DNA from: Spirochaetales bacterium | Lineage (GTDB): Bacteria > Spirochaetota > Spirochaetia > SZUA-6 > RPPD01 | Direction of reading: 5' to 3' | Length of the DNA stretch: 39,302 bases | Assembly: GCA_016929065.1 (NCBI GenBank) | Contig: JAFGJO010000015.1 | Coordinates: 1-39,302, forward strand | Part shown: positions 1 to 39,302 of the stretch, in pieces | Layout of the letters: the number at the start of each line of letters is the position of its first letter | How positions within the stretch are numbered: position 1 is the first letter of the stretch | Program-made: the position numbers and the translations under genes | The notes under the pieces: generated by a model | Databases searched by the model: none | What the model was told of the DNA's origin: nothing | The model's input: only the letters and a program-made list of their open reading frames with translations

Positions 1-342
1 CGCCAAAACACAGGAAGATTTTATTTCATTGTTACCGTTCAATCTTGATCCTGAGAAGATCAGGGGAGGGTAAGATTTAGCGCTTACGTAATGATATTTA
101 CAGGCCACGACAATAATTTCTGTTTCAGTAACTTTGTATACAAGCCGGTGTTCATGGTTGATACGGCGCGACCAGTAGCCTTTGAGTTCATGTTTGAGAG
201 GTTCTGGTTTTCCAATGCCTGAAAACGGGCTGCGCAGAATATCTTTTAAAAGCGATAATATTTTATCATAAATACCTTTGTCTTCAGATTCCCATGATTG
301 GAAATCTTCAAAGGCGCTTTTTTCAAAGGAGACACGTCTCAT
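1..342 (-). CDS. yoeB: YoeB-like toxin, extended and running off the window edge
   Basis: The reading frame starts at an ATG at 342 and stays open to base 1 (at least 114 codons). Residues 1-85 match the Txe/YoeB mRNA interferase family: a GKPEPLKH block at about 44-51, WSRRI at 57-61, EHRLVY at 64-69 and a terminal CKYHY at 81-85. In this family the Glu, Arg and final His-Tyr form the ribosome-dependent RNase site; Glu47, Arg66, His84 and Tyr85 are in the right places here. Known members stop directly after the His-Tyr, at about 84 residues, but this frame continues at least 29 more residues. A TAA lies one base out of frame right after the Tyr codon (G at 87, TAA at 86-84), so a one-base insertion may have removed the normal stop. 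The start overlaps the antitoxin stop (TGATG), so the two are translationally coupled. Confidence 0.85.
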   Translation of the reverse strand, partial: MRRVSFEKSAFEDFQSWESEDKGIYDKILSLLKDILRSPFSGIGKPEPLKHELKGYWSRRINHEHRLVYKVTETEIIVVACKYHYVSAKSYPPLIFSGSRLNGNNEIKSSCVLA

Positions 343-569
343 CAAATATTTTCCATTGGGAAATCAACCAGATTTGATGAGTTTTCAGAATTTTCAATTG
401 CTTTAAAGAGCCGGTCCCTGTTGGCCGGATTTTTGAGAAGATATTCGGTTTCATCTTCCTCAACTTCCTGAACGATGATTTCAATTTCTTTGTCATGAAA
501 AATATCTTTAAGGGCTTTAACAAAGTCTTTGTTGAGTTCATTTGCTTTTAAACGATAGGTTGAATACAT
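342..569 (-). CDS. Phd/YefM-type antitoxin
   Basis: A 75-residue protein directly upstream of the YoeB-like toxin, overlapping its start by one base. The N-terminus (MYSTYRLKANELN) resembles the DNA-binding start of spirochaetal YefM-like antitoxins. The C-terminal half is acidic and hydrophobic, as expected of the toxin-wrapping segment. A GGAG ribosome-binding site precedes the ATG. In this family the antitoxin neutralises the RNase and, with it, represses the operon. The call rests mainly on size, gene order and the clear identity of the partner. Confidence 0.8.
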   Translation of the reverse strand: MYSTYRLKANELNKDFVKALKDIFHDKEIEIIVQEVEEDETEYLLKNPANRDRLFKAIENSENSSNLVDFPMENI

Positions 570-614
570 GTCAATCTCCTCTGTAGGAAAAGATACCGGA
601 AAAAAGATAAAAAA

Positions 615-839
615 TCAATTTATACGTAATTTATTTGCACGTATTAAATCATCCAGAGTTTCCAGAATGGTTTTCTTTTTTAGTTCAGGTAGTTTTTCAA
701 TCTCGCGCATACGGTGCAACAAAAAGGACTTTTTCGGGATAAAACAGTCCCAAAATTGGAATACTCCTTCGGGACAAAACCTCGAGGGTAAAAGACCAAA
801 ACTATCTCGCTGCCGTCCATTCATCATGTTAATCCACAT
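615..839 (-). pseudogene. Possible remnant of an XRE-type regulator C-terminus
   Basis: A 74-codon frame with no convincing ribosome-binding site. Only its last 35 residues look protein-like: a basic helical stretch (LLHRMREIEKLPEL followed by KKKTILETLDDLI) that resembles the tail of XRE/HTH regulators often found beside toxin-antitoxin genes. The N-terminal half shows no helix-turn-helix and reads like non-coding sequence. I infer a truncated remnant, but a genuine small protein cannot be ruled out. Confidence 0.25.
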
Positions 840-928
840 TATTCTACCTCATTACATGACATGAACATTATCAAATAAGTATTATAGATTGAGGAGCTCT
901 GCCATATTTTATCGATTTCTATTCAGCT

Positions 929-1168
929 TTATTTATCTTGGTAACCCGTTGCCATGCCAAACACCATTTCGGTGTTTTCGTATTCTTCGGCGGTTAACCA
1001 TCTTCCTGCAACAACGGCTTTTGAATTGTCCGAAGGATTATCACACACATCGCAATACACACCTTTGTCAGAGGCTGATCCTGATCAGTGTGCGGTTGCG
1101 CGGCGGTCTACCGTATACTGGTTTTTTCTGCGGGCAGCAGCTGCTGGCAGAAGGCAGGCAATCCCCAT
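929..1168 (-). pseudogene. Possible decayed small protein with an in-frame stop
   Basis: Read on the minus strand, one frame runs 80 codons from an ATG at 1168 to TAA at 929-931 with a single in-frame TGA at 1085-1087. The part after the TGA has protein-like composition (CDVCDNPSDNS, then GRWLTAEEYENTEMVFG). The part before it begins with a short hydrophobic stretch. A tandem GATCAG repeat sits at the TGA. I do not recognise a family. It may be a decayed exported protein or a chance frame. The rest of 860-1215 shows nothing else I can support. Confidence 0.2.
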
Positions 1169-1221
1169 GCAACAGGTTCTGACTTGCACAAGTATATATT
1201 TAATCACATTACTGGAAAAAA

Positions 1222-1247
1222 AAGAGCCGTCTATTCAGACGGCTCTT
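1222..1247 (-). terminator. Rho-independent terminator of flaB
   Basis: A perfect 11-bp stem (AAGAGCCGTCT / AGACGGCTCTT) with a 4-base loop lies 18 bases beyond the flaB stop. On the minus strand it is followed by a run of T. Plus-strand reading also gives four T, so it may work weakly in both directions. Confidence 0.9.
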
Positions 1248-1264
1248 TTGTAATAAAACTATAT

Positions 1265-2137
1265 TTACTGGAGTAATTGCAGGATCGACTGTGGTTTCGC
1301 GTTTGCCTGGGCCAGCATGGCAGTTGCAGACTGTACCAGAATCTGGTTTTTCACAAAACTTACCATCTCTTCGGCCATATCCGCATCCCGGATTCGTGAT
1401 TCAGCTGCCTGCAGGTTTTCTGCCCCGCTTAACAGGCCGCCCATGGTGTATTCTAGACGATTTTGATATGCACCAAGGTCTGCACGTTGTTTGCTCACTT
1501 TTGTCAATGCAATATCAACCATTCCGATTGCCCGGTTTGCTGCATCCGGTGTTGACAGGGAGATAAATGTGGCGGAGTGGGGGAGGCCGTCAGTACCCTG
1601 AATTCCCAGTCCCTGTGCGGTCATTGTACCGATATAAACCCGTTCGCGCTGATCCATGTTCGCGCCAATGTGAAACCACATGCTGGCGGTGAACGTGTTT
1701 TCACCGGTGAATTTGGCAAAGCGTCCGGTCATGAAATTCATGCCGTTAAACTGTGCATGAGAGGCAATACGGTTGACTTCATCAACAAGCTGTGATACTT
1801 CAACTTGAATCTGCATCCGGTCTTCATCGGAATAAATTCCATTCGAAGCCTGAACAGAAAGTTCACGGAGACGCTGGAGAATATCCTGGCTTTCCTGGAG
1901 ATACCCTTCTGCAGTCTGGATAAATGAAATACCGTCTTCTGCGTTTTTTTCTGCGCGGAGTAGTCCGCGGATTTGTGAGCGCATTTTCTCGGATACAGCA
2001 AGTCCCGATGCATCGTCGCCGGCGCGGTTAATGCGGAGACCGGAAGACAGTTTTTCCATGTCTTTGTCTACCATAAGGCCGTTCCATTTGAGGTGGCGGA
2101 ATGCGAAAAGCGCACTCATGTTGTGGTTAATAATCAT
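1265..2137 (-). CDS. flaB: FlaB periplasmic flagellar core flagellin
   Basis: A 290-residue flagellin: the core subunit of the periplasmic flagellar filament. It has the conserved N-terminal D0/D1 helices ([39 protein letters not shown]) and the C-terminal pair ([22 protein letters not shown], here abbreviated to its recognisable blocks, ending in QSILQLLQ). The central segment is short, as in spirochaetal FlaB, without the large surface domains of external flagellins. I chose the ATG at 2137 because a strong AAGGAGG lies 5 bases upstream and because flagellins start MIINHN; an upstream ATG in frame would add 11 unrelated residues. It stands alone, ending in a strong terminator. The leader carries two GGA-loop hairpins (see those entries), suggesting control by CsrA. 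No clear sigma-28 promoter was found; a TTGATC-N16-TATTTT pair on the minus strand near 2264-2291 is a weak candidate. Confidence 0.97.
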
Positions 2138-2155
2138 ACAATCCTCCTTGATTGT
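2138..2155 (-). promoter_or_regulatory. Hairpin holding the flaB Shine-Dalgarno in its loop (CsrA-type site)
   Basis: Minus-strand RNA folds as ACAAUC - AAGGAG - GAUUGU, a perfect 6-bp stem whose 6-base loop is the ribosome-binding site itself. It ends right before the AUG. GGA exposed in a hairpin loop over the Shine-Dalgarno is the classical translational-repressor binding site for CsrA. Confidence 0.65.
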
Positions 2156-2162
2156 TTCGTGG

Positions 2163-2180
2163 CCGGACATCCTTGTCCGG
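2163..2180 (-). promoter_or_regulatory. Upstream CsrA-type hairpin in the flaB leader
   Basis: Minus-strand RNA folds as CCGGACA - AGGA - UGUCCGG, a perfect 7-bp stem with a 4-base loop. The core ACAAGGAUGU agrees with the known CsrA selection consensus (RUACARGGAUGU) over all ten of its last positions. The GGA is 25 bases upstream of the GGA in the second hairpin, a spacing a CsrA dimer could bridge. Confidence 0.7.
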
Positions 2181-2392
2181 ATTGGTGCTTACTTAAAATC
2201 TCGGAGAATTTGAAAAATGCATTAGAGAAAAAAATAAAAAAAATGTCATGACAGTTAATTGAATAAAATACGTTTTTTTTTATGGCGATCAAGCAACAAA
2301 ATCTTCGCGGTCTTTGCCTCCATAGATCACTCCGTTCTTGGTTCATTGAGTTTATAGTACATAAGGAAGAACTTTCTGCGCAATATTTTTTG

Positions 2393-2421
2393 TTGACATG
2401 AGAATTTATAATAGTTAGTAT
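2393..2421 (+). promoter_or_regulatory. Promoter giving a leaderless SDR mRNA
   Basis: TTGACA (2393-2398), a 17-base spacer, and TAGTAT (2416-2421). The predicted start site coincides with the ATG at 2428, and no Shine-Dalgarno is present. A second -10 candidate, TATAAT at 2407-2412, lacks a good -35 and would still give a leader under 10 bases. The stretch 2181-2392 between flaB leader and this promoter is A/T-rich and shows no gene. Confidence 0.6.
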
Positions 2422-2427
2422 CGATGC

Positions 2428-3315
2428 ATGAAAGTGAAATCCTTTGAAAACAAATGTGTATACATTTTCGGCGCGAGTGAAGGAATCGGGTTTGCTCTTG
2501 CCGAAGAATTTCTTTTACTGGGTGCACATGTGGTGATTTTTTCCCGTTCCGCAAAGAAACTGGATACGGCAAAAAAAATGCTGTTTAAAGAAACCAAATG
2601 CAGCACTCAAGACCTGCAGGCAATATCCCTCGATGTGACCAGCTTTTCGCAGGTAAAAAAAATACTATTCAGCACAGTAAAGAATGAAGGGATACCGGAT
2701 ATTATCATCAACAACGTCGGAAGAGCCATCCCGGCGTATTTCGAGAAAATATCGGAAAAGCAGTTTCGGGAGACGATCGAGATCAATGTCATGACAAGTT
2801 ATCATACACTTTCCGTACTGCTCCCGCTTATGAAAAAAAAGGGCGGATATGTGGTTAATGTCTCCAGTATGCTGGGGTTTATGGGCATGATCGGTTATGC
2901 GGATTATGCAGCAGCCAAATTCGGAATCATCGGTCTTACCGAAGCGCTGCGGAATGAGTATCGTTCCCAAAACATCGGGTTTTCGGTATTGTGCCCACCT
3001 GATACGCTCACACCCGGTTTTGAACGGGAAAACAAAACAAAACCTTATGAGACGGAAGCGGTTTCAGAAAGCATCAAACCGGTCACGGCACAGGCAGTAG
3101 CACGATCCTGTCTCCAGGGAATAAAAAAGGGGAAATTCCTTATCAATACCTCGTTTTTGGCAAAGCTGACCTGGTTTATTAAGCAGCATTTTCCAGGTCT
3201 GATATTTTCAATTATTGACGGAGATGTAAAAAAGGCGCTGCAGAAAAGGCAAAGGAGCAACGATGGCAGAAAAGGCGCTCACAGTACAACCGGTAAAAAC
3301 AAAAAAGGATCTTGA
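2428..3315 (+). CDS. Short-chain dehydrogenase resembling 3-ketosphinganine reductase
   Basis: A 295-residue NAD(P)-dependent SDR. The nucleotide-binding glycine motif GASEGIG is at 15-21, NNVG at 95-98, and the catalytic Ser146/147-Tyr160-x3-Lys164 set is complete. Residues about 189-206 (CPPDTLTPGF, then ENKTKP) match a block characteristic of the KDSR/Tsc10 branch, which reduces 3-ketodihydrosphingosine. The C-terminal region has a hydrophobic stretch around 240-265, as in membrane-associated KDSR. It overlaps the next gene by 53 bases, so the two are surely co-expressed. The partner is a large GNAT-fold enzyme, which could suit amide-lipid synthesis. No serine palmitoyltransferase is in the window, so a role in sphingolipid formation is an inference. 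Start chosen at the ATG fitting the family; translation is probably leaderless. Confidence 0.85.
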   Translation: MKVKSFENKCVYIFGASEGIGFALAEEFLLLGAHVVIFSRSAKKLDTAKKMLFKETKCSTQDLQAISLDVTSFSQVKKILFSTVKNEGIPDIIINNVGRAIPAYFEKISEKQFRETIEINVMTSYHTLSVLLPLMKKKGGYVVNVSSMLGFMGMIGYADYAAAKFGIIGLTEALRNEYRSQNIGFSVLCPPDTLTPGFERENKTKPYETEAVSESIKPVTAQAVARSCLQGIKKGKFLINTSFLAKLTWFIKQHFPGLIFSIIDGDVKKALQKRQRSNDGRKGAHSTTGKNKKGS

Positions 3316-4399
3316 ACGGTTTATCGAATTTCCGTACACCCTCTATAAAAAAATACTGAAAAATCAGTATTGGGTCCCGCCGTTGAAAATCAGTGAAAAG
3401 GAAATCGTTGACCGCAGGAAATTTCCCTTCTTTCTGCATGCCGAGATGCAGGAATTCATCGCTCTGAAAGACAGGACGGTTGTCGGCCGGATCGCGATCA
3501 TTATCGATCGCCAGTATCAGAAATACCGTGAGAAAGATACTGCTTATTTCGGTTTTTTTGAATGCATTCCCGACCGGGAAACGGCGTTTCTGCTCTTCGC
3601 CACTGCGAGTGACTATGCGAAAAGCAGAAATATCAAAAAGATCATCGGTCCAATCAGCCCCACTACCAACCATATTCTGGGGACTCTCCAGAACGATTTT
3701 GAAGGCGTCCCGATGATTCAGGTGCCGTATAATCCGGCGTACTATCTGGAATTTTACGATGAATACGGGTTTGTCAAAGAGAAAGACCATCTTGCCTTTA
3801 TTGTCCGCAAGGGCGAGCTGCAGCTTTCTGACAAGATAAAACGGGTGGTCAGCCTGGTCAGAAGAAACAAGCGCATCCAGATCCGGAATGTGAACATGAA
3901 TGACTTTGCCAATGAGGTATTGATTGCCAAGGAGATTTACAATCAGGCGTGGATAGAAAATTCTGATTTTGTCCCCTGGACCGATGAGGAGTTTGCCTAT
4001 TTGGCAAATGATCTGAAACTTGTAATTGTTCCGGAACTCACTTTTTTCGCTTTCGTGGACGGGAAACCCGCAGGGGTTTCCATCGCATTTAATAATTTCA
4101 ATGAAATATTCAAAACCATGAACGGCCGGCTGTTCCCGTTCGGCATCTTTAAATTGCTTTTCGGGAAAAAGAAAATAAAGTCGTTCCGGCTGGCCATTAT
4201 GGGCGTGCTCGAAGAATACCGCTGGATGGGGGTCGATGCCCTGTTCGTACTCGAAACCTATGAGCATGGCGAGCGGCTGGGGTATGAATCGTGTGAGATG
4301 TCACTGATTCTCGAGGATAATCATATCCTGGTCAACATGCTCGAAAAATGGGGGTCAAAGCCGTACAGGACCTACCGGGTTTATGCAAAAAAAATATAG
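3263..4399 (+). CDS. Large GNAT-family acyltransferase (YghO-like)
   Basis: A 378-residue protein with an AAGGAG site 7 bases before its ATG, starting inside the end of the SDR gene. The N-terminal part has features of the YghO-like branch of GNAT N-acyltransferases: YWVPPL at about 35, RRKFPFFLHAE at 52-62, VVGRIAIIID near 73-82 and GFFE near 95. A second acetyltransferase-like stretch is near 310-355 (MGVLEEYRWMGVDALFV). The substrate cannot be read from sequence. Some bacterial ceramide synthases are reported to be GNAT-type enzymes, so with a KDSR-like partner an N-acylation of a long-chain base is plausible but unproven. Past the gene, 4400-4548 holds a short GC hairpin (4482-4496, TGCCGG/CCGGCA) without a T run and no gene. 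Confidence 0.75.
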   Translation: MAEKALTVQPVKTKKDLERFIEFPYTLYKKILKNQYWVPPLKISEKEIVDRRKFPFFLHAEMQEFIALKDRTVVGRIAIIIDRQYQKYREKDTAYFGFFECIPDRETAFLLFATASDYAKSRNIKKIIGPISPTTNHILGTLQNDFEGVPMIQVPYNPAYYLEFYDEYGFVKEKDHLAFIVRKGELQLSDKIKRVVSLVRRNKRIQIRNVNMNDFANEVLIAKEIYNQAWIENSDFVPWTDEEFAYLANDLKLVIVPELTFFAFVDGKPAGVSIAFNNFNEIFKTMNGRLFPFGIFKLLFGKKKIKSFRLAIMGVLEEYRWMGVDALFVLETYEHGERLGYESCEMSLILEDNHILVNMLEKWGSKPYRTYRVYAKKI

Positions 4400-4548
4400 C
4401 AAAGACTATCCAATGAGGGTATACTTTTTGTGAGTAAGAACGCAGGGAACACAATGAATTCGGGGCCAGACAGCGGTATTGTGCCGGGAACCGGCAAATA
4501 TATTTGTAATTCATAGATTCCGGTCATATAATTTGGAAAGGGGAAAAT

Positions 4549-4758
4549 ATGGATTTGATTATCAGACTGCTGTCTGACTGGCATCTGGCACTTGTGTTTC
4601 TCGTTCTCATAATATTGTTTCCTGTGATATTTTATCTTTCATCACTGGATAAATCAGCGGTGAAGGTCAAAAAAGTGCCTTTGGTAAAAAAGTCAAAAAA
4701 GAAGTCTGCGCGCATGCCGCAGAGGCCGGTGACGCGCAGCGAAGATCATGAAGAATAA
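4549..4758 (+). CDS. Small single-pass membrane protein, unknown
   Basis: A 69-residue protein with GGAAAGGGG upstream of its ATG. Residues about 12-32 form one membrane helix (HLALVFLVLIILFPVIFYLS), followed by a strongly basic stretch (KVKKVPLVKKSKKKSAR) that should lie on the cytoplasmic side. No family recognised. It precedes two lipoprotein genes and may share their transcript (39-base gap). Confidence 0.6.
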   Translation: MDLIIRLLSDWHLALVFLVLIILFPVIFYLSSLDKSAVKVKKVPLVKKSKKKSARMPQRPVTRSEDHEE

Positions 4759-4797
4759 AGTAAAACGGTAATATAATTTTATTTCAGGAGGAAAAAG

Positions 4798-5412
4798 ATG
4801 AATCGATTTGTAATAATTGCACTTGCTGGGGTTATGTTTTTATCCTGTATAGGAACAGAAAGCACCATGAAACTGAATGAGAACGGCAGCGGGAATCTGG
4901 TATTTCAATACAGAATCTCGCAGATGTTCAAGAGCCTGGGCGACAGCGATGGTGAAGGGGAAAAAGAAAATGAAGCTCCGTTTCCCATTTCAAAAGAAGA
5001 GGTGGAAAAATCCCTCAAAGAACTGGAGGGAGTAAAGATCAATTCTGTTGAGGAATGGGAAGACGAACAGGATGTGTATGTCAAGATGGACATTGATTTT
5101 ACCAATGTTGAATCCTTGTCCAAAGCATCGATGTTCGAAAATATGCCCATCACATTGACCACAGAGGGCGGCCGAACGGTATATACCCAGCTTATCAGTA
5201 AAGGTGATGAACCTGCGGATCCGGAATCGGTTACTGCAATGGAAAGCTATTTTGCCGGCTATGAACTCTCAATGCTGATAACCGCACCAAAGCAGATTAT
5301 CGCGCACAACAGGGGTGAATTATCAAATGGTTCCAGGACCGTGAAGTTTTCTATTTCCATGATTGACTTCATGCAGATAAATGAAAAAACCGAATTGATA
5401 ATCAGTTGGTAA
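4798..5412 (+). CDS. Lipoprotein with LppM-like N-terminal half, unknown function
   Basis: A 204-residue protein with a strong AGGAGG ribosome-binding site. The signal peptide ends in a lipobox, FLSC, putting the lipidated Cys at residue 17. The next segment, STMKLNENGSGNLVFQY, resembles the start of small lipoproteins of the LppM type. The middle (about 38-65) is acidic and low in complexity. No catalytic motif is visible. It is followed after 12 bases by another lipoprotein gene, so the two form an operon. I do not recognise a specific function. Confidence 0.7.
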   Translation: MNRFVIIALAGVMFLSCIGTESTMKLNENGSGNLVFQYRISQMFKSLGDSDGEGEKENEAPFPISKEEVEKSLKELEGVKINSVEEWEDEQDVYVKMDIDFTNVESLSKASMFENMPITLTTEGGRTVYTQLISKGDEPADPESVTAMESYFAGYELSMLITAPKQIIAHNRGELSNGSRTVKFSISMIDFMQINEKTELIISW

Positions 5413-5424
5413 AGGAGTAATGCT

Positions 5425-6576
5425 GTGAAGATATGGCGAATTGGGATCTCAGTTCTTTGTGGCCTTTTTTTGCTGGCATGTACCACAACCGGCACGCCGG
5501 CAACGGGCGACCAGAATGCCGACCGGGCGCTGAAAGAAATGACGACCTATTATGAAAATGCACAGGCAAAAATGGATGAGATTGCAATTTCCGAAGCAAT
5601 CAGTCAGCTTGTTGCGGTCCTTGCCATCCGGCAGGGGCTGACAAATCCCTCTCAGGAAATTCTTGCACTGGCCAAAAAGGCGGAAACCGATCTTACGAAA
5701 ATCGAGGCAGGACTCCTTCTGCAGCCGAGTGCGGAGTGGGTCAATGAGAGCATGGACCAGATTGTGGCACAGACGATTGCTGCAAACAAGGGACAGTATC
5801 TGAATCCGGCTGTTATTTTAATGTACAATGTTGGGGGGAGCCGGGCCACGGTATCCGGTGCGCCGGTATTCTTCGAATTTGCAAAAGGGAGCGGGGTACT
5901 CACCCTGCGGACGGTCACGAATGAATACGGGCAGGCGGCGGCCCAGCTGGGCAAGATTGACAATCCCAATTCAGAAGCAGTAATTCACGCTTCGGTAAAA
6001 TTTACCGTCAGAGGGTATACCTATGTCATGAATTCCATGAAAAGGGATTTTGTTTTTCGTCCGGCTTCAAAACGTGCGGTGATTATTGCAGTGGAAAAGG
6101 CGGAGGATTTTGTTTCAGATAATCCAATTATTTTTTCATCTGTCTATAAGGAAATAAAAGAAATAAAATATGATTTTGTCCCTTTTAATGGAAATTTGCT
6201 GGGTGATAAGTTAAGCCGTGTTTTTAACGGCGACCTGGATGCGATCAAAACATTGACTCTTGAAAAAAACATGCCGTACCTTGTTATGGTCTACAGTGAC
6301 TGCTACAAGATACAGCAGCAGCTTTCATATGAAGGGCGCCCGATGAATATGTATACCGCCCTTGCCAGATCCACCATGAGGATTATACGCGTGGTTGACG
6401 GCAAGATCCTCTATGAAGAAGTGGTGTATGTGGACCGTAATCAGCCGGATGACCATGCCCAGGGGAATTCCGTGGTTGCGGTACGGGTAGAGGCATTTAC
6501 CCGTCTTTCAGAGAAAATGAGTAAAAACATTAAAAGCAATTTTAAAAAAATAGAGTCAATTCTGAATACCAATTAG
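5425..6576 (+). CDS. Lipoprotein, unknown function
   Basis: A 383-residue exported lipoprotein. AAGGAG precedes a GTG start; a nearby ATG is followed at once by a stop. The signal peptide ends in LLAC with the lipidated Cys near residue 19. Residues 30-85 are helical, resembling the N-terminal part of peptidoglycan-associated CsgG/LPP20-type proteins. The middle (about 125-215) has a beta-rich, Ig-like look (AVILMYNVGGSRATVSGAPV). The C-terminal part contains YLVMVYSDCYKIQQQ and a conserved-looking strand pattern ending in a basic helix. No function can be assigned. It is the last gene before a strong terminator. Confidence 0.65.
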   Translation: MKIWRIGISVLCGLFLLACTTTGTPATGDQNADRALKEMTTYYENAQAKMDEIAISEAISQLVAVLAIRQGLTNPSQEILALAKKAETDLTKIEAGLLLQPSAEWVNESMDQIVAQTIAANKGQYLNPAVILMYNVGGSRATVSGAPVFFEFAKGSGVLTLRTVTNEYGQAAAQLGKIDNPNSEAVIHASVKFTVRGYTYVMNSMKRDFVFRPASKRAVIIAVEKAEDFVSDNPIIFSSVYKEIKEIKYDFVPFNGNLLGDKLSRVFNGDLDAIKTLTLEKNMPYLVMVYSDCYKIQQQLSYEGRPMNMYTALARSTMRIIRVVDGKILYEEVVYVDRNQPDDHAQGNSVVAVRVEAFTRLSEKMSKNIKSNFKKIESILNTN

Positions 6577-6599
6577 TTTTTTCATCTTTCGTAAAAACG

Positions 6600-6630
6600 G
6601 CTGCCCTAAAAAATTGGGGCAGCTTTTTTT
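6600..6630 (+). terminator. Rho-independent terminator after the lipoprotein operon
   Basis: A perfect 7-bp stem GCTGCCC / GGGCAGC, 10-base loop, then seven T. It separates the lipoprotein genes from the rex-hydrogenase operon. Confidence 0.9.
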
Positions 6631-6657
6631 AAAAGCAGAAATTTAATCGTTAAATAC

Positions 6658-6686
6658 TTGACAAATTATTTTCGGTTTATTATATT
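6658..6686 (+). promoter_or_regulatory. Promoter of the rex-hydrogenase operon
   Basis: TTGACA (6658-6663), exactly 17 bases, then TATATT (6681-6686). The predicted start is near 6693, inside the Rex operator, and would leave a leader of about 78 bases before rex. Confidence 0.85.
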
Positions 6687-6690
6687 TATA

Positions 6691-6710
6691 TTGTGAATAA
6701 TATCACATAA
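6691..6710 (+). promoter_or_regulatory. Rex operator
   Basis: TTGTGAATAATATCACATAA is an almost perfect match to the Rex site TTGTGAnnnnnnTCACAA (TTGTGA, a six-base spacer AATAAT, then ATCACA reading TCACA). It overlaps the predicted transcription start, so bound Rex would block initiation. Rex leaves DNA when NADH is high, which would switch on hydrogenase to dispose of electrons. Confidence 0.85.
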
Positions 6711-6770
6711 TAAATATAAAAGGGCTAACATATTTCTAATAAATCATATTTGATGTGAAAGGAATGCCAT

Positions 6771-7388
6771 TTGAACCGACGAAGTATTATTCGGCTTTCA
6801 AAATACAAAAATACACTACAACGGCTGAAGGCCATGGGGTTTGTAAAAGTATTTTCAGACAATCTGGCAGATGCACTGGGTATACGGTCGACTCAGGTGA
6901 GGAAAGATTTCTCGCAATTTAAAATTACCGGCAACAAACGCGGCGGGTATATCATTGACGAACTGCTTGAAAAAATACTGAGAATACTGGGAAAAACCTC
7001 GATTCAGAGGGTGGTCCTGGTGGGGATCGGAAACATCGGCCGCGCATTGCTTCATTATAAAGGATTTGAAAATGAGGGCATAGAAATTGATTCTGCCTTT
7101 GATATAAATCCCGATAAGCAGACAGGCCGCGATGATATTTCCGTCTACCCAATGGAGCAGCTGGTCGGGTACATTCAAAAAGAAAAAATTGAAGTAGCGG
7201 TGATAGCGGTTCCGGATATTGCAGCACAGCGGGTATTTGACCTGCTGCTGCAGGCAGGCATCAAAGGGGTGCTCAATTTCGCACCGATACGGCTCCGCGG
7301 CCCCGAACAAATCCCCGTCACCAATGTAAATCTGGTGCTGGAAATCGAGAACCTGTTTTGTTTTGTCAATGCCAAAAAAGAGGAATGA
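6771..7388 (+). CDS. rex: Rex, NADH/NAD+-sensing repressor
   Basis: A 205-residue redox-sensing repressor. Residues 1-75 form the winged helix (LADALGIRSTQVRKDFSQF holds the recognition part). Residues 80-205 form the NAD(H)-binding Rossmann domain with GIGNIGRALL at about 85-94. Known Rex proteins bind DNA when NAD+ dominates and release it with NADH. The TTG start is chosen for its AAAGGA 7 bases upstream; the nearby ATG is out of frame. It is the first gene of the hydrogenase operon, with a Rex site on its own promoter, so it is autoregulated. The kinase gene starts 5 bases after its stop. Confidence 0.95.
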   Translation: MNRRSIIRLSKYKNTLQRLKAMGFVKVFSDNLADALGIRSTQVRKDFSQFKITGNKRGGYIIDELLEKILRILGKTSIQRVVLVGIGNIGRALLHYKGFENEGIEIDSAFDINPDKQTGRDDISVYPMEQLVGYIQKEKIEVAVIAVPDIAAQRVFDLLLQAGIKGVLNFAPIRLRGPEQIPVTNVNLVLEIENLFCFVNAKKEE

Positions 7389-7392
7389 GGCC

Positions 7393-9234
7393 ATGAAACT
7401 GCGCTCAAGGATATTCATTTCCATTTTTATCATCATTTTTGTGTTTGGCGCCGCAAGCGTCATTCTTGGGTTCACGCTGATCCAGCAGGATATTGTCAAC
7501 AGGTCCCAGGAAGAAGTCAGGCGGGATCTGGAATCGATGCGTTTGTATTACGACGGCAAGATCAATCAGCTGGAAAAATCACTTTCTCTTGTTGTGAAAA
7601 ACGGTATTGTGAATCCCGACCCGCAGATGATTGGTGCGGATTACCTTACCACCGTTTCTCGATCAGACAAGGTGGAAAGCCTTGTTGTGAACCGTGCATT
7701 TACTGGTGCACAGTCATCCGGTTCCAGTATAGTCCGTCGCGAAGAACTTCAGAGGCTTGGAAAAAGTCTTGCTGAGCGCATCAGTATTCCAATTATCGAG
7801 ACCCCAAAAGCCAGACCGACACAAAAAACGATGATAGAAGAGGCACTCGTTGTTGAGTGTGCCATGCCGGTTGAATGGGAGAATGGCCTGGTAAAAAAAG
7901 TAATCTATGCCGGCAAAATAATAAATAATGATTATAACCTCATCAGCGAAATTCACAGTTTCGTGTACGAAAACAGCATATATGGTAATAAACCAGTCGG
8001 GACCGTTACTGTTTTTCTGGATGATGTAAGAATTGCAACGAATGTGCTGGATGAAACAGGCAAAAATGCAGTGGGAACACGAGTATCTGATGTCGTGTAT
8101 AAAAAGGTTATTGAAGAAGGACAGGTATTTCAGGCACGGGCGTTTGTCGTGACGGACTGGTACCTCACTGCATATGAACCGATTGTCGATACGTCGGGAA
8201 AACGGATCGGTATTCTGTATGTCGGCCGGCTCGAAAAACCGTTTATTGACATGGTCGTCAGGTTCTTTCTAATATTTTCCGCTCTGCTTTTGTGTATGGT
8301 GGTGCTCGGCGCCTTGCTCACCTTCATCCTTGCATCGACGATCTCGCGTCCCGTCATTGAGATGAATCAGACTGCCCAGCGGATAGCACTGGGACATTAT
8401 GCCCAGCGGATTTCCGGCATTTCAAAAATACAGGAGATACATTCTCTCGCAGACACATTCAACAATATGATGCATGAGCTTGAAAACAGGGAAAACAGTC
8501 TTCATGCCAAAAGTGAAGAAATCTCTGCATTAAACAGAAGTTATCTTGATCTCATCAGTTTTGTCTCTCATGAGCTGAAGGGCATTTTGTCTTCGACAAT
8601 TTTAAATGCCTATACCGTGCGTGACGGTTTTCTGGGCATGGTCAATTTCAAGCAGAGAAAGGCGCTGGATTCAATTACCAGGAATCTTGATCACCTTGCC
8701 GAAACGGTCAAGAATTTTCTTAACCTTTCCAGGATTGAGAAAGGGGAGCTCGATATCCGGAAAGCGGTCTGCAGGCTCAACGAGGATGTATTTTCAGCGA
8801 CGCTGCAGGCATTCGAAAAGATGATCGGTGAAAGTGAAATAACCGTGACAAACGAAATACCGGACAATATCCTTCTTGAAGCAGACCGGGACATGCTGTT
8901 TGTTGTGGCAAATAATCTTGTCGGCAATGCAATCAAATACGGAAGCACTCCGGGGAGAATCATCCTGCGAAGCCGGATAGAACCTTCACGTATAGAAATT
9001 GAAGTCTATAACGACGGGGATCCATTATCCAGGGATGATACAGACAGGCTCTTTCAAAAATTCGTACGTCTCGGCCATACAAAAAAACGGCATGTCAAGG
9101 GAACCGGGCTTGGACTGTTCATAACAAAAATAATCATTGAAAGTCATGGCGGTACAATAACCTGTGTTCCAGGTGAAGCAGGCAATGCATTTATTATTTC
9201 TATACCGAGGGGTGAATATGAAGAATCCGCTTGA
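7393..9234 (+). CDS. Cache-HAMP membrane sensor histidine kinase
   Basis: A 613-residue membrane kinase. It has a TM helix at about 8-30, an extracytoplasmic sensor of about 250 residues typical of single-Cache (sCache_3) domains, a second TM at about 290-315, HAMP at about 316-370, and a dimerisation domain with H-box SHELKG (His393). The ATPase domain has NNLVGNAIKYG (507-517), a YNDGDP box (539-544) and GTGLGLFITK (570-579), so it looks catalytically complete. The start at 7393 is preferred over an in-frame ATG inside rex because it lies just past the rex stop with AGAGGA upstream. The gene lies between rex and the hydrogenase genes and overlaps the next gene by 17 bases. Its likely partner is the lone receiver at the operon end. 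The sensed ligand is unknown; small carboxylates are common for this Cache type. Confidence 0.93.
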   Translation: MKLRSRIFISIFIIIFVFGAASVILGFTLIQQDIVNRSQEEVRRDLESMRLYYDGKINQLEKSLSLVVKNGIVNPDPQMIGADYLTTVSRSDKVESLVVNRAFTGAQSSGSSIVRREELQRLGKSLAERISIPIIETPKARPTQKTMIEEALVVECAMPVEWENGLVKKVIYAGKIINNDYNLISEIHSFVYENSIYGNKPVGTVTVFLDDVRIATNVLDETGKNAVGTRVSDVVYKKVIEEGQVFQARAFVVTDWYLTAYEPIVDTSGKRIGILYVGRLEKPFIDMVVRFFLIFSALLLCMVVLGALLTFILASTISRPVIEMNQTAQRIALGHYAQRISGISKIQEIHSLADTFNNMMHELENRENSLHAKSEEISALNRSYLDLISFVSHELKGILSSTILNAYTVRDGFLGMVNFKQRKALDSITRNLDHLAETVKNFLNLSRIEKGELDIRKAVCRLNEDVFSATLQAFEKMIGESEITVTNEIPDNILLEADRDMLFVVANNLVGNAIKYGSTPGRIILRSRIEPSRIEIEVYNDGDPLSRDDTDRLFQKFVRLGHTKKRHVKGTGLGLFITKIIIESHGGTITCVPGEAGNAFIISIPRGEYEESA

Positions 9235-9574
9235 AATTATCAAGGTGAAACGGGCAGAAGCAATTAACAGAATTCTTGGCAGGGGATACTTTTCGACAAA
9301 ACGTGTGTATGTGGGCATGGCAACGTGTGAAATTGCGGCCGGATCAGCAGATGTTATGGAAATATTTCAGACAGCCATTAAAAACGGACTCGTTGATGTC
9401 TATTTGAGTCAAAAGGGGTGTGCGGGTCGCTGCAACCTTGAACCGACCGTTGAGGTTATTGAGGAAGGAAAGATTCCGGTGAAATACGGCCTTGTTGACG
9501 CCGGACGGGCTCATGAAATTATAGAACGGCATCTCAAAAAAGGGGAGGTCATCGAAGAATGGGTGATTCAGTAA
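9218..9574 (+). CDS. Thioredoxin-fold [2Fe-2S] ferredoxin-like hydrogenase accessory subunit
   Basis: A 118-residue protein resembling the thioredoxin-like [2Fe-2S] domains found alone or at the N-terminus of NuoF/HydB-type subunits. It has ATCEIAAGSADV at 35-46 and KGCAGRCNLEPTVEV at 66-80. Only three Cys (37, 68, 72) are visible where the classical fold uses four, so the cluster may have a non-Cys ligand or be absent. The ATG at 9218 has GGGGTG upstream and lies inside the kinase gene's end. It overlaps hydB by 16 bases. Genes of this size, sometimes called hydD, sit at this position in other HydABC operons; the exact role is not established. Confidence 0.8.
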   Translation: MKNPLEIIKVKRAEAINRILGRGYFSTKRVYVGMATCEIAAGSADVMEIFQTAIKNGLVDVYLSQKGCAGRCNLEPTVEVIEEGKIPVKYGLVDAGRAHEIIERHLKKGEVIEEWVIQ

Positions 9575-11397
9575 CAACAAACCAGCCAATAGAAAAACGG
9601 CCCAGAAAGCAGGTCGAATACAATATTATTCTGTGCTCCGGACCATCCTGCCTGCACAACAAAAGCAGTGAGCTCTACACGGAAATAGTGAAACAGCTGG
9701 AAGCATTCAACTGTCAGAGTAAGGTGGAGATTATACTTTCCGGCTGTCTGGGGATGTGTGCCAGGGGTCCGATTATGGTCATCAACCCCGGATATATCCT
9801 GTATGGCGATGTCGGTGTGAATGACGTCCATGATATCATCAAAGGACATATCGTCGACAAAACTCCGTTTTCCCAAAAGGTTATTCATGAGGATCATCTG
9901 TTTAACCGGTTTTACCGTGTATTCGGAGATGTCAAATTTTTTGGAAAACAGATGCGGATTGCCCTGCGGAACTGCGGCATTATCGATCCTGAAAAAATCG
10001 ATGATTATCTTTCTGTGCGCGGATATGAAGCGCTTGCCAAGGTACTCACCGATTATTCGCCTGCCGAAGTTATTCATCAGATACAGGACTCCGGACTGCG
10101 AGGCCGCGGCGGGGCGGGATTTCCCACTGGATTAAAGTGGAAATTGACCGCTGATGCCGAAGGCGAGGTGAAGTACGTCATTTGTAATGCCGATGAGGGC
10201 GATCCCGGTGCATTCATGGACCGGAGCGCTATTGAAGGCGACCCTCATTCAATTATTGAGGGGATGCTGATCGGCGGATATGCTGTCGGAGCGAAAAAGG
10301 GTTTTTTGTATATCCGTGCCGAATACCCGCTTGCAATCAAGAGGCTTGAAAAAGCCCTGACTGCCGCCAGGGAACAGAATTTTCTGGGCGACAATATACT
10401 GGGTTCAAACTATTCGTTCGATATTGAGATTCGGCTTGGTGCAGGAGCATTCGTCTGCGGCGAGGAAACAGCCCTGATTCAATCCATTGAGGGTGAGCGG
10501 GGAATGCCCAGGCCAAGGCCTCCGTATCCCTCTGTCCGCGGGCTCTTTGACAAGCCCACGCTCACCAATAACGTTGAAACATGGGCGAATATACCGGTGA
10601 TCATTCTTGACGGAGCAAAATGGTTTTCAACAATCGGAACAAAAAGCAGTAAAGGAACCAAGGTATTTGCTGTTGCAGGAAATGTGGAAAATACCGGCCT
10701 GGTGGAAGTCCCCATGGGGACAACGCTGCGGGAAATTATATTTGATATCTGCGGAGGCATTCCGGGTAACAGAAAGTTCAAGGCGCTGCAGACCGGCGGG
10801 CCTTCCGGCGGGTGTCTGACAGAGGATTCACTTGATACCCAGGTTGACTACGAATCACTCGCGAAAGCGGGATCATTTATGGGGTCGGGCGGAATGATCG
10901 TTATGGATGATACCACGTGCATGGTGAATGTGGCACGGTATTTTCTGGAATTTACCCAAAACGAATCCTGCGGAAAATGTACTCCCTGCCGCGAAGGCAC
11001 CAAGCGGATGCTTGAAATCCTTACGCGCATTACTGACGGCCGGGGGGAAGTAAAAGATATCGAAAAGCTTGAACGGCTCGGGGCGATGATCTCCAAAGCT
11101 TCACTCTGCGGACTGGGCCGTTCGGCTCCGAATCCGGTGCTCAGTACACTGAGCAAATTCAGGAATGAGTATGAAGATCACATTCTCCACAAAAAATGCA
11201 CAACAGGCAGCTGTCAGGCAATGCTTACGTACTCGATAAATGACCAATGTATCGGGTGCGGCGCCTGTATCAGGGTGTGTCCGGTCAATGCGATCAAGGG
11301 GATAAAAAGAAATCCGCATACAATTGACAGTGAACTCTGTATCAAATGCGGAGAGTGTATGAAAGTCTGCAAATTCAGGGCGATAGACCGGGTGTAA
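9559..11397 (+). CDS. hydB: HydB, NAD(P)H-binding flavin subunit of electron-bifurcating [FeFe] hydrogenase
   Basis: A 612-residue NuoF-type subunit. An N-terminal thioredoxin-fold [2Fe-2S] domain has Cys26, Cys31, Cys63, Cys67. The FMN/NAD(H) core has GLRGRGGAGFPTGLKWK at 179-195, CNADEGDPGAF, GAGAFVCGEETALIQSIEG and SVRGLFDKPTLTNNVET. A [4Fe-4S] site is SCGKCTPCREGT plus the Cys of SLCGLG. The C-terminal 2x[4Fe-4S] ferredoxin has CIGCGACIRVCP and CIKCGECMKVCK. This arrangement is that of HydB in trimeric bifurcating hydrogenases, where it exchanges electrons with NAD(H) and ferredoxin. It sits just upstream of hydA (22 bases). Confidence 0.96.
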   Translation: MGDSVTTNQPIEKRPRKQVEYNIILCSGPSCLHNKSSELYTEIVKQLEAFNCQSKVEIILSGCLGMCARGPIMVINPGYILYGDVGVNDVHDIIKGHIVDKTPFSQKVIHEDHLFNRFYRVFGDVKFFGKQMRIALRNCGIIDPEKIDDYLSVRGYEALAKVLTDYSPAEVIHQIQDSGLRGRGGAGFPTGLKWKLTADAEGEVKYVICNADEGDPGAFMDRSAIEGDPHSIIEGMLIGGYAVGAKKGFLYIRAEYPLAIKRLEKALTAAREQNFLGDNILGSNYSFDIEIRLGAGAFVCGEETALIQSIEGERGMPRPRPPYPSVRGLFDKPTLTNNVETWANIPVIILDGAKWFSTIGTKSSKGTKVFAVAGNVENTGLVEVPMGTTLREIIFDICGGIPGNRKFKALQTGGPSGGCLTEDSLDTQVDYESLAKAGSFMGSGGMIVMDDTTCMVNVARYFLEFTQNESCGKCTPCREGTKRMLEILTRITDGRGEVKDIEKLERLGAMISKASLCGLGRSAPNPVLSTLSKFRNEYEDHILHKKCTTGSCQAMLTYSINDQCIGCGACIRVCPVNAIKGIKRNPHTIDSELCIKCGECMKVCKFRAIDRV

Positions 11398-11418
11398 CCG
11401 GAATAGAGGAGAAACAGA

Positions 11419-13194
11419 ATGGCGAAAGATTCAATTGTTACAATCTATATAAACGAAAAAGAATACAAGGTAAAAGAAGGCCAGACCATTATGCAGGCTG
11501 CGGATTCGCACGGTTTTAAAATACCGCGGCTCTGCTATCATCCGAAACTATCAATCGAAGGTGCATGCCGTGTCTGTATCGTTGAAGTTGAGGGGATGAA
11601 AACCTATGCAGCCTCGTGCGCATGTCCGGTTGCCGAAGGGATGCGTATTCATACAAATACCAAAGAGCTGCGCAGGGCACGACGCGATATTGTGGAACTG
11701 ATCCTGGACAATCACCCGAAAGACTGTCATACCTGTGAACGCGACGGGAACTGTGAATTGCAGCGGCTTGCCTATGCCATGGGCATCCGTCACCGTCATT
11801 TTGAAGGGGAGCGCAAGCACTATGAAAAGGACCTGTCCTCGGAATCGGTTATCCGTGACCCGGACAAGTGTATTCTCTGCGGCAGATGCGTCCGGATATG
11901 TTCTGAAGTACAGAAGGTGAACGCCCTCGGGTATGCTCACCGGGGATTCAAAACAGTCGTCATGCCCGCGTTTAACGCCCCGTTTTCTGAAAGTGTCTGC
12001 TCCAATTGCGGACAATGCATCAACGTTTGTCCCACTGCCTCTTTTGTGGAGAAAAATTATACTCAGGAATTATTTGAAAAACTTGATAATCCCGATATCA
12101 TCAAAATTGCCCAGATTGCCCCATCAGTCCGCGCTGCGATTGGTGAAGCCTTCGGTTTGCCGCCCGGCCGGGCAATGCACGGTGAACTTGCGGCATCGCT
12201 GCGCAAGCTGGGATTTGATTATGTTTTCGACACACAATTTTCAGCAGATCTCACTATTATGGAAGAGGCCAGCGAGTTTCTTGAACGGCTGCAGGGAAAC
12301 GGCCCATTGCCGATGATTACCAGCTGTTCCAGCGCCTGGATGAAGTATGTGGAACATTTTCATCCTGATTTTCTTCCGAATATTTCAACATGCAAATCAC
12401 CGATGGCAATGATGGGTGCGCTGACCAAGACGTATTTTCCCGGGAAAATAAAGAAAAAGCCGGAGGAAATATTCTCGGTGGCGATCATGTGCTGTACTGC
12501 CAAAAAATATGAAGCTGCCCGGCCCGAGCTCATGGTCGATGGAATCCGCAGCGTCGATCTGGTTGTCACGACCCGCGAGATTGCCTGGATGATTAAATCG
12601 GCGGGGATCGATCTGGTCAATATCAAACCGCAGGATTTTGACGCCCCTCTGGGCATTTCCTCGGGTGCCGGAGCTATTTTCGGTGCAACAGGCGGTGTTA
12701 TGGAAGCGGCAATCAGGACCGCATATGAACTGTACACAGGTGAAACCCTCCTTGATATTGAACTGGCGTCTCTGCGCGGCTTTCATGGAATCAAGGAAGC
12801 GGAAATAGTAATTGACGGAAAACCGATACGCGTTGCAGTAGCGCACGGGCTCGGAAATGCACAGGAATTACTTGCCATCGCCAAAAAAGATCCAAAGCGG
12901 TATCACTTTATCGAGGTGATGGGGTGTCCCGGCGGATGTATCGGTGGAGGCGGCCAGCCGTATGCAACTGCAAATAGCATTCCACTTGACGAGGAGTGTC
13001 TGGCAAAACGGGCAGAAGCCTTGTATGCGATTGACCGGGAAAAGACAATCCGGCGCAGTCACGACAATCCCGACATCCAGCGGCTCTACAGGGAATATCT
13101 GGGACGGCCGTTAGGCCAATTGTCCCACAAATTGCTGCACACACACTATGGGGCGAAACTGCCGCGGGGTATTATTGTCGGCGGAGGAGAATAA
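11419..13194 (+). CDS. hydA: HydA, catalytic [FeFe] hydrogenase subunit with altered H-cluster motif
   Basis: A 591-residue catalytic subunit. It has an N-terminal [2Fe-2S] domain (Cys39, 50, 53, 67), a His-Cys3 [4Fe-4S] (His99, Cys103, 106, 112), a 2x[4Fe-4S] ferredoxin (Cys151, 154, 157, 161 and 194, 197, 200, 204), and the H-cluster domain. The H-cluster motifs are L1 TSCSSAW (302-308 region, canonical TSCCPxW), L2 MCCTAKKYE (canonical MPCxxKKxE) and L3 VMGCPGGCIGGGGQP. Using the CpI ligands Cys300, 355, 499 and 503, the same spacings here give Ser304, Cys359, Cys503 and Cys507, so one cluster ligand appears to be Ser, with an extra Cys358 beside Cys359. The conserved proton-relay Cys is present (Cys303). 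In the HydABC context it should make or oxidise H2. No maturase genes are in the window. AGAGGAG precedes the ATG. Confidence 0.96.
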   Translation: MAKDSIVTIYINEKEYKVKEGQTIMQAADSHGFKIPRLCYHPKLSIEGACRVCIVEVEGMKTYAASCACPVAEGMRIHTNTKELRRARRDIVELILDNHPKDCHTCERDGNCELQRLAYAMGIRHRHFEGERKHYEKDLSSESVIRDPDKCILCGRCVRICSEVQKVNALGYAHRGFKTVVMPAFNAPFSESVCSNCGQCINVCPTASFVEKNYTQELFEKLDNPDIIKIAQIAPSVRAAIGEAFGLPPGRAMHGELAASLRKLGFDYVFDTQFSADLTIMEEASEFLERLQGNGPLPMITSCSSAWMKYVEHFHPDFLPNISTCKSPMAMMGALTKTYFPGKIKKKPEEIFSVAIMCCTAKKYEAARPELMVDGIRSVDLVVTTREIAWMIKSAGIDLVNIKPQDFDAPLGISSGAGAIFGATGGVMEAAIRTAYELYTGETLLDIELASLRGFHGIKEAEIVIDGKPIRVAVAHGLGNAQELLAIAKKDPKRYHFIEVMGCPGGCIGGGGQPYATANSIPLDEECLAKRAEALYAIDREKTIRRSHDNPDIQRLYREYLGRPLGQLSHKLLHTHYGAKLPRGIIVGGGE

Positions 13195-13686
13195 ATGAAG
13201 ACGAAACAAGATGAAAAGATGAACCTGCTGGAAGAGTACATGCAGGAAATGAAGAAGCAGCCGTATGCAGAATCACAGCTGATCGGCATTCTCCACAAGG
13301 CACAGGAATTATACGGCTATCTTCCCGAAGACGTCATGGAAGCAATAGCGTATGGCATGAATATTCCCGCCGCACGAATATGGGGTGTCGCAAGTTTTTA
13401 TCATTATTTTAACCTTGAACCGGTTGGGAAATATACTTTGTCGCTCTGCCTTGGAACCGCCTGCTATGTAAAAGGAGCCGGGAAAATTCTTGATCGCATG
13501 CGGGAATACCTGAATGTCGATGTGGGACAGACAACAGAAGACCGTTTATTCACCCTGCAGGAGGCCCGCTGTCTGGGCGCCTGCGGACTTGCTCCGGTCC
13601 TGATGGTCAATGACAGAATTTATGGAAAACTCACCCCGGACAGTACAATTGAACTGCTTGATAAGCTGAAAAAGGATGCAAAATAA
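13195..13686 (+). CDS. hydC: HydC, NuoE-like [2Fe-2S] subunit
   Basis: A 163-residue NuoE-type subunit with the four cluster ligands Cys85, Cys90, Cys126 and Cys130 (CLGTAC, CLGACG). It starts directly after the hydA stop (TAAATG), so translation is coupled. In trimeric HydABC enzymes this subunit links the flavin subunit's iron-sulfur chain. Gene order here is hydB-hydA-hydC, rather than the hydC-hydB-hydA order common in Clostridia and Thermotogae. A 57-base gap follows, with an AAGGAGG for the next gene. Confidence 0.95.
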   Translation: MKTKQDEKMNLLEEYMQEMKKQPYAESQLIGILHKAQELYGYLPEDVMEAIAYGMNIPAARIWGVASFYHYFNLEPVGKYTLSLCLGTACYVKGAGKILDRMREYLNVDVGQTTEDRLFTLQEARCLGACGLAPVLMVNDRIYGKLTPDSTIELLDKLKKDAK

Positions 13687-13743
13687 TTTTTTACAGTTGC
13701 TGTACAGGACACACGAAAGGGAAACGCAGCAAGGAGGAATATC

Positions 13744-14127
13744 GTGCCAAAAAAAATACTAATTATCGATGATGACAATGATTTTGCAGAGGCGGTCAAA
13801 GTGCTTCTGGAATCCAATGGATACAGTGTCGACTATTCAGAAACGAGCGAAGAAGGGCTGCAAAAAGCGTGCGGCGAAAACGCACCGGACTGCATACTGC
13901 TTGATGTGATGATGACAAGCAAGACAGAAGGAATTGAGTTTTCCCGGACACTCCGGGATTCAGAAGCAACTGCGCAGATTCCCGTGATTCTTGTCACCGG
14001 GATTCGCCGGGACCTGAATGTACCCTATTCACTCGAGCCGGACGGTGATTTTCTGCCCGTAAAAGCAGTTATCGAAAAACCCATCCGTCCTGAAGCACTG
14101 TTAACGGCGATCCAGGATAATCTTTAA
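13744..14127 (+). CDS. Stand-alone receiver (CheY-like) response regulator
   Basis: A 127-residue protein consisting only of a receiver domain. It has the acidic pair Asp9/Asp10, the phosphorylatable Asp54 (LLDVMM), Thr85 (VTGI) and Lys112 (EKP), so all key residues are present. There is no DNA-binding or enzymatic output domain. AAGGAGG precedes a GTG start. As the last gene of the rex-kinase-hydrogenase operon it is the obvious partner of the Cache-HAMP kinase, but its target is unknown; it could act by protein-protein contact, perhaps on the hydrogenase or on a chemotaxis-like machine. The 152 bases between this gene and the next promoter hold no clear gene or terminator. Confidence 0.9.
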   Translation: MPKKILIIDDDNDFAEAVKVLLESNGYSVDYSETSEEGLQKACGENAPDCILLDVMMTSKTEGIEFSRTLRDSEATAQIPVILVTGIRRDLNVPYSLEPDGDFLPVKAVIEKPIRPEALLTAIQDNL

Positions 14128-14278
14128 TATAATTTTTCAAACAGTGATCAAACAGCGCAGATGGCCGGGATACGGGGTGATTTTTTGTCTTTTGTGATTT
14201 TTTTTCCATGAAGACAGGTGAATTTGTGTTTGTTTCCCAAAAACGCGCATCAATGGTAAAATAAAGTGAAAAAGGGGT

Positions 14279-14307
14279 TTGACAGAACCCACTCACTCTT
14301 TTAAATT
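14279..14307 (+). promoter_or_regulatory. Promoter giving a leaderless cas2-like mRNA
   Basis: TTGACA (14279-14284), 17-base spacer, TAAATT (14302-14307), then 6 bases to the ATG at 14314. The predicted start is the A of the ATG. No Shine-Dalgarno is present. Confidence 0.6.
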
Positions 14308-14313
14308 GACCTT

Positions 14314-14586
14314 ATGTTTGTTTCGGTATGCACAGATCTGGCCAATGCTGACCATGAAGAAGCTGTTTCCTCACTTTTAATTCAATACGGATTTGTACGG
14401 GTGCAAAAAAACCTGTATGAACACACCGGGTTAAACGAAACAGCGCTCAAGCGGCTGAAATATGATATGGACAAAAATACCGACTCGTATGATGTGATGC
14501 GGATTTATCAGTATCCCTTTGAGGGGACATTGGTTATTACCGCATTAAAGGGAAAAAAATGGCGGAAGCTGGTCGCGAGAGCATGA
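14314..14586 (+). CDS. Orphan Cas2-like protein
   Basis: A 90-residue ferredoxin-fold protein resembling Cas2. The first strand, MFVSVCTDL, ends in the Asp (residue 8) typical of Cas2, followed by a helix, then YGFVRVQKNLYEH (25-37), which matches the Cas2 'RVQ-S-FE' strand, then NETALKRLKYDM and a strand MRIYQYP. No cas1, other cas gene or CRISPR repeat is in the window. Known relatives of Cas2 include the VapD-type RNases, so the protein could be a nuclease-fold protein in an unrelated role. It lies between the hydrogenase operon and prfB and appears to be leaderless. Confidence 0.75.
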   Translation: MFVSVCTDLANADHEEAVSSLLIQYGFVRVQKNLYEHTGLNETALKRLKYDMDKNTDSYDVMRIYQYPFEGTLVITALKGKKWRKLVARA

Positions 14587-14678
14587 TTTTTATGAGCATA
14601 AACGAATTTATGTGACCGTAAAGTATACCGTTACTTTAAACCTCAGCGATCTCTGTGGTTTAGCCTTAGGAGAAGAAA

Positions 14679-15780
14679 ATGTTTGAAGATATCCAGCAGA
14701 GGATAGTGCAGCTCGATAAATCAATCCAGGAAACCTGGAGGCGTCTTTGACCCGGAACATCTGAAAACGGGCATCGCGGCACTTGAAACAGAATCCCAAA
14801 AAGAAAATATCTGGCAGGATCGGGAGCATGCAGAGAAGATCCTTTCAAAACTGAAAAGTCAGAAGAAGAGGCTCGAAAGCTGGGAAAAACTTATTGCTGA
14901 TTTTTCGGATTTTCAGGAAATGCAGCAGCTTGTGCAGGAAGAAAAAGATTCTTCGGTCGAAGAAGAAATCAGGAATTCTTTTCTGAGCCTGGAAGAACGG
15001 TTTGAACAAATACAGATCATTGAATTCCTGAGCCAGAAATATGATGAGGCAGCGGCATTTCTTACCATTCATTCCGGCGCCGGCGGAACGGAGGCGTGTG
15101 ACTGGGTGAGCATGCTTATGCGAATGTATCTGCGCTGGGCGGAAATTCATGAATACAAAGTTACCACCATCGACCTGCTCGAAGCGGAAGGCGGGGTGAA
15201 ATCGGTAACACTTGAAATTACCGGTGATTATGCTTTCGGCTTTCTGAAAGCGGAAACCGGAATCCACCGGCTTGTGCGTATTTCCCCGTTTGACAGCAAC
15301 CAGCGAAGGCACACGTCATTTGCCTCGGTCTTTGCTTCACCGGTGATTGACGATGATATTGAAATAGAGATAAAACCCGATGAACTGCGAATCGATACTT
15401 ATCGCGCCGGAGGGGCCGGCGGCCAGCATGTCAACAAGACCGATTCCGCTGTGCGGATTACACATCTGCCCACCGGGATTGTTGTCCAGTGTCAGAATGA
15501 GCGCAGTCAGTTCAAGAACAAATCTACCGCAATGAAAGTGCTGAAATCCCGCCTGTATGAACATGTGAAAAAAGAGCAGGATGCTGAAAAACTGAAACAG
15601 GAAAAGGCCAAGAAGGATATTTCATGGGGTAACCAAATTCGGTCTTATGTGTTTCATCCGTATAATATGGTTAAAGACCACAGGACAAAATACGAAACAG
15701 GAAATACGCAGGCTGTGATGGATGGAAAAATAGATGGGTTTATAGAAGAATACCTGAAATTTACATGGACCGGTGAATAA
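14679..15780 (+). CDS. prfB: Peptide chain release factor 2, with programmed +1 frameshift
   Basis: RF2 ends translation at UGA and UAA. The start is the ATG at 14679 with TAGGAG upstream. The first frame runs 23 codons to CTT TGA at 14745-14750, then continues in the +1 frame (from GAC at 14749) to 15780, giving 366 residues. The second frame carries the RF2 tripeptide SPF (RISPFDSNQRR), the catalytic GGQ (AGGAGGQHVNKTDSAVRI) and a normal C-terminus. The frameshift depends on RF2 scarcity, so it forms an autoregulatory loop. The preceding gene is the cas2-like protein, with 92 bases between that hold two short A/T-rich inverted repeats and nothing else clear. Confidence 0.97.
14736..14751 (+). 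promoter_or_regulatory. prfB programmed frameshift site
   Basis: The sequence TGGAGGCGTCTTTGAC contains an internal Shine-Dalgarno-like GGAGG placed 3 bases before the slippery CTT, then the in-frame TGA stop and a C. This is the classical prfB arrangement (Shine-Dalgarno, CUU UGA C). Confidence 0.95.
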
Positions 15781-15800
15781 ATACCGTGAAGGGAATCGAT

Positions 15801-17267
15801 GTGAAAAAAAAGAAAACAGGTTTTTTCCCTGCTGTTTTTCATGACAAAATGGCAGGGTATACGAAATATATTCTCCTGTGTACTTTTTTGTTTTGCGGTT
15901 TTTTGTTTTCACTATTCCCGGACGAAAGTGTGAACACGGCCATTCCCCTGCCGATTGATCCGAAAATTGCATGGAGTGTTGCGATCACCGAATTTCAGGG
16001 ATCAAATATCTCGCAGGAGAACCAGTATCTGCTTGCAAGTCTTCCCGCATTGCTTCAGGAGCGGATTGCCGTCATTCCAACACATACGCTTGCGAAGGAA
16101 GAAATTACTGCATACCAAAAGTGGATTGTCTACACAGAAATCCAGAAGGTAGCTGAATCACTGAATCAGCTGCAGAAAAAACAGGATGAACAGATTTTCC
16201 TGAATAAAAAAGAGTATGAGCTCGACAAGCTGAACCAGGAATTTGAAACGCAGCGCGAGATTTTGAGAAACAAAATAACACAGCTACGGGCTATGGATCC
16301 TTCCCTTATTGCAGTCCCCGGTTTAAAAGAACTGGTTCAGCCGGAGGACAGCGGCAGGTTGCTGGCCTCTCCTCCGTATTCCCCGCTTCAGTATGCTGTT
16401 CAAAAGGATATTGATCTTCTGGTGACCGGCAGTGTTGAAGAAATTCAGGGATATCTGTATCTGGAAATCAAGGTGTTCCACCGATTTCTGGAGAAACCTG
16501 TTTATTCCTTTCACGATGCAGGAACACGGGAAGAACTCGCCGCCTTCATGCAGGATGCAGTACCGGATATTATTTTCACGATCCTGGGGCGTGAATGGGC
16601 CGGTTTGTTTATCGATGTTGATCCGGCATTCTGTTACATAAAAATCAATAATGAGCTGGCTGGAATGGGAACGCTTGATCATCATTTTTTATTGCCGGGT
16701 GAAATTTCTCTTGAAATTATCGCACCGGGATACAAAGGGATCATGCAGTCAATCGTTCTGACTGCACGGGAAACTGAACGCATTGAAATTACCCTTGAAA
16801 AAACCGATACACAGGCATTGCTGGTGGAATCACTCCCTCCCGGCGCTGATGTTTATTTTAATGCACTGTGGATAGGAAAATCCCCGCTGATCATGGAACG
16901 TCCGGCAATATTGTCACGGCTGCTTTTTATGGCTGACGGGTTTAATCCTACCTCTTTCAGAATTGGGCCGGAATCCGGCCGGAATATCATGGTCCCGCTT
17001 GTCAACCTCAAGGTTGACTGGCAAAGTATCAAAGAAAGCAAGCGTGACCGCTTTTTCGGCGCTCTGGCCTGCCTTGTGCTTTCCATGCCGGTGCCTATTT
17101 TCAGTTATGGGCTGGCAGGTGACGCCTCTTTTGCCGGCAGGACATCTGATTTTGAATTGTATAAAGCAATCTACTATTGGTCTTTTTTTATCAGCGGGGC
17201 ACTGATAACGAATATGTTCTATGAACTGTTTCGCTATGTCCGGAGTGCAGACAGGCCGTCGGGCTGA
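15801..17267 (+). CDS. PEGA-domain exported/membrane protein, unknown function
   Basis: An about 488-residue protein. AAGGGA lies 6 bases before the GTG at 15801; a GTG at 15786 lacks such a site. A hydrophobic N-terminal stretch (LLCTFLFCGFLFSLF) serves as signal anchor or signal peptide. A coiled-coil region is at about 120-165. Two consecutive beta-sandwich repeats at about 275-400 (DVDPAFCYIKINNELAG; SLPPGADVYFNALWIGKSPL) are PEGA-type, a surface or peptidoglycan-associated fold. Two TM segments close the protein (about 418-437 and 460-480). The function is unknown. It sits between prfB and ftsY and is followed after 62 bases by ftsY. Confidence 0.7.
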   Translation: MKKKKTGFFPAVFHDKMAGYTKYILLCTFLFCGFLFSLFPDESVNTAIPLPIDPKIAWSVAITEFQGSNISQENQYLLASLPALLQERIAVIPTHTLAKEEITAYQKWIVYTEIQKVAESLNQLQKKQDEQIFLNKKEYELDKLNQEFETQREILRNKITQLRAMDPSLIAVPGLKELVQPEDSGRLLASPPYSPLQYAVQKDIDLLVTGSVEEIQGYLYLEIKVFHRFLEKPVYSFHDAGTREELAAFMQDAVPDIIFTILGREWAGLFIDVDPAFCYIKINNELAGMGTLDHHFLLPGEISLEIIAPGYKGIMQSIVLTARETERIEITLEKTDTQALLVESLPPGADVYFNALWIGKSPLIMERPAILSRLLFMADGFNPTSFRIGPESGRNIMVPLVNLKVDWQSIKESKRDRFFGALACLVLSMPVPIFSYGLAGDASFAGRTSDFELYKAIYYWSFFISGALITNMFYELFRYVRSADRPSG

Positions 17268-17329
17268 TACAAAAAAAAACTGCGGCCCTTCTGCCTGGAG
17301 TGCCGGGATAAAATATTGGGAGTTGATGA

Positions 17330-18205
17330 GTGAGTAAAATTTCTTTGGGTGAACGCCTGAAAAAACTGTTTGGTATACGGAACATTGACGAATCGATATT
17401 TGATGATCTTGAAGATATTCTGATCGAGGCTGATGTCGGGGCAGCAATTGCTGTTTCCTATGTTGATCAGCTGAGAACCATTGCACAAAAAGAACAGAGC
17501 TTTGACGCAGGGAAGGCAGAAGAAATCATAAAGCGGCTGATGGCGAATGATGTGAAATCCTGTAATGTGAGCCTGCGGGAAAACCAGCTCAATATTTTTC
17601 TTGTTTGCGGCGTCAACGGTGTCGGCAAAACAACAACAATCGGGAAACTCGCCAAATATTTTTCCACCTTCACCGATCCGGGCAGAATTCTGCTTTCTGC
17701 GGCAGATACATTCCGGGCTGCAGCGATTGACCAGCTGACTATCTGGGGGGACCGTCTGGGAATGAGGGTGATCGCCCAGGCGCACGGATCTGATCCCGGG
17801 GCGGTGGTTTTTGATACAATTGAGAGTGCGTATGCAAAAAATGCATCAGTGGTCATCATCGATACTTCCGGGAGAATGCATACAAAGGAACACCTGGTGA
17901 AAGAACTCGTCAAAATTGATAAAATTGTAAACGGAAAAATAAAAGAGACGACGCAGTATCACCGGATGATTGTACTGGATGCGACGACCGGACAGAACGC
18001 GCTCCGCCAGGCAGAAGTATTTCAGGCCACGCTGGGCCTCGACTCAGCGATTCTTTCGAAGCATGATTCTGCCGCGAAAGGCGGAACCGTCATCGGGATT
18101 TGCCGCGAGTTTTCAATTCCTTTTTCTTTTCTTGGAAAAGGGGAGGGGGTTGGCGATCTGGTTGTGTTTGATACAAACGAATACCTGGAGTCGTTGTTTG
18201 TATGA
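17330..18205 (+). CDS. ftsY: FtsY, signal recognition particle receptor
   Basis: A 291-residue SRP receptor GTPase. It has the N domain at 1-80 (LFGIRNIDESIFDDLEDILIEADVG), the P-loop GVNGVGKTTTIGKLA at about 94-108, ADTFRAAAIDQL, DTSGRMHTKEHL, LDATTGQNALRQA and SKHDSAAKGG. It has only the NG core, without the acidic A domain of Gram-negative FtsY, as in many spirochaetes. It targets ribosomes to the membrane with Ffh. GTG start, since an overlapping ATG meets a stop after three codons. It overlaps the next gene by 4 bases (ATGA). Confidence 0.96.
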   Translation: MSKISLGERLKKLFGIRNIDESIFDDLEDILIEADVGAAIAVSYVDQLRTIAQKEQSFDAGKAEEIIKRLMANDVKSCNVSLRENQLNIFLVCGVNGVGKTTTIGKLAKYFSTFTDPGRILLSAADTFRAAAIDQLTIWGDRLGMRVIAQAHGSDPGAVVFDTIESAYAKNASVVIIDTSGRMHTKEHLVKELVKIDKIVNGKIKETTQYHRMIVLDATTGQNALRQAEVFQATLGLDSAILSKHDSAAKGGTVIGICREFSIPFSFLGKGEGVGDLVVFDTNEYLESLFV

Positions 18206-19290
18206 CCGGAAAATGCTTTTTTATCAGTTTAATTTTTCTCATTTGCTCTGTGGCCCTGTACTCCCAATCAGTCTATTACCGGTCAGACAGTGTTGGACTC
18301 GAACTGGAGATTATCAACAAATACCGGCTTGATGAATTTGAGTATGTCCTGGAGGTCGAAAAAACTCCCCAACTCCTTGAAAAAACACTGTTCAGAAATC
18401 AAAAAGAATATCGGCGGTGGGAAACATATTATAATGAGAACGGGGTAAAGACCGTGCTCAAGGAATTTGAAAACAATAACATAGTATTCAATACAGAGTT
18501 TGACCGCAAGGGAAACCGCAAGTATGAAGAACTGTATTCACAGGGGATTCTGCAGGAAAAAAAAATCTACTCCTATTCATCGCGCGGGATTGATTATGTT
18601 GACACATTAGACAGCCGGGACAAAAAGCTGTATACCGACGAGTATGAAATCTCACCGGCCGGGCGGCTGCGCGCTATCCGCCGACTGTTCCCGTCCGGGC
18701 GGGTCGATATCCGGCATTATACCTATTCGGCCGGACGGCTTGTCGAGGAGTGGGAGTATTCAGAAGGAAGAATTTTCATTCTGGTGTACAATGAAGACGG
18801 GAAGCTTGTGCGGCGTGAAACCTGGGAAAAAGATACATTACAAATTGTCGCAAATATTGAATATGATCCAAATACCCGGAAAATTATCCGCGAGATTGAA
18901 AAGGATCTTGAAAATGATATTTCAATCGAACGGCGCTATGATAAAAACGGACTTATGGAAAAAGAAATTATCGATAAGGGAGACGGGTTCCCCTCGGATA
19001 CCACCTATGAATATCGGGATGGCAAAGTTGTTTCGTTGCGAAGGAAAAGCAGCATTGGTGTGGAAGAATGGAAATATTATCATGATGCATCCGGCCGATT
19101 GACATCCGAAGATTATTACCGGCGCGGTTTTCTTGAAATGCACACCGTTTACAAAGAGGATGATTCGTGGTATGAGGAGATACTCCGTAACGAAGAGGTC
19201 TTTGTTCGCGTATTTTATGAAAACAACAAAAAAGTGCGCGAAGAGTTTATTCAGGAGGGAAATGTCATCCGGACCAGGGACTACGATTAA
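18202..19290 (+). CDS. Exported repeat-rich protein of unknown function
   Basis: A 362-residue protein with a cleavable signal peptide (CFFISLIFLICSVALYSQ). The rest is made of short beta repeats of the type YD/MORN-like 'toxin-antitoxin repeat' proteins, with repeated patterns such as YDKNGLMEKEII, YNEDGKLVRRETW, YHDASGRLTSEDYY and YENNKKVREEF. Such repeats form extended beta structures at the cell surface or periplasm. Start overlaps the ftsY stop (ATGA) and its own stop overlaps the lolC start (TAATG), so it is translated as part of the ftsY-lol operon. Its place next to LolCDE suggests an envelope role, but no function is known. Confidence 0.75.
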   Translation: MTGKCFFISLIFLICSVALYSQSVYYRSDSVGLELEIINKYRLDEFEYVLEVEKTPQLLEKTLFRNQKEYRRWETYYNENGVKTVLKEFENNNIVFNTEFDRKGNRKYEELYSQGILQEKKIYSYSSRGIDYVDTLDSRDKKLYTDEYEISPAGRLRAIRRLFPSGRVDIRHYTYSAGRLVEEWEYSEGRIFILVYNEDGKLVRRETWEKDTLQIVANIEYDPNTRKIIREIEKDLENDISIERRYDKNGLMEKEIIDKGDGFPSDTTYEYRDGKVVSLRRKSSIGVEEWKYYHDASGRLTSEDYYRRGFLEMHTVYKEDDSWYEEILRNEEVFVRVFYENNKKVREEFIQEGNVIRTRDYD

Positions 19291-20663
19291 TGAAAAACCA
19301 GTTTATCATTTACACCGCACTTCGTTATTTCAAGGCGCGCAGGAAAAGCAGGGGATTTGCCTCCTCCATTCTCTCGATTCTGGGAGTAGCCGTCGGGGTA
19401 TTTGCATTGACGGTGATTATTGCAGTCATGAACGGGTTTCAGCTGTCGTACATAAACAACATTCTCGAGATCAGTTCATTTCACCTTCAGCTTGAACAGG
19501 AAAACAGCGAACAGATTGACCAGCAGCTTTTAAAAAAAATAAAAGATGTCCCGGGGATTACGGCTGTTGTTCCATTTTCTGAGTTCCAGGCATTGGTAAA
19601 CAGAAACTCTTCCTATTCACAGACGGTCGGCGGCATTGTTCGTGCGGTGGGGAAAAGTGAGCTTGCCGCTGACCCCGGTTTTTATAAAAGCATTTTTTCC
19701 GAGGATGATTTTGACCAGGAATACCTGGAACAAAAATTTGCGATTGATGAACCGAATTCGATTGTCATCGGGAACCTGTTTGAATACACCATTGGTGCCC
19801 GCAAGGGGTCAGAACTGATCCTGACTGCGGTCAATGATTTTTCACTGAGGACGAAAGGCGAAGACGACGTCCCTGCGGGGGCATCAAACCGGTATATCAT
19901 CAAAGAGGTATTCAAAAGCGGGTATAGTGAAATCGATTTGAATTATATCTTTATGTCCCTTGATTCTGCACAAAATATTATATCCCGGGATGGCGAAAAG
20001 AAACCACTTCCGATCGTCTACGGGATCAAACTCGGCAACCGGTTTGATGATCTGGGCATGAAACAGAAAATCGAAACAATCATCGGCTCCCGGCCGATCA
20101 CCGTAAAAACATGGCGGGATTTCAACCAGGGTTTTTTTGGTGCACTCCTCATGGAAAAAATTGCCATGATGATTCTTGTCGGGCTTATTTTCATCGTTGT
20201 CGGATTCAATATCTTCAATTCTTTACGCAGGATTGTCTATGAGAAATTTGAGGAAATCGGGGTGCTGAAGGCAATTGGTGCTTCGCCGGGGCAGATAAAG
20301 GCCATTTTCATTTTTGAAGGTTTTTTAATTGGATTTATCGGGGGAATAATCGGGCTTGTATCGGGGTTGATTGTTTCCTCACATATAAATGAAACATTTT
20401 CCATTTTAACCCAGAGTATCAACTTTTTTATCGGCGGAGCAGAATCAGCACTATCAGTATTTGTTCGCGGTTTTCGGCTTGACCGGGTCATGTCGCCGTT
20501 TTCTTCCGATGTTTTTTATCTTCAGGGAGTCCCCAGCAAGGTTATTTTTGAAGAGGCTCTCCTGATATTTTTCTTTGCCGTATTTTCTGCCTCGGCTGCG
20601 GCTTTCGTGGCATCCCGTAAAATTACCGAGGTCAAACCTGCAGAGGTGCTCCGCTATGAATAA
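19290..20663 (+). CDS. lolC: LolC/LolE-type lipoprotein ABC permease
   Basis: A 457-residue permease. It has one TM near 25-50 (SSILSILGVAVGVFALTVIIAVMNGF), a large periplasmic domain, and an FtsX-type block of three TMs (MMILVGLIFIVVGFNIFNSL, FIGGIIGLVSGLIVSSHI, IFFFAVFSASAAAFVASR) ending ITEVKPAEVLRYE. It belongs to the LolCDE complex, which lifts lipoproteins out of the inner membrane. The start overlaps the upstream stop. The lolD gene follows after 48 bases. Confidence 0.9.
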   Translation: MKNQFIIYTALRYFKARRKSRGFASSILSILGVAVGVFALTVIIAVMNGFQLSYINNILEISSFHLQLEQENSEQIDQQLLKKIKDVPGITAVVPFSEFQALVNRNSSYSQTVGGIVRAVGKSELAADPGFYKSIFSEDDFDQEYLEQKFAIDEPNSIVIGNLFEYTIGARKGSELILTAVNDFSLRTKGEDDVPAGASNRYIIKEVFKSGYSEIDLNYIFMSLDSAQNIISRDGEKKPLPIVYGIKLGNRFDDLGMKQKIETIIGSRPITVKTWRDFNQGFFGALLMEKIAMMILVGLIFIVVGFNIFNSLRRIVYEKFEEIGVLKAIGASPGQIKAIFIFEGFLIGFIGGIIGLVSGLIVSSHINETFSILTQSINFFIGGAESALSVFVRGFRLDRVMSPFSSDVFYLQGVPSKVIFEEALLIFFFAVFSASAAAFVASRKITEVKPAEVLRYE

Positions 20664-20711
20664 CAGCACTTGCCGCGGTCACCATATCCGCGTAATCAAG
20701 ACGGAGGAATT

Positions 20712-21392
20712 ATGGCAAACCAGATAGTCGGGATTACCGACCTGACGAAAATATACGAAATGGGTTCTGAAAAAGTCGAAGTACTCGGCGGGATTTCGCT
20801 TGCCATAAACGAGGCAGAACTTGTCGTCGTCACCGGGGAAAGCGGTTCCGGAAAAAGTACCTTTTTGAACATGATCGGCGGGCTCGATTCCCCCACCTCC
20901 GGAAAGATTGTCGTTGCGGGGAATGAGATATCGGCTTTGCCTGAATCATGGCTCACCCAGTACCGCAGCAGAACAATCGGCTTTATTTTCCAGTTTCATT
21001 ACCTGTTGAAGGATTTCAGTGCCCTGGAAAATATCATGATGCCGCTTCTCATCGCGGGAGTGCCCGGGAAAACCGCGAAAAACCGCGCAAATGCTTTGAT
21101 AGCAGATATTGGGCTGGCGCACAGAAAAGAGCATTTTCCCGCACAGCTTTCAGGCGGAGAACGTCAGCGGGTGGCTGTTGCCAGGGCCTTGATTAACGAT
21201 CCGCTTTTAATTCTTGCCGATGAGCCAACCGGGAATCTGGATGAACGAAACTCGAATATTGTCCTTGAACTTTTATTTGATCTGGTTAAAAAATACAACC
21301 GCACATTGATTATGGTCACCCATGATCTGTCGGTCAGGGATCATGCTGATAAAAGTTATTGCCTGGTCCATGGTGTTTTGGAGAAAGAATGA
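20712..21392 (+). CDS. lolD: LolD, lipoprotein release ATPase
   Basis: A 226-residue ABC ATPase. Walker A is GESGSGKST, the Q-loop is FQFHYLLKDFSALENIMMPLLIAG, the signature is LSGGERQRVAVARAL and Walker B is LILADEPTGNLD, with a His switch in VTHD. This matches the MacB/LolD group. The ATG at 20712 is chosen for GGAGGA upstream and the standard length of the family; an earlier in-frame ATG would add 14 residues without a site. Its stop overlaps the start of the next permease (ATGA). Confidence 0.95.
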   Translation: MANQIVGITDLTKIYEMGSEKVEVLGGISLAINEAELVVVTGESGSGKSTFLNMIGGLDSPTSGKIVVAGNEISALPESWLTQYRSRTIGFIFQFHYLLKDFSALENIMMPLLIAGVPGKTAKNRANALIADIGLAHRKEHFPAQLSGGERQRVAVARALINDPLLILADEPTGNLDERNSNIVLELLFDLVKKYNRTLIMVTHDLSVRDHADKSYCLVHGVLEKE

Positions 21393-22720
21393 ACCTGTCC
21401 CCTTCTTTTTATTACGGATTGCGTATTCTCATGATGAAACGAAGAAAAGGGGAGAAAACCCGGCCCCGGATGCTCATTTCGATGATCAGTATTGCCTTGA
21501 GCCTTATCCCTGTCATGGTGACCATCGTCGTTACCAACGGCATGATCGAGGGAATTACTGCACGCATCATCGAATTTGAATCGGGGCATCTGCAGCTGAC
21601 GCTTGATTTTGAAGAAGAGGCCCGGCAGGTCGCAAAAAGCCTTCCCGCAATCACTGCCTTGTCAACAGTAAAGGCTGCATACATGGAACGTCAGGGATTG
21701 GGATTGTTTTTTCACGAGAAAAACAAAATGCTGGTATCTATCCGTGCAGTACCGGATACTATCTATGAAGATGATGAAGGATTTCGGCAATATGTCACTC
21801 TTTCGGACGGCGGCTTTGACCTCTCCCCCCGGAACTCGGTAGTGGTCGGGAAAGCACTTGCAGAGGAATACAATCTTGGGGTGGGAGACAGTATCCGCGT
21901 GTATACATTCCGGGGAGATTTTTCCGATTCGTCTCCCCGGGGAGCACGGGTCAACAGACTGAAAATAACGGGAATATTTTCAGTCGGCTACCAGGAACTC
22001 GATAAAAATGTACTGTTTGTTTCCTCTCGGGATGGCTCGGTCATGCTGCCGTTTAAAAACTCCGAGACCCGGCTGAAGCTGAAGGTTGCCTGGCCCTCCA
22101 TGGATCTTGATTCCATCGCGGTGATGACAGAAAATGTATTGTCCCAATACAATGTCAATGGATATATGATGTCCTGGCAAAAGGTCAATAAAAACCATTA
22201 CAGTGCATATGAAACAACGAAATGGCTGCTGTTTCTGATCATGATGCTGATTGTCATGGTCGCGACCTTCAATATCATCTCCTCCATGATCATGGTAGTA
22301 TTGGACCGTATCCAGGAAATCGGAATATTGAAAAGTATCGGGGCAAGTCCTGGCATGATTATGTTTTCATTTGTTTTTGTCGGTCTGTGTACGGGTTTTT
22401 CCGGCACTTTTTTTGGTGTTTTTCTTGGGCTTCTTTGTGCAGTCAATATCAATGAACTTATTGCTGCAGCAGAATCAGTCATGAACGGGGCAATTTACGG
22501 ATTTCATTCATTATTATCACTATTCGGCAATCCCCCGCCGGCAGAAGCGATCCGTCTGCTCAACCCTGAATATTACCTTGAACACATCCCGATCCGGATT
22601 GAATTGTGGGAGATTGGCATTGTATGCTTTTTTACCCTGTTTATTTCTGCATTTTTCGCCTTGTTTCCGGCTATAATGGCAGCACGAACAAAACCTCTTG
22701 AGGTCATCCGGAAACATTAG
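21389..22720 (+). CDS. lolE: LolE/LolC-type second permease
   Basis: A 443-residue permease related to LolC, with the same plan: a TM near 22-45 (MISIALSLIPVMVTIVVTNGMI), a periplasmic domain and three C-terminal TMs (FLIMMLIVMVATFNIISSMIMVV; SFVFVGLCTGFSGTFFGVFLGLLC; CFFTLFISAFFALFPAIMAARTKPLEVIR), with an FtsX-like end. It pairs with LolC to form the LolCDE channel. The assignment of which permease is C or E is arbitrary by sequence alone. The following 180 bases, to the mcsA start, contain a small inverted repeat (GACAA/TTGTC near 22732-22748) but no clear terminator. Confidence 0.9.
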   Translation: MNLSPSFYYGLRILMMKRRKGEKTRPRMLISMISIALSLIPVMVTIVVTNGMIEGITARIIEFESGHLQLTLDFEEEARQVAKSLPAITALSTVKAAYMERQGLGLFFHEKNKMLVSIRAVPDTIYEDDEGFRQYVTLSDGGFDLSPRNSVVVGKALAEEYNLGVGDSIRVYTFRGDFSDSSPRGARVNRLKITGIFSVGYQELDKNVLFVSSRDGSVMLPFKNSETRLKLKVAWPSMDLDSIAVMTENVLSQYNVNGYMMSWQKVNKNHYSAYETTKWLLFLIMMLIVMVATFNIISSMIMVVLDRIQEIGILKSIGASPGMIMFSFVFVGLCTGFSGTFFGVFLGLLCAVNINELIAAAESVMNGAIYGFHSLLSLFGNPPPAEAIRLLNPEYYLEHIPIRIELWEIGIVCFFTLFISAFFALFPAIMAARTKPLEVIRKH

Positions 22721-22901
22721 CAGGCTGTTGACAAACTGGTTGTCTGTCAGCACCCTGTCAGAAAAACCTGGAAATAGAAACTTTTTTCATTCACCAAAAC
22801 TTTTTGTCGAAATATGAAATTATTTTAGTATATTATCAAAAATATACATATACTTATTAGTAGGTATGTTTGTGAGAGAATGATTACCGGAAGGAACGTT
22901 G

Positions 22902-23417
22902 ATGACCTGTGAAATTTGTAACGCAAAAGAAGCGGTGTTTCATATAAAACAGATTATCGGAAAAGATGAAATTGAACTGCATCTTTGCGATAAATGTGCC
23001 CAGCTGCGGGGAATCACCAAAAGTGAAAATGCGATGGATTTTTCCATTTCCCAGCTGTTAACCGGCCTGGTGGATACGAAAACCGTTATTAAAAAAAATG
23101 CGAATGAAATACAGGAATGTGCACAATGCGGATATACTCTGACAAAATTCAAAAAAACAGGCGTACTCGGCTGTAGTGAGTGTTTTGCGGTTTTTGCGAA
23201 ACAGGTGAAGAATTATGTTCACAAAATATACGGAAATGTTGCACACAGGGGGAAATATCCCTCGAAACTCGAAGCGTATAAAAATTATGTATTTGATGTG
23301 GAAACCCTGAAAGAAGAATTAAAACAGGCTATCACGGTTGAAGATTATGAACGTGCAGCGCTGCTCCGTGACAGAATCAGGGACATGACAGACGAGGTCG
23401 AAGAAAATGGCGAATAA
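22902..23417 (+). CDS. mcsA: McsA, zinc-finger activator of McsB
   Basis: A 171-residue protein with two CxxC zinc-binding pairs at each end of the N-terminal domain (CEIC and CDKC; CAQCG and CSEC) and a C-terminal UVR helix pair (YERAALLRDRIRDM). McsA activates the arginine kinase McsB in the ClpC protein-quality pathway. The ATG at 22902 has AAGGA 6 bases upstream and is preferred to a TTG one codon earlier. It overlaps mcsB by 11 bases. No CtsR gene, the usual companion repressor, is present. The intergenic promoter is not clear; TTGTCG at 22804 with TATATT at 22829 is a poor 19-base-spaced candidate. Confidence 0.92.
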   Translation: MTCEICNAKEAVFHIKQIIGKDEIELHLCDKCAQLRGITKSENAMDFSISQLLTGLVDTKTVIKKNANEIQECAQCGYTLTKFKKTGVLGCSECFAVFAKQVKNYVHKIYGNVAHRGKYPSKLEAYKNYVFDVETLKEELKQAITVEDYERAALLRDRIRDMTDEVEENGE

Positions 23418-24480
23418 ACTTGATTTGCGAAAGAGCGCATTCTGGTTCAAACAGACCGGCCCCGAAAATGATGTCGTGATTTCAAGCAGGATACGGCTTG
23501 GACGAAACCTGACCGGTTTTGCATTTCCACAGAATCTCACCTATGAACAGGAAAAGGCAGTCATGGAAAAAATTGTGCCCGCTTTCAACCCTTTGGTGGA
23601 TGAAAGCGATTACACATTGTTCCGGCTTGAAGATATGAATCCGCTTGATATAAAGCTGCTTCTGGAACGGAATATCATTACCCAGGATTTTTCGCTCGCA
23701 AAAAACAAATGCATTGTATTCAATGCGGATGGCACCATGACTGCCCTGGTGAATGAGACTGATCACCTGAAAATTGCCGCTTTAAAGGGCGGATTTTCCC
23801 TGAAAGAGGCGTATAAAGCAGTCAATGAACTGGACAGTATTCTGGAACAAAAACTTGATTTTGCGGTTTCCATGGAATGGGGGTATCTTGGCCCGTATTT
23901 GACTAATATCGGAACACAGATGCGCGCTTCCCTGATGGTTCATCTTCCGGCTTTGGTCATGACCGATCTCGTGACAAAGGCAATAAAGACGATTGCTTCA
24001 TTCGGGCTGTCAATAAAGGGTTTTTTTGATGACGGTGAGGAATCACTCGGTGACATGTATCAGATTTCAAACCAGATATCTCTGGGTGCCAGCGAAAATG
24101 ACATTATAGAAAGCCTTGAAGAAATTGTACTTCAGTTAGTAAATTATGAGAGACGGGCTCGTGAAGAAATGCTTGAGAAAGAGCCGATAATGATAAAAGA
24201 TAAAATAGGAAGGGCAGTGGGGATGTTGTTGTACGCAAAACGGATATCATCAAAAGAAGCAATCAATCTTCTCTCCCTGATCCGACTCGGGATAGCACTT
24301 GAAATTATAAAAGGTGTTTCATTCGAAACAATTACAGCACTGCTTTTTCTAAGCCAAAAATATCATATACAGACGGTATTGGGAAATATCGATGAAATTG
24401 ACAGTAAACTCATTGACTACACGCGGGCGAAACTCATTCGGGAAAGCCTGCAGCGGGTAGAGCTGAGTGGAGGTGAATAA
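23407..24480 (+). CDS. mcsB: McsB-like protein arginine kinase, divergent active site
   Basis: A 357-residue phosphagen-kinase-fold protein that in known organisms phosphorylates Arg to mark proteins for ClpCP. Conserved blocks are SSRIRLGRNL (about 25-34), NETDHLKIAALKGG, TNIGTQMRASLMVHLPALV and YQISNQISLGASENDI, and SKEAINLLSLIRLGI. Against my memory of B. subtilis McsB, some active-site residues differ: the usual Cys-Pro before the TN-GTGLRA block is Tyr-Leu, GTGLR is GTQMR, and NEEDHIR is NETDHLK. This may lower activity or change substrate. Gene order mcsA-mcsB-clpC keeps the pathway together. It ends one base before the clpC ATG. Confidence 0.9.
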   Translation: MANKLDLRKSAFWFKQTGPENDVVISSRIRLGRNLTGFAFPQNLTYEQEKAVMEKIVPAFNPLVDESDYTLFRLEDMNPLDIKLLLERNIITQDFSLAKNKCIVFNADGTMTALVNETDHLKIAALKGGFSLKEAYKAVNELDSILEQKLDFAVSMEWGYLGPYLTNIGTQMRASLMVHLPALVMTDLVTKAIKTIASFGLSIKGFFDDGEESLGDMYQISNQISLGASENDIIESLEEIVLQLVNYERRAREEMLEKEPIMIKDKIGRAVGMLLYAKRISSKEAINLLSLIRLGIALEIIKGVSFETITALLFLSQKYHIQTVLGNIDEIDSKLIDYTRAKLIRESLQRVELSGGE

Positions 24481-26976
24481 ATGTTTAAAGGACTGACAGA
24501 GCGGGCTCGCAAAATACTGACCATTATCGCTCATGAAGAGGCCAAAAAGAATAATGCTGACCAGCTTTTGCCAGAACATGTTGTGCTGGCACTGCTGAAA
24601 GAAGGGGAAGGCCTTGGTGTCCGCGCTCTGCAGCGGGTAAAAATTGATGTCCGCGACATGCAGCTCGAAATTGAAAAGAGCCTCCCGAAAAAGAAGGGCG
24701 CATTTGCCATAGGGACAATCGGCCCGTCAAAACGCGGAAAAAAGATGCTGGAGGTATCCGCCGAAGAGGCAAAAAGTATGGGGCATGAATATATTGGCAC
24801 AGAACACCTTCTGATTGCCGCGACCAAGGAACTGAACAGCGCAACCGCGAAATACCTTGCGAAATTCAATATTGATGTATCAACACTCCGCGAGGTCATT
24901 CTGCGGCTGAGCGGCATTCCCGACAACCGCGAAAAAAGCGGGCTGTCGAAGAAAAAACAGCTCGGTGCCCTCAAGCGGCCGACCCCCACGCTTGATGAAT
25001 TTTCACGCGATCTGACAGAGCTTGCGCGCAATGGAAAACTGGATCCGGTGATCGGCCGTCAGCGTGAAATCCAGCGTGTGATCCAGATACTCGCCCGACG
25101 GACAAAAAACAATCCCGTGCTTATCGGTGATCCTGGTGTCGGAAAAACCGCTATTGTGGAGGGACTTGCCCAGCGTATTGTCGATGCATCCGCACCGGAA
25201 GTGCTCATTGGAAAACGGGTCCTCACCCTGGATCTGGCATCGCTTGTTGCAGGCACGAAATACCGCGGCGAGTTCGAAGAAAGGCTGAAACGGGTGATGC
25301 GGGAGATTGCATCATCGGAGAACATTATTCTTTTTATTGATGAACTGCATACCATCATTGGCGCAGGCGGTGCAGAAGGGGCAATCGACGCTTCCAATAT
25401 GCTCAAACCGTCATTGTCGCGGGGGGAACTCCAGTGTATTGGTGCGACCACTTTGAATGAATACAAGAAATACATCGAGAAGGATGCTGCATTGGAACGG
25501 CGCTTCCAGACCATTTTTGTCAAGGAACCAACGGTTGATGAGACGATCCGGATTCTGCACGGAATCAAAAGCAAATATGAAGAACATCACCATGTCACCT
25601 ATACCGACAGGGCTGTTGATGCGGCCGCACATTTGTCGGGCCGGTATATTACCGACCGCCAGCTTCCGGACAAGGCAATTGATTTGATCGATGAAGCAGG
25701 CGCCAAGCGGCGGCTGTTAAACAGTGTCCGGCCGCAGGAACTGGTTGAGCTGGAAAAAGAAATAGAGAAACTGACAATCGAAAAAATAAACCTGGTCAAT
25801 TCGCAGAATTATGAAAAGGCCGCGGCAATCCGCGACAAAGTGCATCAGCTGAAGGAACATGTTGCAGAAATGAAAGGCAAGTGGGAGACAGAGGTGCACG
25901 GCGAGGAAAATGTTGTTGATTCGGACGAGATTCAGCAGGTTATTTCCGAGATGACAGATATTCCGCTTTCCCGCATTGTTGAGCAGGAATCTGAACGGCT
26001 GTTGAATATCGAGAATGAACTGCATGAGAAGATCATCGGGCAGGATGAGGCTATTGCCGTAGTCGCCGCCGCGATCAGACGTTCCCGCACAGGCCTGAGT
26101 TCTCCAAGAAGGCCGCTGGGATCATTTATTTTTCTGGGACCTACCGGTGTTGGAAAAACACTGCTTGCCAAAACACTCGCCGAATTTCTTTTCGGCGATC
26201 AGGATGCCCTGGTGCGCATCGACATGTCAGATTTCATGGAAAAACATAATGTCAGCCGCCTTGTCGGTGCTCCTCCCGGATACATTGGATATGAGGAAGG
26301 CGGACTGCTTACCGAAAAAATCCGCCGGCGTCAGTACAGTGTCATTCTGCTTGACGAAATTGAAAAGGCACATCCCGATGTATTCAATCTGCTGCTCCAG
26401 ATTCTGGAAGAAGGGCAGCTGCAGGATAACCTGGGGCATGTTGTTTCCTTTAGAAATACGGTACTGATCATGACCTCGAATGCCGGGGCACGGGATATTA
26501 ACCGCGACACTGCACTTGGATTCCGTTCCGAGGGCGGGATCATGAATTATACGGATATTAAAATATCCGCATTGACTGAACTCAAGCGGTTATTCAACCC
26601 GGAGTTTTTAAACCGGGTTGATGAAACAGTTGTCTTCCACAGTCTCAACAAAGACCATCTTGGCGAGATACTTGAAATACTGATCTGTGAAACTGTTGAG
26701 CGGCTTTCTGAAATGAAAATAAAGCTCGAGTTTAAAAAGAGGGCAAAACTCTTTCTTATCGACAAGGGGTATGATGAAAAATACGGTGCACGGCCGCTTC
26801 GACGGACACTGCAGAAGGAGATAGAGGACCCGTTGTCAATGAAAATATTGAAAGGCGAGTTTAAGCCGGAGGACAGTATCGTGATTGATGTGAAAAACGA
26901 TGAAATTGTTTTTCGTCCCGATAAAAAGAAAAAACAGATTGAGGAACCGGCTTTTGAGCAAATGGTCCAGTCATGA
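24481..26976 (+). CDS. clpC: ClpC, AAA+ unfoldase
   Basis: An 831-residue Hsp100 ATPase. It has an N-terminal double ClpN domain (1-150), D1 ATPase with GDPGVGKT (near 218) and Walker [19 protein letters not shown], a middle UVR-type coiled coil ([16 protein letters not shown]), D2 with GPTGVGKT (near 555) and [15 protein letters not shown], and a ClpP-contact-like LGF in ALGFRSEGG. It delivers damaged or arginine-phosphorylated proteins to ClpP. The ATG follows GGAGGTG and the mcsB stop directly. The operon ends in a strong terminator. Confidence 0.96.
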
Positions 26977-26997
26977 GTTTTCGCAGTACACTCTATC

Positions 26998-27026
26998 GGT
27001 GCAGCAATACGCTGCACCTTTTTTTT
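26998..27026 (+). terminator. Rho-independent terminator after clpC
   Basis: A perfect 8-bp stem GGTGCAGC / GCTGCACC, 5-base loop, then eight T. Confidence 0.95.
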
Positions 27027-27056
27027 AAGGGGAATCATACGGGATGAATCCTGCGC

Positions 27057-27085
27057 TTGCAAAAGCCCTGTCTTTGTACTATGAT
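27057..27085 (+). promoter_or_regulatory. Promoter giving a nearly leaderless murC mRNA
   Basis: TTGCAA (27057-27062), 17-base spacer, TATGAT (27080-27085), 7 bases to the ATG at 27093. It lies directly after the clpC terminator, where murC needs its own start. No Shine-Dalgarno is upstream of 27093. Confidence 0.55.
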
Positions 27086-27092
27086 GCTCACC

Positions 27093-28565
27093 ATGAAATT
27101 GGAGCTCGCATTTACCGAGTGCAGTACAATGCGCATTCACATGGTGGGGATAAAAGGGGTGGGAATGACCGCCCTTGCCGAAATACTGCATGCCCGGGGG
27201 GCACTTCTTTCCGGTTCCGACACGCCGGAGATTTTTTTTACCGATGCAATTCTTTCAGCGCTGCATATTCCTGTTGTGCAGGAATTCAGTGAAAACAATA
27301 TTTCCAAAGACATACAATATGTTGTCTATTCTGCCGCCTATTCTGCCCAAACCAATCCTGAACTGATAAAGGCCCTGCAACTGAATATCCCGATTCTCTC
27401 TTATCCCGAGGCTTTGGGCCTGCTTTCAAAAACAATGAAAAGCGCAGGAATTGCCGGCGTACATGGAAAGACAACCACCACTGCGATGACGGGCGTGTGC
27501 CTTCGAGCGCTTGAAACACCCGCCACCATTCTTGTCGGCTCTGCGGTTCCCGACTTCAACAACCGTGCAACCAGTATTCAGGGAGACCGGTTTTTTGTGG
27601 CTGAAACATGCGAATACCGGCGGCATTTTCTTTCTTTCTCACCGTCATATATTGTGCTTACCAGTATTGAAGCGGATCATCTGGATTATTATTCCGGATA
27701 CGATGATATTTTCGAAGCCTTCTATTCGTATTGCAGCAGCCTGCCTCCAAACGGGGTGTTAATTTACTGTGCCGACGATCCAGGCGCCGCAGCGCTAAAG
27801 GAAAAACTGGCTGCGGTCCGCGGGGATATTGCCTGTATTCCGTACGGATTCACGGCAGAGGGCGCGTACAGGATCACCAGTACTTCCCGCGACGAAGGGA
27901 TACAAACATTCAGCATCGCCGGCATGAAGGAACCATTCTGTGTGTCTCTGCCGGGAATGCATATGATTCTGGATGCGGTTGCTGCAATCGCCGTTTCGAG
28001 GACGATTGCTCTCGATGACGGGAAAAAAATGTCTGATGAGCAGATGAGGATCATGGCGAAAGCGCTCTGCCAGTTCCGCAGCACAAAACGGCGTTCTGAA
28101 ATTATAGGGGAAGCACAAGGCATTCTGTTCATGGACGACTATGCGCATCATCCGAGCGCGATTGCCGCGACACTTGCCGGATTGCGTGATTTTTATCCGT
28201 CGAAAAGAATTATTGTAGACTTCATGTCCCATACCTATTCACGGACACATTATCTTTTAAAAGAGTTTTCTTCAAGTTTTCCCGATGCCGACATGGTTAT
28301 TCTTCACAAGATTTATGCATCAGCACGGGAAAAAAAGGGTTCAGAGATTTCAGGAGAAGACCTGTTTTTCGAAACAAAGAAACACCATGATAATGTACAT
28401 TATTTTGAGGAAGTGATGGATGCACAAGAATTTCTTTTGAACACCTTAACGCAGGGTGATCTTTTTATTACAATGGGCGCGGGGGACAACTGGCATCTCT
28501 CGCACGACCTCTTTGCAACAATTAATTCAGGTGCTGCCGGGAAGGAAAGGAACAATACGGTATGA
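27093..28565 (+). CDS. murC: MurC, UDP-N-acetylmuramate-L-alanine ligase
   Basis: About 490 residues, in the cytosolic peptidoglycan pathway: it adds L-Ala to UDP-MurNAc. Motifs are HMVGIKGVGMTALAEIL (near 17-33), ATP site VHGKTTTTAM, CEYRRHFLSFSP, EADHLDYY, and C-terminal MDDYAHHPSAIAATL and SHTYSRTHYLL. The N-terminal GxGxxG is slightly altered (GIKGVG), as in other spirochaetal MurC. The start is uncertain: 27093 fits a leaderless promoter; 27129 is an alternative; a ribosome-binding site at 27027-27032 serves an ATG at 27044 in another frame and is rejected. Its end overlaps yicC by 4 bases. Confidence 0.93.
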   Translation: MKLELAFTECSTMRIHMVGIKGVGMTALAEILHARGALLSGSDTPEIFFTDAILSALHIPVVQEFSENNISKDIQYVVYSAAYSAQTNPELIKALQLNIPILSYPEALGLLSKTMKSAGIAGVHGKTTTTAMTGVCLRALETPATILVGSAVPDFNNRATSIQGDRFFVAETCEYRRHFLSFSPSYIVLTSIEADHLDYYSGYDDIFEAFYSYCSSLPPNGVLIYCADDPGAAALKEKLAAVRGDIACIPYGFTAEGAYRITSTSRDEGIQTFSIAGMKEPFCVSLPGMHMILDAVAAIAVSRTIALDDGKKMSDEQMRIMAKALCQFRSTKRRSEIIGEAQGILFMDDYAHHPSAIAATLAGLRDFYPSKRIIVDFMSHTYSRTHYLLKEFSSSFPDADMVILHKIYASAREKKGSEISGEDLFFETKKHHDNVHYFEEVMDAQEFLLNTLTQGDLFITMGAGDNWHLSHDLFATINSGAAGKERNNTV

Positions 28566-29428
28566 AAAGTATGACAGGCTTCGGCTACAGTGAACAGGTG
28601 ACAGATGAATTTTCGATTACCGCTGAAATGAAATCATATAACAACCGGTATCTTGATCTGAACATCAATCTGCCGCCGGTACTTTCTCCGCTGGAAGAAC
28701 AGGTGCGGAAACATCTTTCGGAACACATCAGCCGCGGACGGGTGGATGTGTATATCAAAATGAGAGAATTTATTACTGCCTCTGAAATTGTCGTGGACGA
28801 AGATGCGGTGAAAAAGCACATGCAGGCGCTGCAAAAGCTTGCTGATATTGCGGGTATTGATGAAAAAATACATCTGTCACATCTCCTCAGGATCGACGGG
28901 CTTTTAAAAAGTTATTCGATATTCGATCCCGACAAATACTGGAATATTTTGTCGCCCATTCTTGAAGACTGTCTCTCCAAGCTTGATGTTTCGCGTGTCA
29001 AAGAGGGAAAAACCATCGAAAAAGATGTGCTTGGCCTTATTGATGCATTGAACAAAGAGGTGGAACTTATCACCAGAGAAGTCCCCAAATTTGAAGAAAA
29101 AATAAAAACAATGGTCACAGACAAATTCAGGGAAATCCTCGAGAATCAGGTTGATGAGAACCGTGTGCTGCAGGAAATTGCGTCTTTGTTTATCCGCTAT
29201 GATATTAATGAAGAGCTGTCACGACTTTCAGCCCATTTGAAAAGTTTTCAGGATACCATTCATACAGACACATTGGTTGGAAGAAAACTTGATTTTTTAT
29301 GTCAGGAGCTGAACCGGGAAGTGAACACAATCGGATCAAAAAGCATTGTCGTCGCAATAAACAATTCGGTGGTCAACTGCAAGGAAGTCATCGAACGGAT
29401 ACGGGAGCAGTTGAGGAATGTCGAATAA
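28562..29428 (+). CDS. yicC: YicC/YloC-family RNase-like protein
   Basis: A 288-residue protein beginning MKSMTGFGYSE, the family hallmark, with a C-terminal LDFLCQELNREVNTIGSKS motif that is the conserved core of YicC/YloC. Members are reported to be metal-dependent endoribonucleases linked to RNA turnover. An AAGGAA site is upstream; the ATG overlaps the murC stop (ATGA). It overlaps the next gene by 11 bases. Confidence 0.95.
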   Translation: MKSMTGFGYSEQVTDEFSITAEMKSYNNRYLDLNINLPPVLSPLEEQVRKHLSEHISRGRVDVYIKMREFITASEIVVDEDAVKKHMQALQKLADIAGIDEKIHLSHLLRIDGLLKSYSIFDPDKYWNILSPILEDCLSKLDVSRVKEGKTIEKDVLGLIDALNKEVELITREVPKFEEKIKTMVTDKFREILENQVDENRVLQEIASLFIRYDINEELSRLSAHLKSFQDTIHTDTLVGRKLDFLCQELNREVNTIGSKSIVVAINNSVVNCKEVIERIREQLRNVE

Positions 29429-29936
29429 CAGGATTATTGCAATCAGCGGCCAAAGCGGCTGCGGTAATTCATCGGTCTCAAAGATTGTCGCAGAGCAGCT
29501 GCATCTCAGGTTCATCAATTACACATTTCATGACATGGCTGATGAACTGAAAATGCCGTTTCCCGACCTTATGAAAGCTGCAGAACAGGATTCACAGTAC
29601 GATCTTGAACTTGATCGCAAGCAGGTGGCATTCGCCCTGCGCGGAGAGTGTATCCTGGGGTCACGGCTGGCAATCTGGCTTTTAAAAGACCTGGCTGTAA
29701 AAATATACCTGGATGCTTCTGTTGAAATACGCTCACAGCGGATCGCCGCGCGGGAACAGAAACCGTTTAAGACTGCATTAAAAGAGACAGCTGAACGCGA
29801 CCAGCGCGACCATGACCGGTTTATGAAGCTGTACAGCATTGATAATGACCGCTATGATTTTGCAGACCTGATCATCAACACCGAAGAAGGCGATCAGTAT
29901 TTCGTGGCCAAAAGGATAATTGATTTCCTCTGTTAA
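29418..29936 (+). CDS. Cytidylate-kinase-like P-loop protein with non-canonical P-loop
   Basis: A 172-residue protein of the short, archaeal-type (d)CMP-kinase-like group. The P-loop reads SGQSGCGNSSVSK (9-21 region), with Asn where nearly all P-loop kinases have the catalytic Lys. Other blocks fit: RFINYTFHDMADEL, ELDRKQVAFALRGECILGSRLA, and IYLDASVEIRSQRIAARE with the LID-region Arg residues. Family relatives act as CMP/dCMP kinases. The missing Lys makes activity uncertain; Asn is shared by other spirochaetal family members as I remember. A terminator follows within 25 bases. Confidence 0.8.
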   Translation: MSNNRIIAISGQSGCGNSSVSKIVAEQLHLRFINYTFHDMADELKMPFPDLMKAAEQDSQYDLELDRKQVAFALRGECILGSRLAIWLLKDLAVKIYLDASVEIRSQRIAAREQKPFKTALKETAERDQRDHDRFMKLYSIDNDRYDFADLIINTEEGDQYFVAKRIIDFLC

Positions 29937-29960
29937 AAATGATTGCATCATTCAGGTTGT

Positions 29961-29988
29961 ACACCAGCAATCACTCCGGTGTTTTTTT
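29961..29988 (+). terminator. Terminator after the murC-yicC-kinase run
   Basis: A 5-bp stem ACACC / GGTGT with a 12-base loop and seven T. The stem is short but the T run is good. Confidence 0.6.
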
Positions 29989-30004
29989 CCTTTCAAATTG
30001 TTAC

Positions 30005-30034
30005 TTGACAATTCCGGAGCATGAATCAATAATT
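30005..30034 (+). promoter_or_regulatory. Candidate promoter of the multi-pass membrane protein gene
   Basis: TTGACA (30005-30010) and ATAATT (30029-30034) with an 18-base spacer. It would give a leader of about 115 bases that includes the hairpin at 30044-30064. Confidence 0.5.
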
Positions 30035-30043
30035 AAAACAGTT

Positions 30044-30064
30044 CCCTGATGAATTAAATCAGGG
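30044..30064 (+). repeat. Inverted repeat in a long leader
   Basis: CCCTGAT - 7 bases - ATCAGGG, a perfect 7-bp stem with no T run, close to the predicted transcription start. It could be an operator or an RNA hairpin. The remaining bases 30065-30156 show only the AAAAGGAG site. Confidence 0.5.
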
Positions 30065-30156
30065 TTGTCCGGGAATCTGCTGTAAAAAGTAGCCCGTCTA
30101 TTACATCATTCAGGCCTGGTGAATAATCATACAGTCTGTCCAGAAAAGGAGTTTTT

Positions 30157-31077
30157 ATGGAAAACACACAAGCTGCAAATTCAGTAAGCGCGGGAATCGC
30201 CCTGCGGGAAGGCTGGAATTTCGCAAAAAAAAATTACGGGAAACTGTTTCTGATATTTCTTGTCGGCGGCCTCATTATCGGAGCAGTCACGGGAATTACA
30301 TACGGAATTGCAGCATTGTCGAACACCGCCATGTACGGATGGATGCATAATTCCGGCCTGCTAATGATTGTCGTAACGATTCTGAATGTGATTTTGACAT
30401 CGATTTATTTTGCCGTTATTTTTCTTGTCGATTTTCCCATTTACGTCGGAATTTTTTCGGCGGTAAAAAAAGGAATGGCCGGAGAGCAGTTCGACGTCGC
30501 TGATATTTTTACTCCGTTTAAAACGAATTATAAAAATGTTGTGCTCACCGGAATGGCAGTTGTGGGAATCCTTCTTGCAACAATGGTCACTGCCTTTGGT
30601 ATTCTGGGGGGATTGGAGTCGTTTCTCTACAGACTGTCTCATGACAACTTTATCCCGCTGTTCGGCGGGCTTGTCCCCTTATATTATATCGCCGCATTTG
30701 CATTCATCTTTGTCATCAATATTTTTCTTCTGTATGCATACCTCATTGTCATCGATACAGACATGAAGGCAGGAAAAGTCATTTCGCGGTCTTTTGCGTA
30801 TGGCAGGAAATACCTCAAACCGACACTCCTGTATGTGCTTGCATTTATCGGGGTTGCCGTTGTCGTGAGCCTTGCGATGGGAATTATCATCGGGATTTTC
30901 ACTTTTATTGATTTCGCGGTGATGCAGGCAGCAAATATGTCTGTTCCGATTTTTTCAATTATCTCGGCCGTGATCGCGGTTATCGGGATGATACTGATCA
31001 TGCCTGTAATCGGGGGCTGGTCATACGGGACGTGTACGCATCTGTATCTGCAGATAAAAAAGAACAATCCTTCATAG
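30157..31077 (+). CDS. Multi-pass membrane protein, unknown function
   Basis: A 306-residue protein with about six TM helices (GKLFLIFLVGGLIIGAVTGI; LLMIVVTILNVILTSIYFAVIF; VVLTGMAVVGILLATMVTAF; ...; IGVAVVVSLAMGIIIGIF; IISAVIAVIGMILIMPVIGG). Its layout resembles DUF975/DUF4013-like integral membrane proteins found in many bacteria, but I cannot name a function. AAAAGGAG precedes the ATG. It stands alone between terminators. Confidence 0.65.
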   Translation: MENTQAANSVSAGIALREGWNFAKKNYGKLFLIFLVGGLIIGAVTGITYGIAALSNTAMYGWMHNSGLLMIVVTILNVILTSIYFAVIFLVDFPIYVGIFSAVKKGMAGEQFDVADIFTPFKTNYKNVVLTGMAVVGILLATMVTAFGILGGLESFLYRLSHDNFIPLFGGLVPLYYIAAFAFIFVINIFLLYAYLIVIDTDMKAGKVISRSFAYGRKYLKPTLLYVLAFIGVAVVVSLAMGIIIGIFTFIDFAVMQAANMSVPIFSIISAVIAVIGMILIMPVIGGWSYGTCTHLYLQIKKNNPS

Positions 31078-31090
31078 AAATGGTATTTCG

Positions 31091-31132
31091 GGCTGTTCAA
31101 ACCAGAATAATGTGGTGTGGACAGCCTTTTTT
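31091..31132 (+). terminator. Terminator after the membrane-protein gene
   Basis: GGCTGTTC / GGACAGCC, an 8-bp stem with one G-U pair and a 20-base loop, followed by six T. Confidence 0.8.
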
Positions 31133-31208
31133 CCTTTACAAAACAAAAAAAACGTAGTATAAGTAAACTAACTACCAGAATGCTTCCAACATTATAGGAG
31201 AATACAAG

Positions 31209-31400
31209 GTGATACTACCGTTGAAAGAACTCATCCGGGAAACCGGGAATATGTATATACTTACCTGTGCGGCAATCAAGCGCGTTTTGCAGCTGAGTGT
31301 GGCAGGCGATGAAGAAGTCCACAAAAACCACGGGAAAATCGTATCTGTTGCAATAAAACAGATTCTTGAAAAAAGGATTGAATACAAACTCGAAGAATAA
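31209..31400 (+). CDS. rpoZ: RNA polymerase omega subunit
   Basis: A 63-residue protein matching the omega subunit pattern: a hydrophobic first helix, TGNMYILTCAAIKRVLQL (12-29), then GKIVSVAIKQILEKRIEY (42-59). Omega helps assemble RNA polymerase. The GTG start has AGGAGA upstream. It is a short spirochaetal form. It overlaps the next gene by 35 bases, which couples it to miaA. Confidence 0.85.
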   Translation: MILPLKELIRETGNMYILTCAAIKRVLQLSVAGDEEVHKNHGKIVSVAIKQILEKRIEYKLEE

Positions 31401-32307
31401 AATCCCGGTCTGTATACTCTTTGGGCCGACCGGCGTCGGAAAAACAGAAATTATTGCAGAATGTCTTTCTGACAAGTATGAAGTAGTCAATGCGGATGCA
31501 ACACAGGTTTATCAATTTCTGGATATCGGTTCGGCCAAACCTTCTCTGTCACTTCGAAAACAGATTCCCCACCATCTGGTTGACATCGTTGACCCGGCAG
31601 AACAGTTTACTGTTGCGGATTTTGTAAAACTGGCAGATCGCGCTGTACAGGATATTGCATCCCGCGGCAAGCGGCCTGTAGTTGCAGGAGGGACTGCGTT
31701 TTACATAAAGAATTTTCTGTATGGGACCCCTCCGTCACCTCCGTCAGACCCGGAGACTCGCCGCATCCTGGAACAGGAATGCAAAGCCAAAGGCCTGGAG
31801 CATATGCATCAGGAACTTGCCCATCTAGACAAAAGAAGTGCTGAACGGATTAACGAGAATGATGAATACAGAATCCTGCGCGCTCTTGAGGTGTTCAGGA
31901 CAAGCGGCAAACCGCTTTCTGCATTCCCGGTTCCAAAAGCATTCCGCGGACAGTACCGGTTTTGTCTGCTTGGGTTGTTTCGGGAACGGGCACAGCTGAT
32001 CGACCGGATATTCCGGCGTGTCGATGCCATGTTTGATGAAGGGCTTGCCGATGAGGTCGCAGCACTTGTTAAAAAGGGGTATACAGAAAGAGATCCCGGA
32101 TTTCGCGGGATAGGGTATGCAGAGTTCTTTGGCTTCTACGAGGGACATGGTTCGATAGAAAGTGTCAGGGAGCAAATAAAACTCCATTCACGGCAGTATG
32201 CAAAGCGTCAGATGACGTTTTTCCGCAGCCTTCCGGATGTTGAGTGGTTTTCGCCTGAAGACATAGATAAAATATCAGACAGAATCGCGGCCTTTTTTGA
32301 GCGCTAA
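31366..32307 (+). CDS. miaA: MiaA, tRNA dimethylallyltransferase
   Basis: A 313-residue tRNA dimethylallyltransferase, which prenylates A37 of tRNAs reading U-starting codons. The P-loop is GPTGVGKTE (19-27), then NADATQVYQFLDIGSAKPS, HHLVDIVDPAEQFTV, VAGGTAFYIKNFLYG and RGIGYAEFFGFYEG. The start is uncertain. TTG at 31366 lies inside rpoZ and has no Shine-Dalgarno, so translation is probably coupled to rpoZ; TTG at 31378 has AAGGA too close to it. The 74 bases after the stop hold no gene. Confidence 0.93.
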   Translation: MKKGLNTNSKNKIPVCILFGPTGVGKTEIIAECLSDKYEVVNADATQVYQFLDIGSAKPSLSLRKQIPHHLVDIVDPAEQFTVADFVKLADRAVQDIASRGKRPVVAGGTAFYIKNFLYGTPPSPPSDPETRRILEQECKAKGLEHMHQELAHLDKRSAERINENDEYRILRALEVFRTSGKPLSAFPVPKAFRGQYRFCLLGLFRERAQLIDRIFRRVDAMFDEGLADEVAALVKKGYTERDPGFRGIGYAEFFGFYEGHGSIESVREQIKLHSRQYAKRQMTFFRSLPDVEWFSPEDIDKISDRIAAFFER

Positions 32308-32381
32308 ATATATGAATATTTGAAAAAGTGCCTTGACTTTAAGCCGGTTTTATGGGAATAATACCGTCTATTGGAAAAGAA

Positions 32382-32410
32382 CTGACAATTTGCAGAATTA
32401 TCTGTATAGT
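32382..32410 (+). promoter_or_regulatory. Promoter of the bS22-like gene and flgH
   Basis: CTGACA (32382-32387), 17-base spacer, TATAGT (32405-32410). The predicted start is near 32417, leaving a 44-base leader. The surrounding 32411-32444 is A/T-rich. Confidence 0.5.
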
Positions 32411-32460
32411 ATTACATTATAATATTGACAGTTATTTTATTCAGAAAGGGGTGAGCGCGA

Positions 32461-32556
32461 GTGCCTTGCGGAAGAAAACGGAAACGACATAAAATTGCCA
32501 CACACAAACGGAAAAAAAAGCTGAGAAAAAACCGTCACAAGAAGAAAATCCGTTAA
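32461..32556 (+). CDS. 31-residue basic protein of AURKAIP1/COX24 (bS22-like) type
   Basis: A 31-codon gene. AAAGGGGTGA lies upstream of a GTG start. The protein reads MPCGRKRKRHKIATHKRKK and then KLRKNRHKKKIR, almost all Lys, Arg and His. This is the signature of the AURKAIP1/COX24-domain small proteins that bind the small ribosomal subunit (the bS22 type). It shares an upstream promoter with the next gene. Very short genes of this type are often missed. Confidence 0.85.
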   Translation: MPCGRKRKRHKIATHKRKKKLRKNRHKKKIR

Positions 32557-32570
32557 ATTTAATGGGCTTT

Positions 32571-32591
32571 CCTGCTGATAATATAAGCAGG
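32571..32591 (+). promoter_or_regulatory. Hairpin overlapping the flgH-like ribosome-binding site
   Basis: CCTGCT - 9 bases - AGCAGG, a perfect 6-bp stem whose 3' half covers most of the AGGAG at 32589-32593. It could hide the ribosome-binding site until unfolded. Confidence 0.45.
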
Positions 32592-32599
32592 AGCTTTAT

Positions 32600-33274
32600 A
32601 TGAAACAATTATTGTTTGGATTAACTGTATGTTTTTTTCTTTCAGGGACGGCAATTGCCGACAGCCTCTGGGAAGAAAATTTTAATGGATATATTGCGGG
32701 AAGCAGCACATTACGAGCCGGAGATATTGTTACTATAATAATCGACTCCGGCTTTTCTTTTCAGTTCACCTCTTCAAGTAAAGATACAAAATCAATCACG
32801 TTTGAATTTGCCGGCGGGGAATACGGCAACCTCTTCTCGTTTCTGCCCACCGGGAGGTCGGGTCAGGATATGAGTCTGCGCGGGGGAGATTCCTATACCC
32901 TCGAAGCGGAGATTTCCGCACGGATTACCCAGGTAGACCAGTTCGGCAAGCTGATCCTTTTGGGCAACAAGGTGGTACAATTCGAAGGGAAACAGGAAAC
33001 CATCACGTTCTCGGGCCGCATCGATCCAAAGGTGGTGGATGCAAACAAGCAGGTAGATTTTTCAAAGGTGGAAAATGCCCGGCTTATTTTTACCAGTTTT
33101 CTTACCCCAGCTGCTGATACGATTACCCAGGCTGACATCGAAGAAGTCGTTGAGGAAATTACTGCGCCGGACGGAACGGTCACTGAAAAACGGACCACGA
33201 GGATTCGTGATGAACGCAAGCGGCAGCTTATTCTTCTTTATTTGAACCGTATCTCTGATATTGTATTTCAATAG
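32600..33274 (+). CDS. flgH: FlgH-like (L-ring family) exported protein
   Basis: A 224-residue protein resembling the flagellar L-ring protein. Landmarks in order are DSLWEENFNGY near 20-31, LRAGDIVTIIIDS at 38-50, a Ser-rich stretch, an ISARITQV strand, GKLILLGNKVVQFEGKQETI and SGRIDPKVVDANKQV with NARLIF, all in the family order. FlgH is usually an outer-membrane lipoprotein; here the signal peptide (FLSGTAIADSLW) has no lipobox Cys, so it is probably not lipidated. In a spirochaete with periplasmic flagella an outer-membrane bushing is not expected, so the role may differ. GGAG precedes the ATG; the hairpin at 32571-32591 overlaps it. Confidence 0.8.
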   Translation: MKQLLFGLTVCFFLSGTAIADSLWEENFNGYIAGSSTLRAGDIVTIIIDSGFSFQFTSSSKDTKSITFEFAGGEYGNLFSFLPTGRSGQDMSLRGGDSYTLEAEISARITQVDQFGKLILLGNKVVQFEGKQETITFSGRIDPKVVDANKQVDFSKVENARLIFTSFLTPAADTITQADIEEVVEEITAPDGTVTEKRTTRIRDERKRQLILLYLNRISDIVFQ

Positions 33275-33283
33275 TTCGGGAAG

Positions 33284-33299
33284 AAGCAAGAAATTGCTT
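33284..33299. terminator. Weak hairpin between convergent genes
   Basis: AAGCAA - GAAA - TTGCTT, a 6-bp stem between the FlgH-like stop and the exonuclease stop, which it touches. It has no long T run on either strand, so termination in either direction is uncertain. Confidence 0.3.
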
Positions 33300-33919
33300 T
33301 ACACATCCGACAAAATAAACCCGTGCATGGAAAGCATTTTCAGGGATTGCCCGGAGCTTATTTTGTTTACACATGCCAGAAAAATATTCATACAGGACCG
33401 GGCATCATCCAATGCACGGTGATTGCGCGGTGAGGGAATACCGAGCAGGGCAAGCAGGCGTTCTAGGCTGTATCCCGGTTGATTCGGATATATTTTTTTT
33501 GCAATGAGACGGGAATCAAGGACCATGTTCATCGGGACCGGTGCGGATGCGGCAAAGCAGGCCTGTTTCAAAAAGCTCACATCGAAAGGTGCATGATGTG
33601 CAAGAAGAATCGTGTTGCCGAAAAAATCAAACAGGTTCGGAATGATCTCTGCGATGAGCGGTTTGCCGACAAGCATCTCATTGGTAATCCCGGTAACCCG
33701 GGTTGCTTCTTCTGAAACAGGGTATTGCGGATTTATCAGACACGAATACTCTTCGATAATTCCGTTTACGGTAAATTTCACCGCGCCAATTTCGGTAATC
33801 CTGTCGGTTTTATAATCCAGGCCGGTTGTTTCAAAATCGAAAGCAGTATAGGTTTGTCCTGCGATCGAAAGGTTGGGGACCGGTTTTGTTCTTATAATAT
33901 CATACTGAGTCCTGCTCAA
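33299..33919 (-). CDS. DEDDh 3'-5' exonuclease (DnaQ-like)
   Basis: A 206-residue exonuclease of the RNase T / DNA polymerase III epsilon group. The catalytic residues are visible: FDFETTGL (first Asp and Glu), AHHAPFDVSFL (second Asp), and HRALDDAR (His and final Asp). It may proofread, or process DNA or RNA ends. The TTG start overlaps the amrA stop by 4 bases (TTGA), so it is translated with that gene. Confidence 0.92.
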   Translation of the reverse strand: MSRTQYDIIRTKPVPNLSIAGQTYTAFDFETTGLDYKTDRITEIGAVKFTVNGIIEEYSCLINPQYPVSEEATRVTGITNEMLVGKPLIAEIIPNLFDFFGNTILLAHHAPFDVSFLKQACFAASAPVPMNMVLDSRLIAKKIYPNQPGYSLERLLALLGIPSPRNHRALDDARSCMNIFLACVNKISSGQSLKMLSMHGFILSDV

Positions 33920-34488
33920 ATGCCGGACTCCATGGGGATGGATTTTTCTGAAAAAATTATGGCACTGAAAATCTGTATTTCGGCGTCCCTGTGTTTCCAG
34001 CTGTCGGACGGCAAGCCCGCTTTCTGGCAGGTGTGGCTCAGAAACTCATCACGGTTCCAGTTGTATTCTGTTGCCACCTGGGGCAGCAGCAGCCCCGAGT
34101 ACCCGCCTTTTTTCATAATGATGCCATGTGTTCCCACGATGATTTCATCAACAGAACGTATCCGATGCAATGGCGACAACACGGAAATTTCAATTTCAAG
34201 ATGTGACAATTCAGATTCTTTGAGTGGAGGAAACCTTGGATCCTGAAATCCGGCAGAAACGGCCATTTCCATGACGGTCTGCAGCAGGGGTGCGATTCCG
34301 GTTATGTATCCAATACAGCCGCGGAGATTGCCCTGCTTGTGCAGACTCACAAATGCACCGCATTTTGTTTTGAGTGTCTCTGTCGGAGTAAAAACCGGCG
34401 GTTTTAATTGTGTACATGCCGCGGTGATTGAGGCCCTGGCTGCTTCAAGCAGCAATTTTTTTTCTGATACAGACAGTGAAAAGTCCAT
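33916..34488 (-). CDS. amrA: AMMECR1-family protein (AmrA)
   Basis: A 190-residue protein with the conserved LRGCIGYITG (about 56-65), the hallmark of the AMMECR1 family. It is the A component of the AmmeMemoRadiSam system, whose job is unknown. AAGGGAT precedes the ATG. It overlaps the exonuclease start by 4 bases and follows amrB after 11 bases. The radical-SAM partner (amrS) is not in this window. Confidence 0.92.
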   Translation of the reverse strand: MDFSLSVSEKKLLLEAARASITAACTQLKPPVFTPTETLKTKCGAFVSLHKQGNLRGCIGYITGIAPLLQTVMEMAVSAGFQDPRFPPLKESELSHLEIEISVLSPLHRIRSVDEIIVGTHGIIMKKGGYSGLLLPQVATEYNWNRDEFLSHTCQKAGLPSDSWKHRDAEIQIFSAIIFSEKSIPMESGI

Positions 34489-34499
34489 TTTTAAATCCC

Positions 34500-35318
34500 T
34501 TAAGCGAGTATTCCGATCGCGGCGTAATGTACCCGCTCATCGAAGTTGTTGTTTGTCTGCCCTGAATTTCCCTGGGAAAACAGTTTTATTGTATGGTTTT
34601 TTCCAAAATATGCAAGGATCACCGCAATACAACCTGCTCCGCAAGAGCTGATCTCCCCGTCCTCGATCCCCTGAAAAATACGTCCTGGATTATTTTCGAG
34701 AATTGAGGACAATAAAATATCAGACTCTTTTTCAGCAGTGTTTCCGTTAAGATAAGAGGTCATGTTTGAGGAGACAACAAACAGTGTCTGCGAGTCTTCG
34801 GCCGGACAGGTAAGAGTGAGCGCGTTACCAAGCACATTCGCGGTTTCCCTGACCAAATTCCCGACAAGGATGGGTGCAATATCCGCTTCGGGAAAAAGGG
34901 CATGGATGAAGGGAAGCTGCACTTCAATGCAGTGTTCTTCCAGATGAGGGATGTCATCCTTCCGGAACCGGTTGGAACAGGACGCAAGTTCGTCCATGAG
35001 ATCCTGGTCCACCGGTATCATGCCGGTCGGCATTCTGAAAAAATGCGATTCGGGAAGAATAATTTCATCGGTTTCATCACGGTGAACGGGTGCAAGGATT
35101 ACCACCCGTTTTACGATTATATTCCGTGCCGCTTTGTAGGCGTCTGCGGCGATGGTCCCTGCATAGCGGTATCCCGCATGGGGGACAATCAGCCCGCGAA
35201 TATTCAACGCCGGAGATTTTGATTCGCCCAGAAGAGTCTTGATGAGTTGTTTCAGGTGTTCCGGATCTGACGGATAAAATATACCCTCGACGATCGGTTC
35301 ACGTACTTTTTTAAGCAC
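34500..35318 (-). CDS. amrB: Memo-like protein (AmrB)
   Basis: A 272-residue Memo-family protein, related to human MEMO1 and to aromatic extradiol dioxygenases. It has HAGYRYAG near 48, LAPVHRDETDEI near 75 and CGAGCIAVILAYFG near 226, giving the likely metal ligands His, His and Cys. The usual LGPSHH is LAPVHRD and the usual SSDxSHY is SSNMTSY, so two active-site-type residues are altered. GTG start with AGAGG upstream. It is followed by amrA, the usual pairing. The 78 bases to the next gene show nothing. Confidence 0.88.
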   Translation of the reverse strand: MLKKVREPIVEGIFYPSDPEHLKQLIKTLLGESKSPALNIRGLIVPHAGYRYAGTIAADAYKAARNIIVKRVVILAPVHRDETDEIILPESHFFRMPTGMIPVDQDLMDELASCSNRFRKDDIPHLEEHCIEVQLPFIHALFPEADIAPILVGNLVRETANVLGNALTLTCPAEDSQTLFVVSSNMTSYLNGNTAEKESDILLSSILENNPGRIFQGIEDGEISSCGAGCIAVILAYFGKNHTIKLFSQGNSGQTNNNFDERVHYAAIGILA

Positions 35319-35396
35319 TTGTTGCCTCTGTTTTAAGCTTAGTATCTTGATGAACAGAATGCAAGGACAACCGAATGTTTCAATTTTGATTCAGTA

Positions 35397-36821
35397 TTAC
35401 CCGTTGAACAGCCGGTGAAGGCGTGTTTCATCAAGGGTCACGGCAATATTTTTTTCCTGTGTTGCCAGAACAAGGCCTGCTTTCGCGCCTTTTATTTTTT
35501 TCAAGTATTTTACCTGCGTGTAATATAAATCAGCCTTTCCGGAGGATTTTGCCTTACTGAAGAAAACCGCAAGGTTCCCTGCGTCAAGGAGGACTTCAAG
35601 GGGGATCGTTTTGCCGGGTTTGTTTTTGATAAATACATATGCACCGGCGGTATCGCGGACATGAAGCCAGTAATCATTGCCCCTGACATGTCTCCGCAGC
35701 AGAGCTTCGTTTTCTTTTGCGGTTTTACCCACGATAATCGTGAATCCCGCGGATTGGTATGTTTTTCCGGGAGATGTTTTGTCATCTGTCTGTTTTGGGG
35801 GGAGTGATGTGCGCAGTTTTTTGTCGGTTTCCTGCAGAAAATGCAGGTCATTTGTCTGCTCGACTTTTTCGAGCATCATCCGGGTTTCTTCACAATCTTT
35901 TTCAACAGTTTTCAGCTCTTCAGTTAAATACTGGTGGCGGTTCCTTGATTTTTTATATTTCTCATAATACTGTTCAGCATTTTCAATTCCGCTTTTATTC
36001 ACCTCAAGTTCAATCTCAACAGGCTGCTTGTCATGGTAATAATCTTCACAGGTCAGCCACCGGTCGCCCGGTTGTATCATGCTCATATTGCTTATTATCA
36101 GGTCTCCAATTTCACGGAACCGCTGATACTCTCCTGATTCCTCCAGTGATTTTTCTATCTTTTTCTTTGATGCAGCAAGTTTTGACTCTTTTGCGATGAG
36201 CTGTTTTTGCAGCAGCTCCCTGAGCGTCTCCAGTTCATTGGCTTTTTCTTCAGAAGCGAAAAATATTTCAAGGCGCTCCTGGAAACTGCCTTCGCCTGGA
36301 ATTTCGCGGATGGAAAACTCTTTGTCTGATTTTTGCGCGGAGGGCGGGGAACCTTCCGGGGTGAACAGTTTTCCGGATATTTCATTGCGCTTTGGACGGC
36401 GGAACATGGCATCCAGGATGACATGCTGTGCATCAGTGACGATAATATTCGGCGCATTCGTCCACATCCTCACCCAAAAGTGGACGGTGTTTTCGCCACG
36501 CCGTATCTCCAGCTTGAGGATCCGGTCCTGATTGACATGTACCGCAGAGACGATATGGGCGTTTCGGATATGTGCCCGAAGAAAACTGACAAACCGCTGC
36601 GGTTTTCTGTTTTTCGGCAGCTGTCCATGGAAAAGATGGAATCTGCAGGCATTGTCAGCAAAACTGAAAACAAGCCGGCGGCTCTCGCCCTGTTTATAGA
36701 GGTCAAGCACAAGTTCCTGTATTGTCGGCTGGGCGATCTCCTGGATACGGCTTCCGGGAAGATTGAGTTCCTGCAGCACAAGATCAATTTCAAGGCGATT
36801 CAGGGATTTTTTACCGGTCAT
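35397..36821 (-). CDS. NFACT/RqcH-like ribosome rescue protein, short form
   Basis: A 474-residue NFACT protein, about 100 shorter than typical RqcH. The N-terminal domain carries the Asp-Arg pair (QDRILKLEI, residues 99-100) used by B. subtilis RqcH to bind alanyl-tRNA. A middle coiled coil runs at about 190-330. The C-terminal NFACT-R domain (about 350-470) has RRHVRGNDYWLHVRDTAGAYV, FSKAKSSGKADLYYTQVKYL and LDETRLHRL. Known RqcH adds alanine tails to nascent chains on split ribosomes. It starts by overlapping the macro-domain stop (ATGA). Confidence 0.9.
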   Translation of the reverse strand: MTGKKSLNRLEIDLVLQELNLPGSRIQEIAQPTIQELVLDLYKQGESRRLVFSFADNACRFHLFHGQLPKNRKPQRFVSFLRAHIRNAHIVSAVHVNQDRILKLEIRRGENTVHFWVRMWTNAPNIIVTDAQHVILDAMFRRPKRNEISGKLFTPEGSPPSAQKSDKEFSIREIPGEGSFQERLEIFFASEEKANELETLRELLQKQLIAKESKLAASKKKIEKSLEESGEYQRFREIGDLIISNMSMIQPGDRWLTCEDYYHDKQPVEIELEVNKSGIENAEQYYEKYKKSRNRHQYLTEELKTVEKDCEETRMMLEKVEQTNDLHFLQETDKKLRTSLPPKQTDDKTSPGKTYQSAGFTIIVGKTAKENEALLRRHVRGNDYWLHVRDTAGAYVFIKNKPGKTIPLEVLLDAGNLAVFFSKAKSSGKADLYYTQVKYLKKIKGAKAGLVLATQEKNIAVTLDETRLHRLFNG

Positions 36822-37372
36822 TGAGGGAAACCCGCGTTATCAAGAAATATGTCTGCGTCTTTTGTTTTGAAAAAAACAAAAATAACTTTTTGCGGGAAGG
36901 CGTTCTTTTTTAAAAACGCAATCACTGCGTCTGAGGCAATATTGGCCGCTTTTGATTTCGGATAGCCGTAAACACCGGTCGATACTGCCGGAAACGCGAC
37001 CACGGTGAGTTTGTGTTCTGCGGCGAGTGTCAGGCTGGTTGTATAACACGAGGCCAGTAATTCCGGCATGGCCGGATCATTCGGATTGTAAATTGGCCCT
37101 ACTGTATGAATGACATGTTTTGACGGCAGGTTTCCCGCTTTGGTGATAACTGCCTCTCCTGTCGAGAGTCCATTGGGATAGTGCGAACTGCGCAATTGCC
37201 TGCATTCTTCAAGCAGGGAAGGGCCGGCAGCCCGGTGAATGGCCCCGTCAACACCGCCGCCGCCGAGCAGGGAAGAATTGGCAGCATTGACGATGGCATC
37301 GATCGAAAGAGTGGTAATGTCGCCGATGCATACCTCAATGCGGTTGTTTAAAAAGCTTTTAATTTGTTGCAT
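36818..37372 (-). CDS. Macro-domain protein (O-acetyl-ADP-ribose deacetylase type)
   Basis: A 184-residue macro domain of the MacroD/YmdB class. GDITTLSIDAIVNAANSSLLGGGGVDGAIH (split here as the GDI block at 17 and NAANSSLLGGGGVDGAIH at 29-46) forms the ADP-ribose pocket, with FPAVSTGVYGYP near 127-138. These enzymes remove ADP-ribose from proteins or O-acetyl-ADP-ribose. No Shine-Dalgarno precedes the ATG. A TATAGT -10 box (37384-37389) lies 11 bases upstream with TTGCTT as a possible -35 (16-base spacer), so the leader would be very short. Couples to the NFACT gene. Confidence 0.92.
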   Translation of the reverse strand: MQQIKSFLNNRIEVCIGDITTLSIDAIVNAANSSLLGGGGVDGAIHRAAGPSLLEECRQLRSSHYPNGLSTGEAVITKAGNLPSKHVIHTVGPIYNPNDPAMPELLASCYTTSLTLAAEHKLTVVAFPAVSTGVYGYPKSKAANIASDAVIAFLKKNAFPQKVIFVFFKTKDADIFLDNAGFPQ

Positions 37373-37462
37373 GGGAATATGGTACTATAGATTTAATTGG
37401 GACGGAAGCAAAAAATCAATAATTATGGCTGGTAAATACAGGTAACGGTACAGTCAAAAGCC

Positions 37463-37491
37463 TTGAATTTTAGATTAAAATAAGCTATTAC
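37463..37491 (+). promoter_or_regulatory. Promoter of the ParA-like gene
   Basis: TTGAAT (37463-37468), 17-base spacer, TATTAC (37486-37491). It would give a leader of about 38 bases ending in GGGGGAAG before the ATG at 37536. The region 37373-37535 is divergent between this gene and the macro-domain gene. Confidence 0.5.
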
Positions 37492-37535
37492 ATAATTAAC
37501 AGGTATTACTGTTGTTTAAATGGGGGGGAAGAAGC

Positions 37536-39215
37536 ATGCCGAATAAAAAAAAGGTGCTGCAGAATCTTTCGAGAAAGACGATTGCGGTGAGTTCCGGCAA
37601 GGGCGGAGTGGGGAAAACCACCACTGCGGTGAACCTTGCCCTGTATTATGCCCGAAAAAACATCAAGGTGGGGCTTGTCGATCTTGATCCGCTCTCCGAT
37701 GTCATTACCGTCCTCGATATTGACGACCCGGAATCCGCACTCTCAAAACAGTTTGATGCCTCTGATCAATCCTTTGATTCTCATATTGTCCATGTTTTTT
37801 CCAATTTTGATATCATTTTCCCTTTTTCAAAGCTCCAGAAAAACGACAGCCTTGCACTGCTCGAAAAGCTCTATACCCGTTTCCGCGACCAGCTTGATGA
37901 GCGCTATGATCTCTTGATTTTTGATCTTCCGGCCGGGGTCCGGTACGAAGACAACCTCATTTTCCTGAACTACACGCACAATCTGGTTCTGGTGACCAAT
38001 GCCGAACCGGCAGCGCATGTCTCTGCGGGCGGGTATATAAAAAGTGTTCTGGAAATGGAACCAAACATCGATATCCATCTGTGGCACAACAAATATGCCC
38101 GCATCCCCGGCCAGGTCTTTGATCCGACCGATGTCATCGGCAACTACAACAGGAACGTGAACGAGGAAGAACATCTTGGCATGGAGGTAAAGGACAGTAT
38201 TCAGGACATTGCCTTTATTCCTGTGGATGCCTCGCTTGATCTTTTACAGTCAAACCCTTCGCCATTGTTGAACCTGATGCGGAGCCTGCTCGATTTGTGC
38301 GAGTTTTTCCAGGAACGCAGGCTGGAGGATCTGTCAGGCGGCATGCAGCTGTCGCCGCGTCTGTTTGATATCATCAAATATTACCTCATCCATACCAATA
38401 AAATAGAAAACATTGAAACCTATATTGATGAGCTGGGCAAATATATGAAAAAAGTGATCGCCCAGGATATCGCGAAAGGGAAAGAGGCCAAACAGGCGCG
38501 CGATGAAATCTCGTCTTTGACAAAAATGAAACCGTTCTCGGATACAGAGCGAATGCTTCTTGCCAAATATTTTGCCCGTGTAAAAAGCGATCTGATTCTC
38601 TCACTGTCAATCAAACTGATCACGCTGCTGGAAAAGGGGATACAGCAGGAAAGCGCGAAGCAGACAAAATCAGCGGGCGACATGCTCGATTATCACAAGG
38701 CGATTGATTCGACGATCAGCCAACTTCTCGTCTCCCTGAATGTCAAGAAAGTACAGCTGAGCATTGATTTGAAAAACAGCGCAGGTCTCATCCTGTTTTA
38801 TTTTTCCCTGTATAAACTGTTTCAATCGACATCCGTATTGTCCCTGATCGTCAATTTCATTCCAAAAAAGAAAAACAGCCAGGGCGCGTTTGTCCGCGAC
38901 AAAAACCGTCAGATTCGCGAGCTTTTGGGGACCAGCAGGGAATACAAGGAAAAGTATTTCGCCCTGATCAAGACGCTGTATCCCATCATCAACAGACAGG
39001 TGCAGACGGTGGTAAAAACGTTTAATCTGGCCAATCTTCTGTTGAAGGACAAACACGGAAAAGTGCACAAACTTGCCTATCTCACCCTGTTTACCAATTT
39101 CCTGCATGAAACAATTCACAGCGGCTTGAGCGTGATTGTGGGGTTCCGGCATCGGCCGGCGGCAAAAGCCTTTGAAGAGGCTGCGGAGAGCCTGCTTGTG
39201 AAAATAGGGAAATAG
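37536..39215 (+). CDS. ParA/MinD-like ATPase with long unrecognised C-terminal region
   Basis: A 559-residue protein. Residues 1-260 are a deviant Walker-type ATPase: [20 protein letters not shown] (19-38 region), DLDPLSDV and the Walker B-like FDLPAGV. This is the fold of ParA, MinD and FlhG, which form ATP-dependent dimers on DNA or membranes. Residues about 285-559 are mainly helical, basic and rich in Lys/Leu, and I do not recognise them. The N-terminal ATPase lacks the MinD C-terminal membrane helix. The start follows a GGGGGAAG site; an in-frame TTG at 37512 is less likely. The trailing bases 39216-39302 hold no gene. Confidence 0.85.
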
Positions 39216-39302
39216 GAACGCAGTGAGTTGAGCCTTTCTCGCGAAGATCGCGATGTACGCGAAGGGAAGAAAAGGTAAGCGCGAATTACACGAATTGTCA
39301 CA
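39216..39302. repeat. Low-complexity CGCGAA-type phrase
   Basis: This short stretch has repeats of the type TCGCGAAGATCGCGATGTACGCGAAGG, with CGCGAA recurring. Short A/T-interrupted phrases of this kind recur in intergenic DNA of many bacteria and are not coding. An overlapping minus-strand frame reaches the window end but is not protein-like. Confidence 0.3.

Follow-up and report, generated by a model that had tools for sequence, protein, structure and literature searches.

The textbook H-cluster of [FeFe]-hydrogenases carries four cysteines on its cubane, and serine ligation of a catalytic [4Fe-4S] cluster is rare in known enzymes. The monomeric, ferredoxin-linked enzyme CpI of Clostridium pasteurianum belongs to this four-cysteine type and has Ala at position 321 and Pro at position 354 (CpI numbering). 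The bifurcating HydABC of Thermoanaerobacter kivui has a HydA1 (8a6t) in the same, fully canonical state, with TSCCPSW, Ala321 and MPC. In HydA1 of Acetobacterium woodii (PDB 7q4v/7q4w/8a5e), which belongs to an isolated and characterised enzyme (PMC6288185), the motifs are TSCSPGW and MPC, with Ser at CpI 300 and Cys at CpI 321. The same Cys-to-Ser change at CpI 300 is reported in HydA from Great Salt Lake, for which Ser ligation was suggested (PMC4284687), from Melainabacteria (PMC3787301) and from Hydrogenedentota, in which it prevails in four of the five sub-types (PMC11406978). Lastly, hydrogenase III of C. pasteurianum (group B, TSCCCP) has an extra Cys beside the H-cluster motif residues, which lies in L1 and leaves all four ligands in place (PMC12138974).

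The window analysed here, a stretch of 39,302 nucleotides from a Spirochaetales bacterium, harbors a run of genes in which hydB, hydA and hydC are intact and which is organized in the following order:

6771..7388, forward strand: Rex redox-sensing repressor (NF003996, 227.6 bits against a cut-off of 138)
7363..9234, forward strand: Cache-HAMP sensor histidine kinase of the operon (from its domains; syntenic in relatives)
9164..9574, forward strand: gene for a small thioredoxin-like [2Fe-2S] ferredoxin upstream of hydB, start codon uncertain (weak NCBIfam matches; conserved in the operon of relatives)
9559..11397, forward strand: hydB, FMN/NADH subunit with two C-terminal Fer4 motifs (Complex1_51K, SLBB, NADH_4Fe-4S, Fer4)
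11419..13194, forward strand: hydA, 591 amino acids, catalytic subunit of a group A6/A3 [FeFe]-hydrogenase (from NF040763, Pfam domains and PDB matches)
13195..13686, forward strand: hydC, NuoE-like [2Fe-2S] subunit (PF01257, 1.3e-50)
13744..14127, forward strand: response-regulator receiver gene (syntenic in relatives)

Further downstream, inspection by eye revealed an ORF resembling the Cas2 type (14314-14586, 90 amino acids), around which no further CRISPR gene was noticed, and a release factor 2-like ORF (14920-15780) whose late start is as expected from the usual programmed frameshift of prfB. A flagellin-like gene is also present in the window.

HydA scored 834.2 bits against NF040763, the NCBIfam model for NADH-dependent [FeFe] hydrogenases of group A6 (cut-off 765). 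Its Pfam modules (Fe_hyd_lg_C, Fe_hyd_SSU, Fer2, NADH-G_4Fe-4S_3 and Fer4) are arranged in a complete order, that is, N-terminal [2Fe-2S], His/Cys [4Fe-4S], 2[4Fe-4S] and H-domain with SSU, and its best PDB matches are the bifurcating HydABC structures 8a6t and 7q4v, T. kivui HydA1 giving the best score over the whole protein. The best PDB match of HydB, in turn, is A. woodii HydB (7q4v_B), with which it has the segments GDPGAFMDRS and GGPSG in common; at those places bifurcating enzymes have Ala or Glu, Met, and GGPSG (PMC7311640). Judged from its sequence, HydA is the catalytic subunit of a group A6/A3 [FeFe]-hydrogenase of the trimeric, electron-bifurcating type that works with NADH and ferredoxin. 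With CpI it shares the H-domain fold, the relay Cys, three of the four cubane ligands and the N-terminal clusters, and with A. woodii HydA1 the Ser at CpI 300, the Cys at CpI 321 and the same modules. The residues of interest are located as follows:

12319..12339, forward strand: L1 motif T301-S302-C303-S304-S305-A306-W307 (TSCSSAW), from the translation, aligned to TSCCPGW of CpI
12328..12330, forward strand: codon tcc of Ser304, aligned to the cubane-ligand position Cys300 of CpI
12391..12393, forward strand: Cys325 (in STCKSP), a non-canonical Cys aligned to CpI Ala321
12490..12495, forward strand: L2 motif, M357 C358 C359 T360 (MCCTAKK), with C358 (tgc) at 12490-12492 and C359 (tgt) at 12493-12495
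12925..12939, forward strand: L3 motif (EVMGC503PGGC507) with the ligands Cys503 (12925-12927) and Cys507 (12937-12939), aligned to CpI 499 and 503

The preliminary description had read TSCSSAW where TSCCPxW is expected, and had placed Ser304, Cys359, Cys503 and Cys507 by spacing at CpI 300, 355, 499 and 503. When HydA is aligned by Phmmer with CpI and with the HydA1 proteins of T. kivui and A. woodii, no gap falls between L1 and L2, and the offset to CpI at these four positions is a constant +4, so that the missing Cys is confirmed. The same alignment bears out the retention of the proton-relay Cys303 (CpI Cys299), together with conserved Glu and Ser positions of the proton path, and the presence of an extra Cys358, at the place of CpI Pro354, directly before the L2 ligand Cys359 (CpI Cys355), where MPC has its Pro. 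A shift of register that would have put a Cys at position 300 was seen against none of the three references, and the gap-free alignment rules it out. HydA thus falls outside the canonical four-Cys class (TSCCPxW) by its Ser304, and fits the subset of bifurcating HydA with Ser in L1, as in A. woodii, with all else conserved; the motifs of the two differ, TSCSPGW with MPC in A. woodii corresponding to TSCSSAW with MCC in the window. The supernumerary Cys of L1 that marks group B (CpIII-like, TSCCCP) is absent from HydA, whose extra Cys sits in L2. The AlphaFold model (H-domain pLDDT mostly 80-94; structural matches 8a6t, 7q4w and CpI) is silent on the cubane ligand, since it holds no cofactor.

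How common is a Ser at this position? In a first set of 84 sequences (relatives from the genome scan, the window HydA and three references) it was present in 79. In the second, non-redundant set, to which spirochaete loci were added and from which near-duplicates were removed, position 300 is occupied by Ser in 86 and by Cys in 33 of the 119 proteins, and by nothing else, with at least seven interconversions between the two on a tree for which the trait columns had been removed from the alignment. C299, S319, M353, C355, K358, F417, M497, C499 and C503 (CpI numbering) are invariant in all 119 or nearly so, the two L3 ligands Cys499 and Cys503 in all of them. Ser304 is therefore a known and widespread natural variant of NADH/ferredoxin hydrogenases, already present in the three papers cited above. 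The preliminary description, which mentioned Ser-containing L1 variants in some NADP-linked hydrogenases, was right in that such variants do occur in NAD(P)-linked enzymes. Its emphasis on Ser304 as unusual was misplaced: Ser300 is widespread in this family, its active members included, which the description had itself named as a finding that would speak against it; 86 of 119 relatives and an isolated, characterised enzyme, that of A. woodii (HydA1, TSCSPGW), carry it. The description had also overlooked that Ser is the majority state at 300, as well as a second non-canonical Cys, C325; its interpretation is, on the whole, partly supported. The family of the window genome includes a second HydA (L085/L148, G002:C67), with SSCSPGW, Ala321 and Pro354, in which Ser300 occurs although none of the positions 306, 307, 321 and 354 has an extra Cys.

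Cys354, corresponding to C358 of the window, requires only two changes on the tree and marks one clade, comprising Omnitrophota, Planctomycetes, Elusimicrobia and others. With few exceptions it comes with TSCSS: MCC is paired with TSCSS or TSCSA in the main clade, and still with TSCCP in two branches outside it (L032 and L034). One locus nested within the TSCSS/MCC clade and sharing its operon order (L027:3974-5773) reads TSCCPGW, STSKSP (Ser321) and MPC, the four sites 300, 301, 321 and 354 having reverted together, either by true co-evolution or by gene conversion. We found no description of the TSCSS/MCC (Pro301Ser/Pro354Cys) pairing in a literature search that was not exhaustive, and the available parts of PMC4284687, PMC3787301 and PMC11406978 make no mention of the Pro354Cys/Pro301Ser pair. 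This clade-level pairing and the orphan status of the window HydA, that is, the lack of maturases discussed below, are the newer parts of our findings. The window operon has the same gene order as the loci of this clade minus the maturases. In 25 of 33 Cys354-clade loci hydG, hydF or both are encoded close to hydA, in many cases as its immediate downstream neighbour; hydG follows either hydA itself (Planctomycetes) or hydC, often then with hydF (Omnitrophota) (L002-L036). Most of the relatives' genomes encode both HydG and HydF at full length, the latter in a canonical or a divergent form; together with hydG and hydF standing beside hydA, this supports the view that the proteins with Ser300 and Cys354 are genuine H-cluster enzymes. 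The divergent full-length HydF proteins score about 280-310 bits, just under the curated cut-off of 325.55 (G399, G403, G404, G407, G409, G410, G412, G416, G418, G429 and G444).

As to the residue that holds the iron bound by Cys300 in CpI, we lean, by a little, toward a bifurcating HydA of the Ser-L1 clade in which the oxygen of Ser304 would ligate this iron, the [4Fe-4S]H cluster being tuned and not disabled. Ser is favoured as the ligand, and is probably a working fourth one, because position 300 is confined to Cys and Ser, even with other cysteines often close by, and because the remaining active-site residues are invariant or nearly so. A takeover by another Cys should have let position 300 drift to residues such as Ala, Gly or Thr, and none of these appears in the 119 sequences, where Ser300 never gives way to any residue other than Cys. 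A ligand swap, in which Cys325 (CpI 321) or Cys358 (CpI 354) would bind the iron and Ser304 would be a mere spacer, ranks second and seems unlikely to us, even though the distribution of cysteines speaks for it in part. Indeed, Cys321 occurs in 77 of 86 Ser300 proteins versus five of 33 with Cys300 (Fisher p 1.3e-14, uncorrected for descent), Cys354 is retained in those members of the clade that have Ala321, and L027, where Cys300 has been regained, has no Cys at either site. On the tree, however, the association of Ser300 with Cys321 reduces to only three well-supported independent pairs, too few to bear it out, of which on average 2.4 run in the expected direction. Moreover, CrHydA1 and DdHydAB combine TSCC with S[ST]CKSP, thus having Cys321 beside a full ligand set (Cys179/234/378/382 in DdHydAB; PMC13321311); Cys321 also accompanies Cys300 in L110, L112, L116 and L121, as does Cys354 in L032 and L034, whereas L057, L068, L076 and L085 have Ser300 with neither. 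The idea, first drawn from the alignment with A. woodii, that Cys321 is a proven relocated ligand was rejected as such, since CrHydA1 and DdHydAB have both cysteines and Cys321 is missing from several proteins with Ser300. Of the Ser300 proteins, 85 of 86 have an extra Cys at 306, 307, 321 or 354 (in one, only at 362, counted separately), versus eight of 33 Cys300 proteins; this enrichment counts against Ser ligation, since nearby cysteines may compensate. As to an error of sequencing or assembly, a pseudogene or a mis-set register, tcc (Ser) and tgc (Cys) are a single base apart, but the frame of 591 codons is open, the operon is intact, the alignment is gap-free and identical residues recur in dozens of independent genomes; we regard such an artefact as practically negligible, a read error being rejected since the Ser is common to nearly all close relatives.

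Returning to ligation by Ser304, Cys325 and Cys358 may represent packing or secondary-sphere changes that accompany it, and not ligands. The chemistry on H2 would proceed as in CpI, with Cys507 as the bridging residue and Cys303 relaying protons to the Glu/Ser path, and electrons would pass through the clusters of HydA to HydB (FMN, NAD) and ferredoxin.

The activity of HydA in this organism is only putative, because no HydE, HydF or HydG scored over its cut-off in the window genome (69 contigs, 95.8% complete) in a profile search in which all candidates were scored; the same holds for G002, a genome of the same family. The only HydG-like match in the window genome, of 225 bits, was set aside as ThiH, since it adjoins thiG and a thiF-like gene in a thi operon. 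Maturases were also searched for in HydA-positive Spirochaetota genomes selected for having no HydF match: HydG was absent from 71 of 73 (three positive controls had it), HydF, under full scoring, from all 26 and HydE over its cut-off from all 18 of the genomes tested for each. Several maturase-less genomes are single contigs, some 98-100% complete, and most of the HydA proteins read from such genomes have all canonical motifs. Intact group A HydA without recognisable HydG was observed in about 70 Spirochaetota genomes, for instance L181 (G132), L182 (G328), L183 (G389) and L184 (G360). The absence of maturases in Spirochaetota thus appears real, within the reach of profiles that would miss maturation proteins of remote or separate ancestry, and appears independent of the Ser. 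The loss is not tied to the latter, because genomes with Cys300 HydA lack the maturases too and hydG or hydF is usually a neighbour of hydA in the relatives with Ser300; a loss as a consequence of the Ser variant was rejected, canonical HydA in complete spirochaete genomes being equally without them.

These absences, together with a sole HydG-like match that is ThiH and a single PF02906 gene in the window genome, would fit the possibility that no complete H-cluster is formed here, HydABC being, if it works, an electron-transfer complex with the cubane only, or being matured by something unrecognised. We consider this reading doubtful. The assembly is in 69 contigs at 95.8% completeness, and the conservation of every catalytic and proton-path residue speaks for selection on H2 chemistry; moreover, maturases are also absent from other spirochaetes whose HydA is fully canonical, so that their absence is no sign of the Ser variant being inactive. 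A broader reading would join the two issues: in this spirochaete lineage a HydA with a Ser cubane ligand would either be matured without HydE, HydF and HydG (by another route, or with cofactor or precursor from neighbours) or run with the [2Fe] subcluster missing. In addition, positions 300, 301, 321 and 354 would form a co-evolving block switching the cubane between two ligation states. Taken as a whole, such a combination is rather improbable.

With three Cys and one Ser in most of the bifurcating HydA proteins of our sample, a catalytic [4Fe-4S] cluster ligated by Ser is potentially common. The repeated switches between Cys and Ser represent a natural experiment on the setting of the cubane potential. 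Finally, the existence of intact HydA in complete genomes without HydE, HydF and HydG challenges either the universal need for these maturases or the annotation of such proteins as hydrogenases.
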